Source: an uncultured Lewinella sp. (GTDB lineage: Bacteria; Bacteroidota; Bacteroidia; Chitinophagales; Saprospiraceae). From it: a stretch of 64,000 bases of DNA. This document shows, piece by piece, positions 1 to 64,000 of this stretch. Numbering within the stretch: position 1 is the stretch's first letter; each line of letters begins with the position of its first letter. The notes below the pieces were generated by a model. That model was not told where the DNA came from, searched no databases, and saw nothing but the letters and a program-made list of their open reading frames with translations. The translations under genes and the position numbers were made by a program. The DNA is taken from assembly GCA_937873655.1 (NCBI GenBank), contig CALMYQ010000094.1:1-64000 (forward strand). Direction: 5' to 3'.

Positions 1-315
1 TTTCCCGAGGCAGTCTACCGCTTGCGGTTTAGTTCAACTATTGTACTCCCGAACCCAAGAGTATCGAAATCCGAACGTCGCCTTTCAATACCCACTGGTG
101 CGGGGATATCGCCATAAGCCACAATGCCCTTGCTTTTGGTGCCGCCAAAAGCAAGGGCATTGTGGGACGGATCTCTATAAAGGCCATAAAGGATTCAGTT
201 ATAATGGGCTAAGTTAATGCTATTTTTTTTTCATGCAATAACTCCCCGACAAAAACTTAGGACCTACATTCAATGCACCACCGGATCAACTCATTTTGTC
301 CGGTTTCCCACAGCT
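1..315. other. Gene-free left edge
   Basis: No recognisable gene lies in this stretch. The minus strand has an open frame of about 59 codons ending in a TAG near base 16, but it lacks an ATG and I do not recognise its product. The main structure is the perfect inverted repeat described separately at 119-165. The Maf gene ends at 316, so this edge lies downstream of it and could hold its transcription end. There is no T-run after the hairpin on either strand. Confidence 0.5.
119..165. repeat. Perfect 21-bp inverted repeat (hairpin)
   Basis: Bases 119-139 are the exact reverse complement of 145-165, with a 5-nt loop in which 140 and 144 could form a further wobble pair. The arms contain CCCTTGCTT and AAGCAAGGG. 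No T-run follows, so it is not a classical intrinsic terminator. It could be an intergenic palindromic element, a mobile-element remnant or a transcript-end structure. The 9-nt arm core also occurs in the terminator at 35608-35638, which may be coincidence. Confidence 0.7.
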
Positions 316-894
316 TTAAAACTTCTCCAGTTCCTCCACTACCCTATCCACCGGCAACCCCATGATATTGGTATAGGTCCCTTCGATCCGGGCAATTTTG
401 CACAATCCGATCCATTCCTGGATGGCATACGCGCCCGCCTTGTCAAAGGGCTGATAACGGGTGATGTAAAAGTCGATCTCCTCATCGGTAAGGGGGTGGA
501 AAAACACCTTTGATTCTGCGGAGAAGGAAACCATTTTATCCAGGGTGAGCAGGCAAACACCGGTAATCACCCGGTGCATCTGCCCGGAAAGCGCTTGCAG
601 GATGGCAACAGCTTCGGCATGATCGCCGGGTTTGCCGTAAATCTTGTCCTTCAGGATCACCACGCTGTCCGCGCCTATGGCGATTTCTTCCCGGGTCAGG
701 GTGTCCCGAACAGCATTGGCTTTCTGAATCGCCAGATATTCAGCCACCTCATCGACCGTCAGGGTTGCGGGGTAATCCTCCTCATCCACAGGGTTGGCAC
801 GGATCTCAAAGCTGAGCCCGGCCGCTTGGAGCAGGTCGCGCCGCCGGGGCGATTGTGAGGCGAGGACAATTTTTCTGCGGGTAATATCATTCAT
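316..894 (-). CDS. maf: Maf family nucleoside triphosphate pyrophosphatase
   Basis: This 192-residue protein has the normal Maf length. It has the N-terminal LASQSPRRRDLL motif, the GADSVV motif holding the proposed catalytic Asp, and the AGAYAIQ segment near residue 152. Family members hydrolyse non-canonical or modified nucleoside triphosphates to monophosphates and pyrophosphate in the cytoplasm and were first linked to septum inhibition. The ATG at 894 lies 4 bp after the UbiA stop, so it is probably the last gene of a KdsC-like/UbiA/Maf operon. The exact subfamily (dTTP/UTP or m7GTP type) was not determined. Confidence 0.93.
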   Translation of the reverse strand: MNDITRRKIVLASQSPRRRDLLQAAGLSFEIRANPVDEEDYPATLTVDEVAEYLAIQKANAVRDTLTREEIAIGADSVVILKDKIYGKPGDHAEAVAILQALSGQMHRVITGVCLLTLDKMVSFSAESKVFFHPLTDEEIDFYITRYQPFDKAGAYAIQEWIGLCKIARIEGTYTNIMGLPVDRVVEELEKF

Positions 895-898
895 GCGT

Positions 899-1831
899 TC
901 AAATGTTATTCAGTCCCAACAACAACAAAATGCCAAGGGCCATGATCACTTTCGCCAGGGTGCTGGGCAGGTGGAATTCCTTCGGGGAATTTGCCTTCAG
1001 CACTTGCCGGAAAGCCCCGAAAAACAGCAAGGTCACCAGAATGGAGGTCAGCACGAGCCATTCCTTCCTGAAGTACTGCCCCAGGTAAAACATCCCAAGG
1101 CCGAACGTCAGGAAAAAGAAAATGCCGACCCATGCGGTCAACCGTTTAACGGTCCGGGGCCCCAGCCAGACCACGGCTGTCCGGTACCCGGCTTTTTCGT
1201 CTCCGGGTTCATCTTCCAGGTCTTTTATCATTTCCCTGAAAAGGGTGCTCAGGAACGCAAATCCCAGGTAAAAGCCCGTTATCCCGGCAAAGTGAAGGTA
1301 AACGTCAGGCATCGTTTTCTGCAATTGAGCGAGCGAACCCCGTTCGGCAAACCAGATGATCGCTGCAGCGCCCGCACAGAACAAAGCGATCAATACATTG
1401 CCCAGGAAGGGAAGCCGTTTCAGGACAGTGGAATAAACATACAACAGCCATACCCCGGCCGGATAAAGCCCGATCCACAAGCGGTTTCCGGAATGAAAAG
1501 CCAGAAACAGCGCCAGGCAGAAACCCAGGATCTGGCCGGAAAGGTATAACCACCAGGCATACCTCCTTTGGTCAAGGCTGGAAATGAGCGTTTTACGGCC
1601 GTTTACTTTATCGGCTTTCTCGTCTGACAGGTCATTGATGATATATCCGCCGGCCGTAATAATGACCGTGACCAGGATGAGGTACAGGCGTTCGTTCAGC
1701 GCAAGGGACGGTTCGATGCCGGCAGCGGACAAAGCGGGAAGAATAACCTGGCGATAGACCAGCCATTGGGTCAATGCGACGATCAGTAGGTTGGGCGCCC
1801 GGATTAATCGCAAAACGGCAATCCATTTCAT
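899..1831 (-). CDS. UbiA family prenyltransferase
   Basis: This is a 310-residue integral membrane protein with eight or nine hydrophobic segments. Both aspartate-rich motifs of the UbiA superfamily are present: NDLSDEKAD at residues 66-74 and KDLEDEPGD at about 203-211; they bind Mg and the prenyl diphosphate. Bacteroidota homologues are often annotated as geranylgeranylglycerol-phosphate geranylgeranyltransferase, but the acceptor cannot be read from sequence, and a quinone or haem pathway is also possible. I chose the ATG at 1831, preceded by AAGG, because a start 72 bp further upstream would overlap the KdsC-like gene. Maf follows after 4 bp. Confidence 0.88.
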   Translation of the reverse strand: MKWIAVLRLIRAPNLLIVALTQWLVYRQVILPALSAAGIEPSLALNERLYLILVTVIITAGGYIINDLSDEKADKVNGRKTLISSLDQRRYAWWLYLSGQILGFCLALFLAFHSGNRLWIGLYPAGVWLLYVYSTVLKRLPFLGNVLIALFCAGAAAIIWFAERGSLAQLQKTMPDVYLHFAGITGFYLGFAFLSTLFREMIKDLEDEPGDEKAGYRTAVVWLGPRTVKRLTAWVGIFFFLTFGLGMFYLGQYFRKEWLVLTSILVTLLFFGAFRQVLKANSPKEFHLPSTLAKVIMALGILLLLGLNNI

Positions 1832-1842
1832 CCTTATTCGCT

Positions 1843-2349
1843 TTATCCGGCGGGCCAATTGTGGTGGAGCTTCAGGACCTTTGAGATGACGTCCCGGACG
1901 CACCCGTCTCCTCCCTTGAACGGTGAGATATAATGAGCGGCGCTGAAGATATCCGGACCGGCATCGACAGGACAGGCCGGCAGGCCGGCTTTCATCATCG
2001 GCTCCAGATCCGGCAGTTCTCCGCCCAGGTAAAGAATGCCTTCACTGTCCAATTTCCGGCCGGCAACAAATTCTTCATAGGCATCCAGTCTGTCAACGGT
2101 TTCAAAGAACAGATCATTCAATCCCAGTGACCTGAGCCATTCCTCAAGCCCCGGCGACATTTCTTCACCGGATAGTATGGCAATATTATACCCGCCCTGG
2201 ATAGCCAGGCGCAGTGCGAATTCATCTTTTCTGGAGAACTGCCAGCTGATATGCCCGTCCGCTTCGATGCGGAACAGCGGACTGGACAGCACATGGTCCA
2301 GATCAATCATAAAAGTGTGAATATGTCTGAATGCCTCAAGGTTATTCAT
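1843..2349 (-). CDS. KdsC-like HAD phosphatase with altered active site
   Basis: This 168-residue protein matches the length and fold pattern of 3-deoxy-D-manno-octulosonate 8-phosphate phosphatase (KdsC). Motif I is DLDHV (nucleophile D16, acid/base D18), motif II is ILSGE, and KGGDG with a VRDV-like end matches the C-terminus. Motif IV is changed: the usual GDDLPD reads GGELPD, so the paired metal-binding aspartates are replaced by Gly and Glu. The Gly after motif I is His. Activity may be lost or altered. The ATG at 2349 is preferred over a GTG two codons earlier, and a TACCTTTG -7 element lies 18 bp upstream. It is first in the operon with UbiA and Maf. Confidence 0.75.
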   Translation of the reverse strand: MNNLEAFRHIHTFMIDLDHVLSSPLFRIEADGHISWQFSRKDEFALRLAIQGGYNIAILSGEEMSPGLEEWLRSLGLNDLFFETVDRLDAYEEFVAGRKLDSEGILYLGGELPDLEPMMKAGLPACPVDAGPDIFSAAHYISPFKGGDGCVRDVISKVLKLHHNWPAG

Positions 2350-2367
2350 GTGCACAAATCATGGCTG

Positions 2368-2375
2368 CAAAGGTA
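2368..2375 (-). promoter_or_regulatory. -7 promoter element TACCTTTG
   Basis: It matches the Bacteroidota sigma-factor consensus TAnnTTTG, 18 bp upstream of the KdsC-like start. I found no clear TTG/TTTG -33 box at the usual 19-21 bp spacing. Confidence 0.5.
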
Positions 2376-2509
2376 ACCAACCCGGAGCGTTTGTTCCTCC
2401 CCGGATATAAAAAGTTAATTGTTTCAGCCCTTGCGGCCGGTTTTGCGGTCATCACTTCCGCTCGCTTACGGGATTTTTCCTAACTTGGCCTTATTCAAAA
2501 CAAGAAAAC

Positions 2510-3553
2510 ATGGCCAAGGTATTAACCGGCTCGTTGACGATCTTCCTGTTATGCTGCTTTTACACCGGCTTTTCCCAGGGAAACGGGTATGCCGTCGGCG
2601 CCGACCTGTCTTTTCTGAAACAGGCAGAAGACAACGGATTTTCGTTTAAAGAGAACGGGCTGCCCAAAAAGGGGTTGGAAATATTCAGGGATCACGGTTA
2701 CAACTGGATCAGGCTTCGGCTGTTCCACAACCCCGACCGGTTGCCCAACAACCTGGAATATACCCTGGCCCTTGCAAAGGCCGCCAAAAACTCAGGCTAC
2801 AAGTTCCTGCTCGATTACCACTATTCCGATACCTGGGCGGACCCCGGCAAGCAATTCACCCCGAAGGCCTGGGAAGGCAAATCGCATGAGGAATTGGTCG
2901 AAGCCGTGTACGAATACACCCGGGAAACCATGACCGCCTTTCGGGAGGCATCCGCATTTCCGGATATGGTCCAGATCGGCAACGAGGTCAGTAACGGCAT
3001 GATCTGGCCGGACGGCAAACTACCGGACAACTGGCAAAACTTCGCTGAACTGACCCAGGCCGGCATCAACGGCGTTTTTGCAGCCTGCGGCAATCACCCC
3101 CGCCCAAAGATCATGATCCATATCGACAAGGGCGGCAACCAGGTACAAACCAAGGCTTTTTATGACCGACTGGCCTCATTCGGAATCGATTTTGACGTCA
3201 TCGGCCAATCCTATTACCCCTGGTGGCACGGTTCCTTGCTGGACCTGCGCGACAATATGTACTTCATGGCCAAAACCTATAAAAAACCGATCATCCTGGT
3301 TGAAGTGGCTTATTGCGCCTCTCCGACGGAATACAAGGATAAACCCGCGCCTTTCCCGGAGTCGCCCGAAGGCCAGCAAGCGTTCCTCGACGAAGTTAAC
3401 CGGATCGTTTTGAATACGCCGGACCACCTCGGCACGGGTGTTTTCTGGTGGGAGCCCGCCACCATGAACGGCCGCTCCACGCGGGATTTCTTTGATCCGG
3501 ATGGGAATGTGCTTCCGGTCATCACCGTTTTCGATAAATTTTACCGCCATTAG
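2510..3553 (+). CDS. GH53 endo-beta-1,4-galactanase, secreted
   Basis: This 347-residue protein has an N-terminal signal peptide (hydrophobic residues about 7-21, ending FSQ). It matches glycoside hydrolase family 53, which cleaves beta-1,4-galactan side chains of pectin and arabinogalactan. The acid/base is E159 in QIGNEVSNG and the nucleophile E265 in ILVEVAY, both at the ends of predicted beta-strands of a TIM barrel. GADLSFL and NWIRLRLF are family segments. The ATG at 2510 is 22 bp after a TAACTTGG promoter-like element at 2481-2488. No SusC/SusD pair is nearby, so it is not part of a classical polysaccharide utilisation locus here. The DUF255 gene follows after 19 bp. Confidence 0.92.
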
Positions 3554-3572
3554 CGTGAGGAACCTGAAATCC

Positions 3573-5684
3573 ATGTCCTGCTGCCGCCAACTGCTGCCTG
3601 TTTTTTTTCTGCTTGCTCTCCTGCCCGCAGGATGCAAACAGGCAGATCCCGCTTCCGGTAAGGCCAATCACCTGATCAGCGAGAGCAGTCCCTATTTGTT
3701 GCAACACGCCTATAATCCGGTTGATTGGTATCCCTGGTGCGAAGAGGCCCTGGCCAGGGCAAAAGCCGAGCATAAGATGCTGATCGTCAGTATCGGCTAT
3801 TCGGCCTGTCACTGGTGCCATGTCATGGAGGAAGAGAGCTTTGAGGATACGACCGTTGCCCGGATCATGAACCAGCATTTCATCAGCATTAAAGTCGACC
3901 GCGAAGAGCGACCGGATATCGACAATGTCTATATGGATGCCTGCCAGCTTACCTCACCGCATGGTTGCGGGTGGCCGTTGAACGTCTTCGCCTTACCCGA
4001 TGGAAAGCCGGTCTGGACGGGTACTTATCACCCCAGGAAGGCCTGGATCGACGTACTCGAATACTTTGTTGATGTTTACCGCAAAGACCCGGAGAAATTG
4101 CAAGAATACGCGGGGAAACTGGCCGATGAGGTCACTGCTTTCGGCCGGCCTGCTGTGGCAGGAACTCCATCCGGATTTACCCTTCGGGATCTGGACCGCT
4201 TTGCAAATGACCTGACCGGGCAGATGGACCGGCGACTGGGCGGAGTAAAAGGCGCTCCGAAGTTCCCCCTTCCCGACAACCAGGAATTTTTGCTGACGTG
4301 GGTCCACCACACCGGCGATGCCGCCGCCCTGGAATCGGTAAAAACCACCCTGGACCATTTGGCCCGAGGCGGCATTTACGACCACCTCGGCGGGGGATTT
4401 GCCCGGTATTCCACCGATGAACACTGGAAAATCCCGCATTTCGAAAAGATGCTGTGCGACAATGCCCAACTGGTCAGCCTGTATGCCGGCGCTTACGCCG
4501 CAACGGGGATCAGCCGGTATAAAAAGGTCGTCAAACAAACCCTTGATTTTGTACAGCGTGAACTTACCGGTCCTGACGGTGAATTTTATTGCGGCATAGA
4601 TGCCGATTCGGAAGGAGAAGAAGGCCGGTACTACGTTTGGACCGAACCGGAAATTGACAGTCTGATCGGCAATGACCGTCAGGCCGGCCTGTTCAAGGAT
4701 TACTACCGGATCACCCGGAGCGGTAACTGGGGAAACGGCAGGAATGTCCTGCATGCATCTGAGCCGGTCAAGTCCGTTGCCGGGCGCCATGGATTTACAA
4801 CCGGAGAAGCAAAATCGATCATTTCCGATATATCGGTCAGATTACTGGAGGCCCGTCAGAAAAGGGTTCCGCCGCGTACGGACGACAAGGCGCTCTGCGC
4901 CTGGAATGCCATGATGACCCGGGCTTATTGCGACGCTTATGCCTACCTGGGCAACCCGGATTACCTCAAACCGGCGCTGGAGAACGGCGATTTGATCAGG
5001 TCCAAAATGATGGAAGAAAACGGCCGCCTTTACCGGAACTTCAAAACAGGAAAAGTTTCGATCAACGGTTTTCTGGATGATTACGGCTGGGCAACCCTGG
5101 CCTTTATCCGGCTGTACGAAACCACTTTCGACGAGTCCTGGTTATTTGCCGCCAGACAAACGGCGGATTATGCGATCAAACATTTTTCCGCCCGCGACAG
5201 TGTGCTGTTCTATTACACTTCCGATCTGGACCCATTGCTGATTCATCGGAAAGTGGAAATGGAAGACAATGTAATTGCCTCGTCCAATTCGGTGATGGCG
5301 GAAGGCCTGGCCATCCTGGGCGCCTATTTTTATGACACCAGTTATGTCAACAGGAGTCAGGCAATGGTCCGGGCCGTTTCAGCCCGGCTGCTGGATTCCG
5401 GTGCGCGGTCGTTTTACACCAACTGGGCCAAAGTGCAGATGGACAACCTGTACCCCCGGTACGAGATAGCCGTCACCGGCGATCAGGCCGGAGCCGTCAG
5501 GGATTCCCTTCAAAGCCAGTTTTTGCCCAACGTGCTGATCATGGGCGCTGAACGGCATAGCGGGCTGAAATTACTGGAAGGCAAATTTGCCGAAGGCCGG
5601 ACCTGGATCTTCGTTTGCAGGGACAAGTTGTGCAAATTGCCGGTGCGCACGGTCCGGGAAGCCCTCAGCCAGATCAAAGAATAA
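3573..5684 (+). CDS. DUF255 thioredoxin-domain lipoprotein (YyaL/SPATA20 family)
   Basis: This 703-residue protein begins with a lipoprotein signal ending LLPAGC (lipidated C21). A thioredoxin-like domain covers about residues 33-195, with [19 protein letters not shown] and the redox motif CHWC (C79, C82). The remainder resembles the (alpha/alpha)6 barrel of the family, including [12 protein letters not shown] and [12 protein letters not shown]. Biochemical function of the family is not established. I placed the start at ATG 3573, after GTGAGG, because the longer frame would overlap the GH53 gene and hide the lipobox. The lipobox puts it in the cell envelope, unlike homologues predicted to be cytosolic. 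Confidence 0.9.
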
Positions 5685-5710
5685 ACCACCCGCTGACTAC
5701 TCAGCAACCC

Positions 5711-6607
5711 CTACTCCCTGATCCTCGGTTTCCTGACCGTAAAAACACGCGAAATATTGAATCCGAAATGGATGCCACCGTCGGCCCAATCCCCCGTCGT
5801 TTCCGTCACAAAGCCTTTTTCGATCATAGAGGTGGCATTGGTGAAATGGAGCTGAAAAACGTGTCCGCCCGTTTCGATATCGAAACCGATCGAGAGCATG
5901 TTCTTGTATTCAGGCGCCAGTTGATCCGGCAGGACATACATGTATTCGGCGTTCAGGGTAATGCGCTTCGACAACTTGATCCGGCCGCCTGCGCCCAGGG
6001 CAAAAACGTCATTTTTTTCGGCTTTTGTGGCCACAAGGTTGCGGTGCACCACCGTCGGGGAAAGCTGAAGGCTGAAACTTTCACTGAATTTCCTGCCGAT
6101 GATCAGCTGGCCGGTATAATACAACCGGGAATAGAAGTAATTCTCCCGGTCCGGGTCGGCCCACTTGATGGATTTCAGCGCGGTGCTGGCAAAAAGAATG
6201 GCGGAAACCGGCATTTTCCTTTTGCCCGTTGATTGCCGCAGGAACTTGTATTTGGCAAAACCGTCAAAAGTCTTCTCATAGCTGTTACGGCCGCCGCCGA
6301 TGGTGAGCCGGTTTGTCAGGCCGTAGTCGGCGCCGATCCGGATGGTGGCGGCATCCAGTCCGAAAAACTCGTAAGGCCCGCCGTTGATCATGCCGAACCG
6401 GTGGGAGATTTTAATGTCCAGTACGCCGGCGGCCGTACTTTCCAATGAGTGGAGGTTGATCACCCGGTCTGTTTTGAAACTGGCGGTCACATATTCGGTT
6501 CCTTCCTCTTCTTCCAATAAGGACAGCAGGTCGTCCTCCTGGGAAAAAGCGGCCGTTGAAATAAGCAGGCAGCAGGCTGCCCAAAAGAAGTAAAGGTTCG
6601 CTTTCAT
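5711..6607 (-). CDS. DUF5777 family beta-barrel protein
   Basis: This 298-residue protein has a signal peptide (residues 1-23, ending AAFSQ), then a short acidic stretch, then alternating polar/hydrophobic strands to the C-terminus. Segments such as TDRVINLHSLE, ISHRFGMINGG, FFGLDAATIRIG and FDGFAKYKFL match the DUF5777 family of predicted outer-membrane beta-barrels in Bacteroidota. No function is established. The start at 6607 follows an AGGA sequence; an earlier in-frame start would add eight residues before the signal peptide. It ends the minus-strand block with YceI, OB-fold and haem lipoproteins, separated from YceI by a 169-bp spacer with two hairpins. A barrel could anchor or export parts of that system. 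Confidence 0.82.
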   Translation of the reverse strand: MKANLYFFWAACCLLISTAAFSQEDDLLSLLEEEEGTEYVTASFKTDRVINLHSLESTAAGVLDIKISHRFGMINGGPYEFFGLDAATIRIGADYGLTNRLTIGGGRNSYEKTFDGFAKYKFLRQSTGKRKMPVSAILFASTALKSIKWADPDRENYFYSRLYYTGQLIIGRKFSESFSLQLSPTVVHRNLVATKAEKNDVFALGAGGRIKLSKRITLNAEYMYVLPDQLAPEYKNMLSIGFDIETGGHVFQLHFTNATSMIEKGFVTETTGDWADGGIHFGFNISRVFTVRKPRIRE

Positions 6608-6631
6608 GGATAATCCTTTTAATAATTGCAC

Positions 6632-6776
6632 GGAAACTCAACACAACCGGGCCTTAATAAAGGCGGCCAAGTCTAGCCCGACTCGGCCGCCCAAAGCCTC
6701 GAAAAGCCCTAGATGCGTACTTCATCCGGACTGCTCCGGGTTGGGAACGCATAAAAGGGGGAATAACAAACTAGCT
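6632..6776 (-). other. Structured spacer between YceI and DUF5777 genes
   Basis: Two inverted repeats lie here: GGCGGCC at 6662-6668 with GGCCGCC at 6685-6691, and ATGCGT at 6713-6718 with ACGCAT at 6747-6752, the latter enclosing a CCGG/CCGG pair. Neither is followed by a clear T-run on the minus strand. They may attenuate or separate expression of the downstream barrel gene, or stabilise transcript ends. Confidence 0.4.
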
Positions 6777-7334
6777 TCAGCTCTTCAATTCCTGGTATTG
6801 GACATCGACCGATACCTTGACGGTTTTAGCGATGTTGTCCTTGACCAGTGCAGGAATTTCTACTTTGTGATCAGCGAGCGCAACGTCAAAGGTGGATACG
6901 GCAGAGATCACACCGCCTGCAACCTTGAACACCCCGTCTGTTTCAACCTGCTTGGTGACGCCGTGGATGGTCAGGTCGCCCTTCACCTTTACCGCGTATT
7001 CACCGTCTTTTTTCAGGTTTACTTTATTGGCAAAGTCCACGATCTCGCCTTTGAAGACAGCCTTGGGGTACTTGCTGCTCTCCAGATAATTTTCGTTGAA
7101 GTGTTCCTGCATCAAAGCTTTTTCAAACTGAAAGGCCTTGATGAGGACAGCGAATTCCATTTTACCTGTTTCAGCGTCAAGCACGCTGGTCGCTTTCTGG
7201 TTATGGGCTTCAATCTTTTCCATGGAAGCTTCGGAAAAGAAAGAGATCTTGCCTTCGCGGGTAAAGTACTTCTGAGCAAAGAGAGAGGCGGAGGCCAGCA
7301 AGCAAAAACAAGCAAGAACTGATAATTTTTTCAT
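6777..7334 (-). CDS. YceI family periplasmic protein
   Basis: This 185-residue protein has a signal peptide (ending LFAQ) and the YceI lipocalin-like fold: HFNENYLESSKYPKAVFKG, a GDLTIHGVTK segment and C-terminal strands. YceI proteins bind long isoprenoid chains such as polyprenyl quinones in the periplasm, so a lipid or quinone carrier role is the natural guess. The ATG at 7334 is used; a TTG two codons upstream is less likely. A second YceI paralogue lies 5.4 kb upstream in the same block (12750-13316), with a near-identical HFNENY core. The OB-fold gene lies 67 bp upstream. Confidence 0.92.
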   Translation of the reverse strand: MKKLSVLACFCLLASASLFAQKYFTREGKISFFSEASMEKIEAHNQKATSVLDAETGKMEFAVLIKAFQFEKALMQEHFNENYLESSKYPKAVFKGEIVDFANKVNLKKDGEYAVKVKGDLTIHGVTKQVETDGVFKVAGGVISAVSTFDVALADHKVEIPALVKDNIAKTVKVSVDVQYQELKS

Positions 7335-7401
7335 TTTCAAAATTGGTTTATAAGATTAATGTTTGTCTGAGTATGCGCGTCAATACGGTTCTAACCGGCC
7401 G

Positions 7402-7812
7402 TCAAACTTCCACACAACGAACGAGCACCACGTCCATCAGCATTCCGGTGCAGATCCCCTTGAAGGTGACCTTTTCACCGGCCTGAAATTCCGTTCGCTT
7501 ATGGGTTGTCAATTCGTCAAGCTGGCAAATCACGCCTGCCAGTTCATCATCCGTTGCCAGGGTAACGCTGATGATTCCGTCGTCCTCTTTTGAGACGGAC
7601 CGCACCACGCCGGTCACTTCTATGACCTTGTCCAGGTACTTGGTGTTGGCGCCGGCTTCGTCCGTTTCAAAATCGGAAAACAGGGCCGCCGATTCCATTT
7701 TGAAATCAGCCGCGGCCCGGTTCATGTTCTTATGAGGTTTGTTCCACAGGTAAATTCCCGTAACAGCGCCGATCAGGGCTAATGAGGCAATGGCAATCCA
7801 GATTTTTTTCAT
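7402..7812 (-). CDS. tRNA_anti-like OB-fold protein, envelope
   Basis: This 136-residue protein has one N-terminal membrane segment or signal (residues 4-24). It then has a domain with KYLDKVIEVTGVVRSV, an ISVTLATDDELAGVICQLD strand pair and GEKVTFKGICTGMLMDVVL. This pattern fits the OB-fold tRNA_anti-like family of Bacteroidota, whose members are found next to YceI and c-type cytochrome genes. Despite the family name, an export signal argues against tRNA binding. It lies 21 bp after the haem lipoprotein gene, so co-transcription is likely. The ligand is unknown. Confidence 0.78.
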   Translation of the reverse strand: MKKIWIAIASLALIGAVTGIYLWNKPHKNMNRAAADFKMESAALFSDFETDEAGANTKYLDKVIEVTGVVRSVSKEDDGIISVTLATDDELAGVICQLDELTTHKRTEFQAGEKVTFKGICTGMLMDVVLVRCVEV

Positions 7813-7833
7813 GGCTTCCTGTTTTAAGCGTTA

Positions 7834-8208
7834 CTAATTATTGGGCGCGCCGGCCTGGACCCACGCCTCGATCTTGGCGATGTTGCAATCCCCGAGTTTG
7901 GGCTGTCCCTGAGGCATTTGCTGGAACCCCGGCGCGTGGTTGATGACGCCAACCAGCTTTTGGTTGTCGACATAAAACTTCAGATTGTCGTAACCTTCCA
8001 AAACGACATTACCCTGCTTGGCCGACTGGCTGTGGCAGATATAGCAATTGTTTTGGATGATCGGGAGCACGGTACCCTGGTAGGTCGCTCCATCCGTCAC
8101 ACAACTGTTTTGAGGATAGAGCTCTTCTTCAACGTCGTAATAACAGGAAGTAATGCCCGCAAGGGAAAAAGAAATCAAAAAGAAGATCAGTTTTTTCGTA
8201 CGATCCAT
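7834..8208 (-). CDS. Small haem-motif (CxxCH) lipoprotein
   Basis: This 124-residue protein has a lipoprotein signal ending in GITSC (C22). It has a single c-type haem motif, CYICH, inside VLPIIQNNCYICHSQ, and a GFQQMPQGQPKLGDC segment with a possible Met ligand. It ends IEAWVQAGAPNN, almost the same as the end of the next upstream protein, so the two share a homologous module. I infer an outer-membrane or periplasmic electron carrier; haem binding has not been shown. It lies 29 bp after its upstream paralogue and 21 bp before the OB-fold gene. Confidence 0.8.
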   Translation of the reverse strand: MDRTKKLIFFLISFSLAGITSCYYDVEEELYPQNSCVTDGATYQGTVLPIIQNNCYICHSQSAKQGNVVLEGYDNLKFYVDNQKLVGVINHAPGFQQMPQGQPKLGDCNIAKIEAWVQAGAPNN

Positions 8209-8237
8209 TTTAAATTGGTTGACTTTTCGAGTTACTT

Positions 8238-9023
8238 TTAATTATTTGGCGCGCCTGCATCCACCCAGGCCTTGATCTGGTTGATCGCGCAATCCGGGAT
8301 TTTCGCGGCGCTTCCGTAGGGCATAGCTGTAAACCCCTGTTGCCATTGAATGGCGCCGACCAGGCGATTATTGTCCACGGCTTTCTTTACGCCGCTGTAA
8401 ACGGTAAAATCATAGCCGCCCGAAGGCAGCGGACCGCTATGGCAGGTGATGCAATGGGTCTGCAGGATCGGCGCGATATGGCCCGAGAAACTGCGATTGT
8501 CTGTTGCGCAACCGTTGCCGCCGCCTGAATTTCCTTCCTCGCAAGTCAGGTCTTTGGCGCCCTGCTGGATCCATTTCGCGATCAGTTCAATCTGATTGGC
8601 TGCCAGCGGTTGCCGGGGCGTTTGCGGCATTCTGTCTTCCACGTCGTCATCAACGAGGACTTTGTAGAGCTTGCTTTCGGAGAGGTCCCCCGGTTCCACA
8701 TCGGCTGTTGACATGACTTTTGCGTAGCTGGACAGCACAACGCCATCCTGAGCCGACTGGTCATCGTGGCAGCCGCTGAGCGCGCAGTTGGATTGAAGGA
8801 TCGGCAGTACCTGGGTTTGGAAATATACCAGATTGGGGTCACAGGGCGTATTGGAGCTGGTGTCGGCGGGATTGCCCGTACCGGTCGTATCGATCGGATT
8901 GCCGGTGGTATCAACCGGTGTTATTTCACCGTCGCTCATTGGGCCGAATGGTTCGTGTTTGCATGAAATCAGCAAAACGGAAACAACTAAGCAGATAAAT
9001 AATGTCGCTAAAATTTTGTCCAT
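8238..9023 (-). CDS. Di-haem-motif lipoprotein
   Basis: This 261-residue lipoprotein (lipobox ending LLISC, C21) has a short Thr/Asp/Gly-rich linker with repeated DTTG units and then two haem-type modules. The first has CALSGCHD, a CX4CH spacing typical of planctomycete-type cytochrome domains. The second has CITCHS, the normal CX2CH. Each module carries a possible Met ligand (RMPQTP; AMPYGS). The end IKAWVDAGAPNN repeats in the next gene downstream. I placed the start at ATG 9023; an upstream extension would put 19 charged residues before the signal. I infer an envelope electron-transfer role. The gene begins 111 bp after the LytTR regulator gene ends. Confidence 0.8.
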   Translation of the reverse strand: MDKILATLFICLVVSVLLISCKHEPFGPMSDGEITPVDTTGNPIDTTGTGNPADTSSNTPCDPNLVYFQTQVLPILQSNCALSGCHDDQSAQDGVVLSSYAKVMSTADVEPGDLSESKLYKVLVDDDVEDRMPQTPRQPLAANQIELIAKWIQQGAKDLTCEEGNSGGGNGCATDNRSFSGHIAPILQTHCITCHSGPLPSGGYDFTVYSGVKKAVDNNRLVGAIQWQQGFTAMPYGSAAKIPDCAINQIKAWVDAGAPNN

Positions 9024-9133
9024 GATCTCAGGGCGTTTCGGGCGCTTGAATTCGAGGCCAAAAATATCTCCCAGGATCAAAGGATCAAAAATTAACTTGC
9101 CGAACGGGAAAAAAAGCCCCCCGAACGGGAAAA

Positions 9134-9895
9134 TCAGGAGTTTTCCAGTTCACCCTGAAGCCATTTTTTGAAATGTGGCGACCGTTCGGTGCTGACAATC
9201 GTCTCCAGGTCGCACGGAGGTTGCAGCTCCAGCTTTACCCTGGATTTTGAATAAGCGTACATTTCTCTTATGGCCTGGACGTGAATGATGAACTGCCGGT
9301 TGATCCGGAAGAATTTTTCGGGATCCAGGAATTCTTCCAGTTTTTCCAGCGATTGGTCCAGCGGATACCGTTTCCCTTCCCAGGTAATGACGAACGTGAT
9401 CTTTTCTTCGGTATAAAAGTAAGCGGCCTCCGACAGGTCGATGATCTTGATGTGCTGGCCGACCCGGATCAAAAACCGTTTCGACGGGGCGTCTTTTTGA
9501 ATAATGGCGGCCAGTTTTTTATAATCGATGGCCGATTTTTCAGCCAGCTGCCGGTATTTGTCAAGCGCCTGTTCGAGCTCCTGGCGCTTGATGGGTTTGA
9601 GCAGGTAGTCTATGGCGTTTACCCTGAATGCCTGGATCGCATACTGGTCGTAGGCCGTAGTAAAAATGATTGGTTTATCGATCTTCAGGTGCTCGAAGAT
9701 CTCGAAACAGGACCCGTCTGCCAGGTGGATATCCATAAAGAGCAGGTCCGGTAATGGGTTTTTGTCAGCGAAGTTGAGTGCGGCTTCAATGCTGTCCAGT
9801 CTGGCTGCAATCTCCAGGGTATTGTCAATCTCGCAGAGTATCTTTTCCAGTCGTCTGGCAGCGGTGATCTCGTCCTCGACGATCCAAACTTTCAT
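9134..9895 (-). CDS. LytTR family response regulator
   Basis: This 253-residue cytoplasmic regulator has a receiver domain (1-120) with acidic residues E7/D8/E9, phospho-acceptor D55 in LLFMDIHLADG, the TT of IIFTTAYD and K in YLLKPIKR. It also has a C-terminal LytTR DNA-binding domain (about 150-250) with FFRINRQFIIHV. Its start overlaps the stop of the propeller histidine kinase by 4 bp (ATGA), which indicates translational coupling and a cognate pair. Likely targets are the adjacent haem-lipoprotein/YceI genes, but no binding repeat was identified. Confidence 0.94.
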   Translation of the reverse strand: MKVWIVEDEITAARRLEKILCEIDNTLEIAARLDSIEAALNFADKNPLPDLLFMDIHLADGSCFEIFEHLKIDKPIIFTTAYDQYAIQAFRVNAIDYLLKPIKRQELEQALDKYRQLAEKSAIDYKKLAAIIQKDAPSKRFLIRVGQHIKIIDLSEAAYFYTEEKITFVITWEGKRYPLDQSLEKLEEFLDPEKFFRINRQFIIHVQAIREMYAYSKSRVKLELQPPCDLETIVSTERSPHFKKWLQGELENS

Positions 9896-12753
9896 GCGGG
9901 TTCTTTTTTGATTAAGGGAATAAAAACCTTAAAGCTGTCGGCCGATTCCTCTACCCTGATATTCTTCTGACTCAGGTGCTCGTATCGCTTGGCGATGCTT
10001 TGCAGGCCAAATCCGGTAGATTTTTCGGGCGACAGTTTTTTCTGCAGGTTGTTGCAAACGACGATATAGCCTTGATCGTCCGGATAGATCCGGATCTTTA
10101 AAGGTCTCGATTTGCTGATCACATTGTGCTTTACCGCATTTTCTACCAGCATTTGCAGGGCCAGCGGCGCGATGCAGGCTTCCTGCGGAATCTCTTCGGT
10201 TTTAAGTTGCAATCCGTCTCCAAACCGTTTTTCCAACAAGAATCCGTAGTCCATGACCAGGCCCAGCTCTTCCTGGAGGTCGATCAGGTCCTTTTCGCGG
10301 TATTGAAGAATATGCCGGTAGAAATCCGACAGTTTTTCAACGTATTCAACGGCCAGCTCAGGCGATTCCTCGATTATGGCTACAAGGGTATTGAAGTTAT
10401 TGAACAGAAAATGCGGATTGATCTGGCTCTTCAACGTCTCGTACTGGCTTTCCACCTTTTCTTTTTTGAGGGCTTCCACGCGCTGCAATCTCTTTTCCCT
10501 GATCTGAATGATATAATATACCAACAAGACGCCCAACAGGACGGAAGCGCCGATAAACCAGTTTTTTTTCCAATAGGGTGTCCGGATCAGAAAGCTGTAG
10601 GTTGCAATGGGCTCCGACTGAAACTTTCCATTCTCAGACGCTGAGATCACAAACCTGTAGTCGCCGGGCGGCAGATTGGAATAGACGACCCTTCTGTCCG
10701 AGGATATGATCCACTCGCGGTCGAACCCCTCCAGCTTATAGCGGAATTTCACCGTTTCCGGATCGGTCAGCCATATGCCGGAATAGTCGATGGCCAGGCC
10801 GTTCCGGTCATGCGGAAAGCTGTTGACCCGGTTGAAATCGATGGGCTCCAGGAACACGGATACGCGATCGATCATGATCCTGGGGTGTATGCTCAGCGCT
10901 TCCTTGAGCGGATTGAAGCCGATCACCCCTTCCTTTGCGCCGATCCAGACCCGACCCTCCTTGTCGGCGTACATGGCATTCAGGTTGGGTTCAAAATCCG
11001 TCAGGCCGACTTCCCGGTCGTAATAAATGAAGTGCTTCAGCTCCGGGTCGAGCAGGTCGATGCCGTTGGGATGGATAACCAGCACCTGGCCTTTGCCGTC
11101 GGTGGCCAGGCCGTTGATGGTCAGGCTCCGAAGGCCTTCCTGCAGGCCGAAATGGTCAAAAACAGAACCGTCAAAGGAAAACAGGCCTTCTTTGGCCGTA
11201 CTGAACCAGATCCTGCCGCTTTCATCTTCCGTAACGGCATAAACCGATTTGAATGCTTGCGCCCCTGTACTGTCGTAGTTGGCTATTCGCCCCTTGTCCA
11301 TCATCACCAATCCCTTCCCGTCGGTACCGAACCATTTCCGGCCTTTCGAATCGCAATAGACCTTGAACACGAAATTGGCGCCGAGGTCTTCCTCTTTCTT
11401 GAAGACGATCCGGTCGCCGAACGGATTCGTGCCGGCCTTTATGCTGGAGACGCCCCCCAGGGTAGCCAGCCACAATTTGTCGCCGTCGTCCGCAATGGAC
11501 AGGATGCTCCCGTTGGAAAGTCCGTCCGATTCCGTAAAAATCCGGGTTGCGCCGGTTGATTTTTGATAGGCGTACAAGCCTTCGCCGAAACAGCCGATCC
11601 ACAATACACCGCTGTCGTTGTCGTGCAAGCTGATCACATTGATCCCTGGGATGACTTCGCGAAAGGATTTGCCGCCGTCCGCCTGGGTTTCATACTTGTA
11701 CAATCCGGTTTGAGCGCCTACCCAGAGTTGATGGTCTTTGTCGTAAAGGACCGCCTGGATGTCTTTCAGGCCATCGTGCAGGAATTCGAACTGCCGGTTG
11801 GCCGAAGCCAGCGGAGCCTCGTTGGAGGCCACCCAGACATTGCCTTCCACATCCTTGAGCAGGTCCTGGATCCTGGCCTTACCGAACCGGAAGGATTCAA
11901 CCGCTGAATACCGTTTTTCATCAAAGTTATACCGCCATATGCCATTTCCTTGCGTCCCTATCCACAGTTCCAATCCGTCAAAAATCAGGAGGTTATTGAT
12001 CACGCCGTTTTTCCAGGCCGTTTCCGGTTTTTGGACCGAAAAGTCCTTCAGGGAAATCCGGCAGATCCCGCCGTCAAAGCCGCCTGCCCAGATATGCCCG
12101 TCATCGGCAGGCAGAATGGCCTTGATGATATCATCCGGCAGGCCATCGGCCTTGGTCAGGTTTTTTATCTGTTTGCGGCCTCCTTCCATCCAGCAAATGC
12201 TCAAACCGCTGTCGCTGCCGATCAGCATCCTGCCATCCGGGCCGGCCACCAGGGTGTAAATGTCTTCCGCAGGCAGGCCGTCGTCCATATTAAAATTATA
12301 CATCCGGGTCCCGTCGTAAAAATAGACGCCTTCCCCATAGGTGCCGAACCAAAGCCGTCCCTTTTCGTCCTCGCCGAATCCGGTTATCGGAACATCGGGC
12401 AATCCTTCTTCCGGAGACCATACGCGCAGGCTGTCATCTCCATGCATATGCACGATGGTCCCTGACTGGTAGCCCACCCAGAGGGTGCCGAGGCGGTCGG
12501 CGTAAATGGCCGACACCTCCAGCGGATTGGGGTTTCCCGCTACCCTGAACGGTTTGAAATCCAGCCCGTCAAACCGCAACAAGCCCTGGTCGGTACCGAT
12601 CCATACAAAACCGCCCGACGCCTCATAGATGGTACTGACCTCGGCATCCGTCCAGTCTTCCGGCAACTTATGGTACCTGAAATACGGCTGTTGCCCGGAT
12701 AACGGTCCGAGACACCATAAAACCAGGCCTGTCCAGAACATTATTTTTTTCAC
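9892..12753 (-). CDS. Propeller-sensor histidine kinase (LytS type)
   Basis: This 953-residue sensor has a signal peptide (1-20). About 14 two-component propeller repeats of the form DxxGxxWxGTxxGLxxxDG follow, enough for two seven-bladed propellers, up to about residue 640. It then has a Y_Y_Y domain (about 655-735), one membrane helix (about 745-765), and a LytS-type kinase module with the phospho-His segment QINPHFLFNNFNTL and the ATPase N-box LQMLVENAVKHN. The sensory part is therefore periplasmic. The start is GTG at 12753, overlapping the YceI stop by 4 bp (GTGA); an ATG four codons later is the alternative. It overlaps the LytTR gene downstream. The ligand is unknown. Confidence 0.92.
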   Translation of the reverse strand: MKKIMFWTGLVLWCLGPLSGQQPYFRYHKLPEDWTDAEVSTIYEASGGFVWIGTDQGLLRFDGLDFKPFRVAGNPNPLEVSAIYADRLGTLWVGYQSGTIVHMHGDDSLRVWSPEEGLPDVPITGFGEDEKGRLWFGTYGEGVYFYDGTRMYNFNMDDGLPAEDIYTLVAGPDGRMLIGSDSGLSICWMEGGRKQIKNLTKADGLPDDIIKAILPADDGHIWAGGFDGGICRISLKDFSVQKPETAWKNGVINNLLIFDGLELWIGTQGNGIWRYNFDEKRYSAVESFRFGKARIQDLLKDVEGNVWVASNEAPLASANRQFEFLHDGLKDIQAVLYDKDHQLWVGAQTGLYKYETQADGGKSFREVIPGINVISLHDNDSGVLWIGCFGEGLYAYQKSTGATRIFTESDGLSNGSILSIADDGDKLWLATLGGVSSIKAGTNPFGDRIVFKKEEDLGANFVFKVYCDSKGRKWFGTDGKGLVMMDKGRIANYDSTGAQAFKSVYAVTEDESGRIWFSTAKEGLFSFDGSVFDHFGLQEGLRSLTINGLATDGKGQVLVIHPNGIDLLDPELKHFIYYDREVGLTDFEPNLNAMYADKEGRVWIGAKEGVIGFNPLKEALSIHPRIMIDRVSVFLEPIDFNRVNSFPHDRNGLAIDYSGIWLTDPETVKFRYKLEGFDREWIISSDRRVVYSNLPPGDYRFVISASENGKFQSEPIATYSFLIRTPYWKKNWFIGASVLLGVLLVYYIIQIREKRLQRVEALKKEKVESQYETLKSQINPHFLFNNFNTLVAIIEESPELAVEYVEKLSDFYRHILQYREKDLIDLQEELGLVMDYGFLLEKRFGDGLQLKTEEIPQEACIAPLALQMLVENAVKHNVISKSRPLKIRIYPDDQGYIVVCNNLQKKLSPEKSTGFGLQSIAKRYEHLSQKNIRVEESADSFKVFIPLIKKEPA

Positions 12754-13316
12754 CCTTCCTGCACAGTTAAGGTGGCAACCAATTCAACGGAGATCTCTTC
12801 GGCGATTTTCTGGTATACGATTTTCGGGATGGCAATCCCATGTTCCTCCAGCAGAACGGTGAAAGCGGCCGTCAGGGTCACCTTGCCGCCTTCTACTTTA
12901 ACGGCGCCTTTGATGATCCGTTCCTTTTCAATTCCGTGGACATTGAGCTTTCCTTTTGCCCTGACCTGGTAGGTGCCGTCTTTGGTAAAATCCACATCTT
13001 CAATGAATTTGCCGGAAAAGGTCGCACGCGGGAATTTTTTGCTTTCCATGTAGTTCTCGTTGAAATGCTCTCTTTGCAAGGGACTGTTAAACCCTTGAAA
13101 AGACTGGATATTTACCGAAAAGGCAAACCCGTTTCTGCCGGGGTCGATTACCCCTTTGAGCTCATTGGAAGCCGCTTCGATCAATTCCAGGGGAGCATCC
13201 GATTTGAAGGAGATCTTTCCGGTTTCCGTCATCAGCCGGGGTTGCCCGCTCAGGACTCCGGTACCCATAGTGAAAAAACACGCAATTAGGAAAAGCCGAA
13301 CTTTCATTGGAAACAT
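12750..13316 (-). CDS. YceI family protein, second copy
   Basis: This 188-residue protein has a signal peptide (ending LSGQ) and YceI features: HFNENYMESKKFPRATFSG and GKLNVHGIEK. It is a diverged paralogue of the YceI at 6777-7334. It may start at ATG 13316 or three codons later at 13307; neither has a Shine-Dalgarno sequence. Its stop overlaps the kinase start, so it appears to be first in a YceI/kinase/regulator operon. It could present an isoprenoid or quinone-type ligand to the sensor, but that is only inference from context. Confidence 0.9.
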   Translation of the reverse strand: MFPMKVRLFLIACFFTMGTGVLSGQPRLMTETGKISFKSDAPLELIEAASNELKGVIDPGRNGFAFSVNIQSFQGFNSPLQREHFNENYMESKKFPRATFSGKFIEDVDFTKDGTYQVRAKGKLNVHGIEKERIIKGAVKVEGGKVTLTAAFTVLLEEHGIAIPKIVYQKIAEEISVELVATLTVQEG

Positions 13317-13422
13317 AAAATTTTCATTAAGGTAGGCAAATGGGTAAAAAAGGGAGTATCATTCTTGCTGAACGGGCATAAATTCCGGCTGAACAGGTAA
13401 AATGACCGGTTTGCCTGGTCAA

Positions 13423-14073
13423 TCAGGCCTCCTGGTCAGCTTTGGTCTTTTCTTTGAACAATATATTGGAGCCCGCTCCCACCGCGATGATGGAACGCAT
13501 AGCCTCCTCCGCTTTCACATCCAGGAATTCAATATGGCTGGCGTGGACGTGAAAGACAAAACCGTTGGTCGGATTGGGCGCGGTCGGGACGAACACCGTA
13601 TACATATCGTTTCCGAGTTCGTCGGTTACAAATCCGGTCATTTTGGTTGAGGTTCCGAAAACCTCCACCAGCACAACCTTGCTGAACGGCATTTTCTTGT
13701 TGCCGATGAATTGGCGGACGGTTTCCCGCAGGGTGTTGTAAAACGGCAGGCGGCTGAGGTAATCCCGCTCCAGTATGCTGAAAAGCTGGTTGCCGAAACT
13801 GGTCCTGACGATCAGGCCGATCACAAAAAACAATACGACCACCACCGCCAGGGAGATCAGGTCAACTATCCACGTGTTGATGGAGTCGGAAAAGGAAAAC
13901 AGTTCACCAATGGGCGCAACAAGCCTGCCGATGAGCCGGAGGCCCAGGTTGATGAGGGAGACAAAAATGGTGATCGGCAAGACCACGACCAATCCACCGA
14001 TCACGGTGGTGATAAAAAAGCGCTGAAGTTTCCTTGCCCAAACACCCCACCGTTTCCGGTTCAAAGCATTCAT
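13423..14073 (-). CDS. DUF502 family membrane protein
   Basis: This 216-residue protein has two membrane segments (about residues 18-45 and 68-92). A soluble domain follows with FGNQLFSILERDYLSRLPF, KVVLVEVFG, GFVTDE and YTVFVPTAPNPTNGFV, which are typical DUF502 motifs. Function is unknown; plant relatives are described as COV (continuous vascular ring) proteins. The GPI gene lies 30 bp upstream on the same strand. An ORF on the opposite strand covers most of this gene but is a shadow. Confidence 0.9.
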   Translation of the reverse strand: MNALNRKRWGVWARKLQRFFITTVIGGLVVVLPITIFVSLINLGLRLIGRLVAPIGELFSFSDSINTWIVDLISLAVVVVLFFVIGLIVRTSFGNQLFSILERDYLSRLPFYNTLRETVRQFIGNKKMPFSKVVLVEVFGTSTKMTGFVTDELGNDMYTVFVPTAPNPTNGFVFHVHASHIEFLDVKAEEAMRSIIAVGAGSNILFKEKTKADQEA

Positions 14074-14103
14074 AGAATCTGCGAATTTCTCCCTATATAA
14101 CAG

Positions 14104-15756
14104 TTATTGCCCCTTCATTAGTTTATAAGCATTGATCAATCCGTTGGTCGAAGGATCGTGATTGGTGACGGTTGCGGCGGATTGCAATTCCGGGAGTATC
14201 TTATTGGCCAGTTGCTTGCCCAGTTCGACGCCCCATTGGTCGAAACTGAAAATATTCCAGATGACGCCCTGGGTGAAGATCTTGTGTTCGTAAAGGGCGA
14301 TCAGACTGCCCAGGGTCCTCGGGTCCATTTTTTTGACCAGTATGGAGTTGGTAGGCCGGTTGCCGGTAAAAACCTTGTACGGCAGCAGTTTTTCAATGGC
14401 AGCTTCATCCATCCCGGCATCCTTCAGCTCTTTTCCGGCCTCTTCGGCCGTTTTGCCCTTCATCAGCGCTTCCGTTTGCGCAAAGAAATTGGACAGCAGC
14501 TTTTCCTGATGGTCGCCGATGGGATTATGGCTGTTGGCTGCAGCGATGAAATCACAGGGGATGAGCTTGGTCCCCTGGTGGATCAGTTGATAAAAGGCGT
14601 GCTGGCCGTTGGTGCCCGGTTCGCCCCAGATAATCGGGCCGGTCTGATATTGCACCGGTTTGCCGCTACGGTCCACATATTTGCCGTTGCTTTCCATATT
14701 GCCTTGCTGAAAATAGGCCGGAAACCGGTGCAGATACTGGTCATAAGGCAAAATGGCCTCTGATTCGGCGCCGAAGAAATTATTGTACCAGATCCCGATC
14801 AGCGCCAGGATAACGGGAATGTTTTTATCGAGGGGCGTTTCGGCGAAATGCCGGTCCATGGCGTGGAATCCCTCCAGCAATTCGGCGAAATGGTCAAACC
14901 CGACGGCGCAAACAATGGACAAACCGATGGCGGAGGTCAGCGAATACCGGCCGCCGACCCAGTCCCAGAATTCAAACATATTAGCCGCGTCGATCCCGAA
15001 ATCCCGGACGGCCTTTTCGTTGGTGGATACGGCGACGAAGTGCTTGGCCACGTCTTCAGGGGCGCCCTTCCCCAAAAACCAATCCCTTGCCGAATGGGCA
15101 TTTGTCATGGTTTCCTGGGTGGTAAAGGTTTTGGAACTGATGATGAACAAGGTGGTTTCCGGATCGAGCCCTTTCAAGGTTTCGGCCATATGGGTGCCGT
15201 CGACATTGGAAACAAAATGGGGGCGGATCCCTTCGCGCCAGTAGTGTTTCAGCGCTTCGGTGACCATTACCCCGCCTAGATCCGATCCGCCGATGCCGAC
15301 ATTTACAATATCCGTAATCTTCCTGCCGGTAAAGCCGCGCCATTCGCCTTCGTGCAATTTTTTCGAAAAAGCGGCCATTTGGTCCAACACCGCATTGACA
15401 TCGGGCATGATATCCCGGCCATCCAGCAGGATCGGTTTTCCGGAGCGGTTGCGCAAAGCGATATGCAGAACGGCCCTGTTCTCGGTTTCGTTGATCTTGT
15501 CGCCGGAAAACATGCTGTCGATCCCCTCTTTCAGGCCGCACTCTTCCGCCAGGGCCAGCAGGAGTGTTAAGGTTTCTTCCTTGATCCTGTTTTTGGAGAA
15601 ATCCACCAGCATATGGCCGAAGCGGGCAGAGAACCTTTCAAAGCGGCCCGGATCCGCCTGGAAAAGGGCTTTCATCTCGATTTCCCGCATATGCTGAAAG
15701 TGGGCTTCGAGTTTTTTCCAGGATTCTGTCAGGATTGGATTTTGACGATTTAACAT
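14104..15756 (-). CDS. pgi: Glucose-6-phosphate isomerase
   Basis: This 550-residue enzyme interconverts glucose 6-phosphate and fructose 6-phosphate in the cytoplasm. Visible signatures are [12 protein letters not shown], the [10 protein letters not shown] phosphate-binding loop, [13 protein letters not shown], the catalytic segment [12 protein letters not shown], and [14 protein letters not shown] near the C-terminus. The length is normal for the bacterial long form. The ATG at 15756 is chosen because residues upstream of it do not fit the family N-terminus. It is divergent from pyrF, with an 88-bp gap that must hold both promoters. Confidence 0.97.
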
Positions 15757-15844
15757 GATACCGTTTTTTTGCAAGTGCAAATTTGGCATTTCCGCGTAAA
15801 ACCCGGGCAAAATCCATCAAAAATCATTCAACCACCTGAATATT

Positions 15845-16660
15845 ATGACCAGACAGGAGCTTTGCGATCAAATCCGGATCAAAAAATCGTTTTTATGCAT
15901 CGGGCTGGATTCCGATCCGGCAAAAATTCCGCATCATTTGCGGTCCTTTCCCGATCCGGTCTTCGAATTCAACAAACGGATCATTGATGCAACACATGAT
16001 TTGTGCGTGGCCTACAAACCCAACCTTGCCTTTTATGAAGCGCAGGGGCTTCAAGGGTGGGCCTCTCTTGAAAGGACGCTGGAATACATCCCCAAGGACC
16101 AATTCATTATTGCGGACGCCAAACGCGGCGATATCGGCAATACTTCTTCCCTGTATGCCCGGGCGTTTTTTGAAACCCTGGGCTGCGATGCCGTAACGGT
16201 CGCGCCATATATGGGCCGGGATTCCGTGCAACCCTTCCTGAATTACCCGGGCAAATGGGTCATTTTACTGGCCCTCACCTCAAATGAAGGCAGCTTAGAT
16301 TTCCAGATGGAGATTGCAGGGGGTGCGCCCCTTTATGAAAAAGTGATCCGCAAAGCTGCAGAATGGGCCGGGCCGGATGAGCTCATGTTCGTGGTCGGCG
16401 CAACCCATCCGGAAAAATTTGCCGAGATCCGCAGGCTGGCGCCCGGTTATTTCTTCCTGGTGCCGGGCGTGGGCGCCCAGGGCGGCGACCTGGAAGCGGT
16501 ATGCCGGTACGGCATGAATGACGAAGTCGGCCTTCTGGTCAATTCTTCAAGGGGCATTATTTTTGCCGGAGACGGGACCGACTTCGACCGGAAAGCGAGA
16601 GCAGCGGCCCTTGAAGTCCAGGCCGGCATGAAAAAAATACTCGAAATGAAGGGATTTTAG
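15845..16660 (+). CDS. pyrF: Orotidine 5'-phosphate decarboxylase
   Basis: This 271-residue enzyme converts OMP to UMP, the last step of de novo pyrimidine synthesis. The catalytic signature [15 protein letters not shown] (Asp-x-Lys-xx-Asp) and the long length identify the type 2 PyrF subfamily. [12 protein letters not shown] and NSSRGIIFA form the phosphate-binding end. The start ATG at 15845 fits the family. carA, also a pyrimidine/arginine gene, follows 96 bp downstream. Confidence 0.96.
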
Positions 16661-16756
16661 CCCGCACAGGGTAAAAAAATCCTTTTACTTCAAAAATCCT
16701 TTCCCCTTTCCTCCGGACTTCCCTATCTTCGCGGCCGGAATGAACCACATGTATTC

Positions 16757-17872
16757 ATGAGTGAACTGCAACAGTCCCCCGCGGTGCTTTTGCTGGAAGA
16801 TGGTACCGTCTTTTACGGCCACGCCGCAGGGAAAAAAGGTACCACAACCGGAGAAATCTGCTTCAACACCGGCATGACGGGCTACCAGGAAATTTTTACG
16901 GATCCCTCCTATTTCGGTCAAATACTGGTCACCACCAACGCCCATATCGGGAATTACGGGACCAAAGACCTCGAAACCGAGTCATCCTCCATCAAAATCG
17001 CCGGCCTGATCTGCAAAAACTTCACCTGGCAATTTTCCAGGACGAAAGCCGATCAATCCATCCAGGATTATTTTGAACGGGAAAACCTGGTCGGCATTTC
17101 CAATGTCGATACCCGGGCCATTGTCCGGCACATCCGGCACAAAGGCGCCATGAACGCCATTATCTCTTCGGAGACGCTGGATATCAAAACCCTCAAACAA
17201 CGCCTGGCGGAAACGCCGCCTATGGAAGGGCTCGAACTGGCTTCCAAGGTAAGTGCGGACGAGGCTTATACCTACGGAAACGAATCGGCCAAATACCGGG
17301 TTGCCGCCCTCGACTTCGGCATCAAAGAGAACATCCTTCGCTGCTTCTCCGGCCGCGATTGCTATGTGAAGGTCTTTCCTGCCAAAACGGACTTTGAAAC
17401 CCTCAGCGCCTGGAATCCGGACGGCTATTTCCTGTCGAACGGCCCCGGCGATCCGGCTTCCATGGATTACGCCGTTGCTACAGCCAAGGCCATTCTGAAA
17501 GCCGGCAAACCGCTGTTCGGGATCTGCCTGGGGCACCAATTGCTGGCGCTGGCCGTAGATATTCCGACCTACAAGATGCACCACGGCCACAGGGGCATCA
17601 ACCACCCGGTCAAGAATATGATCAGCGGCCACTGCGAGATAACCAGCCAGAATCACGGTTTCGGCGTAAGCCCCGACGCTATCCGGGCCAATGCGGACAA
17701 GGTGGAAATCACCCATGTCAATCTCAACGACCAGACCATCGAAGGGATCAGGGTCAAGGGCAAACCGGCTTTCTCGGTGCAATACCACCCGGAGTCGTCG
17801 CCCGGTCCGCACGATTCCCGCTATTTGTTCGAAGAGTTTATCCGGATGATGGAAAACGCAGGAAAATCTTAA
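16757..17872 (+). CDS. carA: Carbamoyl-phosphate synthase small subunit
   Basis: This 371-residue glutaminase subunit supplies ammonia to the large subunit for carbamoyl phosphate, used in pyrimidine and arginine synthesis. The N-terminal domain carries LLLEDGTVFYG and NTGMTGYQEI. The C-terminal class I amidotransferase domain has the nucleophile C257 in GICLGHQ and the His/Glu pair in QYHPESSPGPHDS. A promoter-like TATCTTCG lies at 16724-16731. The large subunit gene carB is not in this window. pyrF lies upstream, giving a small pyrimidine neighbourhood. Confidence 0.96.
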   Translation: MSELQQSPAVLLLEDGTVFYGHAAGKKGTTTGEICFNTGMTGYQEIFTDPSYFGQILVTTNAHIGNYGTKDLETESSSIKIAGLICKNFTWQFSRTKADQSIQDYFERENLVGISNVDTRAIVRHIRHKGAMNAIISSETLDIKTLKQRLAETPPMEGLELASKVSADEAYTYGNESAKYRVAALDFGIKENILRCFSGRDCYVKVFPAKTDFETLSAWNPDGYFLSNGPGDPASMDYAVATAKAILKAGKPLFGICLGHQLLALAVDIPTYKMHHGHRGINHPVKNMISGHCEITSQNHGFGVSPDAIRANADKVEITHVNLNDQTIEGIRVKGKPAFSVQYHPESSPGPHDSRYLFEEFIRMMENAGKS

Positions 17873-17898
17873 TTATAAACCTAACAGCGGCGGCCTGA

Positions 17899-19227
<1,329 letters not shown>

Positions 19228-19299
19228 CGCCCTTCAAACTTTTTGGCTCAATTACGGAATACAATTCGTATTTTTACACCGTTACCAAAAAAGCTAGCC

Positions 19300-19608
19300 A
19301 TGACCAACCCGTTGAAACCGCTTGTGGACGGGCTCCCCAAACCGCTCAGAAACAAGTATTTCCTCTCCCTGGCCATTTTCGCCTTTCTGATGGTCTTCAT
19401 CGACAAGCACGATGTACTGACCCAGATCCGGCTCCAAAGGACGGTCAATAAACTCGAGGCGGATAAGGAATTCTACGGGCAAAAGATCGAGGAAGCCAAA
19501 CAGGAACGGCTTGAGCTGGAATTGAACGACGAAAAATTTGCCCGCGAGCGCTACTATATGCGCAAGTCCAATGAAGATGTTTTTATCATCGACGATGAAG
19601 AGAAATAA
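19300..19608 (+). CDS. DivIC/FtsB-like septum formation initiator
   Basis: This 102-residue bitopic protein has a short N-terminal cytoplasmic part, one membrane helix (about residues 20-38) and a coiled coil (about 40-85), followed by the conserved YYMRKSNEDVFIIDDE tail. This is the pattern of FtsB/DivIC proteins, which act in the FtsQLB-type divisome subcomplex. Position right after eno matches the usual location of ftsB/divIC genes. The ATG at 19300 is preferred; an upstream TTG would add 19 residues with no conserved features. Confidence 0.88.
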   Translation: MTNPLKPLVDGLPKPLRNKYFLSLAIFAFLMVFIDKHDVLTQIRLQRTVNKLEADKEFYGQKIEEAKQERLELELNDEKFARERYYMRKSNEDVFIIDDEEK

Positions 19609-19690
19609 TTCATTTGCACGGACGCGCCGCCGCACACCAGGCTGTTTTTGTTAACGAAATCCGACATCTTCGGTTAATTACTATTTCAAC

Positions 19691-20563
19691 ATGTCAGTTC
19701 TTGTAAACAAGCAATCCAGGATCATCATTCAAGGATTTACTGGGAAGGAAGGCACTTTTCATGCCGAACAAATGATCGAATACGGCACCAATGTCGTCGG
19801 CGGGGTCACCCCGGGAAAAGGCGGCGAACAACACCTCGATCGCCCTGTTTTCAACACGGTTGCCGATGCGGTGTCAAAGGCCGGTGCCGATACGTCGGTG
19901 ATCTTCGTTCCGCCCGCGTTTGCAGCAGACGCCATCATGGAAGCCGCCGCAGCCGGAATCCGTGTGATCATTTGCATTACAGAAGGCATTCCTGTCCAGG
20001 ATATGGTGAAAGCCAAGGCATTTATCAGCCAGTACGACTGCCGGTTGGTCGGCCCGAACTGCCCCGGCGTGATCACCCCCGACGAGGCCAAGTGCGGCAT
20101 TATGCCCGGTTTCATCCACCGTAAAGGCAGTATCGGGATCGTATCCCGGTCCGGCACCCTTACCTATGAAGCTGTTGACCAGGTGACCAAAGCCGGCCTG
20201 GGCCAGTCCACCTGCATCGGGATCGGCGGCGATCCGATCGTCGGCACAACCACCAAAGATGCGGTCGAATTGCTGATGAACGACCCCGAAACCGAAGGGA
20301 TCATCATGATCGGCGAGATCGGCGGAACGATGGAAGCCGAAGCTGCCGAATACATCAAAGCGCACGGAACCAAACCCGTTGTCGGGTTTATAGCCGGCCA
20401 GACCGCCCCGAAAGGCCGCACCATGGGCCATGCCGGCGCCATCATCGGCGGCAAGGAAGATACGGCCGAAGCCAAAATGAAGATCATGGCGGACTGCGGC
20501 ATCCATGTGGTCAATTCGCCGGCCCAGATCGGAGCGACCATGCTCAAAGCCCTCGGGCGATGA
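19691..20563 (+). CDS. sucD: Succinyl-CoA ligase alpha subunit
   Basis: This 290-residue subunit of the TCA cycle enzyme couples succinyl-CoA cleavage to NTP synthesis. It has the CoA-binding N-terminal segment [37 protein letters not shown], and the phospho-histidine region [13 protein letters not shown]. Length and motifs are complete. The beta subunit gene sucC is not nearby. The phzF-like gene starts within its last codon (ATGA overlap), so they are probably co-translated. Confidence 0.97.
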
Positions 20564-21345
20564 AACTCCGGCAGTTCCAGGTCGACGCCTTCGCGGCGCG
20601 GCCGTTCGAGGGGAACCCCGCAGCGGTGGTTCCCCTCGAAAATTGGCTGCCGGATGAGTTGATGCAGGCCATCGCCATGGAGAACAACCTGGCCGAAACG
20701 GCCTTTTTTGTCCCCGAAAGCGAGGGTTTCCGGCTCCGTTGGTTCACACCCGCCGTTGAAGTTGACCTTTGCGGTCACGCTACCCTGGCTTCAGCGCACA
20801 TCCTTTTTCAACACCTCAACTGGTCGCAGGATGCCATTCCGTTTTTTACGCGGAGCGGCAAACTCACCGTTAACCGGGTTTCCGACCGGGCTTATGCCAT
20901 GAATTTCCCGGCTGATTTTGCCCGCAGGGTCGACACCCCGCCGGTCATTGTGACCGGGCTCGGCGTGGAGCCGCTGGAAGTCCTCAGGGGGAAGGATGAT
21001 TACCTGGCCGTGCTCTCCGGCGAGGAGGAGGTCCTCAACCTGCAACCCGATTTCAGGGCCATCGGAAGCCTGTCATCCAGAGGATTGATCGCCACCGCTC
21101 CCGGAAAGGAAGTGGATTTCGTATCCAGGTGCTTTTTTCCGCAAAGCGGCATCGACGAAGACCCTGTAACCGGTTCGGCGCATACGGCAATGACCCCTTA
21201 CTGGTCCGCGAAGTTGGGCAAAGTCTCACTCAAGGCCCGGCAATTGTCCCGGCGCGGAGGAGAGGTAGGATGCACCCTTTCCGGCGACCGTGTGATCCTG
21301 GAAGGCCTGGCCGTCACCGTTCTGGAAGGGACTTTGACCTATTGA
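20560..21345 (+). CDS. PhzF family isomerase/epimerase
   Basis: This 261-residue protein belongs to the PhzF superfamily with the diaminopimelate-epimerase fold. It has the N-terminal [20 protein letters not shown], the catalytic Glu E46 in [25 protein letters not shown], and the C-terminal [14 protein letters not shown]. Substrates of the family are diverse and mostly unknown outside phenazine synthesis; no phenazine genes lie nearby. Its start overlaps the sucD stop by 4 bp, which suggests coupled expression with a TCA enzyme, but no functional link is known. Confidence 0.93.
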
Positions 21346-21395
21346 TATGATGTCTTTCCTGTAGTTTTCCCTTTTTAACCCGTCAATTCAACGTC

Positions 21396-22562
21396 ATGCA
21401 CCTGAGTGAAATACTGGTCCATTTGGGCGAAGATCGCGAAGCTTATTTCAATGCGGTCTCTCCGCCGGTCATTCAAAGCAGCAATTTTGCCTTTCCCGAC
21501 CTCCATGCTTTCCGGGAAGCGTTCACCGATGAACTGGCCAACCACGTCTATACGCGGGGCAATAACCCGACGGTTGCCATCCTCCGGCAAAAGCTGGCGG
21601 CCCTGGAAGGCACCGGGGACTGCCTGGTCTTCTCATCCGGCAGCGGGGCAGTGGCGGCGGCTGTTATTTCCCAGGTCAATTCAGGGGATCATATCGTTTG
21701 CGTGCAGTCGCCTTATTCCTGGACCAAGGCGTTGCTCACCCAATTCCTGCCCAGATTCGGCGTGACCCATACATTCGCAGACGGCCGCAAAATAGAAAAC
21801 ATAGAAGCCGCTATACGGCCGGAAACCAAAGTGTTGTATCTGGAAAGCCCCAATTCGCTGACCTTTGACATCCAGGATCTCGAAGCCTGCGGTCGGCTGG
21901 CCCGATCCAGGGGGATCACGACCATCATCGACAACAGCTACGCCTCTCCGCTTTTTCAGCAACCCGCTTCCTTCGGCATTGACCTGATCGTGCATTCAGG
22001 GACCAAGTACCTGAACGGGCACAGCGATGTGGTGGTCGGGGCGGTGTGCGGCAGCAAGGAAAAAATCAAGCAGATCTTTGAAAGCGAATACATGACGCTC
22101 GGCGGGATCCTGGGGCCGCACGATGCCGCACTGGTCATCAGAGGCTTGCGGACGCTTGAGCTCCGGATGAACCGCAGTTTCCATAGCGCCATGAAGATTG
22201 CCGGCTGGCTGGAAGCCCACCCCAAGGTAGAACGGGTACTTCACCCCTTTCTGCCGTCGTTCCCGCAGCACGACCTGGCCAAAAAACAAATGAAGGGCGC
22301 AGGCGGGTTGTTTTCCGTTTATTTCAAGGCAGGGTCCAAAGAACAAATGGAGGATTTCATTCATCGCCTTCGCGGGTTCCTGATCGCGGTCTCCTGGGGC
22401 GGCCATGAGTCGCTGGCCCTGCCGACCGTCGGGTTTTACGATATTCCCGGCCGTGCGGACTCTCCCCTGCCCTGGAACCTGGTCCGGTTTTACATCGGCC
22501 TTGAAGACCCTGACTGGCTGATGGCAGACCTTGACCAGGCCATGGCCGCACTTATCAGTTAG
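21396..22562 (+). CDS. Cys/Met metabolism PLP-dependent lyase (transsulfuration family)
   Basis: This 388-residue enzyme belongs to the cystathionine gamma-synthase/lyase family. It has the substrate loop VYTRGNNPTVAILRQKLAALEG, the cofactor site FSSGSGAVAAA, IIDNSYASPLFQQP, and the PLP-binding Lys in HSGTKYLNGHSDVVVG. Cystathionine beta- or gamma-lyase, methionine gamma-lyase and O-acetylhomoserine sulfhydrylase cannot be told apart from these motifs. It is distinct from the MetZ-like enzyme at 60432. Its 3' end overlaps the convergent solute-binding protein gene by 8 bp. Confidence 0.88.
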   Translation: MHLSEILVHLGEDREAYFNAVSPPVIQSSNFAFPDLHAFREAFTDELANHVYTRGNNPTVAILRQKLAALEGTGDCLVFSSGSGAVAAAVISQVNSGDHIVCVQSPYSWTKALLTQFLPRFGVTHTFADGRKIENIEAAIRPETKVLYLESPNSLTFDIQDLEACGRLARSRGITTIIDNSYASPLFQQPASFGIDLIVHSGTKYLNGHSDVVVGAVCGSKEKIKQIFESEYMTLGGILGPHDAALVIRGLRTLELRMNRSFHSAMKIAGWLEAHPKVERVLHPFLPSFPQHDLAKKQMKGAGGLFSVYFKAGSKEQMEDFIHRLRGFLIAVSWGGHESLALPTVGFYDIPGRADSPLPWNLVRFYIGLEDPDWLMADLDQAMAALIS

Positions 22563-24339
22563 CGCTCTCTTTCAAGTGGAATAAATTAACCAGGAAGCCA
22601 GGATACATCGCCATGGTCGGCCCCTCGAACCGTTTGTGGATGGCGATCCTTCCCTTCGGCGCTATGACATAGATCTCGGGCATTTCATCGTACAGGATCT
22701 CCTGAAACCGGAGATACATTTTAAGCCTTTCCGCTTCATCAAAGGTATTTTGAATACTGTCGAGCAAGGCATCCGTATCTGCATTCCCGAAGCCTACCTG
22801 GTTGTCGCCTGCCGTATGATAATTCTGTTTGGGTTCCCAGTATAAAGGCGACAGGGACCGGCCACCGGCGATGATGTCGAAGTCGCCCCGTTTCCGGTCG
22901 TCCAGCAATTGATTGAATTCCTTTCCGTCCAACTTAATATCGATGCCGGCTTTTCCGGCATTTTCCTGAATCAGCAGGCCGATTTGCTGCGATATGGACC
23001 GGGTGGCGGTGAACCCATACCTGAGCTGCAATTCAACCTTCTGCCCGTTGATGTCCTTATCGACAACGCCGTCGCCGTTGGTATCCTTCCACCCGGCTTC
23101 CGCGAGGAGACTCTTCGCTTTTTCAATATCAAACGGGATCGGTTTGAGCTGTTGGTTGTAATACGAAGTGGACGGGTGAGCCGGCGAAGCCGTTCTTTCC
23201 GCAAGGCCGTAATAAAGGGTATTGATGATCTGGTCTACGTCGATGGCGTAGGCAATGGCTTTCCGGACCCGCTTATCCGATAGTTTGGGGATCCGGGTAT
23301 TCAGGCTCAAAAAGGCAACCTGCAGAATCGACGGCGCCTCCAGACGGTAGCAGGAAGAGTCGCCCGCGGCTACCAGATCCGTGAAATCCTTGGGGTTGAT
23401 GTCCGACATCACATCAATTTCCTCTGCTTTGAGGGCCGTCAGGGCCGTTGCCGCGTCAATAATGGGTTTAATGACGATCCGGTCCGGATACGCGCCGAGG
23501 TTGGGAAAATCTTTGACCAGGGGGTCTCCCCACCAATTTTCCTTTTTGACCAGGCTAAGTTGCTGGCCAGGTTCCCAGGATTCCAGTTTATAAGCGCCGC
23601 ATCCTGAAATGGCCGCCGGATCGTTGCTGTATTTCGGGTCCTGGAACTGATCGGCGAACCTGGACAGGCGGTCATCCGATTCGGAGAGGGTCTTCATTTT
23701 GGCCTCATCTGAAAAATCGGTAACCGGTATGTCCTTCAACAAGCCCTCGGGGTCGTACGCATATTCAGGGATGACAAAAAAAGTGCTGGATACGCGTTCT
23801 TCTCCTGAAAGTTGGCGTTCATTGGTGTATACGGTGAATTTTTTAGGATTTTCCGGGTCGATAACCACGTCTTTGATGAACTGGACATAAGGTACCAGCC
23901 TTTTGGCTCCGGTCACAAACGGGTTGAGTACGGCCTTCAGGGTAAAGGCGTAATCCCGGCCGGTTACCGGTGTGCCGTTGTCCCAAACCGCTGCCTCATG
24001 GATTTCGTAGGTATAACTCATCCCGCCGGCGTAAGGTCCGTCATTCAATTCCTGAATGGCCGGCCTGGATTTAGCCAGGTAGGGCGCCAGCTCCATTGAC
24101 ACCGGATCAATCGTCAGCAGGTAACCGAACATCTGGTAGTCCACCAGGCTGTTGTAGCCGGAGGTAGAAAGTAACGGGTTCAGGTTATTGGGTTCGGCTT
24201 CCAGCCGGAGGACAAGGTCATTCGATTTTCGGGAACAGAACGCCAGGTCGTCCTTGGGAGCTGTTTCAGTACGGCACCCTCCAAACAAGGCAGCCGACAA
24301 AAAAACGGTCAGCCTCAGCAATGGTCTGATATTACTCAT
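22555..24339 (-). CDS. Peptide-type solute-binding lipoprotein (SBP family 5), copy 1
   Basis: This 594-residue lipoprotein has a signal ending ALFGGC (C22). The mature part matches the extracellular solute-binding protein family 5 (OppA/DppA type): LRLEAEPNNLNPLL, WDNGTPVTGRDYAFTLKAVL, DKRVRKAIAYAIDVDQI and a TNGDGVVDKD segment. Such proteins capture peptides, nickel or glycans for ABC importers. No permease or ATPase genes lie in the window. ATG 24339 is chosen because longer frames would place 74 residues before the lipobox. It follows its paralogue after a 46-bp gap. Confidence 0.88.
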   Translation of the reverse strand: MSNIRPLLRLTVFLSAALFGGCRTETAPKDDLAFCSRKSNDLVLRLEAEPNNLNPLLSTSGYNSLVDYQMFGYLLTIDPVSMELAPYLAKSRPAIQELNDGPYAGGMSYTYEIHEAAVWDNGTPVTGRDYAFTLKAVLNPFVTGAKRLVPYVQFIKDVVIDPENPKKFTVYTNERQLSGEERVSSTFFVIPEYAYDPEGLLKDIPVTDFSDEAKMKTLSESDDRLSRFADQFQDPKYSNDPAAISGCGAYKLESWEPGQQLSLVKKENWWGDPLVKDFPNLGAYPDRIVIKPIIDAATALTALKAEEIDVMSDINPKDFTDLVAAGDSSCYRLEAPSILQVAFLSLNTRIPKLSDKRVRKAIAYAIDVDQIINTLYYGLAERTASPAHPSTSYYNQQLKPIPFDIEKAKSLLAEAGWKDTNGDGVVDKDINGQKVELQLRYGFTATRSISQQIGLLIQENAGKAGIDIKLDGKEFNQLLDDRKRGDFDIIAGGRSLSPLYWEPKQNYHTAGDNQVGFGNADTDALLDSIQNTFDEAERLKMYLRFQEILYDEMPEIYVIAPKGRIAIHKRFEGPTMAMYPGFLVNLFHLKESAN

Positions 24340-24385
24340 AGGATCGGAGTTTTTTTTTGACAGAAGCAGTTTTTGGCAAAAAGAT

Positions 24386-26167
24386 TTATTCCTGAAGCTC
24401 AAAATCCGACACAAAAAAGGATGGCCTGGTTGCGCTTGTCCGGGCTTTAAAACGGTTGCTGATGGCGATCCGCTCCTGCGGGGCGAGCAGGAAAATGCAC
24501 GGTTGTTCATCATAAATGATTTCTTGCAACCTGTAATACAGTTTGTTTCGGGCTTGATCATCCATGGTTACCTTGATCTGTTCGATGAGGGAATCGGATT
24601 CTTCCGTTCCGAAACCGAAGTAGTTGCCGCCGCCCGGCCGGTCGCTGGCCCTGGCCCAGTACTGGCTGGGGTCATCCGGAAGTCCGTCGGTCGACCATCC
24701 CCTGCCGAACAGTTCAAAAGTCCTGTTGTCCAGGGATTGGCGCATTACATCCGGGTTAAGCGACTGAATATTGATCTTGATGCCCGATTTGGCTGCGTTC
24801 TGCTGAAACAGCAAGGCAATATTCTGCCCCATGGTGCTGCCGGCTGTGGTCAGGTAATCCAGTTCCAGCTCCGTAAGTTGCCCGCCGATGTTCTTGTCCA
24901 CCGTACCGTTGCCGTTGGTGTCCTCCCAACCGGCTTCCTTCAGCAGTGCTCTGGCCTGTTCCGGGTCATAGGACAGCAGCTTAAGGTCCTTGTTGTAGAG
25001 CGATTTGGCAGGGTGAAACGGGCCGACCACCCTTTTAGCGAGGCCGAAGAACAACTGGTCGATAAGGGCATCGATATCCAGGGATTGAGCGACTGCTCTT
25101 CTCACCCGTTTATCGTTCAGCTTCGGGTTTTTCATGTTTATCCCGATGTAATAAACCTGGAAAACCTCGGGATTGTGGAGGGTGAACATCGATTTGAAGT
25201 TCTCGTCCTGCAGGAGGTTGACGTATTCCTTGGCGTCAATCTGGGTCATGACGTCAATTTCCTGGGCTTTCAGGGCGGTTACGGCTGTGGTCTGATCCTG
25301 GATTATGACATAGACCAATGAATCCGGATAAGCGCGAAGGCCTGGTCCGGAAGGCGTAACCTTATCCGCCCACCAGTTGGCCTTTCTTTTCAGAATGATC
25401 CGTTGGCCGGTTTCCCAGGAAACGAGGCTGTAAGGGCCTGATCCGAGGTGATCGGACGGGGCGCGGCCGCCGGCGGAGTTCATGAATTTTTCTGCGAACG
25501 CGGCCAGTTCCGGTGAAGCTTCTGTCATTACGGCAGCCTTTTCCGGGTTATTCCAGTCAGCCATAGGTACTTTCTTCAGCACGCCGTCCGGATCGTAAAC
25601 ATGGGCCGGCAGAATGGACAAGGTGCCGATAGCCGCTTCTCCCAAAAAGTACCTTGTATTGGAAACAATGGTGAACTCTTTGGGGTTATTGGGATCGGCA
25701 ACCACATCAACGAAGGATTCCAGGACCGAGCGGCCCGGAGCGGCGAGCGGGATCCCGGGATGGAAATAGGTTTTCAGGGTAAAAGCAATGTCCTCGCCGG
25801 TTATAGGCCTGCCGTCGTCCCAGTCTGCTTCCGGTCGGATTTCAAAGGTATAGGATATGCCGCCGGCGTAGGGCCCGGAATCGATATTCTCAATTATGGG
25901 GCGGTCTGTGGCCAGCACCGGGACCAACTCCATGGTATACGGGTCAAAATCCAGCAGGGACTGGTACATGCCGCTGAATACCATGCGGCTGTAGGCATTG
26001 ACGGTGATTATGGGGTTGATGTAGTCGGGTTCGGCGGCCAGCCTGACCCGTACAAAGTTCATTTCCTTGCTTCCGCCGGGTTGATCACCTCCGCATCCTG
26101 CAAAGAGGAGGCAGGCCGCCAAACTGAGCGAAAGTAACTGCGGGATTCTTTTCAGGTAGATTTTCAT
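24386..26167 (-). CDS. Peptide-type solute-binding lipoprotein (SBP family 5), copy 2
   Basis: This 593-residue lipoprotein (lipobox LLFAGC, C25) is a clear paralogue of the next gene. The two share GPYAGG(I/M)SYT(F/Y)EI, the W(D)xGxP(I/V)TGxDxAFTLK block, DKRVR(R/K)A(V/I)AxxxDxDxxI and a DTNGNGTVDKN segment. A promoter-like TAACTTCG lies at 26196-26203 with a TTG 22 bp further upstream. No other transport component is present, so the partner permease must be elsewhere, or the proteins may act as independent receptors or sensors. The ligand cannot be predicted. Confidence 0.88.
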   Translation of the reverse strand: MKIYLKRIPQLLSLSLAACLLFAGCGGDQPGGSKEMNFVRVRLAAEPDYINPIITVNAYSRMVFSGMYQSLLDFDPYTMELVPVLATDRPIIENIDSGPYAGGISYTFEIRPEADWDDGRPITGEDIAFTLKTYFHPGIPLAAPGRSVLESFVDVVADPNNPKEFTIVSNTRYFLGEAAIGTLSILPAHVYDPDGVLKKVPMADWNNPEKAAVMTEASPELAAFAEKFMNSAGGRAPSDHLGSGPYSLVSWETGQRIILKRKANWWADKVTPSGPGLRAYPDSLVYVIIQDQTTAVTALKAQEIDVMTQIDAKEYVNLLQDENFKSMFTLHNPEVFQVYYIGINMKNPKLNDKRVRRAVAQSLDIDALIDQLFFGLAKRVVGPFHPAKSLYNKDLKLLSYDPEQARALLKEAGWEDTNGNGTVDKNIGGQLTELELDYLTTAGSTMGQNIALLFQQNAAKSGIKINIQSLNPDVMRQSLDNRTFELFGRGWSTDGLPDDPSQYWARASDRPGGGNYFGFGTEESDSLIEQIKVTMDDQARNKLYYRLQEIIYDEQPCIFLLAPQERIAISNRFKARTSATRPSFFVSDFELQE

Positions 26168-26279
26168 TGCGATGATTGTTTGTGATCTCAGGACCCGAAG
26201 TTAAATGAAATCTTCCGTATTCTGCCAACTCCGGAAAAGATATATCGGCAAATAATCGGGCGCCGGGCTTCCCAAGGTT

Positions 26280-27842
26280 TTAATTATCAGGGTTTTTATG
26301 CTGGCGTTTCAGGAATTTTTCACGGATGACCGACTGGACCGGCTTGCGTTCGATCTTGCTCTCCAGCCAGGAAATGATATCCAGGTAAAGGAACGGCCGC
26401 CGCTCGAAAGGCATATTCTCCAGTTTGGACAATTTCTCTTTCAGGCTGATGAATTCATTTCGCAGCTCGGACTCCCGCATGCGGGGCGTCTTGCGGATGA
26501 ACCGGAATATTTCTTTTTGCACTTCCTGCAGGTTCTCCATTTTCAACAGAAAGCGGTAAACCGATTTGACCTGGTATTCCACCAATTGGGCATTCCCCAG
26601 TTCGAAATGGGCGATCAGGTTCAGAATGCGTGCGAAACACTGGATATCTTCCCGGTAATCGGGGTTTTTCTGGTTGATGATCCGGTTCAGGAAATCGATG
26701 GCCTCACCGTTGTTGCCGCTGCCGAAATACAGACAGGCAATCCGGTAATAGAAGATCATGACGCGGTGGTGGTCCCAGTTGTATTCATCGGTTTCAATCA
26801 ACTGGATGATTTCCGGCACCAGCGTTAATCCATTGGTAAAAGTGCCTTCCAGAAAATGTTTTTCCAGGAAATGGACATATTTGAACAGGTTAAACAGCCC
26901 TTCGATATTTTTCTCGACCGTGATGTCAAATTTATCCGGGAATCGGTTCAACACGTTCAATACTTCAACAAACTTGTCGTAGTGCAGCGAATTGAACAGG
27001 GCGCCGAGGAGGTTATGGATCCCCTTGAGGTACATCGCCGGGTTGAGCTCGATCATCCCGTCATTCTCATGAAAGAGGTTGACCCACTTTTGGGCATAGC
27101 GGTACGTCATCGGGAAATCCTGGGTCATATGATAAAACCAGACGAATGCCTGGCAATAGAAGACCTTTCCCCAGAAATCGAGCTCCTTGTAATCGAACCG
27201 CGGAACGTTGGATTGAAAAAATTCCTGAACGATTACATAATCCTTATAGCTTCGGACATAACCCACCTTCAGGTACAGGCCATAGAGCTGGATGGCCAGG
27301 TTGGAGAATTCGTTGTTCTTGACAATGATGTCGTTCAGCCTTCTGGATTCCTCCGTCAGCTCTTCGGCCCTGCCTTCTATGCTTCTGGTGATATACTGCC
27401 CTTCAATCTGTTTTTCAAACTCGATGATCTCCATGGCCTGGGAATAAAACCGGCTCCGCATGGCCCTGGCTTTCGCCCGTTCGAGGATCTCCAGGCTTTG
27501 CCGGTAAAGGCCCTTGTTGTAGAGGATCCGGGCAAAGTCGATCATCTCCCGGATCTGGATATCTTCATTATTGGAGCTGTTGAGCAGCCGGAGACTGATC
27601 AGGAGTTGTTTGTAAAGGTGGGCTTTGAGGTTGGACAGCTGGGTTTTCTTAATGGCGGGCAATCGCTTCTGGATCAGGTCTTCATCGTATTCCTTGTATT
27701 TTTCCAACAAATCGAAAAGCTGCAGAAACAGGATATCGTCAGAATTCTGGTTTCTTCTCACAAATAACCTGAAGTGGCGTTTTTCTGCCCGGCTTAAAGA
27801 CCGAATCAGTTGGATCAGATCGTCGGTTCGTTGTTTTGGCAT
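26280..27842 (-). CDS. Conserved helical hypothetical protein
   Basis: This 520-residue protein has no signal peptide or membrane segment and is predicted almost wholly alpha-helical. It begins TDDLIQLIRSLSRAEKRHFRLFVRR, then has helical pairs resembling TPR or SEL1-like repeats (for example LYNKGLYRQSLEILERAKARA at about residue 110 and IACLYFGSGNNGEAIDFLNRII at about 370). The C-terminus is very basic (KREKFLKRQHKN type). I recognise it only as a type of large helical protein found across Bacteroidota; no function is known. It is alone, with 112 bp to the downstream gene and divergent from leuA. Confidence 0.75.
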   Translation of the reverse strand: MPKQRTDDLIQLIRSLSRAEKRHFRLFVRRNQNSDDILFLQLFDLLEKYKEYDEDLIQKRLPAIKKTQLSNLKAHLYKQLLISLRLLNSSNNEDIQIREMIDFARILYNKGLYRQSLEILERAKARAMRSRFYSQAMEIIEFEKQIEGQYITRSIEGRAEELTEESRRLNDIIVKNNEFSNLAIQLYGLYLKVGYVRSYKDYVIVQEFFQSNVPRFDYKELDFWGKVFYCQAFVWFYHMTQDFPMTYRYAQKWVNLFHENDGMIELNPAMYLKGIHNLLGALFNSLHYDKFVEVLNVLNRFPDKFDITVEKNIEGLFNLFKYVHFLEKHFLEGTFTNGLTLVPEIIQLIETDEYNWDHHRVMIFYYRIACLYFGSGNNGEAIDFLNRIINQKNPDYREDIQCFARILNLIAHFELGNAQLVEYQVKSVYRFLLKMENLQEVQKEIFRFIRKTPRMRESELRNEFISLKEKLSKLENMPFERRPFLYLDIISWLESKIERKPVQSVIREKFLKRQHKNPDN

Positions 27843-27954
27843 TGTAAATGCTCCCTCTTTAAATCGCTGATAATCTTATATTTAAAAAATATGACCAGGG
27901 TTGCGGACTTGTATTAATTCCCTTTTTTGATTTTAAGTCGCTTCGTTCTCATGG

Positions 27955-27962
27955 TAATTTTG
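27955..27962 (+). promoter_or_regulatory. -7 promoter element TAATTTTG of leu operon
   Basis: It matches TAnnTTTG, 34 bp upstream of leuA. A TTTG at 27926-27929 is 25 bp away, longer than the usual 19-21 bp spacing. Confidence 0.5.
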
Positions 27963-27996
27963 CAAGACAAACATAACGCAATTTAAAAAACCAGCG

Positions 27997-29160
27997 ATGG
28001 ACGACAAGCGGATATTTATTTTTGACACCACGCTCCGGGATGGCGAGCAGGTCCCCGGTTGCAAATTGAATACCGAAAAAAAGATCGAAATAGCCCTGCA
28101 ACTTGAATTGCTGGGCGTGGATATATTGGAAGCCGGCTTTCCCATTTCCAGTCCCGGTGATTTTGAGTCGGTCCGCAGGATCAGCGAGGCGCTCAGGGAA
28201 CCCGTTATCTGCGGCCTGTCAAGGGCTGTTGAAAAAGACATTGAAGTGGCTGCAGAGGCGCTCAAACCTGCCCGCCGCGCGCGGATCCATACCGGTATCG
28301 GCACCTCCGAGTCGCATATCCTTTACAAGCTTCACAGTACCCGGGAAAAGATCATCGAAAGGGCGGTAGCCGCTGTGAAAAAGGCAAAATCGTACGTTGA
28401 GGACGTCGAATTTTATGCAGAAGATGCCGGCCGGACCGATAATGAATACCTGGCCCGCGTTTGCGAAGCTGTCATCAAAGCCGGCGCTACCGTCCTGAAT
28501 ATTCCGGACACCACGGGGTATTGCCTGCCCGAAGAATACGGCGCCAAGATCCGGTACCTCAAGGAAAATGTAACGGGCATCGACAAGGCCATCCTGTCCA
28601 CCCATTGCCACAATGACCTTGGATTGGCTACGGCCAACTCTATTTCCGGCGTCCAGAACGGCGCGCGGCAGATTGAATGCACCATCAACGGCATCGGCGA
28701 AAGGGCGGGCAATACCTCCCTGGAGGAAGTGGTCATGATCATGCGGCAACATCCGTACCTCGGTTTCAAAGACGGCATCAATACGCGCCTGCTGTACCGG
28801 ACGAGCCAGTTGGTTTCCGAAAGTATGGCCATGCCGGTGCAACCCAACAAGGCGATCGTCGGCGCAAACGCCTTCGCACACTCCTCCGGAATCCACCAGG
28901 ACGGCGTGATCAAGAAAAGGGAAACTTACGAAATCATCGACCCGCTTGAGGTCGGCGTCGATCATTCCAAGATCGTGCTCACCGCCCGCAGCGGCCGGGC
29001 CGCCATCGCCTACCGGTCCAAACAGATCGGCCATAACCTCAGCAAAGAAGAGCTCGACCTGGTTTACCAGGAATTCCTCCAGGTAGCCGATCAGAAGAAG
29101 GAAGTCAACGACGATGACCTTTCCACCATCATCGGTAAGGTGGTAATGACCGTCTCCTAA
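27997..29160 (+). CDS. leuA: 2-isopropylmalate synthase, short form
   Basis: This 387-residue enzyme condenses acetyl-CoA with 2-oxoisovalerate, the first committed step of leucine synthesis. It has [29 protein letters not shown], and the [17 protein letters not shown] signature of the HMGL-like TIM barrel. Residues after about 300 form the short subdomain with [15 protein letters not shown]. It stops before the C-terminal LeuA dimer/regulatory domain that brings E. coli-type enzymes to about 520 residues, so leucine feedback may be lacking. Homocitrate or citramalate synthase is excluded mainly by the leuCDB context. Confidence 0.93.
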
Positions 29161-29175
29161 AACGTACAAAGCGAA

Positions 29176-30573
29176 ATGGGTAAAACGTTATTCGATAAAA
29201 TCTGGGATGCGCATGTGGTCAGCCCTGTGCCGGGCGGCATGGAGGTGTTGTACATCGACCGCCATTTCATCCACGAGGTTACCAGCCCCCAGGCATTCGA
29301 CGGGCTCGCCGAAAGAGGCCTTCCGGTGTTCAGACCGGCCCAGACCGTGGCAACCGCGGACCACAATGTACCGACCAGGGACCAGCATTTGCCGATCCGG
29401 GAAGAGCTGTCCAGGTTCCAGGTGGAGAAACTCACGGAAAACTGCCGGAAATTCGGATTGGAATTGTATGGCCTGGGCCATCCCTATCAGGGCATTGTCC
29501 ACGTGATCGGTCCTGAACTGGGCGTCACCCAACCGGGCATGACCATCGTTTGCGGCGACAGCCATACCAGCACGCACGGCGCCTTCGGGTGCATCGCCTT
29601 CGGTATCGGCACCAGCCAGGTGGAACAGGTATTCGCCACGCAATGCCTCCTGCAAAGCCGGCCCAAAAGAATGCGCATAACCGTTGACGGTCAACTGCGC
29701 CCCGGAGTGCTTTCCAAGGATATCATCCTCTACATCATCTCCAGGCTCACCGCCGGCGGCGGTACGGGATATTTTGTGGAATACGCCGGCTCTGCCATCC
29801 GGTCCTTGTCGATGGAAGCCCGTATGACCATCTGCAATATGAGCATAGAAATGGGCGCCCGTGGTGGGCTGATCGCTCCGGACCAGGTGACGTTCGACTA
29901 CCTCAAAGGGCGCAAATTCAGCCCGCAGGGAGCGGATTTCGATGCCGCAACGGCGCGTTGGAAAACCCTGTTTTCGGATGATGATGCCGTGTTCGACAAA
30001 GAATACAACTTTGATGCCGCCGATATCGAGCCCATGGTAACATTCGGCACCAACCCAGGCATGGGGATCAAGGTCACCCAATCCGTACCGGGGGCCAAAC
30101 CCGGGGAGAATCCGGCGACTTTCGGCAAAGCCCTCGAATATATGGGCTTCGAATCAGGCGAGTCCATTTCCGGAAAGAAAATTCAACACGTCTTCATCGG
30201 CAGCTGCACCAATTCCAGGATCGAGGACCTGCGAGTAGTGGCCCGGTTTTTGAAGGGAAAAAGAAAAGCCGACCACGTAACGGCAATGATCGTACCGGGA
30301 TCGCAACAGGTAGCTGCACAGGCGAAAGAAGAAGGCCTGGCGGAGATCTTTCAGGAAGCCGGTTTCGATTTCCGGGAACCCGGTTGTTCAGCCTGTCTGG
30401 GCATGAACGAGGACAAAATTCCGCAAGGCGAATACTGCGTATCGACCTCCAACCGGAATTTTGAAGGCCGGCAGGGCCCCGGCGCCCGCACCATCCTGGC
30501 CAGCCCGCTCACAGCCGCAGCGGCTGCAGTGGCCGGCCAGGTAACTGACGTCCGGGAATTGATGATTGCTTAA
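29176..30573 (+). CDS. leuC: 3-isopropylmalate dehydratase large subunit
   Basis: This 465-residue aconitase-family protein isomerises 2- to 3-isopropylmalate with LeuD. The iron-sulfur ligands are in [11 protein letters not shown] and the CxxC of [38 protein letters not shown] is the other family block. Length matches the bacterial enzyme. It starts 15 bp after leuA and leuD follows after 18 bp. Confidence 0.97.
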
Positions 30574-30591
30574 ACGTCAAAAAAAGAAAAC

Positions 30592-31188
30592 TTGGAAAAG
30601 TTTAAAGCCATAAAATCCAGCGCCGTTCCCCTCCCTGCAGAGGACGTGGATACGGACCAGATCATTCCGGCGAGGTTCCTCAAGGCGACCACCCGGGAAG
30701 GGTTCGGGGATAATTTGTTCCGGGACTGGCGTTACAACAGCGACGGAACCCCCAAAAAGGATTTTATCCTGAACAACCCCGTGTATGCCGGGGATATCCT
30801 GGTGGCCGGCAAGAATTTTGGCTGCGGATCGAGCCGGGAGCATGCGGCCTGGGCTTTGTACGATTTCGGGTTCCGGGTGGTGGTGTCCAGTTTTTTCGCT
30901 GACATTTTCAAGGGAAATGCCCTGAACAACGGATTGCTGCCCATAACGGTCAGCCCGGAAATACTCGATGAAATTTTCCTGGCCATCGAATCCAATCCAG
31001 GGGCCGAATTCAGCGTTGATCTTGAAAACCAGACCCTCGGGTTGCCGGTATCCGGTAAAAAGGTGTCATTCGACATCGATCCGTATAAAAAGACCTGTTT
31101 GCTCAACGGATACGATGACCTGGATTATTTATTGAGTCTTAAAGATAAAATCGAACAATTCGAGCGCGATCGCGGAGTTGTTATTTGA
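30592..31188 (+). CDS. leuD: 3-isopropylmalate dehydratase small subunit
   Basis: This 198-residue partner of LeuC has [27 protein letters not shown] and the swivelling-domain pattern. The start is the TTG at 30592: the family N-terminus (MEKF..., then AVPLP) begins exactly there, and no ATG occurs before the conserved region. leuB follows with its ATG 10 bp after the stop. Confidence 0.95.
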
Positions 31189-31198
31189 AACCAGTTCC

Positions 31199-32317
31199 AT
31201 GGAAAAAATAAAAATTGCAGTATTACCCGGCGATGGGATCGGCCCCGAAGTAACCTGGCAAGCCATTAAAGTGCTGGACGCCATTGCCGGCCGTTTCAAC
31301 CACTATTTCGAATATTGTTTTGCCGATGTAGGCGCTATCGCCATAGATCGCACCGGGGATCCGTTGCCCGATCTGACGCTGGAAACCTGCATGGCCGCCG
31401 ATGCCGTTTTATTCGGCGCCATCGGCGATCCGAAGTACGACAACGATCCGAATGCCAGAGTAAGACCGGAGCAAGGCCTGCTCAAACTGAGAAAAAGCCT
31501 TCAACTGTATGCCAATATCCGGCCGGTGAAGACCTACCCTACCCTCCTCCACCTTTCACCCCTGAAGGAGGATAAGGTAGCCGGCGCTGATTTCATCATC
31601 CTCCGCGAATTGACCGGCGGGATCTACTTCGGCGAGAAGACACGGCAACCGGACAACAGCAAAGCCACCGACCTGTGCAGCTACGAAAAGCATGAGATCG
31701 AGCGCATCGCCAGGCTGGCTTTTGACTACGCGGCCGGCCGCCGGAAAAAAGTCACCCTGGTGGACAAAGCCAATGTGCTCGAAACCTCCAGGCTATGGCG
31801 GGATGTGACCAAAAACATTGCGAAGGACTACCCCGATATCGAACTGGAAATGATGTTCGTGGACAATGCCGCCATGCAACTTATCCAATACCCGAAGCAG
31901 TTTGACGTCATCCTGACCGAAAACATGTTCGGCGACATCCTTTCCGATGAAGCCAGCGTGATCGCAGGGTCAATGGGGCTGTTGCCGTCCGCATCCATCG
32001 GTGTGCATACCTCTTTGTTTGAGCCGATACACGGGTCATTTCCGCAGGCCACAGGCAAAGACATCGCCAACCCGAATGCGGCCATTTTATCGGCTGCCAT
32101 GCTGCTCGAAAGCCTCGGCATGAACGACGAGGCGCACCTGATCCGGCTGGCTGTTCAATACCTGTTGGAAAAGGGCATCGGCACCCCGGAGCTTTCGCCG
32201 GCCATTGTCTACGGGTGCTCCCGCATCGGCGATGCCATTGCGCAAATGGTGTCCGAACCGGAGGAACTCTACCTCCACGAAGGAAGAATAAAAGACGGCG
32301 TATCGACTATCATTTGA
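31199..32317 (+). CDS. leuB: 3-isopropylmalate dehydrogenase
   Basis: This 372-residue NAD-dependent enzyme oxidises and decarboxylates 3-isopropylmalate to 2-oxoisocaproate. It has LPGDGIGPEVTWQAIKVL, RELTGGIYFGEK, and the NAD-site EPIHGSFPQATGKDIANPNA. The ATG at 31199 is preferred to an upstream frame that overlaps leuD. It is the last gene of leuACDB and is followed by an intrinsic terminator at 32355. Confidence 0.97.
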   Translation: MEKIKIAVLPGDGIGPEVTWQAIKVLDAIAGRFNHYFEYCFADVGAIAIDRTGDPLPDLTLETCMAADAVLFGAIGDPKYDNDPNARVRPEQGLLKLRKSLQLYANIRPVKTYPTLLHLSPLKEDKVAGADFIILRELTGGIYFGEKTRQPDNSKATDLCSYEKHEIERIARLAFDYAAGRRKKVTLVDKANVLETSRLWRDVTKNIAKDYPDIELEMMFVDNAAMQLIQYPKQFDVILTENMFGDILSDEASVIAGSMGLLPSASIGVHTSLFEPIHGSFPQATGKDIANPNAAILSAAMLLESLGMNDEAHLIRLAVQYLLEKGIGTPELSPAIVYGCSRIGDAIAQMVSEPEELYLHEGRIKDGVSTII

Positions 32318-32354
32318 TGCGCCGACCGGAAGAATAAACGATTTGAGTGATTTT

Positions 32355-32391
32355 GAAAAGCGGAACTGTTTTGGTTTCGCTTTTCCTTTTT
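32355..32391 (+). terminator. Intrinsic terminator of leu operon
   Basis: A 12-bp stem (32355-32366 with 32374-32385, one G-U pair) and 7-nt loop are followed by a short T-rich tract. It lies 38 bp after the leuB stop. It overlaps the end of the convergent small membrane-protein gene by one base. Confidence 0.75.
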
Positions 32392-32744
32392 CAGGCGATA
32401 GCCCGGCGGGCGAGGCTGCCGGTTAGCGCACCGAAAGAAGCCAGCAAAGCCCCGAATACCGCAGTAGCCAGCAGAATGGCGTACCGGCTTTCAGCGCCTG
32501 CCAATCCCGCGATCCTGCCGGACAAGATGCCCGAGTTGCTGTTATCGATCCAGAAAGCAAGACCGCCCCAAACCAGCGCGCCGCCGACGAAACCGCCGAT
32601 CCATGCCGCTGAAGGCGGGGTTTTCAATAGCCAGGCTCCTGCGGCGCCTACCAATGCAAGGATCCACCACGGCAGGACAAAACCCAGGATCAGGCCGGCA
32701 ACCAGTACAGTTGCCGATAGCCGCAATAAAGAACGGATCATCAT
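32391..32744 (-). CDS. Small multi-pass membrane protein, unknown
   Basis: This 117-residue protein is very hydrophobic, with about four membrane segments (near residues 8-27, 29-41, 46-65 and 85-108), and has Gly/Ala-rich helices such as WIGGFVGGALVWGGLAFWI. I recognise no family. Its ATG overlaps the stop of the penicillin acylase gene by one base (TGATG), so the two are translationally coupled and probably related in function. It could be an accessory or stability protein for the acylase. Confidence 0.7.
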   Translation of the reverse strand: MMIRSLLRLSATVLVAGLILGFVLPWWILALVGAAGAWLLKTPPSAAWIGGFVGGALVWGGLAFWIDNSNSGILSGRIAGLAGAESRYAILLATAVFGALLASFGALTGSLARRAIA

Positions 32745-35173
32745 CAATTTATTTCCAGGGTGAATAAAACGGATTGCGGATCATCATCCGGCGACTTCAT
32801 GAAAATCAGATCCTGATACTTTCCTTTTGACCATTCGCCGATCATGTTGTCGTAGTAACGGCTCCCGGGGTTTCCGGACTGGCCGCCGGGGTAGATGCCG
32901 CGCGCTTTCACCTGCGGACCAAGCTCAACGATCATCCGCCAGGAAGGGCCTGCCGTACGGGAAAGTGCATTGGGCGCGTCGCGGTAACCGCCGATGGGCA
33001 TCAGGCCGGATCCCATACCGGGAAGGCGGGCCAGGTGCCGGATCTCAGTCCCTTTCGCGTCCTTCCAGGTATAGGCAGGATCTGCCCAATGTTCGGAAAT
33101 TGTTGCGGCCGCCTGGTGAAAGGCCTTCGAAACGATCATTCCCGCGTCTTCGGTCTCAGGTGTGGAACGGTTGTCAAAAATGGTATCTTGCGGTTGGTGT
33201 GCCAGCAGATCGATCATTCGCCAGGTCTCCGGCAGGATGATGGGCTCACCGGCCGTTTCCTCCACTTCATCGAAGGCCAGCAGGGCAACCTGCCGCATCC
33301 ACTCCTCAAAGATCAGCGGCGCTTTGATATCGGCTGTAAACCGGAAATCCCAGGCTTTCAGCGTATCCAGCATGGATTGTTCTCCGGTACTCAGTTTGTT
33401 GTTGTCCAGCAATGAGATCAATAAAGGTACGCCTTCTTCGGCCTTCAGGCTGTAGTCATCGTTCTGCAAAGCGGCCATATCTTCCAGTGTGAACCCCGAA
33501 CGGGAGGATAAGGTCCGGTTGATGTAGCGGCCCCTGTAATCGTCAAAATAACCGAAATAATAATAGGGATAGTCCAGCCCGGTTGAGCGCTGATTGGAGG
33601 AAGCGACAAAACCCCTTTCCGGGTTTTTTACCTGCGGGACCTGATCCATGGGAATAAAGCCGGGCCAGGCCGAGCTCGTTGTACTGCCGTCCTGAACAAA
33701 TTTGCCCTGACCGGGGCGGCGCAGCGGAAAGCGGCCGTTGACCTTTAGCGCGATATCTCCGTCACGGGCAGCAAAAGCAAAGTTTTGCGCCGGGTTATCA
33801 TACGTGCTCAGGGCCTTTGAATAATCCTCGTAGTTGGTCGCTCGCATGAGGTTGAAAAAGGTCCCGATGTCATGGGATACGCCGTCATTCTGGGCATCAT
33901 GCGCCACCCAGCGCATGGCCAGGTCAGTGTGCGAATTATCAGGGAATTCGGTCACCACCGGGCCCCAGACCGTGTATTTGACTTTCTCAACCACGGGTTC
34001 CTGACCGCGCACCAGGATCGTTTCTTCCCGGATCTCCACATTCACCGGTTTGTTGTCCAGGAGGTATTTGGTTTTTTCTTCATTCACCCACGTGATGGCG
34101 TACCAATCCAGGACATCCTGTTCGACATTGGTTTCGGCCCAGGCGACATGATCGTTGAAGCCGATCAAAATACCGGGAAGGCTCGGAAAAGACACCCCGT
34201 AAGCGTTCAGGCCCGGCGCGTTCAATTGCACTTCGAACCAGACGGAAGGCAGGGTCAGCTGGAGGTGCGGATCGCTGCACAGCACCGGATAGCCGGAAGC
34301 CGTTTTTGCGCCGGACAGCGCCCAGTTGTTGCTCCCCATAAACGGCAGGGGTTGCGCAGGGTTAAAATCAGGCGACAGATTGCCGATCATGACCTTATTT
34401 TCCGGCGCCGGCGGGATTTCGACCGGCGTAAAGTCCCAGGGGGTGCCGATGGGAATGACCGGAGATTGCTGCGGGTTGTACTCCGGGAATAAAAAGTCGT
34501 ACAAGGGTTTACCGACCTTGCGGAGGGCTCTGGTAGCGGCAATGTCATCGCTCCTGCCGCATAAGGTTTCCGCCATCTTTTTGAAGAACAAAGCGGATTT
34601 CAGCGGCGTCCAGTGCTCCGGACGATAATTGAGCAATTTGAATTCAAGCGGGTAATCCTTGGGAGATAATTGATCGATATAGGCATTGACGCCGTTGGTG
34701 TAAGCCTGGATCAGGCCCCATTCGAAGGGAGCGTTCTGCCAGTTTTTCACCGTTTTCTCCGCAGCGAAAACCATCCCTTTGCGGCGTTGCTCCTTGTCGT
34801 TGTTCAAGCCGCTCTCTCCGACAACTTCGGCTACGGTCCCGCCGGTGGCCCGGGCGGAAATATCCATCTGCCACAGCCTGAACCTGGCGTGAATATACCC
34901 TTGCGCAAAAACCGCATCCTCAGCGCTTTGGGCAAAGATATGGGGCACCATGCGGCGGTCAAAGACCACTTTCACCGGCGCTGTTGTGCCTTCAATGTTC
35001 AGCGACCCGCTCTTGTAAGCGCCGGCGGACTCCGCGTTTTGCCAGAATCCTGAAAAGGGGCTGAAAAACCCGCCTATGGGCGGCAGTTGCACCCCAAATG
35101 GCTTTTCCATGCCCAAAACAAACAAAAGCGCGCCGGTAATGACCAGGGCTGATAAAAATTTGAGTATTTTCAT
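32744..35173 (-). CDS. Penicillin acylase family (Ntn-hydrolase) protein
   Basis: This 809-residue protein has an N-terminal membrane/signal segment (5-21), an alpha region with VFAQGYIHARFRLWQMDISAR, and a beta region starting at the predicted autocleavage site. The nucleophile is S281 in MGSNNWALSG. FSPLPGI-type, NVEQDVLDWY and GDIALKVNGRFPLR segments match family members. The family includes penicillin G acylase, glutaryl-7-ACA acylase and quorum-signal (acyl-homoserine lactone) acylases; substrate cannot be read here. It is likely periplasmic. The downstream membrane gene is coupled. Confidence 0.92.
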   Translation of the reverse strand: MKILKFLSALVITGALLFVLGMEKPFGVQLPPIGGFFSPFSGFWQNAESAGAYKSGSLNIEGTTAPVKVVFDRRMVPHIFAQSAEDAVFAQGYIHARFRLWQMDISARATGGTVAEVVGESGLNNDKEQRRKGMVFAAEKTVKNWQNAPFEWGLIQAYTNGVNAYIDQLSPKDYPLEFKLLNYRPEHWTPLKSALFFKKMAETLCGRSDDIAATRALRKVGKPLYDFLFPEYNPQQSPVIPIGTPWDFTPVEIPPAPENKVMIGNLSPDFNPAQPLPFMGSNNWALSGAKTASGYPVLCSDPHLQLTLPSVWFEVQLNAPGLNAYGVSFPSLPGILIGFNDHVAWAETNVEQDVLDWYAITWVNEEKTKYLLDNKPVNVEIREETILVRGQEPVVEKVKYTVWGPVVTEFPDNSHTDLAMRWVAHDAQNDGVSHDIGTFFNLMRATNYEDYSKALSTYDNPAQNFAFAARDGDIALKVNGRFPLRRPGQGKFVQDGSTTSSAWPGFIPMDQVPQVKNPERGFVASSNQRSTGLDYPYYYFGYFDDYRGRYINRTLSSRSGFTLEDMAALQNDDYSLKAEEGVPLLISLLDNNKLSTGEQSMLDTLKAWDFRFTADIKAPLIFEEWMRQVALLAFDEVEETAGEPIILPETWRMIDLLAHQPQDTIFDNRSTPETEDAGMIVSKAFHQAAATISEHWADPAYTWKDAKGTEIRHLARLPGMGSGLMPIGGYRDAPNALSRTAGPSWRMIVELGPQVKARGIYPGGQSGNPGSRYYDNMIGEWSKGKYQDLIFMKSPDDDPQSVLFTLEIN

Positions 35174-35531
35174 GGATGAAAATTTCGAATTCCGGGACTA
35201 AATATAAAGGTTGCAACCGAATCTTGGAAACGCAAATAACGGGCGGGGCCAAAAAATAAGGCGGGCGGAGCAAGATAGCGGTTATTTTTTGTCACTAAAA
35301 TTGCCATAAAACATTGCAAATCAATAGAATAATAAAATTAACCATGCTTTTAAATGTCACAAATCTATATTAATTCCGTTTTTTTAAGGATGCCGGTTGT
35401 TGTAACACTACCCCATCATCCGTTTTCTGCCGGGCTGCGCTACCCGCAACGGCAATAACGTATATAAAAATCTGATGTACAGCACTTTAAACGAAATACG
35501 TTTTTTTTATAAATTTTTTAAGGTGAAAAAA

Positions 35532-35640
35532 TTGTATCATTGAAAGAAATGCCGTAATATTGTGTATCTAAAAGTAGTTTTTGTGTTTATTTGTTTGGGT
35601 TAGAGGCCCTTGCTTCCAAGAAGCAAGGGTTTTTTTTATG
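35532..35640 (+). ncRNA. Candidate small RNA with promoter and intrinsic terminator
   Basis: A TTG at 35532-35534 and TAATATTG at 35555-35562 are separated by 20 bp, close to the Bacteroidota promoter consensus (one mismatch in TTTG). An intrinsic terminator (35608-35638) lies downstream with no plus-strand gene between. A transcript of about 65-70 nt starting near 35569 would end there. It is prediction only; no family was recognised. Confidence 0.3.
35608..35638 (+). terminator. Orphan plus-strand intrinsic terminator
   Basis: A 10-bp perfect stem (CCCTTGCTTC, loop CAA, GAAGCAAGGG) is followed directly by eight Ts. No annotated plus-strand gene precedes it for more than 3 kb, which is why a small RNA is suspected. 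Confidence 0.8.
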
Positions 35641-35653
35641 TTACCGGACAAAC

Positions 35654-35690
35654 AAAAAAGCCGGCGCGGATACTCCTCGCCGGCTTTTTT
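35654..35690 (-). terminator. Terminator of DUF1573 gene
   Basis: A 7-bp GC stem (GCCGGCG at 35660-35666 with CGCCGGC at 35678-35684) is flanked by As on one side and Ts on the other, so it can work in both directions. It lies 37 bp after the DUF1573 stop. Confidence 0.8.
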
Positions 35691-35727
35691 GTTATGATTG
35701 ATAAAAGCGCTGATTAACAGCCTTTTA

Positions 35728-36207
35728 TTAGTTGCCGTTGTTGTTGAACAGGCCGCTTTTGTTCAAGGGCAAACCTTCTTGCTCCTCGGCCTTTTTGTTC
35801 ACAACCCCTTTGATGGTCAAAACGACGGGATCTTCGCTGACGTTGGTGGTCAGTGTTACGCGCTTGGTGAAGGGGCCAGGACGATTGGTGTCATATTTTA
35901 CTTTGATCTCGTTGGTCTGGCCAGGCAGGATCGGCTCTTTCGGATAGGTCGGGATCGTACATCCGCAGCTGCCTTTGGCGCTTTTGATCACGAGCGGTTC
36001 GGTACCTACGTTCGTGAATTTGAAAACGCGGTAGGGATCAGCGCCTTGTTCAATGGTGCCGTAGTCAACTTCCATCGTTTCAAATTTCATGTTCGGGCCA
36101 CCTACCTTTTCAGGCGTCGTTGCGTCAACAGGCGTAACGTTGGTCTGTGCAACGGCGAATGAGGTGATGGCAATCAGCATGGTAAAGAGAGAAAATAATC
36201 TTTTCAT
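35728..36207 (-). CDS. DUF1573 secreted protein
   Basis: This 159-residue protein has a signal peptide (ending AVAQ) and one DUF1573 immunoglobulin-like domain: VDYGTIEQGADPYRVFKFTNVG, KGSCGCTIPTYPKEPILPG and KRVTLTTN. These domains occur widely in Bacteroidota secreted proteins; role unknown. The C-terminus is Asn-rich. A TACTTTTG -7 element lies 35 bp upstream, and a terminator follows, so it is likely monocistronic and could be well expressed. Confidence 0.92.
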   Translation of the reverse strand: MKRLFSLFTMLIAITSFAVAQTNVTPVDATTPEKVGGPNMKFETMEVDYGTIEQGADPYRVFKFTNVGTEPLVIKSAKGSCGCTIPTYPKEPILPGQTNEIKVKYDTNRPGPFTKRVTLTTNVSEDPVVLTIKGVVNKKAEEQEGLPLNKSGLFNNNGN

Positions 36208-36241
36208 TACGGTGATTTTTTTTGTTTTAACGATATAATGG

Positions 36242-36249
36242 CAAAAGTA
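36242..36249 (-). promoter_or_regulatory. -7 promoter element TACTTTTG of DUF1573 gene
   Basis: It matches TAnnTTTG on the minus strand, 35 bp upstream of the ATG at 36207. No clear -33 box. Confidence 0.5.
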
Positions 36250-36387
36250 GCCTAAATATTTTTGTTACCCGGTTAATGATTCGTTAATGCTTGTTAACGA
36301 CCTTTTTAAGACGCAATCCCGTTTTAAAGTAACCGAGGTCAGTGCATCAGGCTGAAAGTCCCTGTTCAAATTCAACAAAATTTTGTT

Positions 36388-36395
36388 TAACTTTG
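36388..36395 (+). promoter_or_regulatory. -7 promoter element TAACTTTG of E1 gene
   Basis: It matches TAnnTTTG, 77 bp upstream of the E1 ATG, leaving a moderately long 5' leader. A -33 box is not clear. Confidence 0.45.
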
Positions 36396-36472
36396 TTACA
36401 AAAATCAAGGGCTTTCGGAATTTTATTCCGACAACAAACCCTGCGGCCTTGCCTAACCAAATTTTACCTTGA

Positions 36473-38854
36473 ATGAGTGAAGACATTGCGTTCGATACCA
36501 GAAAGCGCCGAACCGAAAACAGACCATTTTACAATGCTGAGACCTACCTGCATGATTTCGAAATCTGTTGCCTGAGCCGGGAAGCCTCCTTGCTGGCCCG
36601 CAGAGAAGTCCTCACCGGCAAGGCCAAATTTGGCATTACCGGCGACGGCAAAGAAGTCCCGCAGGCCGCCCTCGCCCATTTTCTGCAACCCGGAGATTTC
36701 CGCTCGGGTTATTACCGCGACCTTACGCTAATGCTCGCGCTCAACCTTTGCACGGTTGAGGATTTTTTCGCACAACTCTACGCCGATCCCGACCACGACC
36801 CGTTCTCCGGCGGCAGGCAAATGAACAGCCACTTCGCAACGCCTTTTATTGACAGCGAAGGCAACTGGCTGCCACACGTCAACCAATTCAATGTCAGCGC
36901 CGACATATCCAGTACAGGCGGACAAATGGCGCGTTCGCTCGGCCTCGCTCTGGCTTCAAAAAAATACCGGGAAGCCGGGGTGGTTTCCGGCTTTTCCAAT
37001 GCCGGAAATGAAATCGTCGCCTGCACCATCGGCGATGCCAGCACCACCGAAGGCGTATTCTGGGAAACGGTCAATGCCGCCGGCGTAATGCAGGTCCCCC
37101 TGGCTGTCTTCGTCTGGGACGACGGTTACGGCATTTCCGTTGCCAAGGAATACCAAACCACCAAAGCCAGCATCTCCGCCGCGCTGGCCGGGTTCGAGCC
37201 GGATCGCCGGTCTTCAGGCGGCGTCCGCATCCTTAAAGAAAAAGGATGGAAATACCCGGAACTGCTCAGGCTCTTTGAAACAGGCCTTGCAGAGGTTCGC
37301 CAAAAACATCAACCCGCATTGTTCCATATTGAAGAGCTAACCCAACCCCAGGGCCACTCCACCTCCGGCTCCCATGAACGGTATAAGTCGCCGGACCGCC
37401 TTCAATGGGAAAAACAGACAGACTGTCTGGAACAAATGAAGGGATGGCTGGTCCGGGAAGGGTATGCCACCGAAGAAAAACTGCACGAAATACGGACAAC
37501 GGCCAGGCTGAAGGTAAAGGAAAGCCGGGACAAGGCCTGGAAACGCTGCAACCACTACGCCGGAACTCGTTTGAAGGAACTGGAACAGATCTATGCCGCC
37601 ATTTCCGATCAGCAGCCCAATGCGGTTGAGCTGAAAAAAGAACTATCGGCCCTCAAAACGCCGGTTATCAGCGAAGTGCTGAAGAACGCCCGCAAAATGC
37701 TGTTTGAAATCTCGGCAGGCGGGTCAGCACCGGCGCTGCCCAAACTGGAATCCTGGATCAGGGCATGTTATCAGACTGCCGACAGGCACTACCATGCCCA
37801 GCTCTACTCTTCTTCCCCGAATTCCGCGCTCGCTGTGGCCCCGGTGGGACCGGTTTACGGCTCCAACCCCGAACGCAGGAACGGCTATGAGATCCTGAAT
37901 CGCTTTTTTGATCATGCATTCTCAACCCATTCCAACCTCATCGCCTTCGGAGAAGATGTCGGCAAGATCGGTGATGTGAATCAGGGGCTGGCCGGAATCC
38001 AGCAAAAATATGGGGAAAGCCGCATTTTTGACACCGGCATCCGGGAATGGACCATTGTCGGACAGGCGATCGGACTCTCCATGAGGGGGTGGCGGCCGAT
38101 CGCCGAGATCCAGTACCTGGATTATCTGGTGTACGGTTTATCCGCCCTGACCGACGACCTGGCGACCGTCAGGTACAGATCCAACGGCAAACAAATGGCG
38201 CCGGCGATTATCCGGACCCGGGGGCACCGGCTGGAAGGGATCTGGCACTCCGGCTCCCCGATGGGCATGGTGCTGAACGCCCTGCGCGGCATTTATGTCA
38301 TCACCCCGCGGGACATGACCCGGGCTGCCGGGTTTTACAATACGCTGCTTCACGGTGACGACCCGGGCATTATCATTGAATGCCTGAACGGTTACCGGCT
38401 GAAGGAACCTGTACCGGACAATCTCGAACAGCTCCGATTGCCGCTGGGGGTACCGGATATCCTGCAGGAAGGATCGGACGTTACCCTGGTCACCTACGGG
38501 TCCAGCGTCCGGGTTGCGTTCGAAGGCATGGAGTTGCTTAAATCGCGCGGCATTTCCGTAGAGTTGATCGATGTTCAGACCTTATTGCCCTTTGATATCC
38601 ATCACCGCATCCTGGAATCCCTGAAAAAAACCAACAGAATCCTGTTCATGGACGAGGACGTACCCGGCGGAACCACCGCTTACATGATGCAACAGGTGCT
38701 GGAGGTCCAGGGTGGGTACCGGTGGCTGGATGCCCCCCCGGTCACTTTAACCGCCAGGGCTCACCGGCCGCCATACGGCTCGGATGGAGACTATTTTTCA
38801 AAGCCGAACAGCGAGGATGTGGCTGAAACCGTTCTCCGGCTTGTCCGACAATGA
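36473..38854 (+). CDS. Fused alpha/beta 2-oxo-acid dehydrogenase E1
   Basis: This 793-residue protein joins the alpha and beta subunits of a thiamine-diphosphate E1. The alpha part (about 1-370) has GKAKFGITGDGKE, a variant TPP motif GDASTTEG...WDDGYGIS, and QGHSTSGSHERY. A helical linker (about 380-440) leads to the beta part (about 465-793), with LIAFGEDVGKIGDVNQGL, DTGIREWTIVGQAIG, LDDLATVRYRS and HRPPYGSDGDYFSKP. Such fusions are known in Bacteroidota and act in branched-chain or pyruvate-type complexes; the substrate is not settled. E2 and E3 genes are not in the window. It is not related to formylmethanofuran dehydrogenase despite that label on some homologues. Confidence 0.9.
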   Translation: MSEDIAFDTRKRRTENRPFYNAETYLHDFEICCLSREASLLARREVLTGKAKFGITGDGKEVPQAALAHFLQPGDFRSGYYRDLTLMLALNLCTVEDFFAQLYADPDHDPFSGGRQMNSHFATPFIDSEGNWLPHVNQFNVSADISSTGGQMARSLGLALASKKYREAGVVSGFSNAGNEIVACTIGDASTTEGVFWETVNAAGVMQVPLAVFVWDDGYGISVAKEYQTTKASISAALAGFEPDRRSSGGVRILKEKGWKYPELLRLFETGLAEVRQKHQPALFHIEELTQPQGHSTSGSHERYKSPDRLQWEKQTDCLEQMKGWLVREGYATEEKLHEIRTTARLKVKESRDKAWKRCNHYAGTRLKELEQIYAAISDQQPNAVELKKELSALKTPVISEVLKNARKMLFEISAGGSAPALPKLESWIRACYQTADRHYHAQLYSSSPNSALAVAPVGPVYGSNPERRNGYEILNRFFDHAFSTHSNLIAFGEDVGKIGDVNQGLAGIQQKYGESRIFDTGIREWTIVGQAIGLSMRGWRPIAEIQYLDYLVYGLSALTDDLATVRYRSNGKQMAPAIIRTRGHRLEGIWHSGSPMGMVLNALRGIYVITPRDMTRAAGFYNTLLHGDDPGIIIECLNGYRLKEPVPDNLEQLRLPLGVPDILQEGSDVTLVTYGSSVRVAFEGMELLKSRGISVELIDVQTLLPFDIHHRILESLKKTNRILFMDEDVPGGTTAYMMQQVLEVQGGYRWLDAPPVTLTARAHRPPYGSDGDYFSKPNSEDVAETVLRLVRQ

Positions 38855-38913
38855 GGAGTTGGATTTTTTTTCAATTTTTTTTGAAAAAGAATTTTAAAAT
38901 CAAAAAAGGCTGT

Positions 38914-38921
38914 TATCTTTG
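38914..38921 (+). promoter_or_regulatory. -7 promoter element TATCTTTG of initiator tRNA
   Basis: It matches TAnnTTTG and ends 14 bp before the tRNA. The 11-nt string TTATCTTTGCA is identical to that upstream of ahcY. The -33 box is unclear; T-rich sequence lies upstream. Confidence 0.6.
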
Positions 38922-38935
38922 CAGCCCACAAATAC

Positions 38936-39008
<73 letters not shown>

Positions 39009-39015
39009 CAAAGTA

Positions 39016-39045
39016 GAAGCCCGTCCGGAATTCCGGACGGGCTTC
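39016..39045. terminator. Perfect 30-bp palindromic terminator
   Basis: Bases 39016-39045 form an exact 30-bp palindrome (15-bp arms, GAAGCCCGTCCGGAA and its complement). On the plus strand TTGATTTTT follows, so it can end the tRNA transcript. It lies 21 bp after the stop of the minus-strand adhesin gene and may serve both. Confidence 0.75.
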
Positions 39046-39066
39046 TTGATTTTTAACAATTTCCAA

Positions 39067-42000
39067 TTATCTGATCAGGGTAACATCCCCTTTAAGCAAC
39101 ACCGTTTGGCCGTCGATCAGTTCGATCTCGGTCCAATACACAAAGACGGCCGGATCAAGCGGCAATCCCCTGTGGGTCCCGTCCCATCCGTATAAGGGGT
39201 CGTTTGGCGGAAAGTTGTATACTTCAAAAACAAGCTCACCCCAACGGTTAAAGATCTGCAAGGATTTGATCTTGTTAACCTGCCCGGGTTTGGCAAAGAT
39301 CATGAACAGGTCGTTGTTACCGTCCTGGTTATAGGGGGTAAAGCCGTTCGGTATAAAAATATTCACATTCCGGTCCACAATCAGTTGCGTGCTGGCGTCA
39401 GCCTTGCATCCGTTGTTATTTTCAATCTGCACTGAAAAAATGGTCGTTTGCAAGGCTTCCAGGGTAGGCTCCAGGCAATCGTTGCAACTCAACGGATCGG
39501 CAGGCCGCCATAGGATGCGGGCTATGTCGGAAGAGTCGATATTGACCTGGGCATGGAGCGTGATCTGATCCCCCAGTTCAGCCTCGATTTGCGGGTCAAG
39601 CACCACTTCCAGTTCGTTCGGCTCCTCAATGGCGATTTCCTGACGGAATTCACAACCGGTGGCGTCCTGAACGACGACTTCATAGGCGCCGGATGGAATG
39701 CCCGTGAACCCGGGGTTGGTCCTGAAATTATCCCCGCCGTCAATGGAGAACAGATAGGGCGAAATCCCTCCGCCGGGGTTCTGGATGATCAACGCAGCGG
39801 GGTCTCCGTAACACGGCGGCGGCGTTATCAGCACATCCGCTTCAACCGGCGGGACAGCGCTCACCTCCACCAGGTCGATCGCGGTACATCCATTGCCTGT
39901 ATCTTCAACCCTGAGGGTGTATTGACCGGGTGCATTAACCACCGGATTCAGAACGGTTGTTCCGGAAACAAAAGAACCGCCGGCAGTGGTCCAGGAATAA
40001 AGGAAGCCGCTTCCCTGTGATGATCCGCTTCCGTTCAAACCGATCTCCGAAAGATGGCAATCGAGTGTTCCGCCGGGGCCCGCATCGGCAACCGGCGCCG
40101 TTATATCCTGATCAACCATTACTTCAACATCATTCTCACAATTATTCATCGGGTCGAGCGCCTGAAGCTGGTATACGCCCGGCTGGCTTACGGTCAACTG
40201 CAGCCCGGTCCCGCCGGGAGTGCCGGGCCCCGACCAGGTATACTGATAGTTTCCGTTTGAACTCCCCTGGAGGGTAACGGACGTTACCGCACAGGTCAGG
40301 ATGTCCGGTTCCGCAATGACCAATTGGGGCAGGTCCTTGTCTTCTTCCACCAGAACTGATGATACGGATTCGCAGCCGTTATCCGGATTCAACACGGTCA
40401 GGGTATAGGTCCCTTTCTTGTCGATGACCGGCATTAAGGCATTTTCCCCGGACAGGATGCGGCCGCCGGCTGTAGACCATTGGTATTCAAATCCGGTTTG
40501 CTGGCTGGCACTGGCATCCAGCGTAATGGAGGTCTGCTGGCAGTTCAGGATCTGGGGATCGACGATCTGCGCAACCGGATGTACGGTATCAATGCCGACC
40601 TCAACCGTCCCGGCGGCCTGGCAACCATTGACCAGGTTGGTGACCAGCAGCTCATATTCTCCCGTGGAATTGACCACAGGTTGAAGGCCGTTGCCCCCGG
40701 AAATGATATTCCCGTTGTCCGAAGACCATTCATACGACAACTGGTGATTGCCCTGGGCCTGGGCGTTTAATGCCAGTGAAAGGGCAGTACAGGTCAGCAA
40801 ATCAGGCTGATCGATCGCAACAACCGGATGCAGGGTATCCATGGAGACCACCGCCGCATCCGTCGACCGGCATCCCGTGGCATTGTTGGTTACCGCAATG
40901 CTGTAGGTCCCCGCCGCGTTGACCGGGAGAACCGGGTTTGCGCCGAGCGCGATGCCATCCGACCGGCTCCAGGCGTAACTGAACCCCGGGCCCGTACTCG
41001 AACCCGCCGATGTGAGTTCGCCACCGGTTTGTTCGCAGGTCAGGACCAGATCAGGACCCGCTGCCGCCACCGGCGACAAGGTATCGATGGCAACGACAAC
41101 CGTATCCAATGCAATGCAGTCATTGTTCTGGTTGATGACCTTGAGAATGTAGGTACCCGGAGCTTGCGTGGTGGTGAGACTTTGCCCCGGATCGCTGACC
41201 GAACCGCCTGCCGGTGTGAGCCATTCATAAATTATGCCGGCCCCCTGGGTCGTTCCGCTGCCGCCAAGGTTTACCTGGGGCACATCGCAGGTGATCTGTT
41301 TTTCCAGTCCAGCGTCCGCAACGGGGATATTCGGATCTTGTTCTACCAGCACCTCCAATTGGCTGGAGCAACCGTTGCCTGTATCCAGGACGGAAAGGGT
41401 ATACTTGCCGGGAGAAGCCGCTGCTGCTACAGGGTCGTCCGAATTGCCGGACAATTCGCCGTCGGCAGTTGACCAGGAATACTCATATTCCGGCCCCGCA
41501 CTGGAGGCAGAACCGTCCAGGGTCACTTCAGGGCTGGAGCAAGTGATGATCTCAGGCGTCGCAATCGCTACAATGGGAAGTGCGATATCCTGGTTGATAT
41601 TCCACAACGCCGTGTCGACGCAGAAGCTTTCCAGATCCTGCACCCGGAGGATATACATCCCCGGTTGATCGACAGAAGCATCCGGCGACGCCGTGCTGCC
41701 GGTAAAATGGCCGGCATCAGTAGTCCAGCTGTAGGCCAGTTGTGTGGACGGGCCGATCACTGAGCTATTGAGCAAAATTTGCGTATCCGTACAATTCAGG
41801 ACCGCAAGCCCGCTAATGGATGCCTCAGGCTGATTGAAATTTGCGGTAACCGCAACGGTATCGGTCGAAAAACAACCGTTATCCAGGTTTGTAACCTTCA
41901 ATTCAAAAGTTCCGGGAGCGGAAAAGGACGGACTAAGCACAGCTGGAATCGGCTCCGTTCCGGTCAGATTCGTCCAGGCCAGTTCATAGACCGGCCCGGT

Positions 42001-45000
42001 ATCGGCAGCGCTTCCGGTCAGTTGATAAACCGGTGTCGCGCAATTGATCTCATTGTCCAGCCCCGCGTTCGCCAGGGGTTTGACCTGGTCGATCAGCACT
42101 TCCAGCGAATCCGTTGAACTGCAACCGTTATCCTGATCGAGGACCGACAGGTAAAAGATTCCGGGAAGCGTTGTGCTTACCACCGGTTGGCCGCTTGTTC
42201 CGATGGGTTGGCCCGCTGCGTCAGTCCATTGCAACACCATTTCAGGTGTCTGGTCGGATAAAGAGCCGTCCAGGTCCACCGATGGTTCGAAGCAGGTCAG
42301 GGTCCGGTCAGGCCCGGCAGATGCCGCCGGGGGGGCAATATCCTGGCCCACATTGACCGTGAGGCTGGATACGCAACTATTATCCAGGTTGGTGATGGAT
42401 AGGGTATAAATGCCCGGCTGATCAACGGAGGTGACCAGGCTGTCGGGGAATTCGATATTCCCGCCGGACGGACCGGTCCATGTTGCCTGAAAATCCGGCC
42501 CTGCATCGGATCCCGTACCGCTCAGCTGGACGGATGTGTTTGCGCAGGTCAGGATGCCGTCTGCCGCCGCGGCGATGGCCGGAGAATCGCTGTTTTCGGT
42601 GATCTGAACCGAATCTTCCGCCTGGCAGCCGTTTGTGGTGTTCAATACCTGCAGGGTATAGGTGCCAGCAGCGTTCACCATGGCATTGAGGCTATGTTGC
42701 CCTGAGTTCACCTGGCCATCTGCGGTGACCCATGAATAGGCGTATTGCGAGCCCTGGCTGGATCCTGCTCCGTTCAAGGCGGCTGAAGAGGTCTGGCAGC
42801 TCAATTCAGAGGGGGGGCCGGCTTCGGCAACGGGTTGGACAAAATCCTCACCTATCGAGACCGTCTTTTCGGTTTCACACCCATTGTCCAGGTTAATAAC
42901 GGCAACCGTATAATTGCCGGGGCTGTCGGCTGTGGTGACAAGGTCGTCCAACGGGCCGGTAAAATGCCCGTCGCCGGAGGTCCAGGCAACGGCAAAGTTG
43001 GTTCCGGCATTCGAGGTCCCGGCCGAGAGGGTTGCCACCGGATCATAACAATTGATCAGGCCTGGGGCGTCAACCTGAACAGCGGGAAAATCCTGGTCGG
43101 CCGTTATGACCACGGTATCTCTGCTGACACACCCGTTATCCGAGTTGGAGACCTGCAGAAAATAGGTGCCTCCCGTGCCTACTACCGGTGAAAGACTGTG
43201 GGCGCCGCTCAGGATATGCCCGCTGCCGGACGTCCATACATACTCAATGCCCGCTCCCTGACTGGAGGCCGATCCGTCCAGGGTCAGGGTAGGCTCCAGG
43301 CAGGTGATCTCCCCTCCCGGACCGGCATTGGCTGTCGGAAGGTCAGCATCGAGAATGACCTCGGCAGTGGCTTCTTTTGAGCAGCCGTTCACCGTATTGG
43401 TCACTATGAGGGTATATTGCCCCGGGCCCGAAGCTGTATAATCCCGGTTGGTGGCCCCCGGAATGGCCTGGTTGTTTTCATCCAGCCATTGGTACGAGAT
43501 ATTGGCGCCCTGGCTCGATCCGAGTCCTGAGATCAGGACGGAGGGGTTGAGGCAATCCAGGGTATTGCCATCGGCAACTACCGCATTAGGGTAGTTGATA
43601 TTGTTGATGATATTGGCCCCTGCCGTAGCCTGGCAGCCATTGGCATCATAAACCGCTATGTCGTAATACCCGGGTTCGACGCCGCTCAGATTCTGGTTGA
43701 AAGTGCCGTTGCTCCAGTTGAACAACAGGCTCCCGACGCCGCCGGTTATGTTGACGTCGATCCCGCCCAGCGGATTATTGCAATCAACATTGTGCACCTG
43801 TACGATATCAGCCTGGAACAGCGGCGGCGGCAAAAGGGAGACCTCTGCAAAAGCAAGGCAGCCGTTGTCGTCTACCACCGTTACGTGGTAATCGCCCGGT
43901 TCCAGATTCTGCTGATAATCACCCGGGCCGAGGTTGTTGTCCCAGGTGATTGAATAGGGCTCCTGCCCGCCGGAAACCTGCAGGGTAATGGCGCCGTCGT
44001 CCATGCCGTAGCAGACCAGCGGCGTAATGGAGGGGTTGACCGCAACCTGGGTCTGGGTGACCAGGGCCGAGCCGGTCACATTGGCCGGACAGCCGTTGGC
44101 GGAGGCGGAAACCAGGGTAACCGGGCCCACATCCTGTACAGGCACCTGGGCGGGGTTATCTATGATGTTATTGACCGTAGTGCTGAATCCGTTAACGGAA
44201 TAGGTGACGGAATACGGGGGTTCGCCGGTAAAATAGACCTCGACAAAGGCCGTGTTATTGCCGTCACAAATAGCGCCCTGGCCGGCGATGGTGGCCGTAG
44301 GTTTAAACGACTGGATCTGGAAGGAAGTCGCCGCCTGTTCGCCGCAGGCATCCGTCACGGTGACGGAATAGTTGGTGGTTCCTGCGGGCGGTGCGACCGT
44401 AAAATCAGATCCTGTGGTATTATTGCTCCAGACAAAGGTATAATCAGGTGCACCGCCGTTGACCTGCGGGGTGATGGTTGTGTTCAAACCCTGACATACA
44501 AATTCATCCGGAACGAACACCTCAAGGGCCGGCGGATCATAAATGAACAACTCCACCTGTTGGGGAAAACAGGAACAAGGGTTGTCGTATTCAAGGATGA
44601 TGCTTTCAACCCCTTCAGCCAGGTTATCCGCCAGGATTTCGACCGGCAGCTGCAGGGTGGTTTGCCCCGGTGCAAAAGTGATCGTCGTCGGGAAAACCAC
44701 ATAATCAAGGCCCGGGGTTGCGGTGCTTGAACTGGAAACCGTAAAAGAAAACTCAAAGGGTTCGCTGATGAAGCTATTGTCCCGGACAAAGGTAAAAACG
44801 CCGTCTCCGCATTGTTCGTAAGCTGTATTGTCCGAAAACGCAACGCCTGATATGGAAGGCGTAATCAGGGTGCTGGAGGTACCGGCATTAAAGCTGTTGG
44901 CCTTAAGGAATACGGCGGAATCATAGGCGCTGTCGCCGCGGTCTGCAATGGCCAGTTTGATGTGATAGGTTTCACAGGGCACCACGTCGGCTACCGCGGT

Positions 45001-46014
45001 CAGCACGGTGGTAAACCCGTCATAGGCAATGGTGCCGATGGCTGCCGCCTCGCCGGTGTTGCAGGTGGTACTTTGCCCGGGCGGGTTGTTGTCGTGGTAG
45101 TAAGCCGTATTGCTGAAATGGTTAACCGTATTGATCGCTACGGGGTTATTTGTGCCGGGAATCAGCGCAATATTGACGGCATTGTTCGTAAACGGTCCGT
45201 TGATGCCGGGGCCGCTGATGAAAAAACCGAAAACATCATTGAAGTTGGAGCCCGCGAATTCGCAGTATTCTTCCGAGGCAAAGGCGTATTCGAAACTGAC
45301 TTGCGAGATGGTCGGCGTAAATTCAAATTCGATGACGGCCGCATCAAAAAGGCTGCCGTTGTTGACCAGTGCGGCCAGATCGGGGTCATTGCTGGCGTTG
45401 TTGAAATTGGACCCTGTACTGGGTGAATTGTTGGGACCTGCCGCGTTGGTAACGTTGCCCGTGGAGAGGATGACCCCGGTGTTGATATTGATGGAAGAAC
45501 CGCCGTTGCTGAAAGTCCCGATCTGGGTGCTCGTGCCCTGGGAAGTGGCGTTCAACACATCAAAACAGCCCCCGCCGATGAATACGTTCTGGATGAGGTA
45601 CTGCGCGTCGCCGTTGGAGGATGCTGTGATCCCGGCCAGCACCTTGGCTACAGGGTTCATATCCGTCGTCTCCTGCAGTATGGAGATCCAATATACCGCC
45701 CCGGGAACGGCAAACCGGACTTCGACGGATTCCGAGGCCCCGACATCTGACAAAAGGCGCCGGCTCTCCCACTGCCCTCCTTTTGCCGTTTTGCTCAGGG
45801 GTCTCAGGCCGGCTTTTTCTCCGTTGAGTCCGTTGACGTACACCCAATAGTTTTTCCCGGGCTCCAATCCGCCTATCTCATAAGTGGTTTGGCTGTCGGG
45901 TGAAGAGATGGCCAAACGAGTGGTCGGTCCATCAGCAAGGATTTTGTAGATCTTTCCGGCCCAAAGGCACGGCGCAAACAAAATCAAAAGCGCAAGAGTA
46001 AATAGCTGCTTCAT
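39067..46014 (-). CDS. Giant repeat-containing secreted protein, T9SS type B
   Basis: This 2315-residue protein has a signal peptide (1-19) and a choice-of-anchor L domain (about 120-385; GGCFDVL, SEEYCEFAGSNFNDVFGFFI). A Calx-beta-like segment (about 400-500) and SprB-type repeats follow (VCYGMDDGAITLQVSGGQEPY; VHNVDCNNPLGGIDVNITGG). Then come 15 tandem immunoglobulin-like repeats of about 83 residues. Another SprB-like unit precedes the C-terminal gliding-motility/T9SS type B domain (IFIPNGFTPYNQDGNNDLF; IFNRWGELVF; VFVYWTEIE). It is exported by the type IX system and probably anchored on the cell surface. An adhesin or gliding role is inferred. The next gene downstream is the initiator tRNA on the other strand. 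Confidence 0.93.
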   Translation of the reverse strand: MKQLFTLALLILFAPCLWAGKIYKILADGPTTRLAISSPDSQTTYEIGGLEPGKNYWVYVNGLNGEKAGLRPLSKTAKGGQWESRRLLSDVGASESVEVRFAVPGAVYWISILQETTDMNPVAKVLAGITASSNGDAQYLIQNVFIGGGCFDVLNATSQGTSTQIGTFSNGGSSININTGVILSTGNVTNAAGPNNSPSTGSNFNNASNDPDLAALVNNGSLFDAAVIEFEFTPTISQVSFEYAFASEEYCEFAGSNFNDVFGFFISGPGINGPFTNNAVNIALIPGTNNPVAINTVNHFSNTAYYHDNNPPGQSTTCNTGEAAAIGTIAYDGFTTVLTAVADVVPCETYHIKLAIADRGDSAYDSAVFLKANSFNAGTSSTLITPSISGVAFSDNTAYEQCGDGVFTFVRDNSFISEPFEFSFTVSSSSTATPGLDYVVFPTTITFAPGQTTLQLPVEILADNLAEGVESIILEYDNPCSCFPQQVELFIYDPPALEVFVPDEFVCQGLNTTITPQVNGGAPDYTFVWSNNTTGSDFTVAPPAGTTNYSVTVTDACGEQAATSFQIQSFKPTATIAGQGAICDGNNTAFVEVYFTGEPPYSVTYSVNGFSTTVNNIIDNPAQVPVQDVGPVTLVSASANGCPANVTGSALVTQTQVAVNPSITPLVCYGMDDGAITLQVSGGQEPYSITWDNNLGPGDYQQNLEPGDYHVTVVDDNGCLAFAEVSLLPPPLFQADIVQVHNVDCNNPLGGIDVNITGGVGSLLFNWSNGTFNQNLSGVEPGYYDIAVYDANGCQATAGANIINNINYPNAVVADGNTLDCLNPSVLISGLGSSQGANISYQWLDENNQAIPGATNRDYTASGPGQYTLIVTNTVNGCSKEATAEVILDADLPTANAGPGGEITCLEPTLTLDGSASSQGAGIEYVWTSGSGHILSGAHSLSPVVGTGGTYFLQVSNSDNGCVSRDTVVITADQDFPAVQVDAPGLINCYDPVATLSAGTSNAGTNFAVAWTSGDGHFTGPLDDLVTTADSPGNYTVAVINLDNGCETEKTVSIGEDFVQPVAEAGPPSELSCQTSSAALNGAGSSQGSQYAYSWVTADGQVNSGQHSLNAMVNAAGTYTLQVLNTTNGCQAEDSVQITENSDSPAIAAAADGILTCANTSVQLSGTGSDAGPDFQATWTGPSGGNIEFPDSLVTSVDQPGIYTLSITNLDNSCVSSLTVNVGQDIAPPAASAGPDRTLTCFEPSVDLDGSLSDQTPEMVLQWTDAAGQPIGTSGQPVVSTTLPGIFYLSVLDQDNGCSSTDSLEVLIDQVKPLANAGLDNEINCATPVYQLTGSAADTGPVYELAWTNLTGTEPIPAVLSPSFSAPGTFELKVTNLDNGCFSTDTVAVTANFNQPEASISGLAVLNCTDTQILLNSSVIGPSTQLAYSWTTDAGHFTGSTASPDASVDQPGMYILRVQDLESFCVDTALWNINQDIALPIVAIATPEIITCSSPEVTLDGSASSAGPEYEYSWSTADGELSGNSDDPVAAAASPGKYTLSVLDTGNGCSSQLEVLVEQDPNIPVADAGLEKQITCDVPQVNLGGSGTTQGAGIIYEWLTPAGGSVSDPGQSLTTTQAPGTYILKVINQNNDCIALDTVVVAIDTLSPVAAAGPDLVLTCEQTGGELTSAGSSTGPGFSYAWSRSDGIALGANPVLPVNAAGTYSIAVTNNATGCRSTDAAVVSMDTLHPVVAIDQPDLLTCTALSLALNAQAQGNHQLSYEWSSDNGNIISGGNGLQPVVNSTGEYELLVTNLVNGCQAAGTVEVGIDTVHPVAQIVDPQILNCQQTSITLDASASQQTGFEYQWSTAGGRILSGENALMPVIDKKGTYTLTVLNPDNGCESVSSVLVEEDKDLPQLVIAEPDILTCAVTSVTLQGSSNGNYQYTWSGPGTPGGTGLQLTVSQPGVYQLQALDPMNNCENDVEVMVDQDITAPVADAGPGGTLDCHLSEIGLNGSGSSQGSGFLYSWTTAGGSFVSGTTVLNPVVNAPGQYTLRVEDTGNGCTAIDLVEVSAVPPVEADVLITPPPCYGDPAALIIQNPGGGISPYLFSIDGGDNFRTNPGFTGIPSGAYEVVVQDATGCEFRQEIAIEEPNELEVVLDPQIEAELGDQITLHAQVNIDSSDIARILWRPADPLSCNDCLEPTLEALQTTIFSVQIENNNGCKADASTQLIVDRNVNIFIPNGFTPYNQDGNNDLFMIFAKPGQVNKIKSLQIFNRWGELVFEVYNFPPNDPLYGWDGTHRGLPLDPAVFVYWTEIELIDGQTVLLKGDVTLIR
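39848..43596 (-). repeat. Fifteen tandem Ig-like repeats within the adhesin
   Basis: I count 15 protein repeats in a row over 3749 bp, an average of 250 bp each. Each unit carries a Cys near its start (pattern L/I-T/N-C) and another in a VTNLDNGC-like motif, with a VDxDxxxP boundary and an AGP or similar start to the next unit. The paired Cys probably form one disulfide per domain. Units are diverged, so recombination between them should be limited. Confidence 0.9.
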
Positions 46015-46198
46015 TACGAAAGGCTTTTTTAAGCAAGGCTTTTTGGAGATTTTGAGCGCAGACTGTAAAAAAATACGTATATGGCTTTGGGCGAAAAGAT
46101 GGGTAAATGGATTCGGCAGCCAATTTAACGTATTTGGCGGAGAACAAAAATTTCAAGCCGTTTAATATCATCGATTATTCTGCAAAAGCGGCGATCCC

Positions 46199-47878
46199 TC
46201 AATCATTTTTCTCGCCTTTCCACCAGGCCCGGAAGAACAAAAAGGCAAAAGCGGAAGCTGCAATCCAAAGCCAATGCGTATATTTTCCCAATGGGCTGGC
46301 GGCGTCCAGGCTGATGAAATAAAAACTGATGGCTGCCGCCAAAAGGAAAACCAATTGCTGGCCAAGGAAATAAATTTTGGTCAGGCTTTCCTTCAGCCCT
46401 TTGATCTCGAATTCCAACTCGCCGCGGTTGGCGTGTTTCAGGTATTTATGCAATTCCCGCGGGATGGCCATGGCGGTCATGGCCTGTTCCCGGATGGCGT
46501 TCAACACCATTTTTGCAATCCCCTTCCGGTCAGGGCCCAGGTGTTTTTTCAGGTAAGGCCTTACGGTATCCAACGGATTCAATCCCGGATCCAGCTGGAA
46601 AGAAAGCCCCAGCAGAAGCACTACCGTCCGGTTGAGCAACACGTAATCCTTGGGGATCTGAATGGACCGGGAAACATCCTTCAGGCTCACCTGTTTCAAC
46701 AGATCGATCAGGCTTCCGAATCCGGAATTCAGGCTGACGCTGGCCAGGTTCATGCCGTCTATCTTCACTTCATCCTGAAGGAAACCCCGAAAAACCTGGA
46801 TCATGTGTTCGGCAATGCGGACCGCTTCTTTGTCCGAAGTGATAAAGCCCATTTTTTTCAAAGCGGCAACGGTCTCTTCCGTATTGTTTTTGATCACGGC
46901 TTCGATCAGTTCCGGAATTGCGGCCCGGAGTACGGGCGAGATCTCCGCTACGGCGCCGTAGTCCAAGAGGATGATCTCCCCATCCTTATTGATCAGAATA
47001 TTCCCGGGATGGGGGTCGGCGTGATAAAAACCGTCAACCAGGATCATTTTGCTGTACAGGATCAACAGCCGTTCCGCCAGTTTTCTGCGATCGATGCCCC
47101 ACTCGTCCAATACGGCGATCCGGGAAATATTCTCGCCCCGGCAAAACCGGCTCACCAGAATTTTTTGGGTTCCGATTTTCGGATAAACTTCGGGCACGAC
47201 CACCCGCAGTTCCTGTTCACCGGCCAGGGCTGCCGACAGCCTTTTCATGGAAGCCGCTTCCTTCTGGTAATCCAGTTCGTCCCGGATCATTTCCTTAACC
47301 TGTTCATAGACGTAGTCCATCCCTTTCATGTCCATGAAAAAGGCATGAATAGCGACCAGCCTTTTCAGGATGGAAAGGTCCGCTCCGGCAATGGCCTCAA
47401 TGTCCGAATGTTGTATTTTGACAACGTATTCCTCGCCGTTCAGCCTTGCCCGGTGAACCTGACCGATGGAGGCGGCAGCGATGGGCGTTTCTTCAAAATG
47501 CTCAAAGATTTCCGGGATCTTTTTGCCGGTTTGGCTGAAAAAAGTCTCGGCGACTTCTTCATAAGGTCTCGGCGGCACCTTGTCCTGAAGGGCGGCCAGC
47601 GGTTCGCGGAACTGTTCGGGCAGGACGTTGGACAGGATGGAGATCAGCTGCCCGAACTTAATAAATAGTCCCTGCAGCTCCAGAATTGCCGCATTCACCC
47701 GGTTTGCATTTCGCACATGCAGGACCTGCAGTTTTTTCCGGTAGTAGGTTTTACCCAGAATGCGCCGCTTCAGGCCCAGCATCAGGTAACTTCCCGATAC
47801 AAGGAGGGCTGTACGATAAGCACGGTATTTTCGGTAGGAAGGTTTGTATACCCGGCGACCGGATGTTTTATTTGCCAA
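46199..47878 (-). CDS. AarF/ABC1/UbiB family atypical kinase
   Basis: This 559-residue protein has the ABC1/UbiB signatures: the KxGQ segment FIKFGQLISIL, the Ala-rich nucleotide loop AAASIGQVHRA, YVVKIQHSDIEAI (catalytic Lys), FHADPHPGNIL and ILLDYGA (metal Asp). Two C-terminal membrane helices span about 505-550. Family members act in ubiquinone and menaquinone lipid handling, with weak ATPase activity. The start is a TTG at 47878; no ATG lies before the conserved region, and the divergent sterol-type gene begins 52 bp away. Start choice is uncertain. Confidence 0.88.
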   Translation of the reverse strand: MANKTSGRRVYKPSYRKYRAYRTALLVSGSYLMLGLKRRILGKTYYRKKLQVLHVRNANRVNAAILELQGLFIKFGQLISILSNVLPEQFREPLAALQDKVPPRPYEEVAETFFSQTGKKIPEIFEHFEETPIAAASIGQVHRARLNGEEYVVKIQHSDIEAIAGADLSILKRLVAIHAFFMDMKGMDYVYEQVKEMIRDELDYQKEAASMKRLSAALAGEQELRVVVPEVYPKIGTQKILVSRFCRGENISRIAVLDEWGIDRRKLAERLLILYSKMILVDGFYHADPHPGNILINKDGEIILLDYGAVAEISPVLRAAIPELIEAVIKNNTEETVAALKKMGFITSDKEAVRIAEHMIQVFRGFLQDEVKIDGMNLASVSLNSGFGSLIDLLKQVSLKDVSRSIQIPKDYVLLNRTVVLLLGLSFQLDPGLNPLDTVRPYLKKHLGPDRKGIAKMVLNAIREQAMTAMAIPRELHKYLKHANRGELEFEIKGLKESLTKIYFLGQQLVFLLAAAISFYFISLDAASPLGKYTHWLWIAASAFAFLFFRAWWKGEKND

Positions 47879-47884
47879 TTTGCC

Positions 47885-47892
47885 TATATTTG
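47885..47892 (+). promoter_or_regulatory. -7 promoter element TATATTTG
   Basis: It matches TAnnTTTG, 37 bp upstream of the alkylglycerol monooxygenase-like ATG. No -33 box at the usual spacing. Confidence 0.4.
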
Positions 47893-47929
47893 AGAATCAG
47901 AAAAAGGCCGCTTCGGCCACACAACAAAG

Positions 47930-49216
47930 ATGGAAACTTACGGAAAGCTTTTAAATATTGCAGTACCTGTTTTTTTGATCCTTTTTATAGCGGAGTGGCT
48001 CGTCGACCGCTGGAAAGGCAAGCGGGTGATCAGGCATATGGACAGCATATCGAGCCTCAGCTCCGGGATGACCAATGTAGTCAAGGATATCCTGGGCCTG
48101 AGCATCAGCATCATCACCTACGGCTGGCTGGTCGGGAAGGTGGCGATCATACAGGTCGAAAATACCTTTCTGACCTACGCCGTCGGCTTTCTGGTCATCG
48201 ATTTCCACGGCTACTGGTCCCACCGCTGGAGCCACGAGATCAATTTCCTTTGGAATCGCCATATTATCCACCACAGCAGCGAGGAATTCAACCTGGCTTG
48301 TGCGCTGCGGCAGTCCATATCGGGTTTTATCAATTTTTTCACGATCCTGCTCCTGCCTGCTGCACTGCTGGGCGTTCCCACCATGGTGATCGCCGTTATC
48401 GGTCCGCTCCACCTGTTCCTTCAATACTGGTACCACACCCGCCTGATCGGCAAAATGGGCTTTCTGGAAAAGATCATCGTGACGCCTTCCCACCACCGGG
48501 TTCACCACGCCATCAACCCGGAATACCTGGATAAAAATCACGGACAGATCTTCATTTTCTGGGACAAACTGTTCGGTACCTTCCAGGAAGAACTGCCGGA
48601 CGTGCCGCCCGTGTACGGCGTAACCCGGCCGGTGCGGACCTGGAACCCGATCAAGATCAACTTCGTGCACATCTGGTTGCTCATGAAAGATGCCTGGCGG
48701 ACGAGGAGTTGGAAAGACAAGTTCCGGATCTGGTTTATGCCCACCGGTTGGCGCCCGGAGGATGTAAGGGACAAACACCCGGTAGAAAGCATCAAAGATC
48801 CTTATCATTTTGACAAATACGACACGCCGGCTTCAAAAGGCATGATCATATGGTCATGGGTGCAGATGCTCTTCAATTACTTCCTGCTGATCTATTTTTT
48901 CGCCAATATCGCCGCCATCGGCATCCCCGGCATTTTCCTGTATGGAGCTTTCGTTTTTCTTTCGATTTATGCGTATACCGAGCTCATGGACAGGAACCGG
49001 TACGCCGCCCTGTTCGAGGTCGGCAAATCCATTTTTGGGTTCGCAATCATCTACCTCTACGGCGATTGGTTCGGGGCAAGCCGATGGGGGGACTGGTATA
49101 CCTGCGCAGTGGCCGGCCACCTGGTACTTTCCGCCATTCTTGCAACCTATTTCGTTCTGACTGAAATGGGGAAATCAGGCCTCCCGGTCTCCCTTCAACC
49201 CGAATCTATCCATTGA
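47930..49216 (+). CDS. Sterol desaturase superfamily, alkylglycerol monooxygenase-like
   Basis: This 428-residue integral membrane protein has the eight-histidine iron-binding pattern: HGYWSHRWSHE, WNRHIIHHSSEEFN and TPSHHRVHHAINPEYLDKNHG. The block HHSSEEFNLACALRQS closely resembles the eukaryotic alkylglycerol monooxygenase (AGMO/TMEM195) motif. Reactions of this superfamily are O2-dependent hydroxylation of lipids. The bacterial substrate is unknown; ether lipids or other neutral lipids are possible. The 5-alpha-reductase-like gene follows after a single base, so they form one transcription unit. Confidence 0.87.
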   Translation: METYGKLLNIAVPVFLILFIAEWLVDRWKGKRVIRHMDSISSLSSGMTNVVKDILGLSISIITYGWLVGKVAIIQVENTFLTYAVGFLVIDFHGYWSHRWSHEINFLWNRHIIHHSSEEFNLACALRQSISGFINFFTILLLPAALLGVPTMVIAVIGPLHLFLQYWYHTRLIGKMGFLEKIIVTPSHHRVHHAINPEYLDKNHGQIFIFWDKLFGTFQEELPDVPPVYGVTRPVRTWNPIKINFVHIWLLMKDAWRTRSWKDKFRIWFMPTGWRPEDVRDKHPVESIKDPYHFDKYDTPASKGMIIWSWVQMLFNYFLLIYFFANIAAIGIPGIFLYGAFVFLSIYAYTELMDRNRYAALFEVGKSIFGFAIIYLYGDWFGASRWGDWYTCAVAGHLVLSAILATYFVLTEMGKSGLPVSLQPESIH

Positions 49217-49217
49217 A

Positions 49218-49976
49218 ATGACCATTGCAGAAATTAACAGTATCGCACTGATCTGGATCGGGATCGCACTGGTACTCGTACCGGTTCAGCTGAAGGTTAC
49301 GGCGCCCTACGGTCGCCACAGCACCAACCAATGGGGGCCTACCCTGCCCTACCGCACCGGCTGGATCCTCATGGAAATTGTTTCACCGTTGATGTTCTGT
49401 ATTTTTTTCCTTTCCGGAAATGGCTACAAACCAGCGTTCACCTGGATCGCTGCCGGGTTATGGGCCTGCCATTACCTGAACAGGAGCCTGATCTATCCCT
49501 TCAGGGCAAAAATGGGCGGAAAGCGGATCCCGCTGGCCATCTCGGCTTCAGCCATATTCTTTAATTCGGTGAACGGATTCCTGAACGGCTATTTTTTAGG
49601 CAATTTGGGTTCGGCTTATCCCGATGACTGGGTCCTTTCCTGGCCTTTCTGGCTTGGACTGACTTTGTTCATCCTCGGATTCGGGATCAATCTCCAATCG
49701 GACAACAGCCTGATCTCGCTCCGCAAACCCGGAGAAACAGGTTATAAAATACCGCAGAACGGGTTATTCCGGTGGGTCTCCTGTCCAAATCATTTTGGAG
49801 AAATAGTCGAGTGGACCGGCTTTGCCGTGCTGTGCTGGAATATGCCGGCCCTGAGTTTCGCGGTCTGGACAGCGGCCAACCTGATCCCAAGGGCGATCAG
49901 CCACCACCATTGGTACAAAGACCGTTTCCAAGACTATCCTGCAGACCGGAAAGCGGTTCTTCCTTTTTTATTATAA
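49218..49976 (+). CDS. Steroid 5-alpha-reductase family membrane protein
   Basis: This 252-residue protein has about six membrane segments. Its C-terminal half carries the family motifs YKIPQNGLFRWVSCPNHFGEI, VEWTGFA and RAISHHHWYKDRFQDYP, ending RKAVLPFLL. These match NADPH-dependent 3-oxo-5-alpha-steroid 4-dehydrogenases and related enoyl-reductases. No sterol synthesis genes are in the window, so the true substrate may be another unsaturated lipid. It lies 1 bp after the monooxygenase-like gene. Its end is 8 bp from the convergent PVC-type gene. Confidence 0.9.
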   Translation: MTIAEINSIALIWIGIALVLVPVQLKVTAPYGRHSTNQWGPTLPYRTGWILMEIVSPLMFCIFFLSGNGYKPAFTWIAAGLWACHYLNRSLIYPFRAKMGGKRIPLAISASAIFFNSVNGFLNGYFLGNLGSAYPDDWVLSWPFWLGLTLFILGFGINLQSDNSLISLRKPGETGYKIPQNGLFRWVSCPNHFGEIVEWTGFAVLCWNMPALSFAVWTAANLIPRAISHHHWYKDRFQDYPADRKAVLPFLL

Positions 49977-49984
49977 CGGGCTGA

Positions 49985-52900
49985 TCACCGGATCTCTTCC
50001 TCTTTTTTCAAGGTGGAAAGATACGCAACAAGATCCACGAGGTCCTGAACCTCCATCAACTCGTACAGGTTGGGCGTCATCAACGAACTTTCCATCGGTT
50101 CCAGGCTCGATACCGCGCTTTTTGCGATGGTCTGGGTAATTCCGCCCATCATGCGCAGATTCAATTCCCGGTCATTCTGGCTGGTGATGTATCCGCTGTA
50201 AACGCTTCCGTCAGCAGTTTTGATGACGTATCCTTCATAACCGAAATTGATGCCCGCACTCGGATAAATAATGGAAGAATAGATGGATTTTGGCGATAGT
50301 TTATCACCAATTTGACTTAAATCAGGGCCGAACGCAACCCCTTCGCCATTTATTTGATGACAGGTTGTACACAAATTAGTAAAAATCAGTTTACCCTTTT
50401 CCGGCATGCCTTCCCGGTTAGCCAGGTCGTCCAGGTCGGGGAGAAAATCCCCTGATTTCCCTTTCCTGTTGGTCAGGTACCCGGGGGCGGCCGCCCTGAC
50501 TTCCGTATCCCAGCAATTCATCATATGCAGGGCTGCGGATGTTTTCAGATCGCCTTGCAGCTTTCCGTTCCGGACCAGGTCATAAAGCACGTGTTGCCCG
50601 TCCCATCCGTAGCCCAGGGCGTCTACAAAACCGTGGAGCAAATTCGGCGGGTAAGGCTTCAACACCTCTTCCGACCAGAAGCTGACCAGTTGAGGATGCT
50701 GAACCGGCTTGAACCGGTCGATGAGCTGCATTTTTCGGTCAGGACCGGCTTTCCCAAATTGCGCTTTCAGGTAAGATACGCCGCCAAGGTCAAAAAATGC
50801 GCCCGCGGCATCCGACGCCAAACCGGGGTCCTCGCTTTCCATAAAAGTATTCATCAAGGCAGGTACCTGATCCTTCAGATTGAGATTTCGTACGGCAGTC
50901 ACCCATTCCGGGGTGCCGGTAATGGCCGGTATGAGCTTCCTGATATTGGCCAGAGCAGCCGGATGGGACCTGGCATACCCTTCATCCAGGAGCCCCAACG
51001 CCATGGCGGCCTTTCCAGGGTCGCTGTCCGTCAGGAAACCTGCGATCAGGTCGCTGCGGCCTTCGGCGGGCTTGAATTGAAATGACCGGAAATCCCGCGC
51101 CGTCATCTTTGGATCCTGCTCTTCCCGGATCATTTGCGCCAGCATGGGGGAAGACAACGCCGAGCGGGAACGCCAAACCAGCTGTTTGCCGGCTGCTGTT
51201 TTCCAGTTGTCCCCCACAAGGTCCAGCCACGCCTGAAAGTAAAGATCCGGGTATCGGTTGCTACCTATACCAAGCGCTTCCAGATACCAGCGGTCCTTTC
51301 CATCGAACCGATTGGCGAGTTTGGCCCATAAAGCCGCGGCTTGCGGTGTTCCCAGGTTCCTGAGGGCCAGCAGTGCCTCTCTGCCAACTGCGGGAGAAGG
51401 GTCTTCTGCGGCTTTCCCGATCAATTCCGTTAATTTTTCGGGAATGAACTGCCGTACAGCCCGGAGTGCCGTCACGCGGATCTCAGGGTCTTCATCCTTA
51501 AATGCTTCTTCCAGGAATGCAACGTTGGTATCCGGCAAACGAGCCAATAACCACAGCGCCTGAACCTTCCTCACCGGGTCGCCGCTCTCCCATTCCTTTG
51601 TCAGCGCCGGGCGGGCTTCGGTCCCCAGTTTCATCAACCCCATCCAGGCCTGGTACCGGACATCCATATTCGGATTGGAAAGTTCTTTTATGCGGCCGTC
51701 CAGCGTGGCAAGGTCGGCCAGTTTGAAACGGTATTTTCCCGCATCCGGCGCCACCCGGAAGATCCGTCCCTTGGATACATCCTCAAATTTATGCCCGCCG
51801 ACGCCGGGGTCGTACCAGTCGGCAACCAGCAAGGATCCATCCGGAGCAGCAGCAACGTCAGACGGGCGGAACCATTGGTTCTCACTCTTCATGATCACGA
51901 CGGTTTCGGCTTTGTAACCGGCTCCGTCCGGGGTTACGGGATAAGCCCGGACTTCATTTTGCAAGGCTTCGCAATGGATCATTGCTCCCTGGAAAGGTTC
52001 CGGCAACAACTTGCCGTGATAGATCATCAGACCGGTCGGCGAACCGGCTCCGTTGTACAGCAGGTTGGGCACTACCCCCGGGTCATTCTGGTGCCAATGC
52101 CTGACCGGAATTTCATCCGACCATCCCAGCCGGCGCTTTTGCCAGCCGTCGCCGGTCATTTCATCCACATAGCCGAAGTTGCCGCCTTCCATGACAAAAT
52201 TCATACGGGTGCCTTTATTGCCGTCGTCGTCATTATCCGATTGCCAGACGTTGCCGAAGTGGTCCACTGCTACTTCATACGGATTTCTAAAATTATGCCC
52301 CAGGACTTCCACATGGCTCCCGTCGGGGTCGCACCGCATCGCCAGTCCCTGGAGATAAGGTTGCCCTTTTGTCCGGACCGGGCGCTGGTATTGATCCAAT
52401 ACAGCACTTCCATCCTTATGGAACAAACCGGTGACCGCATTGCCGTGGTTGAAATACAACTTGCCGTCAAGGCCGAAGGAAACGGCATGCAATCCGTGAT
52501 CATTGTCGGCCCCTCCTTCTGTTATGAAAAGGGTGTCGCGGCTGTCCGGCACGTCATCGCCGTCCTTATCCTCAAACACCAGCAATACCGGGCTCACCGA
52601 AACATAAATCTTTGAACCCAGAACGGCAATGCCAAGCGGCGCTACCATATCGGGGCCATGGTAAAAAGTCTTGACCTTATCCGATTTTCCGTCTCCATCG
52701 GTATCTTCCAGGATCAGGATCCGGTCGCCCTCTTCTCTTTTTTTGAATTTCGGGTTATACGGCAAGCGGTAATTATCGGCTTCACAAACCCAAACCCTGC
52801 CTTTGGCATCCACCGCTATGTTGGTCGGATTGCTCAGATCCGGTTCGGCGGCGAACAGGGCAGCCTCTAATCCGTCAGCAACGGTCATGCCGGCAAGGGC

Positions 52901-53023
52901 GTTGGCCGATTGGTGCCTTTGCTCTTCCGTCAGGGAATCGAAGGAAACAGGCGCCGGCTTTTCCCGGCACCCCAGGAGAATGACTGCCAGGAGAAAAAGA
53001 AGAATACGGGTTGGTTTTTCCAT
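49985..53023 (-). CDS. PVC-type haem-binding dehydrogenase lipoprotein
   Basis: This 1012-residue lipoprotein (lipobox ending VILLGC, C19) starts with a sugar-dehydrogenase-like beta-propeller (about 45-420; NPTNIAVDAKGRVWV, GHNFRNPYEVAVD, VADWYDPGVGG). HEAT-type helical repeats follow (about 440-850), then a C-terminal cytochrome c domain with CTTCHQ at about residue 885 and a Met ligand in SSLMTP. This is the membrane-bound dehydrogenase architecture common in Planctomycetes and some Bacteroidota. The substrate is not known. It may be co-transcribed with DUF6702 (50 bp) and gcvP. Confidence 0.88.
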   Translation of the reverse strand: MEKPTRILLFLLAVILLGCREKPAPVSFDSLTEEQRHQSANALAGMTVADGLEAALFAAEPDLSNPTNIAVDAKGRVWVCEADNYRLPYNPKFKKREEGDRILILEDTDGDGKSDKVKTFYHGPDMVAPLGIAVLGSKIYVSVSPVLLVFEDKDGDDVPDSRDTLFITEGGADNDHGLHAVSFGLDGKLYFNHGNAVTGLFHKDGSAVLDQYQRPVRTKGQPYLQGLAMRCDPDGSHVEVLGHNFRNPYEVAVDHFGNVWQSDNDDDGNKGTRMNFVMEGGNFGYVDEMTGDGWQKRRLGWSDEIPVRHWHQNDPGVVPNLLYNGAGSPTGLMIYHGKLLPEPFQGAMIHCEALQNEVRAYPVTPDGAGYKAETVVIMKSENQWFRPSDVAAAPDGSLLVADWYDPGVGGHKFEDVSKGRIFRVAPDAGKYRFKLADLATLDGRIKELSNPNMDVRYQAWMGLMKLGTEARPALTKEWESGDPVRKVQALWLLARLPDTNVAFLEEAFKDEDPEIRVTALRAVRQFIPEKLTELIGKAAEDPSPAVGREALLALRNLGTPQAAALWAKLANRFDGKDRWYLEALGIGSNRYPDLYFQAWLDLVGDNWKTAAGKQLVWRSRSALSSPMLAQMIREEQDPKMTARDFRSFQFKPAEGRSDLIAGFLTDSDPGKAAMALGLLDEGYARSHPAALANIRKLIPAITGTPEWVTAVRNLNLKDQVPALMNTFMESEDPGLASDAAGAFFDLGGVSYLKAQFGKAGPDRKMQLIDRFKPVQHPQLVSFWSEEVLKPYPPNLLHGFVDALGYGWDGQHVLYDLVRNGKLQGDLKTSAALHMMNCWDTEVRAAAPGYLTNRKGKSGDFLPDLDDLANREGMPEKGKLIFTNLCTTCHQINGEGVAFGPDLSQIGDKLSPKSIYSSIIYPSAGINFGYEGYVIKTADGSVYSGYITSQNDRELNLRMMGGITQTIAKSAVSSLEPMESSLMTPNLYELMEVQDLVDLVAYLSTLKKEEEIR

Positions 53024-53073
53024 AGGTGTCTATTGAAAATGCGGTAATGTAAAGACCGTTGGGTAACCGGCGT

Positions 53074-53589
53074 TCAGAAGGAGATCTTGTCCTCAGCCGC
53101 TCCTTTTTCGAACAGAAAAGAACCTTGTTGCTTTTTGGGTCCCAGAATGCTGACCAGGTTTTTCTGGTCGTCGAAGGCCTCCATCAGGAGGTCGAATTTC
53201 AGTGAAACGTCCCTGACGGCGTCCACCTTCCCGGACTCCAGGTAGCACCAAACGCCCACAAGGTCTTCCGAAGGTTCTTTGCCGATAAAGGTAAAATTTT
53301 GCTTTTTACCGTTGACCGTCACCGACAGATGATCTGCAATATAGCGTTCGACATAGGTTTCCGCTTTGGGATCCTCCATCTTGGTGCAGATGAACAATTT
53401 ATCGGCGCCCAAGCGGCGCAGCGCCTCCTCCAGGTCGTCAATGAAAATATGCATGCTCACCTGCAGGGTATGATCGGCCTCACTGTACTCGATCAGGCAT
53501 TTGCTGACATGGAATTGGTGGTCCGATCCGTCTCCGCCATTCGCCTGAGCGGCAAAGGCCATTAAAACAAAAAGCAACATGTATTTCAT
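53074..53589 (-). CDS. DUF6702 family secreted protein
   Basis: This 171-residue protein has a short signal peptide (ending AFAAQA) and the DUF6702 pattern HQFHVSKCLIEYSEADHTLQVSMHIFIDDLEEAL, then a beta-rich domain. The family is frequent in Bacteroidota and has no assigned function. It lies 23 bp after gcvP and 50 bp before the PVC-type gene on the same strand. Confidence 0.85.
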   Translation of the reverse strand: MKYMLLFVLMAFAAQANGGDGSDHQFHVSKCLIEYSEADHTLQVSMHIFIDDLEEALRRLGADKLFICTKMEDPKAETYVERYIADHLSVTVNGKKQNFTFIGKEPSEDLVGVWCYLESGKVDAVRDVSLKFDLLMEAFDDQKNLVSILGPKKQQGSFLFEKGAAEDKISF

Positions 53590-53612
53590 ATCGGGACGAT
53601 TTCAGGGACGCA

Positions 53613-56495
53613 TCAGCGTTCCGTAGCCATATAATCTTCCAGCGGCGGACAAGTACAGATCAGGTTGCGGTCGCCGTAAGCGCCGTCAATACGCCCTACG
53701 GAAGGCCAGAACTTACGGCCCTCCCTCAGGTAGGTCAGCGGAAAGGCGGCCTTTTCCCGGCTGTAAGAATAGGGCCATTGATCCGAAACAACAATGCCCG
53801 AAGTATGCGGCGCGTTCGACAGTACATTGGATTCAGGATCGGCTTCCCCTTTAGCGATCTCATCCAATTCAACGCGTACCTGGAGCATGGCGTCGCAGAA
53901 ACGGTCCAGTTCCTCTTTATCCTCGCTTTCCGTAGGTTCGACCATGATGGTCCCCGCTACCGGGAAGGATAAGGTAGGCGCATGGAAGCCGTAGTCCATC
54001 AGGCGTTTGGCAACATCTTCCGCACTGGCCAGGGCCTTGAACGGGCGGAGGTCGATAATGAGCTCGTGGGCACTGCGGCCCTTTTCACCCGAGTACAGAA
54101 CGGAATAAGCGCCGTCCAGACGGGCCCGGATATAATTGGCATTCAGGATCGCAAACCTGGTTGAATTAAGCAATCCCTTCTTGCCCAGCATCCGGATATA
54201 GGCATAGGAGATCAGCAAAATGGAGGCGCTTCCCCAGGGCGCCGAGGAAACGGCGCGAATGGGCAAAGCGCCGCCTGTCTGAGCGAATACGTGCCCAGGC
54301 AGGAATGGTTTGAGCCGTTCGTTCACGCAAATGGGCCCCATGCCCGGGCCGCCGCCGCCGTGCGGGATGGCAAAGGTTTTATGCAAATTGAGGTGGCAGA
54401 CATCAGCGCCGATCACGCCCGGGCTGGTCAGTCCGACCTGTGCGTTCATGTTGGCGCCGTCCATATAAACCAGGCCGCCGCAATCGTGGATGAGCTGGCA
54501 GATCCCCTTGATGCCGGTTTCAAAAACGCCGTGGGTGGAGGGATAGGTCACCATCAGGGCCGAGAGCCGGTCTTTATGCTGTTCCGCTTTGGCCCGCAGA
54601 TCTTCCACATCGATATTGCCTTTCTCGTCGCACTGCACCACCACCACTTCCATGCCGGCCATTACGGCGCTGGCGGGATTGGTGCCGTGGGCGGACGACG
54701 GGATCAGCACGATATTCCGCTGCGTGTCGCCGTTGTGCAGGTGATAAGCCCGTATCGTCAACAAACCGGCATACTCACCCTGCGCGCCTGAGTTGGGTTG
54801 CAGGGAGCAAGCGGCAAAACCGGTGATTTCACTCAGATAGCTTTCCAGTTCGCTGAAGATCTGGTGATAGCCGGCTACCTGACCGGCCGGTACGAAAGGG
54901 TGGACATCCGCAAACTCCGGCCAGCTGACCGGCATAAGCTCCGTAGCGGCATTGAGCTTCATGGTGCAGGAACCCAGCGGGATCATGGAATGCACCAGCG
55001 ATATATCCTTGTTTTCCAGGCGCTTGATATAGCGCATCATTTTGGTTTCGGAGTGGAACTGGTTGAAAACCGGATGGGTCAGGTATCCCGATTTTCGCTG
55101 CAGCGATTCCGGAACAGACAAGTCGCCGGACCCCTGGTATTCGACTGTTTCCCCGCGATTTCCGGCCCCGGCGAAAATGCTGAAGATCAATTCAAGGTCG
55201 CGGGCGGTGACGGTCTCGTTGAGGCTGATGCCGATCCGGTCATCCCCATAACAAAAGTTGACGCCTTTTGAATCGGCCAGCTCACGGATCCGAGACAAGG
55301 TTCCTGCATCAACAGGAATGCTCAACGTATCAAAGAAGCTGTCATTTTCAGGCTGGAAGCCGATCCTGGCCAGGTTGCGGGCCAGGATTCCCGTAAAGGC
55401 ATGGATGCGGCCGGCGATGGCGCGAATACCTTCCGGGCCGTGGTAAACGGCGTACATGCCGGCCATGATGGCCAAAAGGGCCTGGGCCGTACAGATATTT
55501 GAAGTAGCCTTTTCCCGCCTGATATGCTGCTCCCGGGTCTGGAGCGCCATCCGCAAGGCTCTGTGGCCGTGGGCATCTACCGATACGCCGATGATCCTGC
55601 CCGGGATCTGCCGTTTGTATTCCTCCTGGCAGGCAAAGTAAGCCGCGTGGGGCCCGCCGTATCCCATCGGGACGCCGAACCGCTGCGAATTGCCGACGGC
55701 AGCGTCGGCCCCCCATTCACCGGGAGGCGTTAGCAGCGCAAGGCTTAGCAGGTCACAGGCCACTGTGACGTAGACCTCTTTGCTTTTAGCGGCGGCCGTC
55801 AGGCTCCGGAAATCGCAAATTTCGCCGCTCGCAGCCGGGTACTGGAGCAGAATGCCGAACACGTTATCGTCCAGGTCAAAGGTTCGCCAGTCGCCGGAAA
55901 CCACTTCGATGCCCAGCGGTTCGGCCCTTGCGATCAATACATCAAGGGTTTGGGGATAAACCTGGTCGGAAACCAAAAAACGATCGACAGACGCCCCCTT
56001 GTTTTTCTTGTTCCGCTGGCTGTGAAACATGATCATCGCTTCCGCCGCCGCGGTGCCTTCGTCCAGCAAACTGGCATTGGCAATGGGCAGGCCGGTAAGA
56101 TCGCTGATCGTGGTCTGGAAATTAAGCAGGGCTTCCAGCCGCCCTTGGGAGATCTCCGCCTGGTAAGGGGTATATTGGGTATACCAACCCGGGTTTTGAA
56201 AAATATTCCTCAGGATGACGGACGGGGTGATGGTGGGATGATACCCCAGCCCGATATAGGATTTGAACACTTTGTTCTTTGCAGCAGTCTTTTTCAGCTC
56301 TTCCAGGAACTCGTATTCGCTCAAGGCGGCCGGAAGGTTCATTTCCCGGCGGATCCTGATGGTTTCAGGCACCGTTTCGTCGATCAATTGATCCAGGCTT
56401 GATACGCCTATGACCTCCAGCATCTTACCGAGTTCGGATTCATTGATCCCGATATGGCGCTTTGCAAATTGGTCAAAAATTGCCGTATTATCCAT
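53613..56495 (-). CDS. gcvP: Glycine dehydrogenase (decarboxylating), P-protein
   Basis: This 960-residue single-chain P-protein decarboxylates glycine and passes the aminomethyl group to the H-protein of the glycine cleavage system. It has the N-terminal [34 protein letters not shown], and the PLP-binding Lys in [15 protein letters not shown]. Both halves of the homodimer-like fold are present in one polypeptide, as in E. coli. gcvH and gcvT are not nearby. A TACTTTTG -7 element lies 66 bp upstream. Confidence 0.97.
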
Positions 56496-56561
56496 AAAAA
56501 ATTGTGCTGATTAATTTGGATTGTGTACCCTTTTGGTTAGGAATATTTCTATAACAAAGGC

Positions 56562-56569
56562 CAAAAGTA
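56562..56569 (-). promoter_or_regulatory. -7 promoter element TACTTTTG of gcvP
   Basis: It matches TAnnTTTG on the minus strand, 66 bp upstream of the gcvP ATG. A second TTTG lies 7 bp away, so exact placement is uncertain. I saw no glycine riboswitch in the short leader. Confidence 0.4.
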
Positions 56570-56692
56570 CAAAGTTTTCAGCCCATAAAAGCCAGGACGC
56601 AAGAATAATTCCTCGGCTTATTCCATTGCGATATCGGCTCGTATCCCCGCGATTAATTACATTTGTCAGGCAATTAATCAGATACAGGGACT

Positions 56693-57640
56693 ATGGCAAG
56701 ATTCAGGCACCGGACTGAACCCTTCGGCGTATTTACAGCACACATCATCGAGCACGAAGATTGGGGGTTCAAATGCACCCTGGTACCGGAATTCGGCGCC
56801 CATATCCTCGAATTGGAGCTGGCCGGCATGCCGGTCCTTGACGGTTATCCGACTCCGGCTGAATTATCCCAAAACAAGTGGTACAAAAGTTCATTCCTCT
56901 TTCCATTTTCCAACAGGCTCGCCGACGGCGTCTACACCTGGGATGGGCAATCCTATGAATTCCCGCTCGACGACAGTATAAACGGTCACGGGATCCACGG
57001 TTTCGGTACGGATAAATCGTTCGAATTCACCAAACAGGAATTGACGGATAAAAGGGCTGTTTTCCGTTGTTCCTACACCGACGGAGGCGATCATCCCGGG
57101 TATCCCTTTCCTTTCAGGTTCCAGGTCGGATTCACCGTCGACCGCCCCAACGGCCTGAGCATTCAACTGACCTGCCAAAACCTGGGTGATACCGATATTC
57201 CCGTCAGCCTGGGCTGGCATCCTTATTTTTCCTTGGGTACAAAAATCGATGAGGTCGAAATGGAATTGCCCGGATGCAGCCTTATCGGCGTCAATGCCCG
57301 GATGTTGCCCACCGGCAAACGATACCCCTATGACGATTTCAGTAAACCGGTCCTGATCGGAGCCACCGTATTGGACAATTGCTTTGCGCTGGATGAAGCC
57401 GTAAAAACGGCTCAGGTAACCTTGCAAAACAAGGCCGGCCGGCTCGTTTACAGCCAGGAATCCGGAGAAGGAGGCTTCAGGTTCCTGCAGATCTTCACCC
57501 CGTTTTACCGGGAATCCATTGCCGTTGAGCCGATGACCTCCAATACAGATGCTTTCAACAACGGCGAGGGGTTGATCCGGTTGCAACCGGGCGGGATCTG
57601 GACCGGAAAGCTCGGTGTGGAATATTTCCCAAATCTGTGA
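56693..57640 (+). CDS. Aldose 1-epimerase family protein
   Basis: This 315-residue cytoplasmic protein has the galactose-mutarotase-like beta-sandwich: FPFSNRLADGVYTWDGQSYEFPLDD, HGIHGFGTD, a catalytic His in LGWHPYFSLG, and the acidic residue region IFTPFYRESIAVEPMT near residue 272. Family members interconvert sugar anomers or act on phospho-sugars. It is not next to galactose genes, so the exact substrate is open. The Mpo1-like gene follows after 47 bp. Confidence 0.9.
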   Translation: MARFRHRTEPFGVFTAHIIEHEDWGFKCTLVPEFGAHILELELAGMPVLDGYPTPAELSQNKWYKSSFLFPFSNRLADGVYTWDGQSYEFPLDDSINGHGIHGFGTDKSFEFTKQELTDKRAVFRCSYTDGGDHPGYPFPFRFQVGFTVDRPNGLSIQLTCQNLGDTDIPVSLGWHPYFSLGTKIDEVEMELPGCSLIGVNARMLPTGKRYPYDDFSKPVLIGATVLDNCFALDEAVKTAQVTLQNKAGRLVYSQESGEGGFRFLQIFTPFYRESIAVEPMTSNTDAFNNGEGLIRLQPGGIWTGKLGVEYFPNL

Positions 57641-57687
57641 AATTTCGCTATTTTTAGCCGCCTTATTCACCTAACCGATTAAACGCT

Positions 57688-58161
57688 ATGGCAAAAACGA
57701 TCCAATGGCTGCTTGACAAATACGGCGAGAGTCACCGCAATGCAACCAATAAACTGATCCACTGGATCTGCGTTCCGTCCATCATGATCAGCTTGCTGGG
57801 CCTGATCTATGCGATCCCCTTCCCGGTTGAGCGGACATTCCTGACCAATTGGGCGGCGGTGCTGCTTGTGCTGGCCATGATCTATTATTTCAGGCTTTCC
57901 ATCCCCTTGTTTTTGGGTTTTGTGTTGGTGGGTGCGGGATTCTTATACGTGGTACACAGCATATACCTGGCCGTAGGCGCCCAACCCGGCAAACTGGCGA
58001 TTGCCTCACTCATCATTTTTGTAGTGGCCTGGATCGGCCAGTTCATCGGCCATAAGATCGAAGGGAAAAAGCCGTCATTTCTGGAAGATCTGCAATTCCT
58101 GCTGATCGGACCGGCCTGGCTGTTGCATTTCATCTACCGGAAACTGGGCATTCCTTACTGA
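57688..58161 (+). CDS. Mpo1-like (DUF962) membrane dioxygenase
   Basis: This 157-residue protein has four membrane segments. Its motifs are YGESHRNATNKLIHWICVP near the N-terminus and IGHKIEGKKPSFLEDLQFLLIGPAW near the C-terminus, with the His residues that bind iron in yeast Mpo1. That enzyme shortens 2-hydroxy fatty acids by alpha-oxidation; I infer a similar fatty-acid role here. Its last 7 bp overlap the convergent proC gene. Confidence 0.88.
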   Translation: MAKTIQWLLDKYGESHRNATNKLIHWICVPSIMISLLGLIYAIPFPVERTFLTNWAAVLLVLAMIYYFRLSIPLFLGFVLVGAGFLYVVHSIYLAVGAQPGKLAIASLIIFVVAWIGQFIGHKIEGKKPSFLEDLQFLLIGPAWLLHFIYRKLGIPY

Positions 58162-58955
58162 CCCAATTCCACGGCGCGGGCAAGCGCCGCTTTCGCGCCG
58201 TTCATGATATCTTCATAAACAGCGCTTTCCCGGTAGGATTTAAGCGCTGCTTCGGTAGTGCCTCCTTTGGACGTTACCCGGTCGATCCATTCCTGACAGG
58301 AAAGGTCGGTTTTTGAATACAATTCCACCGCACCCCGGAAAGTCTGGCTGACCAGCAGCTCGGATTCCGACTCGTTGAATCCCATTTTATGGGCCGCTTC
58401 CATCAATGCTTTCATAAAAAACCAGACATAGGCCGGGCCGCTGCCGCTGATGGCCGTAGCCGCATCAATGGCGGATTCTTCTTCCACATACACCGTTTTG
58501 CCGGTTGTGCTCAGCAGGTTTTGCACCATCACCAGTTCGATCCGGGTCACATCCTCGGAAGAGGTAAAAGCCGTCATCCCCATGCCGATCTGCGCCGGCA
58601 GGTTGGGCATTGCCCGGATCACTTTTCTGGCGCCGAGCCCTTCTGCAATGGCTTTCATTTTTACGCCGGCCATGATGGAGAGGAACACCTGCTGAGGGTC
58701 GATCATCGGCTGCAGACTTTCAAACAGGGCCGGAGCATCCTGCGGTTTGACGGCCAGGATGATCAGGTCGGCGCCGACCAGGCATTCTTCGGGCTTGCCG
58801 TACACCGTGCCGATATCCTTTTGGGCCAGTTGGTCGGCTTTTTCCGGAGATTTTTCGAGGATCATCATCTGTTCCTTCGAGGCGATATGGGACCGCAAAA
58901 AACTCTGAGCGTAGGTCAATCCCATATTTCCCCCGCCGATGATCAATATTTTCAT
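58155..58955 (-). CDS. proC: Pyrroline-5-carboxylate reductase
   Basis: This 266-residue NADPH-dependent enzyme makes proline in the last step. It has the Rossmann start MKILIIGGGNMG, AVKPQDAPALFESL, VIRAMPNLPAQIGMGMTAF, and the signature ATAISGSGPAYVWFFMKALMEA with SKGGTTEAAL. Length is normal. It is divergent from ahcY with 86 bp between the starts. Confidence 0.96.
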   Translation of the reverse strand: MKILIIGGGNMGLTYAQSFLRSHIASKEQMMILEKSPEKADQLAQKDIGTVYGKPEECLVGADLIILAVKPQDAPALFESLQPMIDPQQVFLSIMAGVKMKAIAEGLGARKVIRAMPNLPAQIGMGMTAFTSSEDVTRIELVMVQNLLSTTGKTVYVEEESAIDAATAISGSGPAYVWFFMKALMEAAHKMGFNESESELLVSQTFRGAVELYSKTDLSCQEWIDRVTSKGGTTEAALKSYRESAVYEDIMNGAKAALARAVELGQ

Positions 58956-59013
58956 AGGGCAAAATTACAGTAATATTGCGATTCTCCATCCAAATTCTAT
59001 GGTCAAAAAACCT

Positions 59014-59021
59014 TATCTTTG
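59014..59021 (+). promoter_or_regulatory. -7 promoter element TATCTTTG of ahcY
   Basis: It matches TAnnTTTG and ends 20 bp before the ATG. It shares the string TTATCTTTGCA with the initiator tRNA promoter. Confidence 0.6.
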
Positions 59022-59041
59022 CACCTCAAAAAATATTAAAC

Positions 59042-60355
59042 ATGCAAGCAACTGCCACCAAGGTGAAGTACAAAGTCAAAGATATCAGTCTGGCAGACTG
59101 GGGCCGGAAAGAAATCGAGCTGGCCGAAGCCGAAATGCCGGGCTTGATGGCCCTCAGGGAAACCTATGGCCCTCAAAAACCATTGAAAGGGGCGCGCATT
59201 GCAGGCTGTCTCCATATGACCATCCAAACCGCCGTGCTGATCGAAACCCTGATCGAGCTGGGCGCCGAGGTCACCTGGTCTTCCTGCAACATCTTCTCCA
59301 CCCAGGACCACGCCGCTGCCGCCATCGCCGCCGCAGGCATCCCCGTTTTTGCCTGGAAAGGCATGAACGAAGAGGAATTCTGGTGGGCAATCGAACAAAC
59401 CCTTTTCGCTTTTGAGGACGACCAACCGCTCAATATGATCCTGGATGACGGCGGCGACCTGACCAACCTGGTGCTGGACAAGCACAAGGAATTGATCGCA
59501 GGTGTCCGCGGTCTGAGCGAAGAAACGACCACCGGCGTTCACCGGCTTTATGAGCGCATGAAAAAAGGTACGCTCCCGATGCCGGCGATCAATGTCAACG
59601 ACTCGGTCACCAAATCCAAATTCGACAATAAATACGGATGTAAGGAAAGCTGTGTCGACGCCATCCGCCGCGCTACCGACATCATGATGGCCGGCAAAGT
59701 TGCCGTTGTTGCCGGATACGGCGACGTAGGCAAAGGCTCCGCCGCCTCCCTGCGCGGCGCCGGATGCCGGGTGATCGTCACGGAAATTGACCCGATCTGC
59801 GCCCTGCAGGCTGCCATGGACGGCTTCCAGGTCCTGCGCATGGAAAATGCCGTATCACAGGCCGACATCGTGGTAACCGCTACCGGCAACTGCGACATCA
59901 TTGCCGAAAAGCATTTCCGCAATATGAAGGACAAGGCCATTGTTTGCAATATCGGTCACTTTGACAATGAGATCGATATGGCCTGGCTGAACAAGCAATA
60001 CGGCAGCACCAAGGTGAACATCAAGCCGCAGGTTGACAAATACACGATCGACGGCAAGGATGTACTCGTTCTGGCAGAAGGCCGGCTGGTCAACCTGGGC
60101 TGCGCTACGGGTCACCCCTCGTTCGTGATGTCCAATTCGTTCACCAACCAGACGCTGGCCCAGATCGAATTGTGGCAAAACCACGACCAGTACGAAAATA
60201 AGGTTTACACCCTGCCCAAGCACCTCGATGAGCAGGTTGCCAGGCTGCACCTCGCCAAAATCGGCGTAGAACTGGAAGAACTGTCCGGGAAGCAAGCCGA
60301 ATACATCGGCGTTGAGGCTGAAGGGCCCTTCAAACCTGATTATTACCGGTATTAA
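59042..60355 (+). CDS. ahcY: Adenosylhomocysteinase
   Basis: This 437-residue NAD-dependent enzyme splits S-adenosylhomocysteine into adenosine and homocysteine, closing the SAM methylation cycle. It has [31 protein letters not shown], the Rossmann motif [12 protein letters not shown], and the C-terminal [10 protein letters not shown] and [11 protein letters not shown] 59042 is preferred: an upstream frame adds 22 residues over the promoter. It stands with metZ and metX in a methionine-cycle neighbourhood. Confidence 0.97.
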
Positions 60356-60361
60356 AAAGAC

Positions 60362-60423
60362 CAGTGGTCAGTGGTCAGTGGTCAGTTGTCAGTCCACATA
60401 TGGCAACTGATTACTGACCACTG
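60362..60423. repeat. GTGGTCA heptamer repeats forming a hairpin
   Basis: GTGGTCA occurs three times in tandem at 60364-60384, followed by a variant GTTGTCA. The 11-mer at 60362-60372 (and its shifted copies) pairs exactly with ACTGACCACTG at 60413-60423. It lies between convergent ahcY and metZ and may end both transcripts. No T-run is present. Confidence 0.75.
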
Positions 60424-60431
60424 TCAACTAA

Positions 60432-61604
60432 CTACTGCTTCAAAGAGGCTGAGAAATCCGCGATCACATCATCGATGTGCTCCAATCCCACTGAAACGCG
60501 GATCAAACCCGGGCTGATGCCTACGGCCAGCCTTTCTTCCTCTGTCAATTTGGAATGCGTCGTTGTAGCCGGATGGGTCAGAATGGTACGCGTGTCGCCC
60601 AGGTTGGACGACAGGGAGCACAACCGGATATTGTTCAAAAAACGGATACAGCTGTCGATGCCGCCCTTCAGGGAAAAGGTCACCAATCCGCCGCCCGCTT
60701 TCATCTGTTTGCGGGCCAGTTCATGTTGCGGATGCGACGGCAAAAACGGATAACTGACCTTTTCTACGGCATCCTGCGTTTCCAGCCATTGGGCCAGTGC
60801 CAGCGCATTCGCACAATGCCGCTCCATCCGGACCGAAAGCGTCTCCAGGCTTTTGGACAGGATCCACGCGTTAAACGGCGAAATGGAAGGCCCCGTATGC
60901 CGGCAAAAGAACGTTACGGCATCGATCAGCTCCGGTCGGCCTGCCAATATGCCGCCGAGTACCCTGCCCTGTCCGTCCATCCATTTGGTGCCGGAGTGAA
61001 TGATCAGGTCCGCTCCGTATCGGGCCGGCTGCTGCAGATAAGGTGAGGCAAAACAGTTGTCCACGATAAAGATCAACCCGTGGGATTTGGCAAATTGACC
61101 AGCTGCTTCGAGGTCAACAAGCACCAGCCCCGGATTGGAGGGTGTTTCCAACAACAGGATCCGGGTGTTGGGTCGAACACTTTCCGCCCACCGGGAAGTG
61201 TCTTCCGGATCAACATAGGTAAAATCGATACCCCATCGCGGAAACAACTGGGTCAGGATCTGATGGGTCGACCCGAATACCGCCCGGGTTGCCAGTACAT
61301 GATCCCCCGATCTCAAAAAGGCCATCAATCCGGCAAAAATCGCCGACATGCCGGAAGCCGTTGCAAAACCGGCCTCCATGCCTTCCAGGAGGCATACCTT
61401 GTCGATGAATTCCTGGACGTTGGGGTTGGCGTACCGGGAATAAATATAGGCGTCGGATTCGCCGGCAAAGGCATCCCGCATCTCCTCCGCATCCGGAAAG
61501 GTGAAGCTGGAGGTCAGGTAGAGGGGCACACTGTGCTCTCTGGCCTGAGAACGGGGCGCCTGGGTGCGGACGGCAGCCGTTTCAAAGCGTTTTTCTTCGG
61601 ACAT
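60432..61604 (-). CDS. metZ: O-succinylhomoserine sulfhydrylase-like PLP enzyme
   Basis: This 390-residue enzyme of the Cys/Met PLP family has YSRYANPNVQEFIDKVCLLEG, FATASGMSAIF, IVDNCFASPYLQQP and the PLP Lys in HSGTKWMDGQGRVLGG. The HSGTKWMDGQGR form and FCRHTGPSISPFNAW fit MetZ-type sulfhydrylases that make homocysteine from an O-acylhomoserine and sulfide. Because the nearby metX makes O-acetylhomoserine, acetyl may be the true substrate here. OsmC gene lies 36 bp upstream on the same strand. Confidence 0.85.
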   Translation of the reverse strand: MSEEKRFETAAVRTQAPRSQAREHSVPLYLTSSFTFPDAEEMRDAFAGESDAYIYSRYANPNVQEFIDKVCLLEGMEAGFATASGMSAIFAGLMAFLRSGDHVLATRAVFGSTHQILTQLFPRWGIDFTYVDPEDTSRWAESVRPNTRILLLETPSNPGLVLVDLEAAGQFAKSHGLIFIVDNCFASPYLQQPARYGADLIIHSGTKWMDGQGRVLGGILAGRPELIDAVTFFCRHTGPSISPFNAWILSKSLETLSVRMERHCANALALAQWLETQDAVEKVSYPFLPSHPQHELARKQMKAGGGLVTFSLKGGIDSCIRFLNNIRLCSLSSNLGDTRTILTHPATTTHSKLTEEERLAVGISPGLIRVSVGLEHIDDVIADFSASLKQ

Positions 61605-61640
61605 TAGGCTTGGATTGTCTTTTATTGAAAATTGGCCGGA

Positions 61641-62060
61641 TCAGTCTTTGATGAATTCTACATCCCAGGTGATCCTGGCCGTTTTTTCCAGCATCCTGGA
61701 AACGGAACAGTATTTTTCCATGGACAATTCAACAGCGTGAACGGCTTTTTCCTGGTTGAGGTCGCCAAAGAGTTTGTAATGAACGTGGATATCCGTAAAA
61801 ACAGCCGGCACCTTGCCTTCTTCGCGCTGACCGGTAACGGAGATCTGGATGTCTTTCAGTTCCTGGCGCTGTTTGCGGAGAATGGAGATCACATCGATGG
61901 CACTGCAGCTCCCCATGGAGGCCAGCAGCATTTGCATGGGGCGCATGCCCTTGTTTGAGCCGCCGATTGCGGGCGATCCGTCCGTTTGCACCGTGTTGCC
62001 GCTGTCATTGGAGGCTTCCAGGTGGAAGGCGTCGTCCAGTCTTTTGATTTCTATGGTCAT
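61641..62060 (-). CDS. OsmC family protein
   Basis: This 139-residue protein has the OsmC fold: GMRPMQMLLASMGSCSAIDVI with the first catalytic Cys, and a second Cys in EKYCSVSRMLEKTA. Members reduce organic hydroperoxides or act in stress and sulfur metabolism; this one belongs to the short OsmC-like group. ATG 62060 is used because longer frames run back into the metX promoter and riboswitch. It is divergent from metX, with its own TACCTTTG element. Confidence 0.88.
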   Translation of the reverse strand: MTIEIKRLDDAFHLEASNDSGNTVQTDGSPAIGGSNKGMRPMQMLLASMGSCSAIDVISILRKQRQELKDIQISVTGQREEGKVPAVFTDIHVHYKLFGDLNQEKAVHAVELSMEKYCSVSRMLEKTARITWDVEFIKD

Positions 62061-62081
62061 CTTTGTTTGGTTTTGATCGAA

Positions 62082-62089
62082 CAAAGGTA
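62082..62089 (-). promoter_or_regulatory. -7 promoter element TACCTTTG of OsmC gene
   Basis: It matches TAnnTTTG on the minus strand, 21 bp upstream of the OsmC ATG. A TTG is 25 bp further away, slightly long. Confidence 0.5.
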
Positions 62090-62162
62090 ATAACATGTTA
62101 AAATTATGGGAGTTCAATGCACCTGTTGCTTTGTTCGAACCCAATTTATTTTGCCGGCTTCC

Positions 62163-62193
62163 TTGACTTTTTAGGCAAACAGGCCTAATTTTG
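62163..62193 (+). promoter_or_regulatory. Promoter of metX leader
   Basis: TTG at 62163-62165 and TAATTTTG at 62186-62193 are 20 bp apart, the best full match to the Bacteroidota promoter in this window. The start of transcription near 62200 would place the riboswitch at the very 5' end of the mRNA. Confidence 0.7.
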
Positions 62194-62222
62194 TACCGAA
62201 TTCTTACTTCTTTCCTTAAGAA

Positions 62223-62327
62223 GATTTTATACCGAAGGGTGGAGAGAAAGGGCTCTGTGAAACCCTGGCAACCTGGATGGCTTTCCAAGGTGCCAAGTCC
62301 CGCCGGAAGAACCGGAAATATAAAATC
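62223..62327 (+). promoter_or_regulatory. SAM-I (S-box) riboswitch upstream of metX
   Basis: Helix P1 is a perfect 9-bp pairing of 62223-62231 with 62319-62327. The core has the S-box consensus pieces GGTGGAG, GTGAAACC, GGCAACC and GGTGCCAA in the right order, and a CCGG/CCGG stem as P4. SAM binding should favour P1. No terminator hairpin separates it from metX, and P1 ends 12 nt before the ATG, so regulation of translation start is the likely mode. The aptamer family is well known; this mode is inferred. Confidence 0.88.
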
Positions 62328-62339
62328 AGTAAAAGCACA

Positions 62340-63449
62340 ATGGAAAAGTTTCACATCAGTGGCCCTTTTGAGTTGGAATGCGGTGCATCATTGCCGGAGG
62401 TTCAAATTGCCTATCGCACCTATGGCGTTTTAAACCCCGATGCCGATAATGTTACCTGGATCTGCCACGCCCTCACCGCCAGCGCTGACGCGGACAACTG
62501 GTGGGCGGGGTTATTCGGGCCGGGCAATATTTTCGATCCGGAGAAACAGTTTATCGTCTGCGCCAATATCCTGGGGAGTTGTTACGGCACCACAGGACCG
62601 GCTTCCGAAAACCCAGGGACGGGCCGGCCTTACGGCAAGGAATTCCCGTTGATCACCATTCAGGATATGGTCAAGGTCCATCGGCTGTTGCGGGACCATT
62701 TGGGCATCAAAAAGGTCGAACTGCTGATCGGCGGGTCGATGGGCGGCCAGCAGGCCCTTGAGTGGGCTGTGACGGAGCCGGATTTTATCCGAAACCTCGT
62801 TGTGCTGGCCACCAACGCTAAACATTCGCCCTGGGGCATAGCCTTCAACGAAGCCCAGCGGATGGCCCTCGAAGCCGACCCTACCTTGTTGGAAAACGGC
62901 CTCCCGGAAGCCGGGCGCAAAGGCCTGGAAGCGGCACGCGCTGTCGCTATGCTGTCCTACCGGCATTATCAGGCCTATTCCAAAACCCAGGTGGAGCCTG
63001 ATGGCGATAAGCTGAGCGATTTCCGCGCCAGTTCCTACCAGCGGTATCAGGGTTCCAAGCTGTACAAACGGTTTGAGCCGCTGTCTTATATCAGCCTGAG
63101 CCGTTCGATGGATACCCATAATGTAGGTCGCGGACGGGGCGGTGTGGAAAAGGCCCTGAGCAGCGTAAAAGCCAGAACGCTCGTCATCGGCATTGAGACG
63201 GACGTCCTTTTTCCGCCGAACGAACAAGAATTCATCGCCGGTCATGTGCCTGGTGCGAACTTCCAGGTTATCGACAGCCTGTACGGTCACGATGGCTTTC
63301 TGGTTGAGTTCACAAAGATAGCCGCCCTGATCCGGCCTTTCCTTGCCGGGAAATCCCTGAAAACACGGACAAAATCCGGTTCCAAGGCCTACAAATCCAA
63401 AAAAAGGCTCAGAAATCCGAAAGCATTACCCGGTTCAGAATCTTTTTAA
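62340..63449 (+). CDS. metX: Homoserine O-acetyltransferase
   Basis: This 369-residue alpha/beta hydrolase-fold enzyme acetylates homoserine with acetyl-CoA, the first committed step of methionine synthesis. It has HALTASADADNWW, the nucleophile S133 in IGGSMGGQQALEW, an acidic residue in IGIETDVLFPP and a His in YGHDGFLVE. It ends with an extra Lys/Arg-rich tail of about 35 residues. ATG 62340 is the true start; a longer frame would translate the riboswitch. SAM control is predicted from the leader. Succinyl specificity cannot be excluded by sequence alone. Confidence 0.93.
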   Translation: MEKFHISGPFELECGASLPEVQIAYRTYGVLNPDADNVTWICHALTASADADNWWAGLFGPGNIFDPEKQFIVCANILGSCYGTTGPASENPGTGRPYGKEFPLITIQDMVKVHRLLRDHLGIKKVELLIGGSMGGQQALEWAVTEPDFIRNLVVLATNAKHSPWGIAFNEAQRMALEADPTLLENGLPEAGRKGLEAARAVAMLSYRHYQAYSKTQVEPDGDKLSDFRASSYQRYQGSKLYKRFEPLSYISLSRSMDTHNVGRGRGGVEKALSSVKARTLVIGIETDVLFPPNEQEFIAGHVPGANFQVIDSLYGHDGFLVEFTKIAALIRPFLAGKSLKTRTKSGSKAYKSKKRLRNPKALPGSESF

Positions 63450-63507
63450 TGTTTTTAATATCAGACAATTGACACACGACATCCGTTAACCTTTTAAAAT
63501 ATTACTT

Positions 63508-64000
63508 ATGTCATTAAGACTTGGAGACCTGGCGCCGAATTTTCAGGCGCAAACCACTGAGGGCAACATTGATTTTCACGACTGGGCCGGCAACTCCTGG
63601 GTCGTGTTGTATTCACACCCTGCTGATTTTACGCCCGTTTGTACCACCGAATTGGGAAGAACCGCCGCGCTTAAAGAAGAATTTGCCAAAAGAGGCGTCA
63701 AGGTGATCGCATTGAGCGTCGACCCGCTGGATTCTCACATGTCCTGGATCAAGGATATCGAGGAAACGCAGAATGTGTCCATGAATTTCCCGATCATCGC
63801 CGACCACGACCGCAAAGTGGCTGAGCTGTACGACATGATCCACCCGAATGCCTCCGAAAAAGCAACGGTCAGAACCGTGTTCGTCATTGATCACAACAGG
63901 AAGATCCGCATGTCATTGACCTATCCGCCCAGCACGGGCCGGAATTTCCACGAGATCCTGCGGGTGATCGATTCGCTTCAACTGACGGACAACCACAAAG
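63508..64000 (+). CDS. 1-Cys peroxiredoxin (Prx6 type), cut by window end
   Basis: The frame opens at ATG 63508 and stays open to the end of the window, giving the first 164 residues. It has the Prx6 peroxidatic Cys C45 in PADFTPVCTTELG, SVDPLDSHMSWIKDI, FPIIADHDRKVAELY and VRTVFVIDHNRKIR. Enzymes of this type reduce hydroperoxides in the cytoplasm and are about 210-220 residues long, so about 50 residues are missing only because the window stops. metX lies 58 bp upstream. Confidence 0.94.
   Translation, partial: MSLRLGDLAPNFQAQTTEGNIDFHDWAGNSWVVLYSHPADFTPVCTTELGRTAALKEEFAKRGVKVIALSVDPLDSHMSWIKDIEETQNVSMNFPIIADHDRKVAELYDMIHPNASEKATVRTVFVIDHNRKIRMSLTYPPSTGRNFHEILRVIDSLQLTDNHK

Follow-up and report, generated by a model that had tools for sequence, protein, structure and literature searches.

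Eight genes that lie together on the minus strand of a 64,000-nucleotide stretch of DNA from an uncultured Lewinella sp. (the window) encode two YceI proteins, a propeller histidine kinase, a LytTR regulator, two haem-motif lipoproteins, an OB-fold protein and a DUF5777 barrel. This raises the question whether they form an envelope electron-transfer unit with its own two-component control, as proposed in an original prediction made from the sequence, and what such a system would do for the cell.

Gene content and order of the locus

All eight predicted genes were found in place on the minus strand, and their family names were confirmed by Pfam. Read from 13316 to 5711, the order is YceI_A, kinase, LytTR, cytL, cytS, OB, YceI_B and DUF5777 barrel. 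The features of the locus are:

13368..13397, minus strand: candidate LytTR operator 1, CCTGTTCAG-N12-CCCGTTCAG, about 52 bases before YceI_A, 1 mismatch
12750..13316, minus strand: YceI_A, secreted YceI of a sensor-linked subfamily (Pfam YceI 42.6 bits, cut-off 23.7)
9892..12753, minus strand: membrane sensor histidine kinase with Reg_prop propeller, Y_Y_Y, one TM, LytS-type His_kinase and NPHFLFN
9134..9895, minus strand: LytTR response regulator (Pfam Response_reg and LytTR)
9100..9129, minus strand: candidate LytTR operator 2, CCCGTTCGG-N12-CCCGTTCGG, about 77 bases before cytL
8238..9023 (ORF listed as 8238-9080), minus strand: cytL, lipoprotein carrying CALSGCH and CITCH as its two c-type haem motifs (PSCyt1 34.2 bits, Cytochrome_CBB3 27.8 bits)
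7834..8208, minus strand: cytS, short lipoprotein with a single haem motif (CXXCH) and CYYDVEEELYP as tether (assigned by motif and similarity to cytL)
7402..7812, minus strand: OB-fold protein, membrane-anchored, periplasmic, tRNA_anti-like PF12869 (Pfam 85 bits)
6777..7334, minus strand: YceI_B, effector YceI (Pfam YceI 59.8 bits, cut-off 23.7)
6655..6705, minus strand: hairpin followed by a T-rich run, in the gap from YceI_B to the barrel gene (-27.5 kcal/mol, z -4.2)
5711..6607, minus strand: DUF5777 (PF19089), predicted outer-membrane beta barrel with signal peptide (Pfam 316.6 bits, cut-off 23.1)

The likely starts of cytL, YceI_B and the barrel are internal ATG codons at 9023, 7334 and 6607, respectively. 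The source genome comprises 8.07 Mb in 282 contigs and carries three DUF5777 genes. Elsewhere in the window, a SAM riboswitch is located at 62224-62326 (Rfam RF00162, 81.7 bits).

Gene order was compared among 80 named Bacteroidota loci that were collected by barrel similarity and stem mostly from MAGs labelled Saprospiraceae, Chitinophagales and Flavobacteriales. The exact order YceI-kinase-LytTR-cyt-cyt-OB-YceI-barrel was found in 11 of them, and one further named locus shows the same order with an extra regulator behind it; others among the named loci have shuffled or shortened orders, several of them near-identical. In addition, locus L083 carries the exact octet and L082 the octet with one cytochrome. 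The order is thus conserved beyond chance, and the original prediction, which named a lack of such conservation as one ground for refutation, withstood the comparison.

The control genes (YceI-kinase-LytTR) were present in 15 and absent in 39 of the 54 loci with enough upstream sequence. An orthologous kinase is encoded in nine relatives, all of which also encode the barrel; YceI lies directly upstream of the kinase in eight of the nine, and the kinase lies away from the barrel in seven. In the window, the effector genes follow downstream of LytTR with short gaps between them. Judged by gene order, the locus is made up of two separable cassettes, a control cassette (YceI-kinase-LytTR) and an effector cassette (cytochrome(s)-[OB]-YceI-barrel). 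The proposed envelope electron-transfer unit gained support from the Rieske exchange and the His/Met haem signature described below, but the octet is not a single unit, its two cassettes often lying apart. We regard the octet as a candidate for a conserved, undescribed cell-envelope redox system with its own sensor; searches of open-licence papers for YceI together with Rieske, and for YceI together with Flavobacterium, cytochrome and barrel, returned nothing on this gene set.

The effector cassette is widespread in Bacteroidota. Of 296 genomes sampled across the phylum, 115 encode DUF5777, as do 36 of 40 near relatives. Among 61 barrel loci, a haem lipoprotein lies within 3 kb on the same strand in 51, a YceI in 43, both in 36 and an OB gene in 16; the kinase was seldom found in these neighbourhoods. 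A nearby YceI is absent in 18 of the 61 loci, and at the two other barrel loci of the source genome the haem lipoproteins lack an adjoining YceI, showing that barrel and cytochrome do not need YceI in every case. No oxidative-stress gene was found as a consistent neighbour at the 61 loci.

Several barrel loci contain further redox proteins. Six loci without nearby YceI (L006-L010 and L029) additionally encode a c-type cytochrome in the vicinity, with a length of up to about 370 residues; a small cytochrome c occurs in L014, L015, L019, L037 and L041, and an ethylbenzene-dehydrogenase-type haem protein is present in L015, L019, L032 and L037. DUF5777 may pair with several redox partners. COX1 was present in all 115 barrel genomes and the barrel in none of the 11 genomes without COX1; a correlation of barrel and haem-copper oxidase was nevertheless rejected as confounded by descent, since eight of the 11 COX1-less genomes belong to one family.

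Control cassette and candidate LytTR operators

The kinase gene overlaps the stop of YceI_A and the start of LytTR by 4 bases each, suggesting translational coupling. The features of a LytTR two-component system are present, with a receiver and a LytTR domain in the regulator and an H-box in the kinase; an NPHFLFN-type H-box was found in 22 of 26 full-length kinases. A relation of the kinase to PorZ of type IX secretion was rejected (NCBIfam PorZ 65.6 bits against a cut-off of 260). In G314 the kinase orthologue at L079 (contig C626) is broken by in-frame stops and a frame change, with the YceI and LytTR frames open, and may be a pseudogene.

In a tree of 151 YceI proteins, all 27 kinase-linked YceI fall into a single clade (support 0.975), which has one extra member, located beside a LytTR gene in L199; the 114 effector-linked YceI fall outside this clade. 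YceI_A thus belongs to a sensor-linked subfamily and is no recent copy of YceI_B.

Each cassette is preceded by a direct repeat of the form CCCGTTCRG-N12-CCCGTTCRG with a 21-base period. LytTR regulators use such an arrangement, and the repeat resembles the AlgR site. Pairs of direct repeats of about 9 bases, as expected for LytTR-type sites, are present before both predicted targets. Operator 2 is the only perfect site in the whole 8.07 Mb genome, and operator 1, with one mismatch, is tied genome-wide with a single site on contig C169. The window contains three matches with up to 3 mismatches, compared to 0.28 expected. The repetition of the site before both cassettes indicates joint regulation.

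The same spacing and a related motif were detected with p < 0.05 in 12 of 23 orthologous regions after LytTR (Fisher 2e-10) and in 8 of 26 regions before YceI_A (Fisher 9e-7), where p was obtained by shuffling and the regions, coming from related genomes, are not independent. That footprints reach this threshold in only these fractions of the regions counts against the regulon. The sharpest comparison is offered by genomes whose cassettes lie apart. Before the effector operon, the site is perfect in G296 and G308 and has one mismatch in G314; when up to 2 mismatches are allowed, the 11.2 Mb genome of G308 has the site in just two places, before the effector operon and before the control cassette. 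No such site precedes the effector operons of G306, G320 and G327, where the motif may have drifted or the link may have been lost. It is likewise missing before the two other barrel operons of the source genome, so that the predicted control is specific to the YceI-bearing operon. Based on these operator-like sites, the locus probably has its own two-component control, as originally proposed, and control of both cassettes by the predicted binding of LytTR is well supported.

Further copies of the repeat were found outside the cassettes. In the source genome, a small lipoprotein gene with no Pfam match (L170, C93:67471-67893) has a site with 2 mismatches; the corresponding sites have 1 mismatch in G296, where the protein is 48% identical, and 3 mismatches in G314, making this lipoprotein a probable third target of the regulator. 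The repeat on C169 (L166, 1420-1449) lies 38 bases before a gene for a TPR outer-membrane protein, which is followed by a family-2 glycosyltransferase, and could be a site of either this or a different LytTR regulator. In G314, an operator-like repeat with 2 mismatches (L220, C737:3307-3336) is followed after 72 bases by the gene for a multihaem cytochrome c; the multihaem cytochrome was rejected as a member of the regulon, the site being present in G314 only and absent before the source-genome orthologue.

Effector proteins and the redox slot

The haem lipoproteins show the features of class I c-type cytochromes, namely CXXCH or CX4CH motifs and a distal Met, mostly with one or two haem motifs per protein. 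One of the two motifs in cytL is of the CX4CH type, and its lipobox reads LISC-KHEP. CytS scores 17.3 bits with Cytochrome_CBB3, which is below the Pfam cut-off of 27, so that it was identified by CXXCH, by the conserved MP ligand motif and by its likeness to cytL. In 198 proteins, 267 CXXCH or CX4CH motifs were counted, and 264 of these have an MP behind them, with a median spacing of 38 residues (32 when the segments were shuffled). This placement is the signature of a distal Met ligand, as in His/Met class I cytochromes, and haem binding is predicted. The tether CYYDxEEELYP follows the lipidated Cys in 48 of 101 short lipoproteins (strict pattern), and a CKHE tether is found in 27 of 41 long haem lipoproteins. 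The acidic CYYDxEEELYP tether could be a surface-export signal.

In several loci the place of the cytochrome is filled by a different redox protein. A small lipoprotein with a Rieske domain occupies it in L033, L038, L044 and L054 (Pfam 27 to 40 bits), and a Rieske lipoprotein was recognised there in L062 by a CxH...CxxH-type motif and in L141 by profile. C-type cytochromes and Rieske proteins share little except one-electron transfer, which argues that the slot is that of an electron carrier, and this exchange is the best sequence evidence for a redox slot. L043 has a Rieske lipoprotein beside YceI and DUF5777 in addition to a haem lipoprotein.

The YceI_B profile matches 11 solved YceI sequences, and the effector YceI adjoins the barrel across the phylum. 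An AlphaFold2 model of the OB protein (pLDDT 94) consists of an N-terminal helix and an OB fold; a fold search, in which a CcmE-type haem chaperone was considered, returned generic OB folds only, with 3f1z as the best PDB match. The AlphaFold2 model of DUF5777, built from 52 sequences, is a 12-stranded barrel (pLDDT 91.5) with KdgM, FapF, NanC and a COG4313 channel as fold neighbours (Z 16-18). The model supports an outer-membrane location and a small channel but points to no substrate. The literature search, covering open-licence papers, found no paper on DUF5777. The hairpin between YceI_B and the barrel gene is a possible terminator or attenuator, and with its T-rich tail it may partly uncouple the barrel from the other effector genes in this genome.

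Proposed function and comparison with known systems

Our working interpretation, in which we place middling confidence, is a regulon of two cassettes in which the kinase controls electron transfer that takes place at the outer membrane and involves a quinone or lipid. The propeller kinase would sense the state of the envelope in the periplasm, perhaps as presented by the secreted YceI_A, and phosphorylate the LytTR regulator, which would then bind both direct repeats, in front of YceI_A and in front of cytL, and switch on the effector cassette together with its own genes, activation being assumed rather than repression. At the outer membrane, cytL and cytS (elsewhere the Rieske lipoprotein) would exchange electrons with a hydrophobic redox compound carried by YceI_B, for which menaquinone or an oxidised lipid is the likeliest candidate. 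The 12-stranded barrel would serve as channel or docking site, and the OB protein as accessory. The system would hold outer-envelope quinone or lipid in the reduced state or clear the oxidised forms; its purpose is probably envelope redox protection. Several findings speak against this reading: the barrel loci that have no YceI nearby, the limited share of regions with an operator footprint, the hairpin in front of the barrel gene and the lack of a recurrent oxidative-stress neighbour. A bolder proposal, which we put forward only tentatively, is that the control cassette represents a two-component system of a new class. Its dedicated secreted YceI would present quinone or oxidised lipid to the propeller, so that the lipid redox state of the outer envelope is read and a lipid-linked electron-transfer complex is adjusted to it.

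Other readings of the same genes were considered. The barrel could be a channel that lets a hydrophobic or aromatic molecule into or out of the cell, with YceI_B as its carrier across the periplasm and the cytochromes accepting electrons from a modifying enzyme. YceI proteins bind long hydrophobic ligands, and the nearest folds are the small 12-stranded channels KdgM, NanC and the COG4313 channel 4rl8, with FadL-type channels further down the list. However, likeness among 12-stranded barrels is unspecific and does not reveal a substrate, and no catabolic enzyme recurs as neighbour at the 61 barrel loci; the presence of DUF5777 in 115 of 296 genomes of the phylum also argues against a special substrate. 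We consider transport of this kind unlikely.

Electrons might instead leave the cell through barrel and cytochromes as in a porin-cytochrome conduit, a role to which the combination of an outer-membrane barrel with haem lipoproteins, the possible surface-export tether and the proposed part of YceJ-YceI in extracellular reduction in Shewanella (PMC8981235) would fit. The operator-like site before the multihaem cytochrome gene of G314 points the same way, but the multihaem gene of the source genome lacks one, the lipoproteins mostly have one or two haems each, and all 115 barrel genomes have a haem-copper oxidase. The MtrAB barrel encloses a multihaem cytochrome, for which 12 strands should be too narrow. 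Such a conduit is, in our view, quite improbable. Even less is to be said for a pure sensing unit, in which both YceI and the cytochromes feed an oxygen or redox signal to the kinase and the barrel is a passenger: the gene for YceI_A overlaps that of the kinase and remains next to it in most relatives, and their cassette has its own operator-like site, but the effector cassette mostly occurs without an adjoining kinase (39 of 54 loci), and we hold this reading to be very improbable indeed.

Kinase-controlled, quinone- or lipid-linked electron transfer would touch a little explored field, since outer-membrane electron transfer and defence against lipid oxidation have received little attention in Bacteroidota. 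YceI function is open in many bacteria, and here YceI is tied to redox chemistry by gene order and by the exchange of cytochrome and Rieske proteins. The defined candidate operator makes signal and regulon directly testable.

Parts of the locus resemble known systems. Its control genes share their domain make-up and the 21-base-period direct-repeat operator with Reg_prop LytS-type kinase/LytTR systems of Bacteroidota, from which they differ by the clade-specific YceI partner gene that precedes the kinase. MtrCAB-type conduits likewise combine an outer-membrane barrel with c-type cytochromes; there a large barrel surrounds a multihaem cytochrome, whereas here the modelled barrel has 12 strands and the lipoproteins have one and two haem motifs. 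In Shewanella YceJ-YceI, YceI acts as a periplasmic electron mediator with cytochrome b561 as its partner (PMC8981235), but neither a barrel nor a dedicated regulator is described there. Cbp2D and Cbp2E of Cellvibrio japonicus also combine YceI (X158) with cytochrome c (X183) domains in electron transfer, and YceI domains were purified with ubiquinone-8, which is present in the crystals (PMC10154616). Unlike the separate lipoproteins and barrel described here, those are secreted fusion proteins linked, together with LPMOs, to the use of cellulose and chitin.

LcoA-BcnA of Burkholderia consists of a cytochrome b561 and a YceI lipocalin and protects from lipid peroxyl radicals (PMC9113575). In both systems YceI is genetically linked to a cytochrome of the envelope that is the proposed redox partner of a bound quinone. 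Both YceI proteins of the locus match Pfam YceI. None of the eight proteins is a cytochrome b561; the place of that inner-membrane cytochrome is taken by c-type haem lipoproteins or a Rieske protein. Further parts are an outer-membrane barrel, an OB protein and a two-component system of its own, which includes a second YceI. With b561 missing and these parts added, the locus appears to represent the YceI-redox principle in a new variant form.
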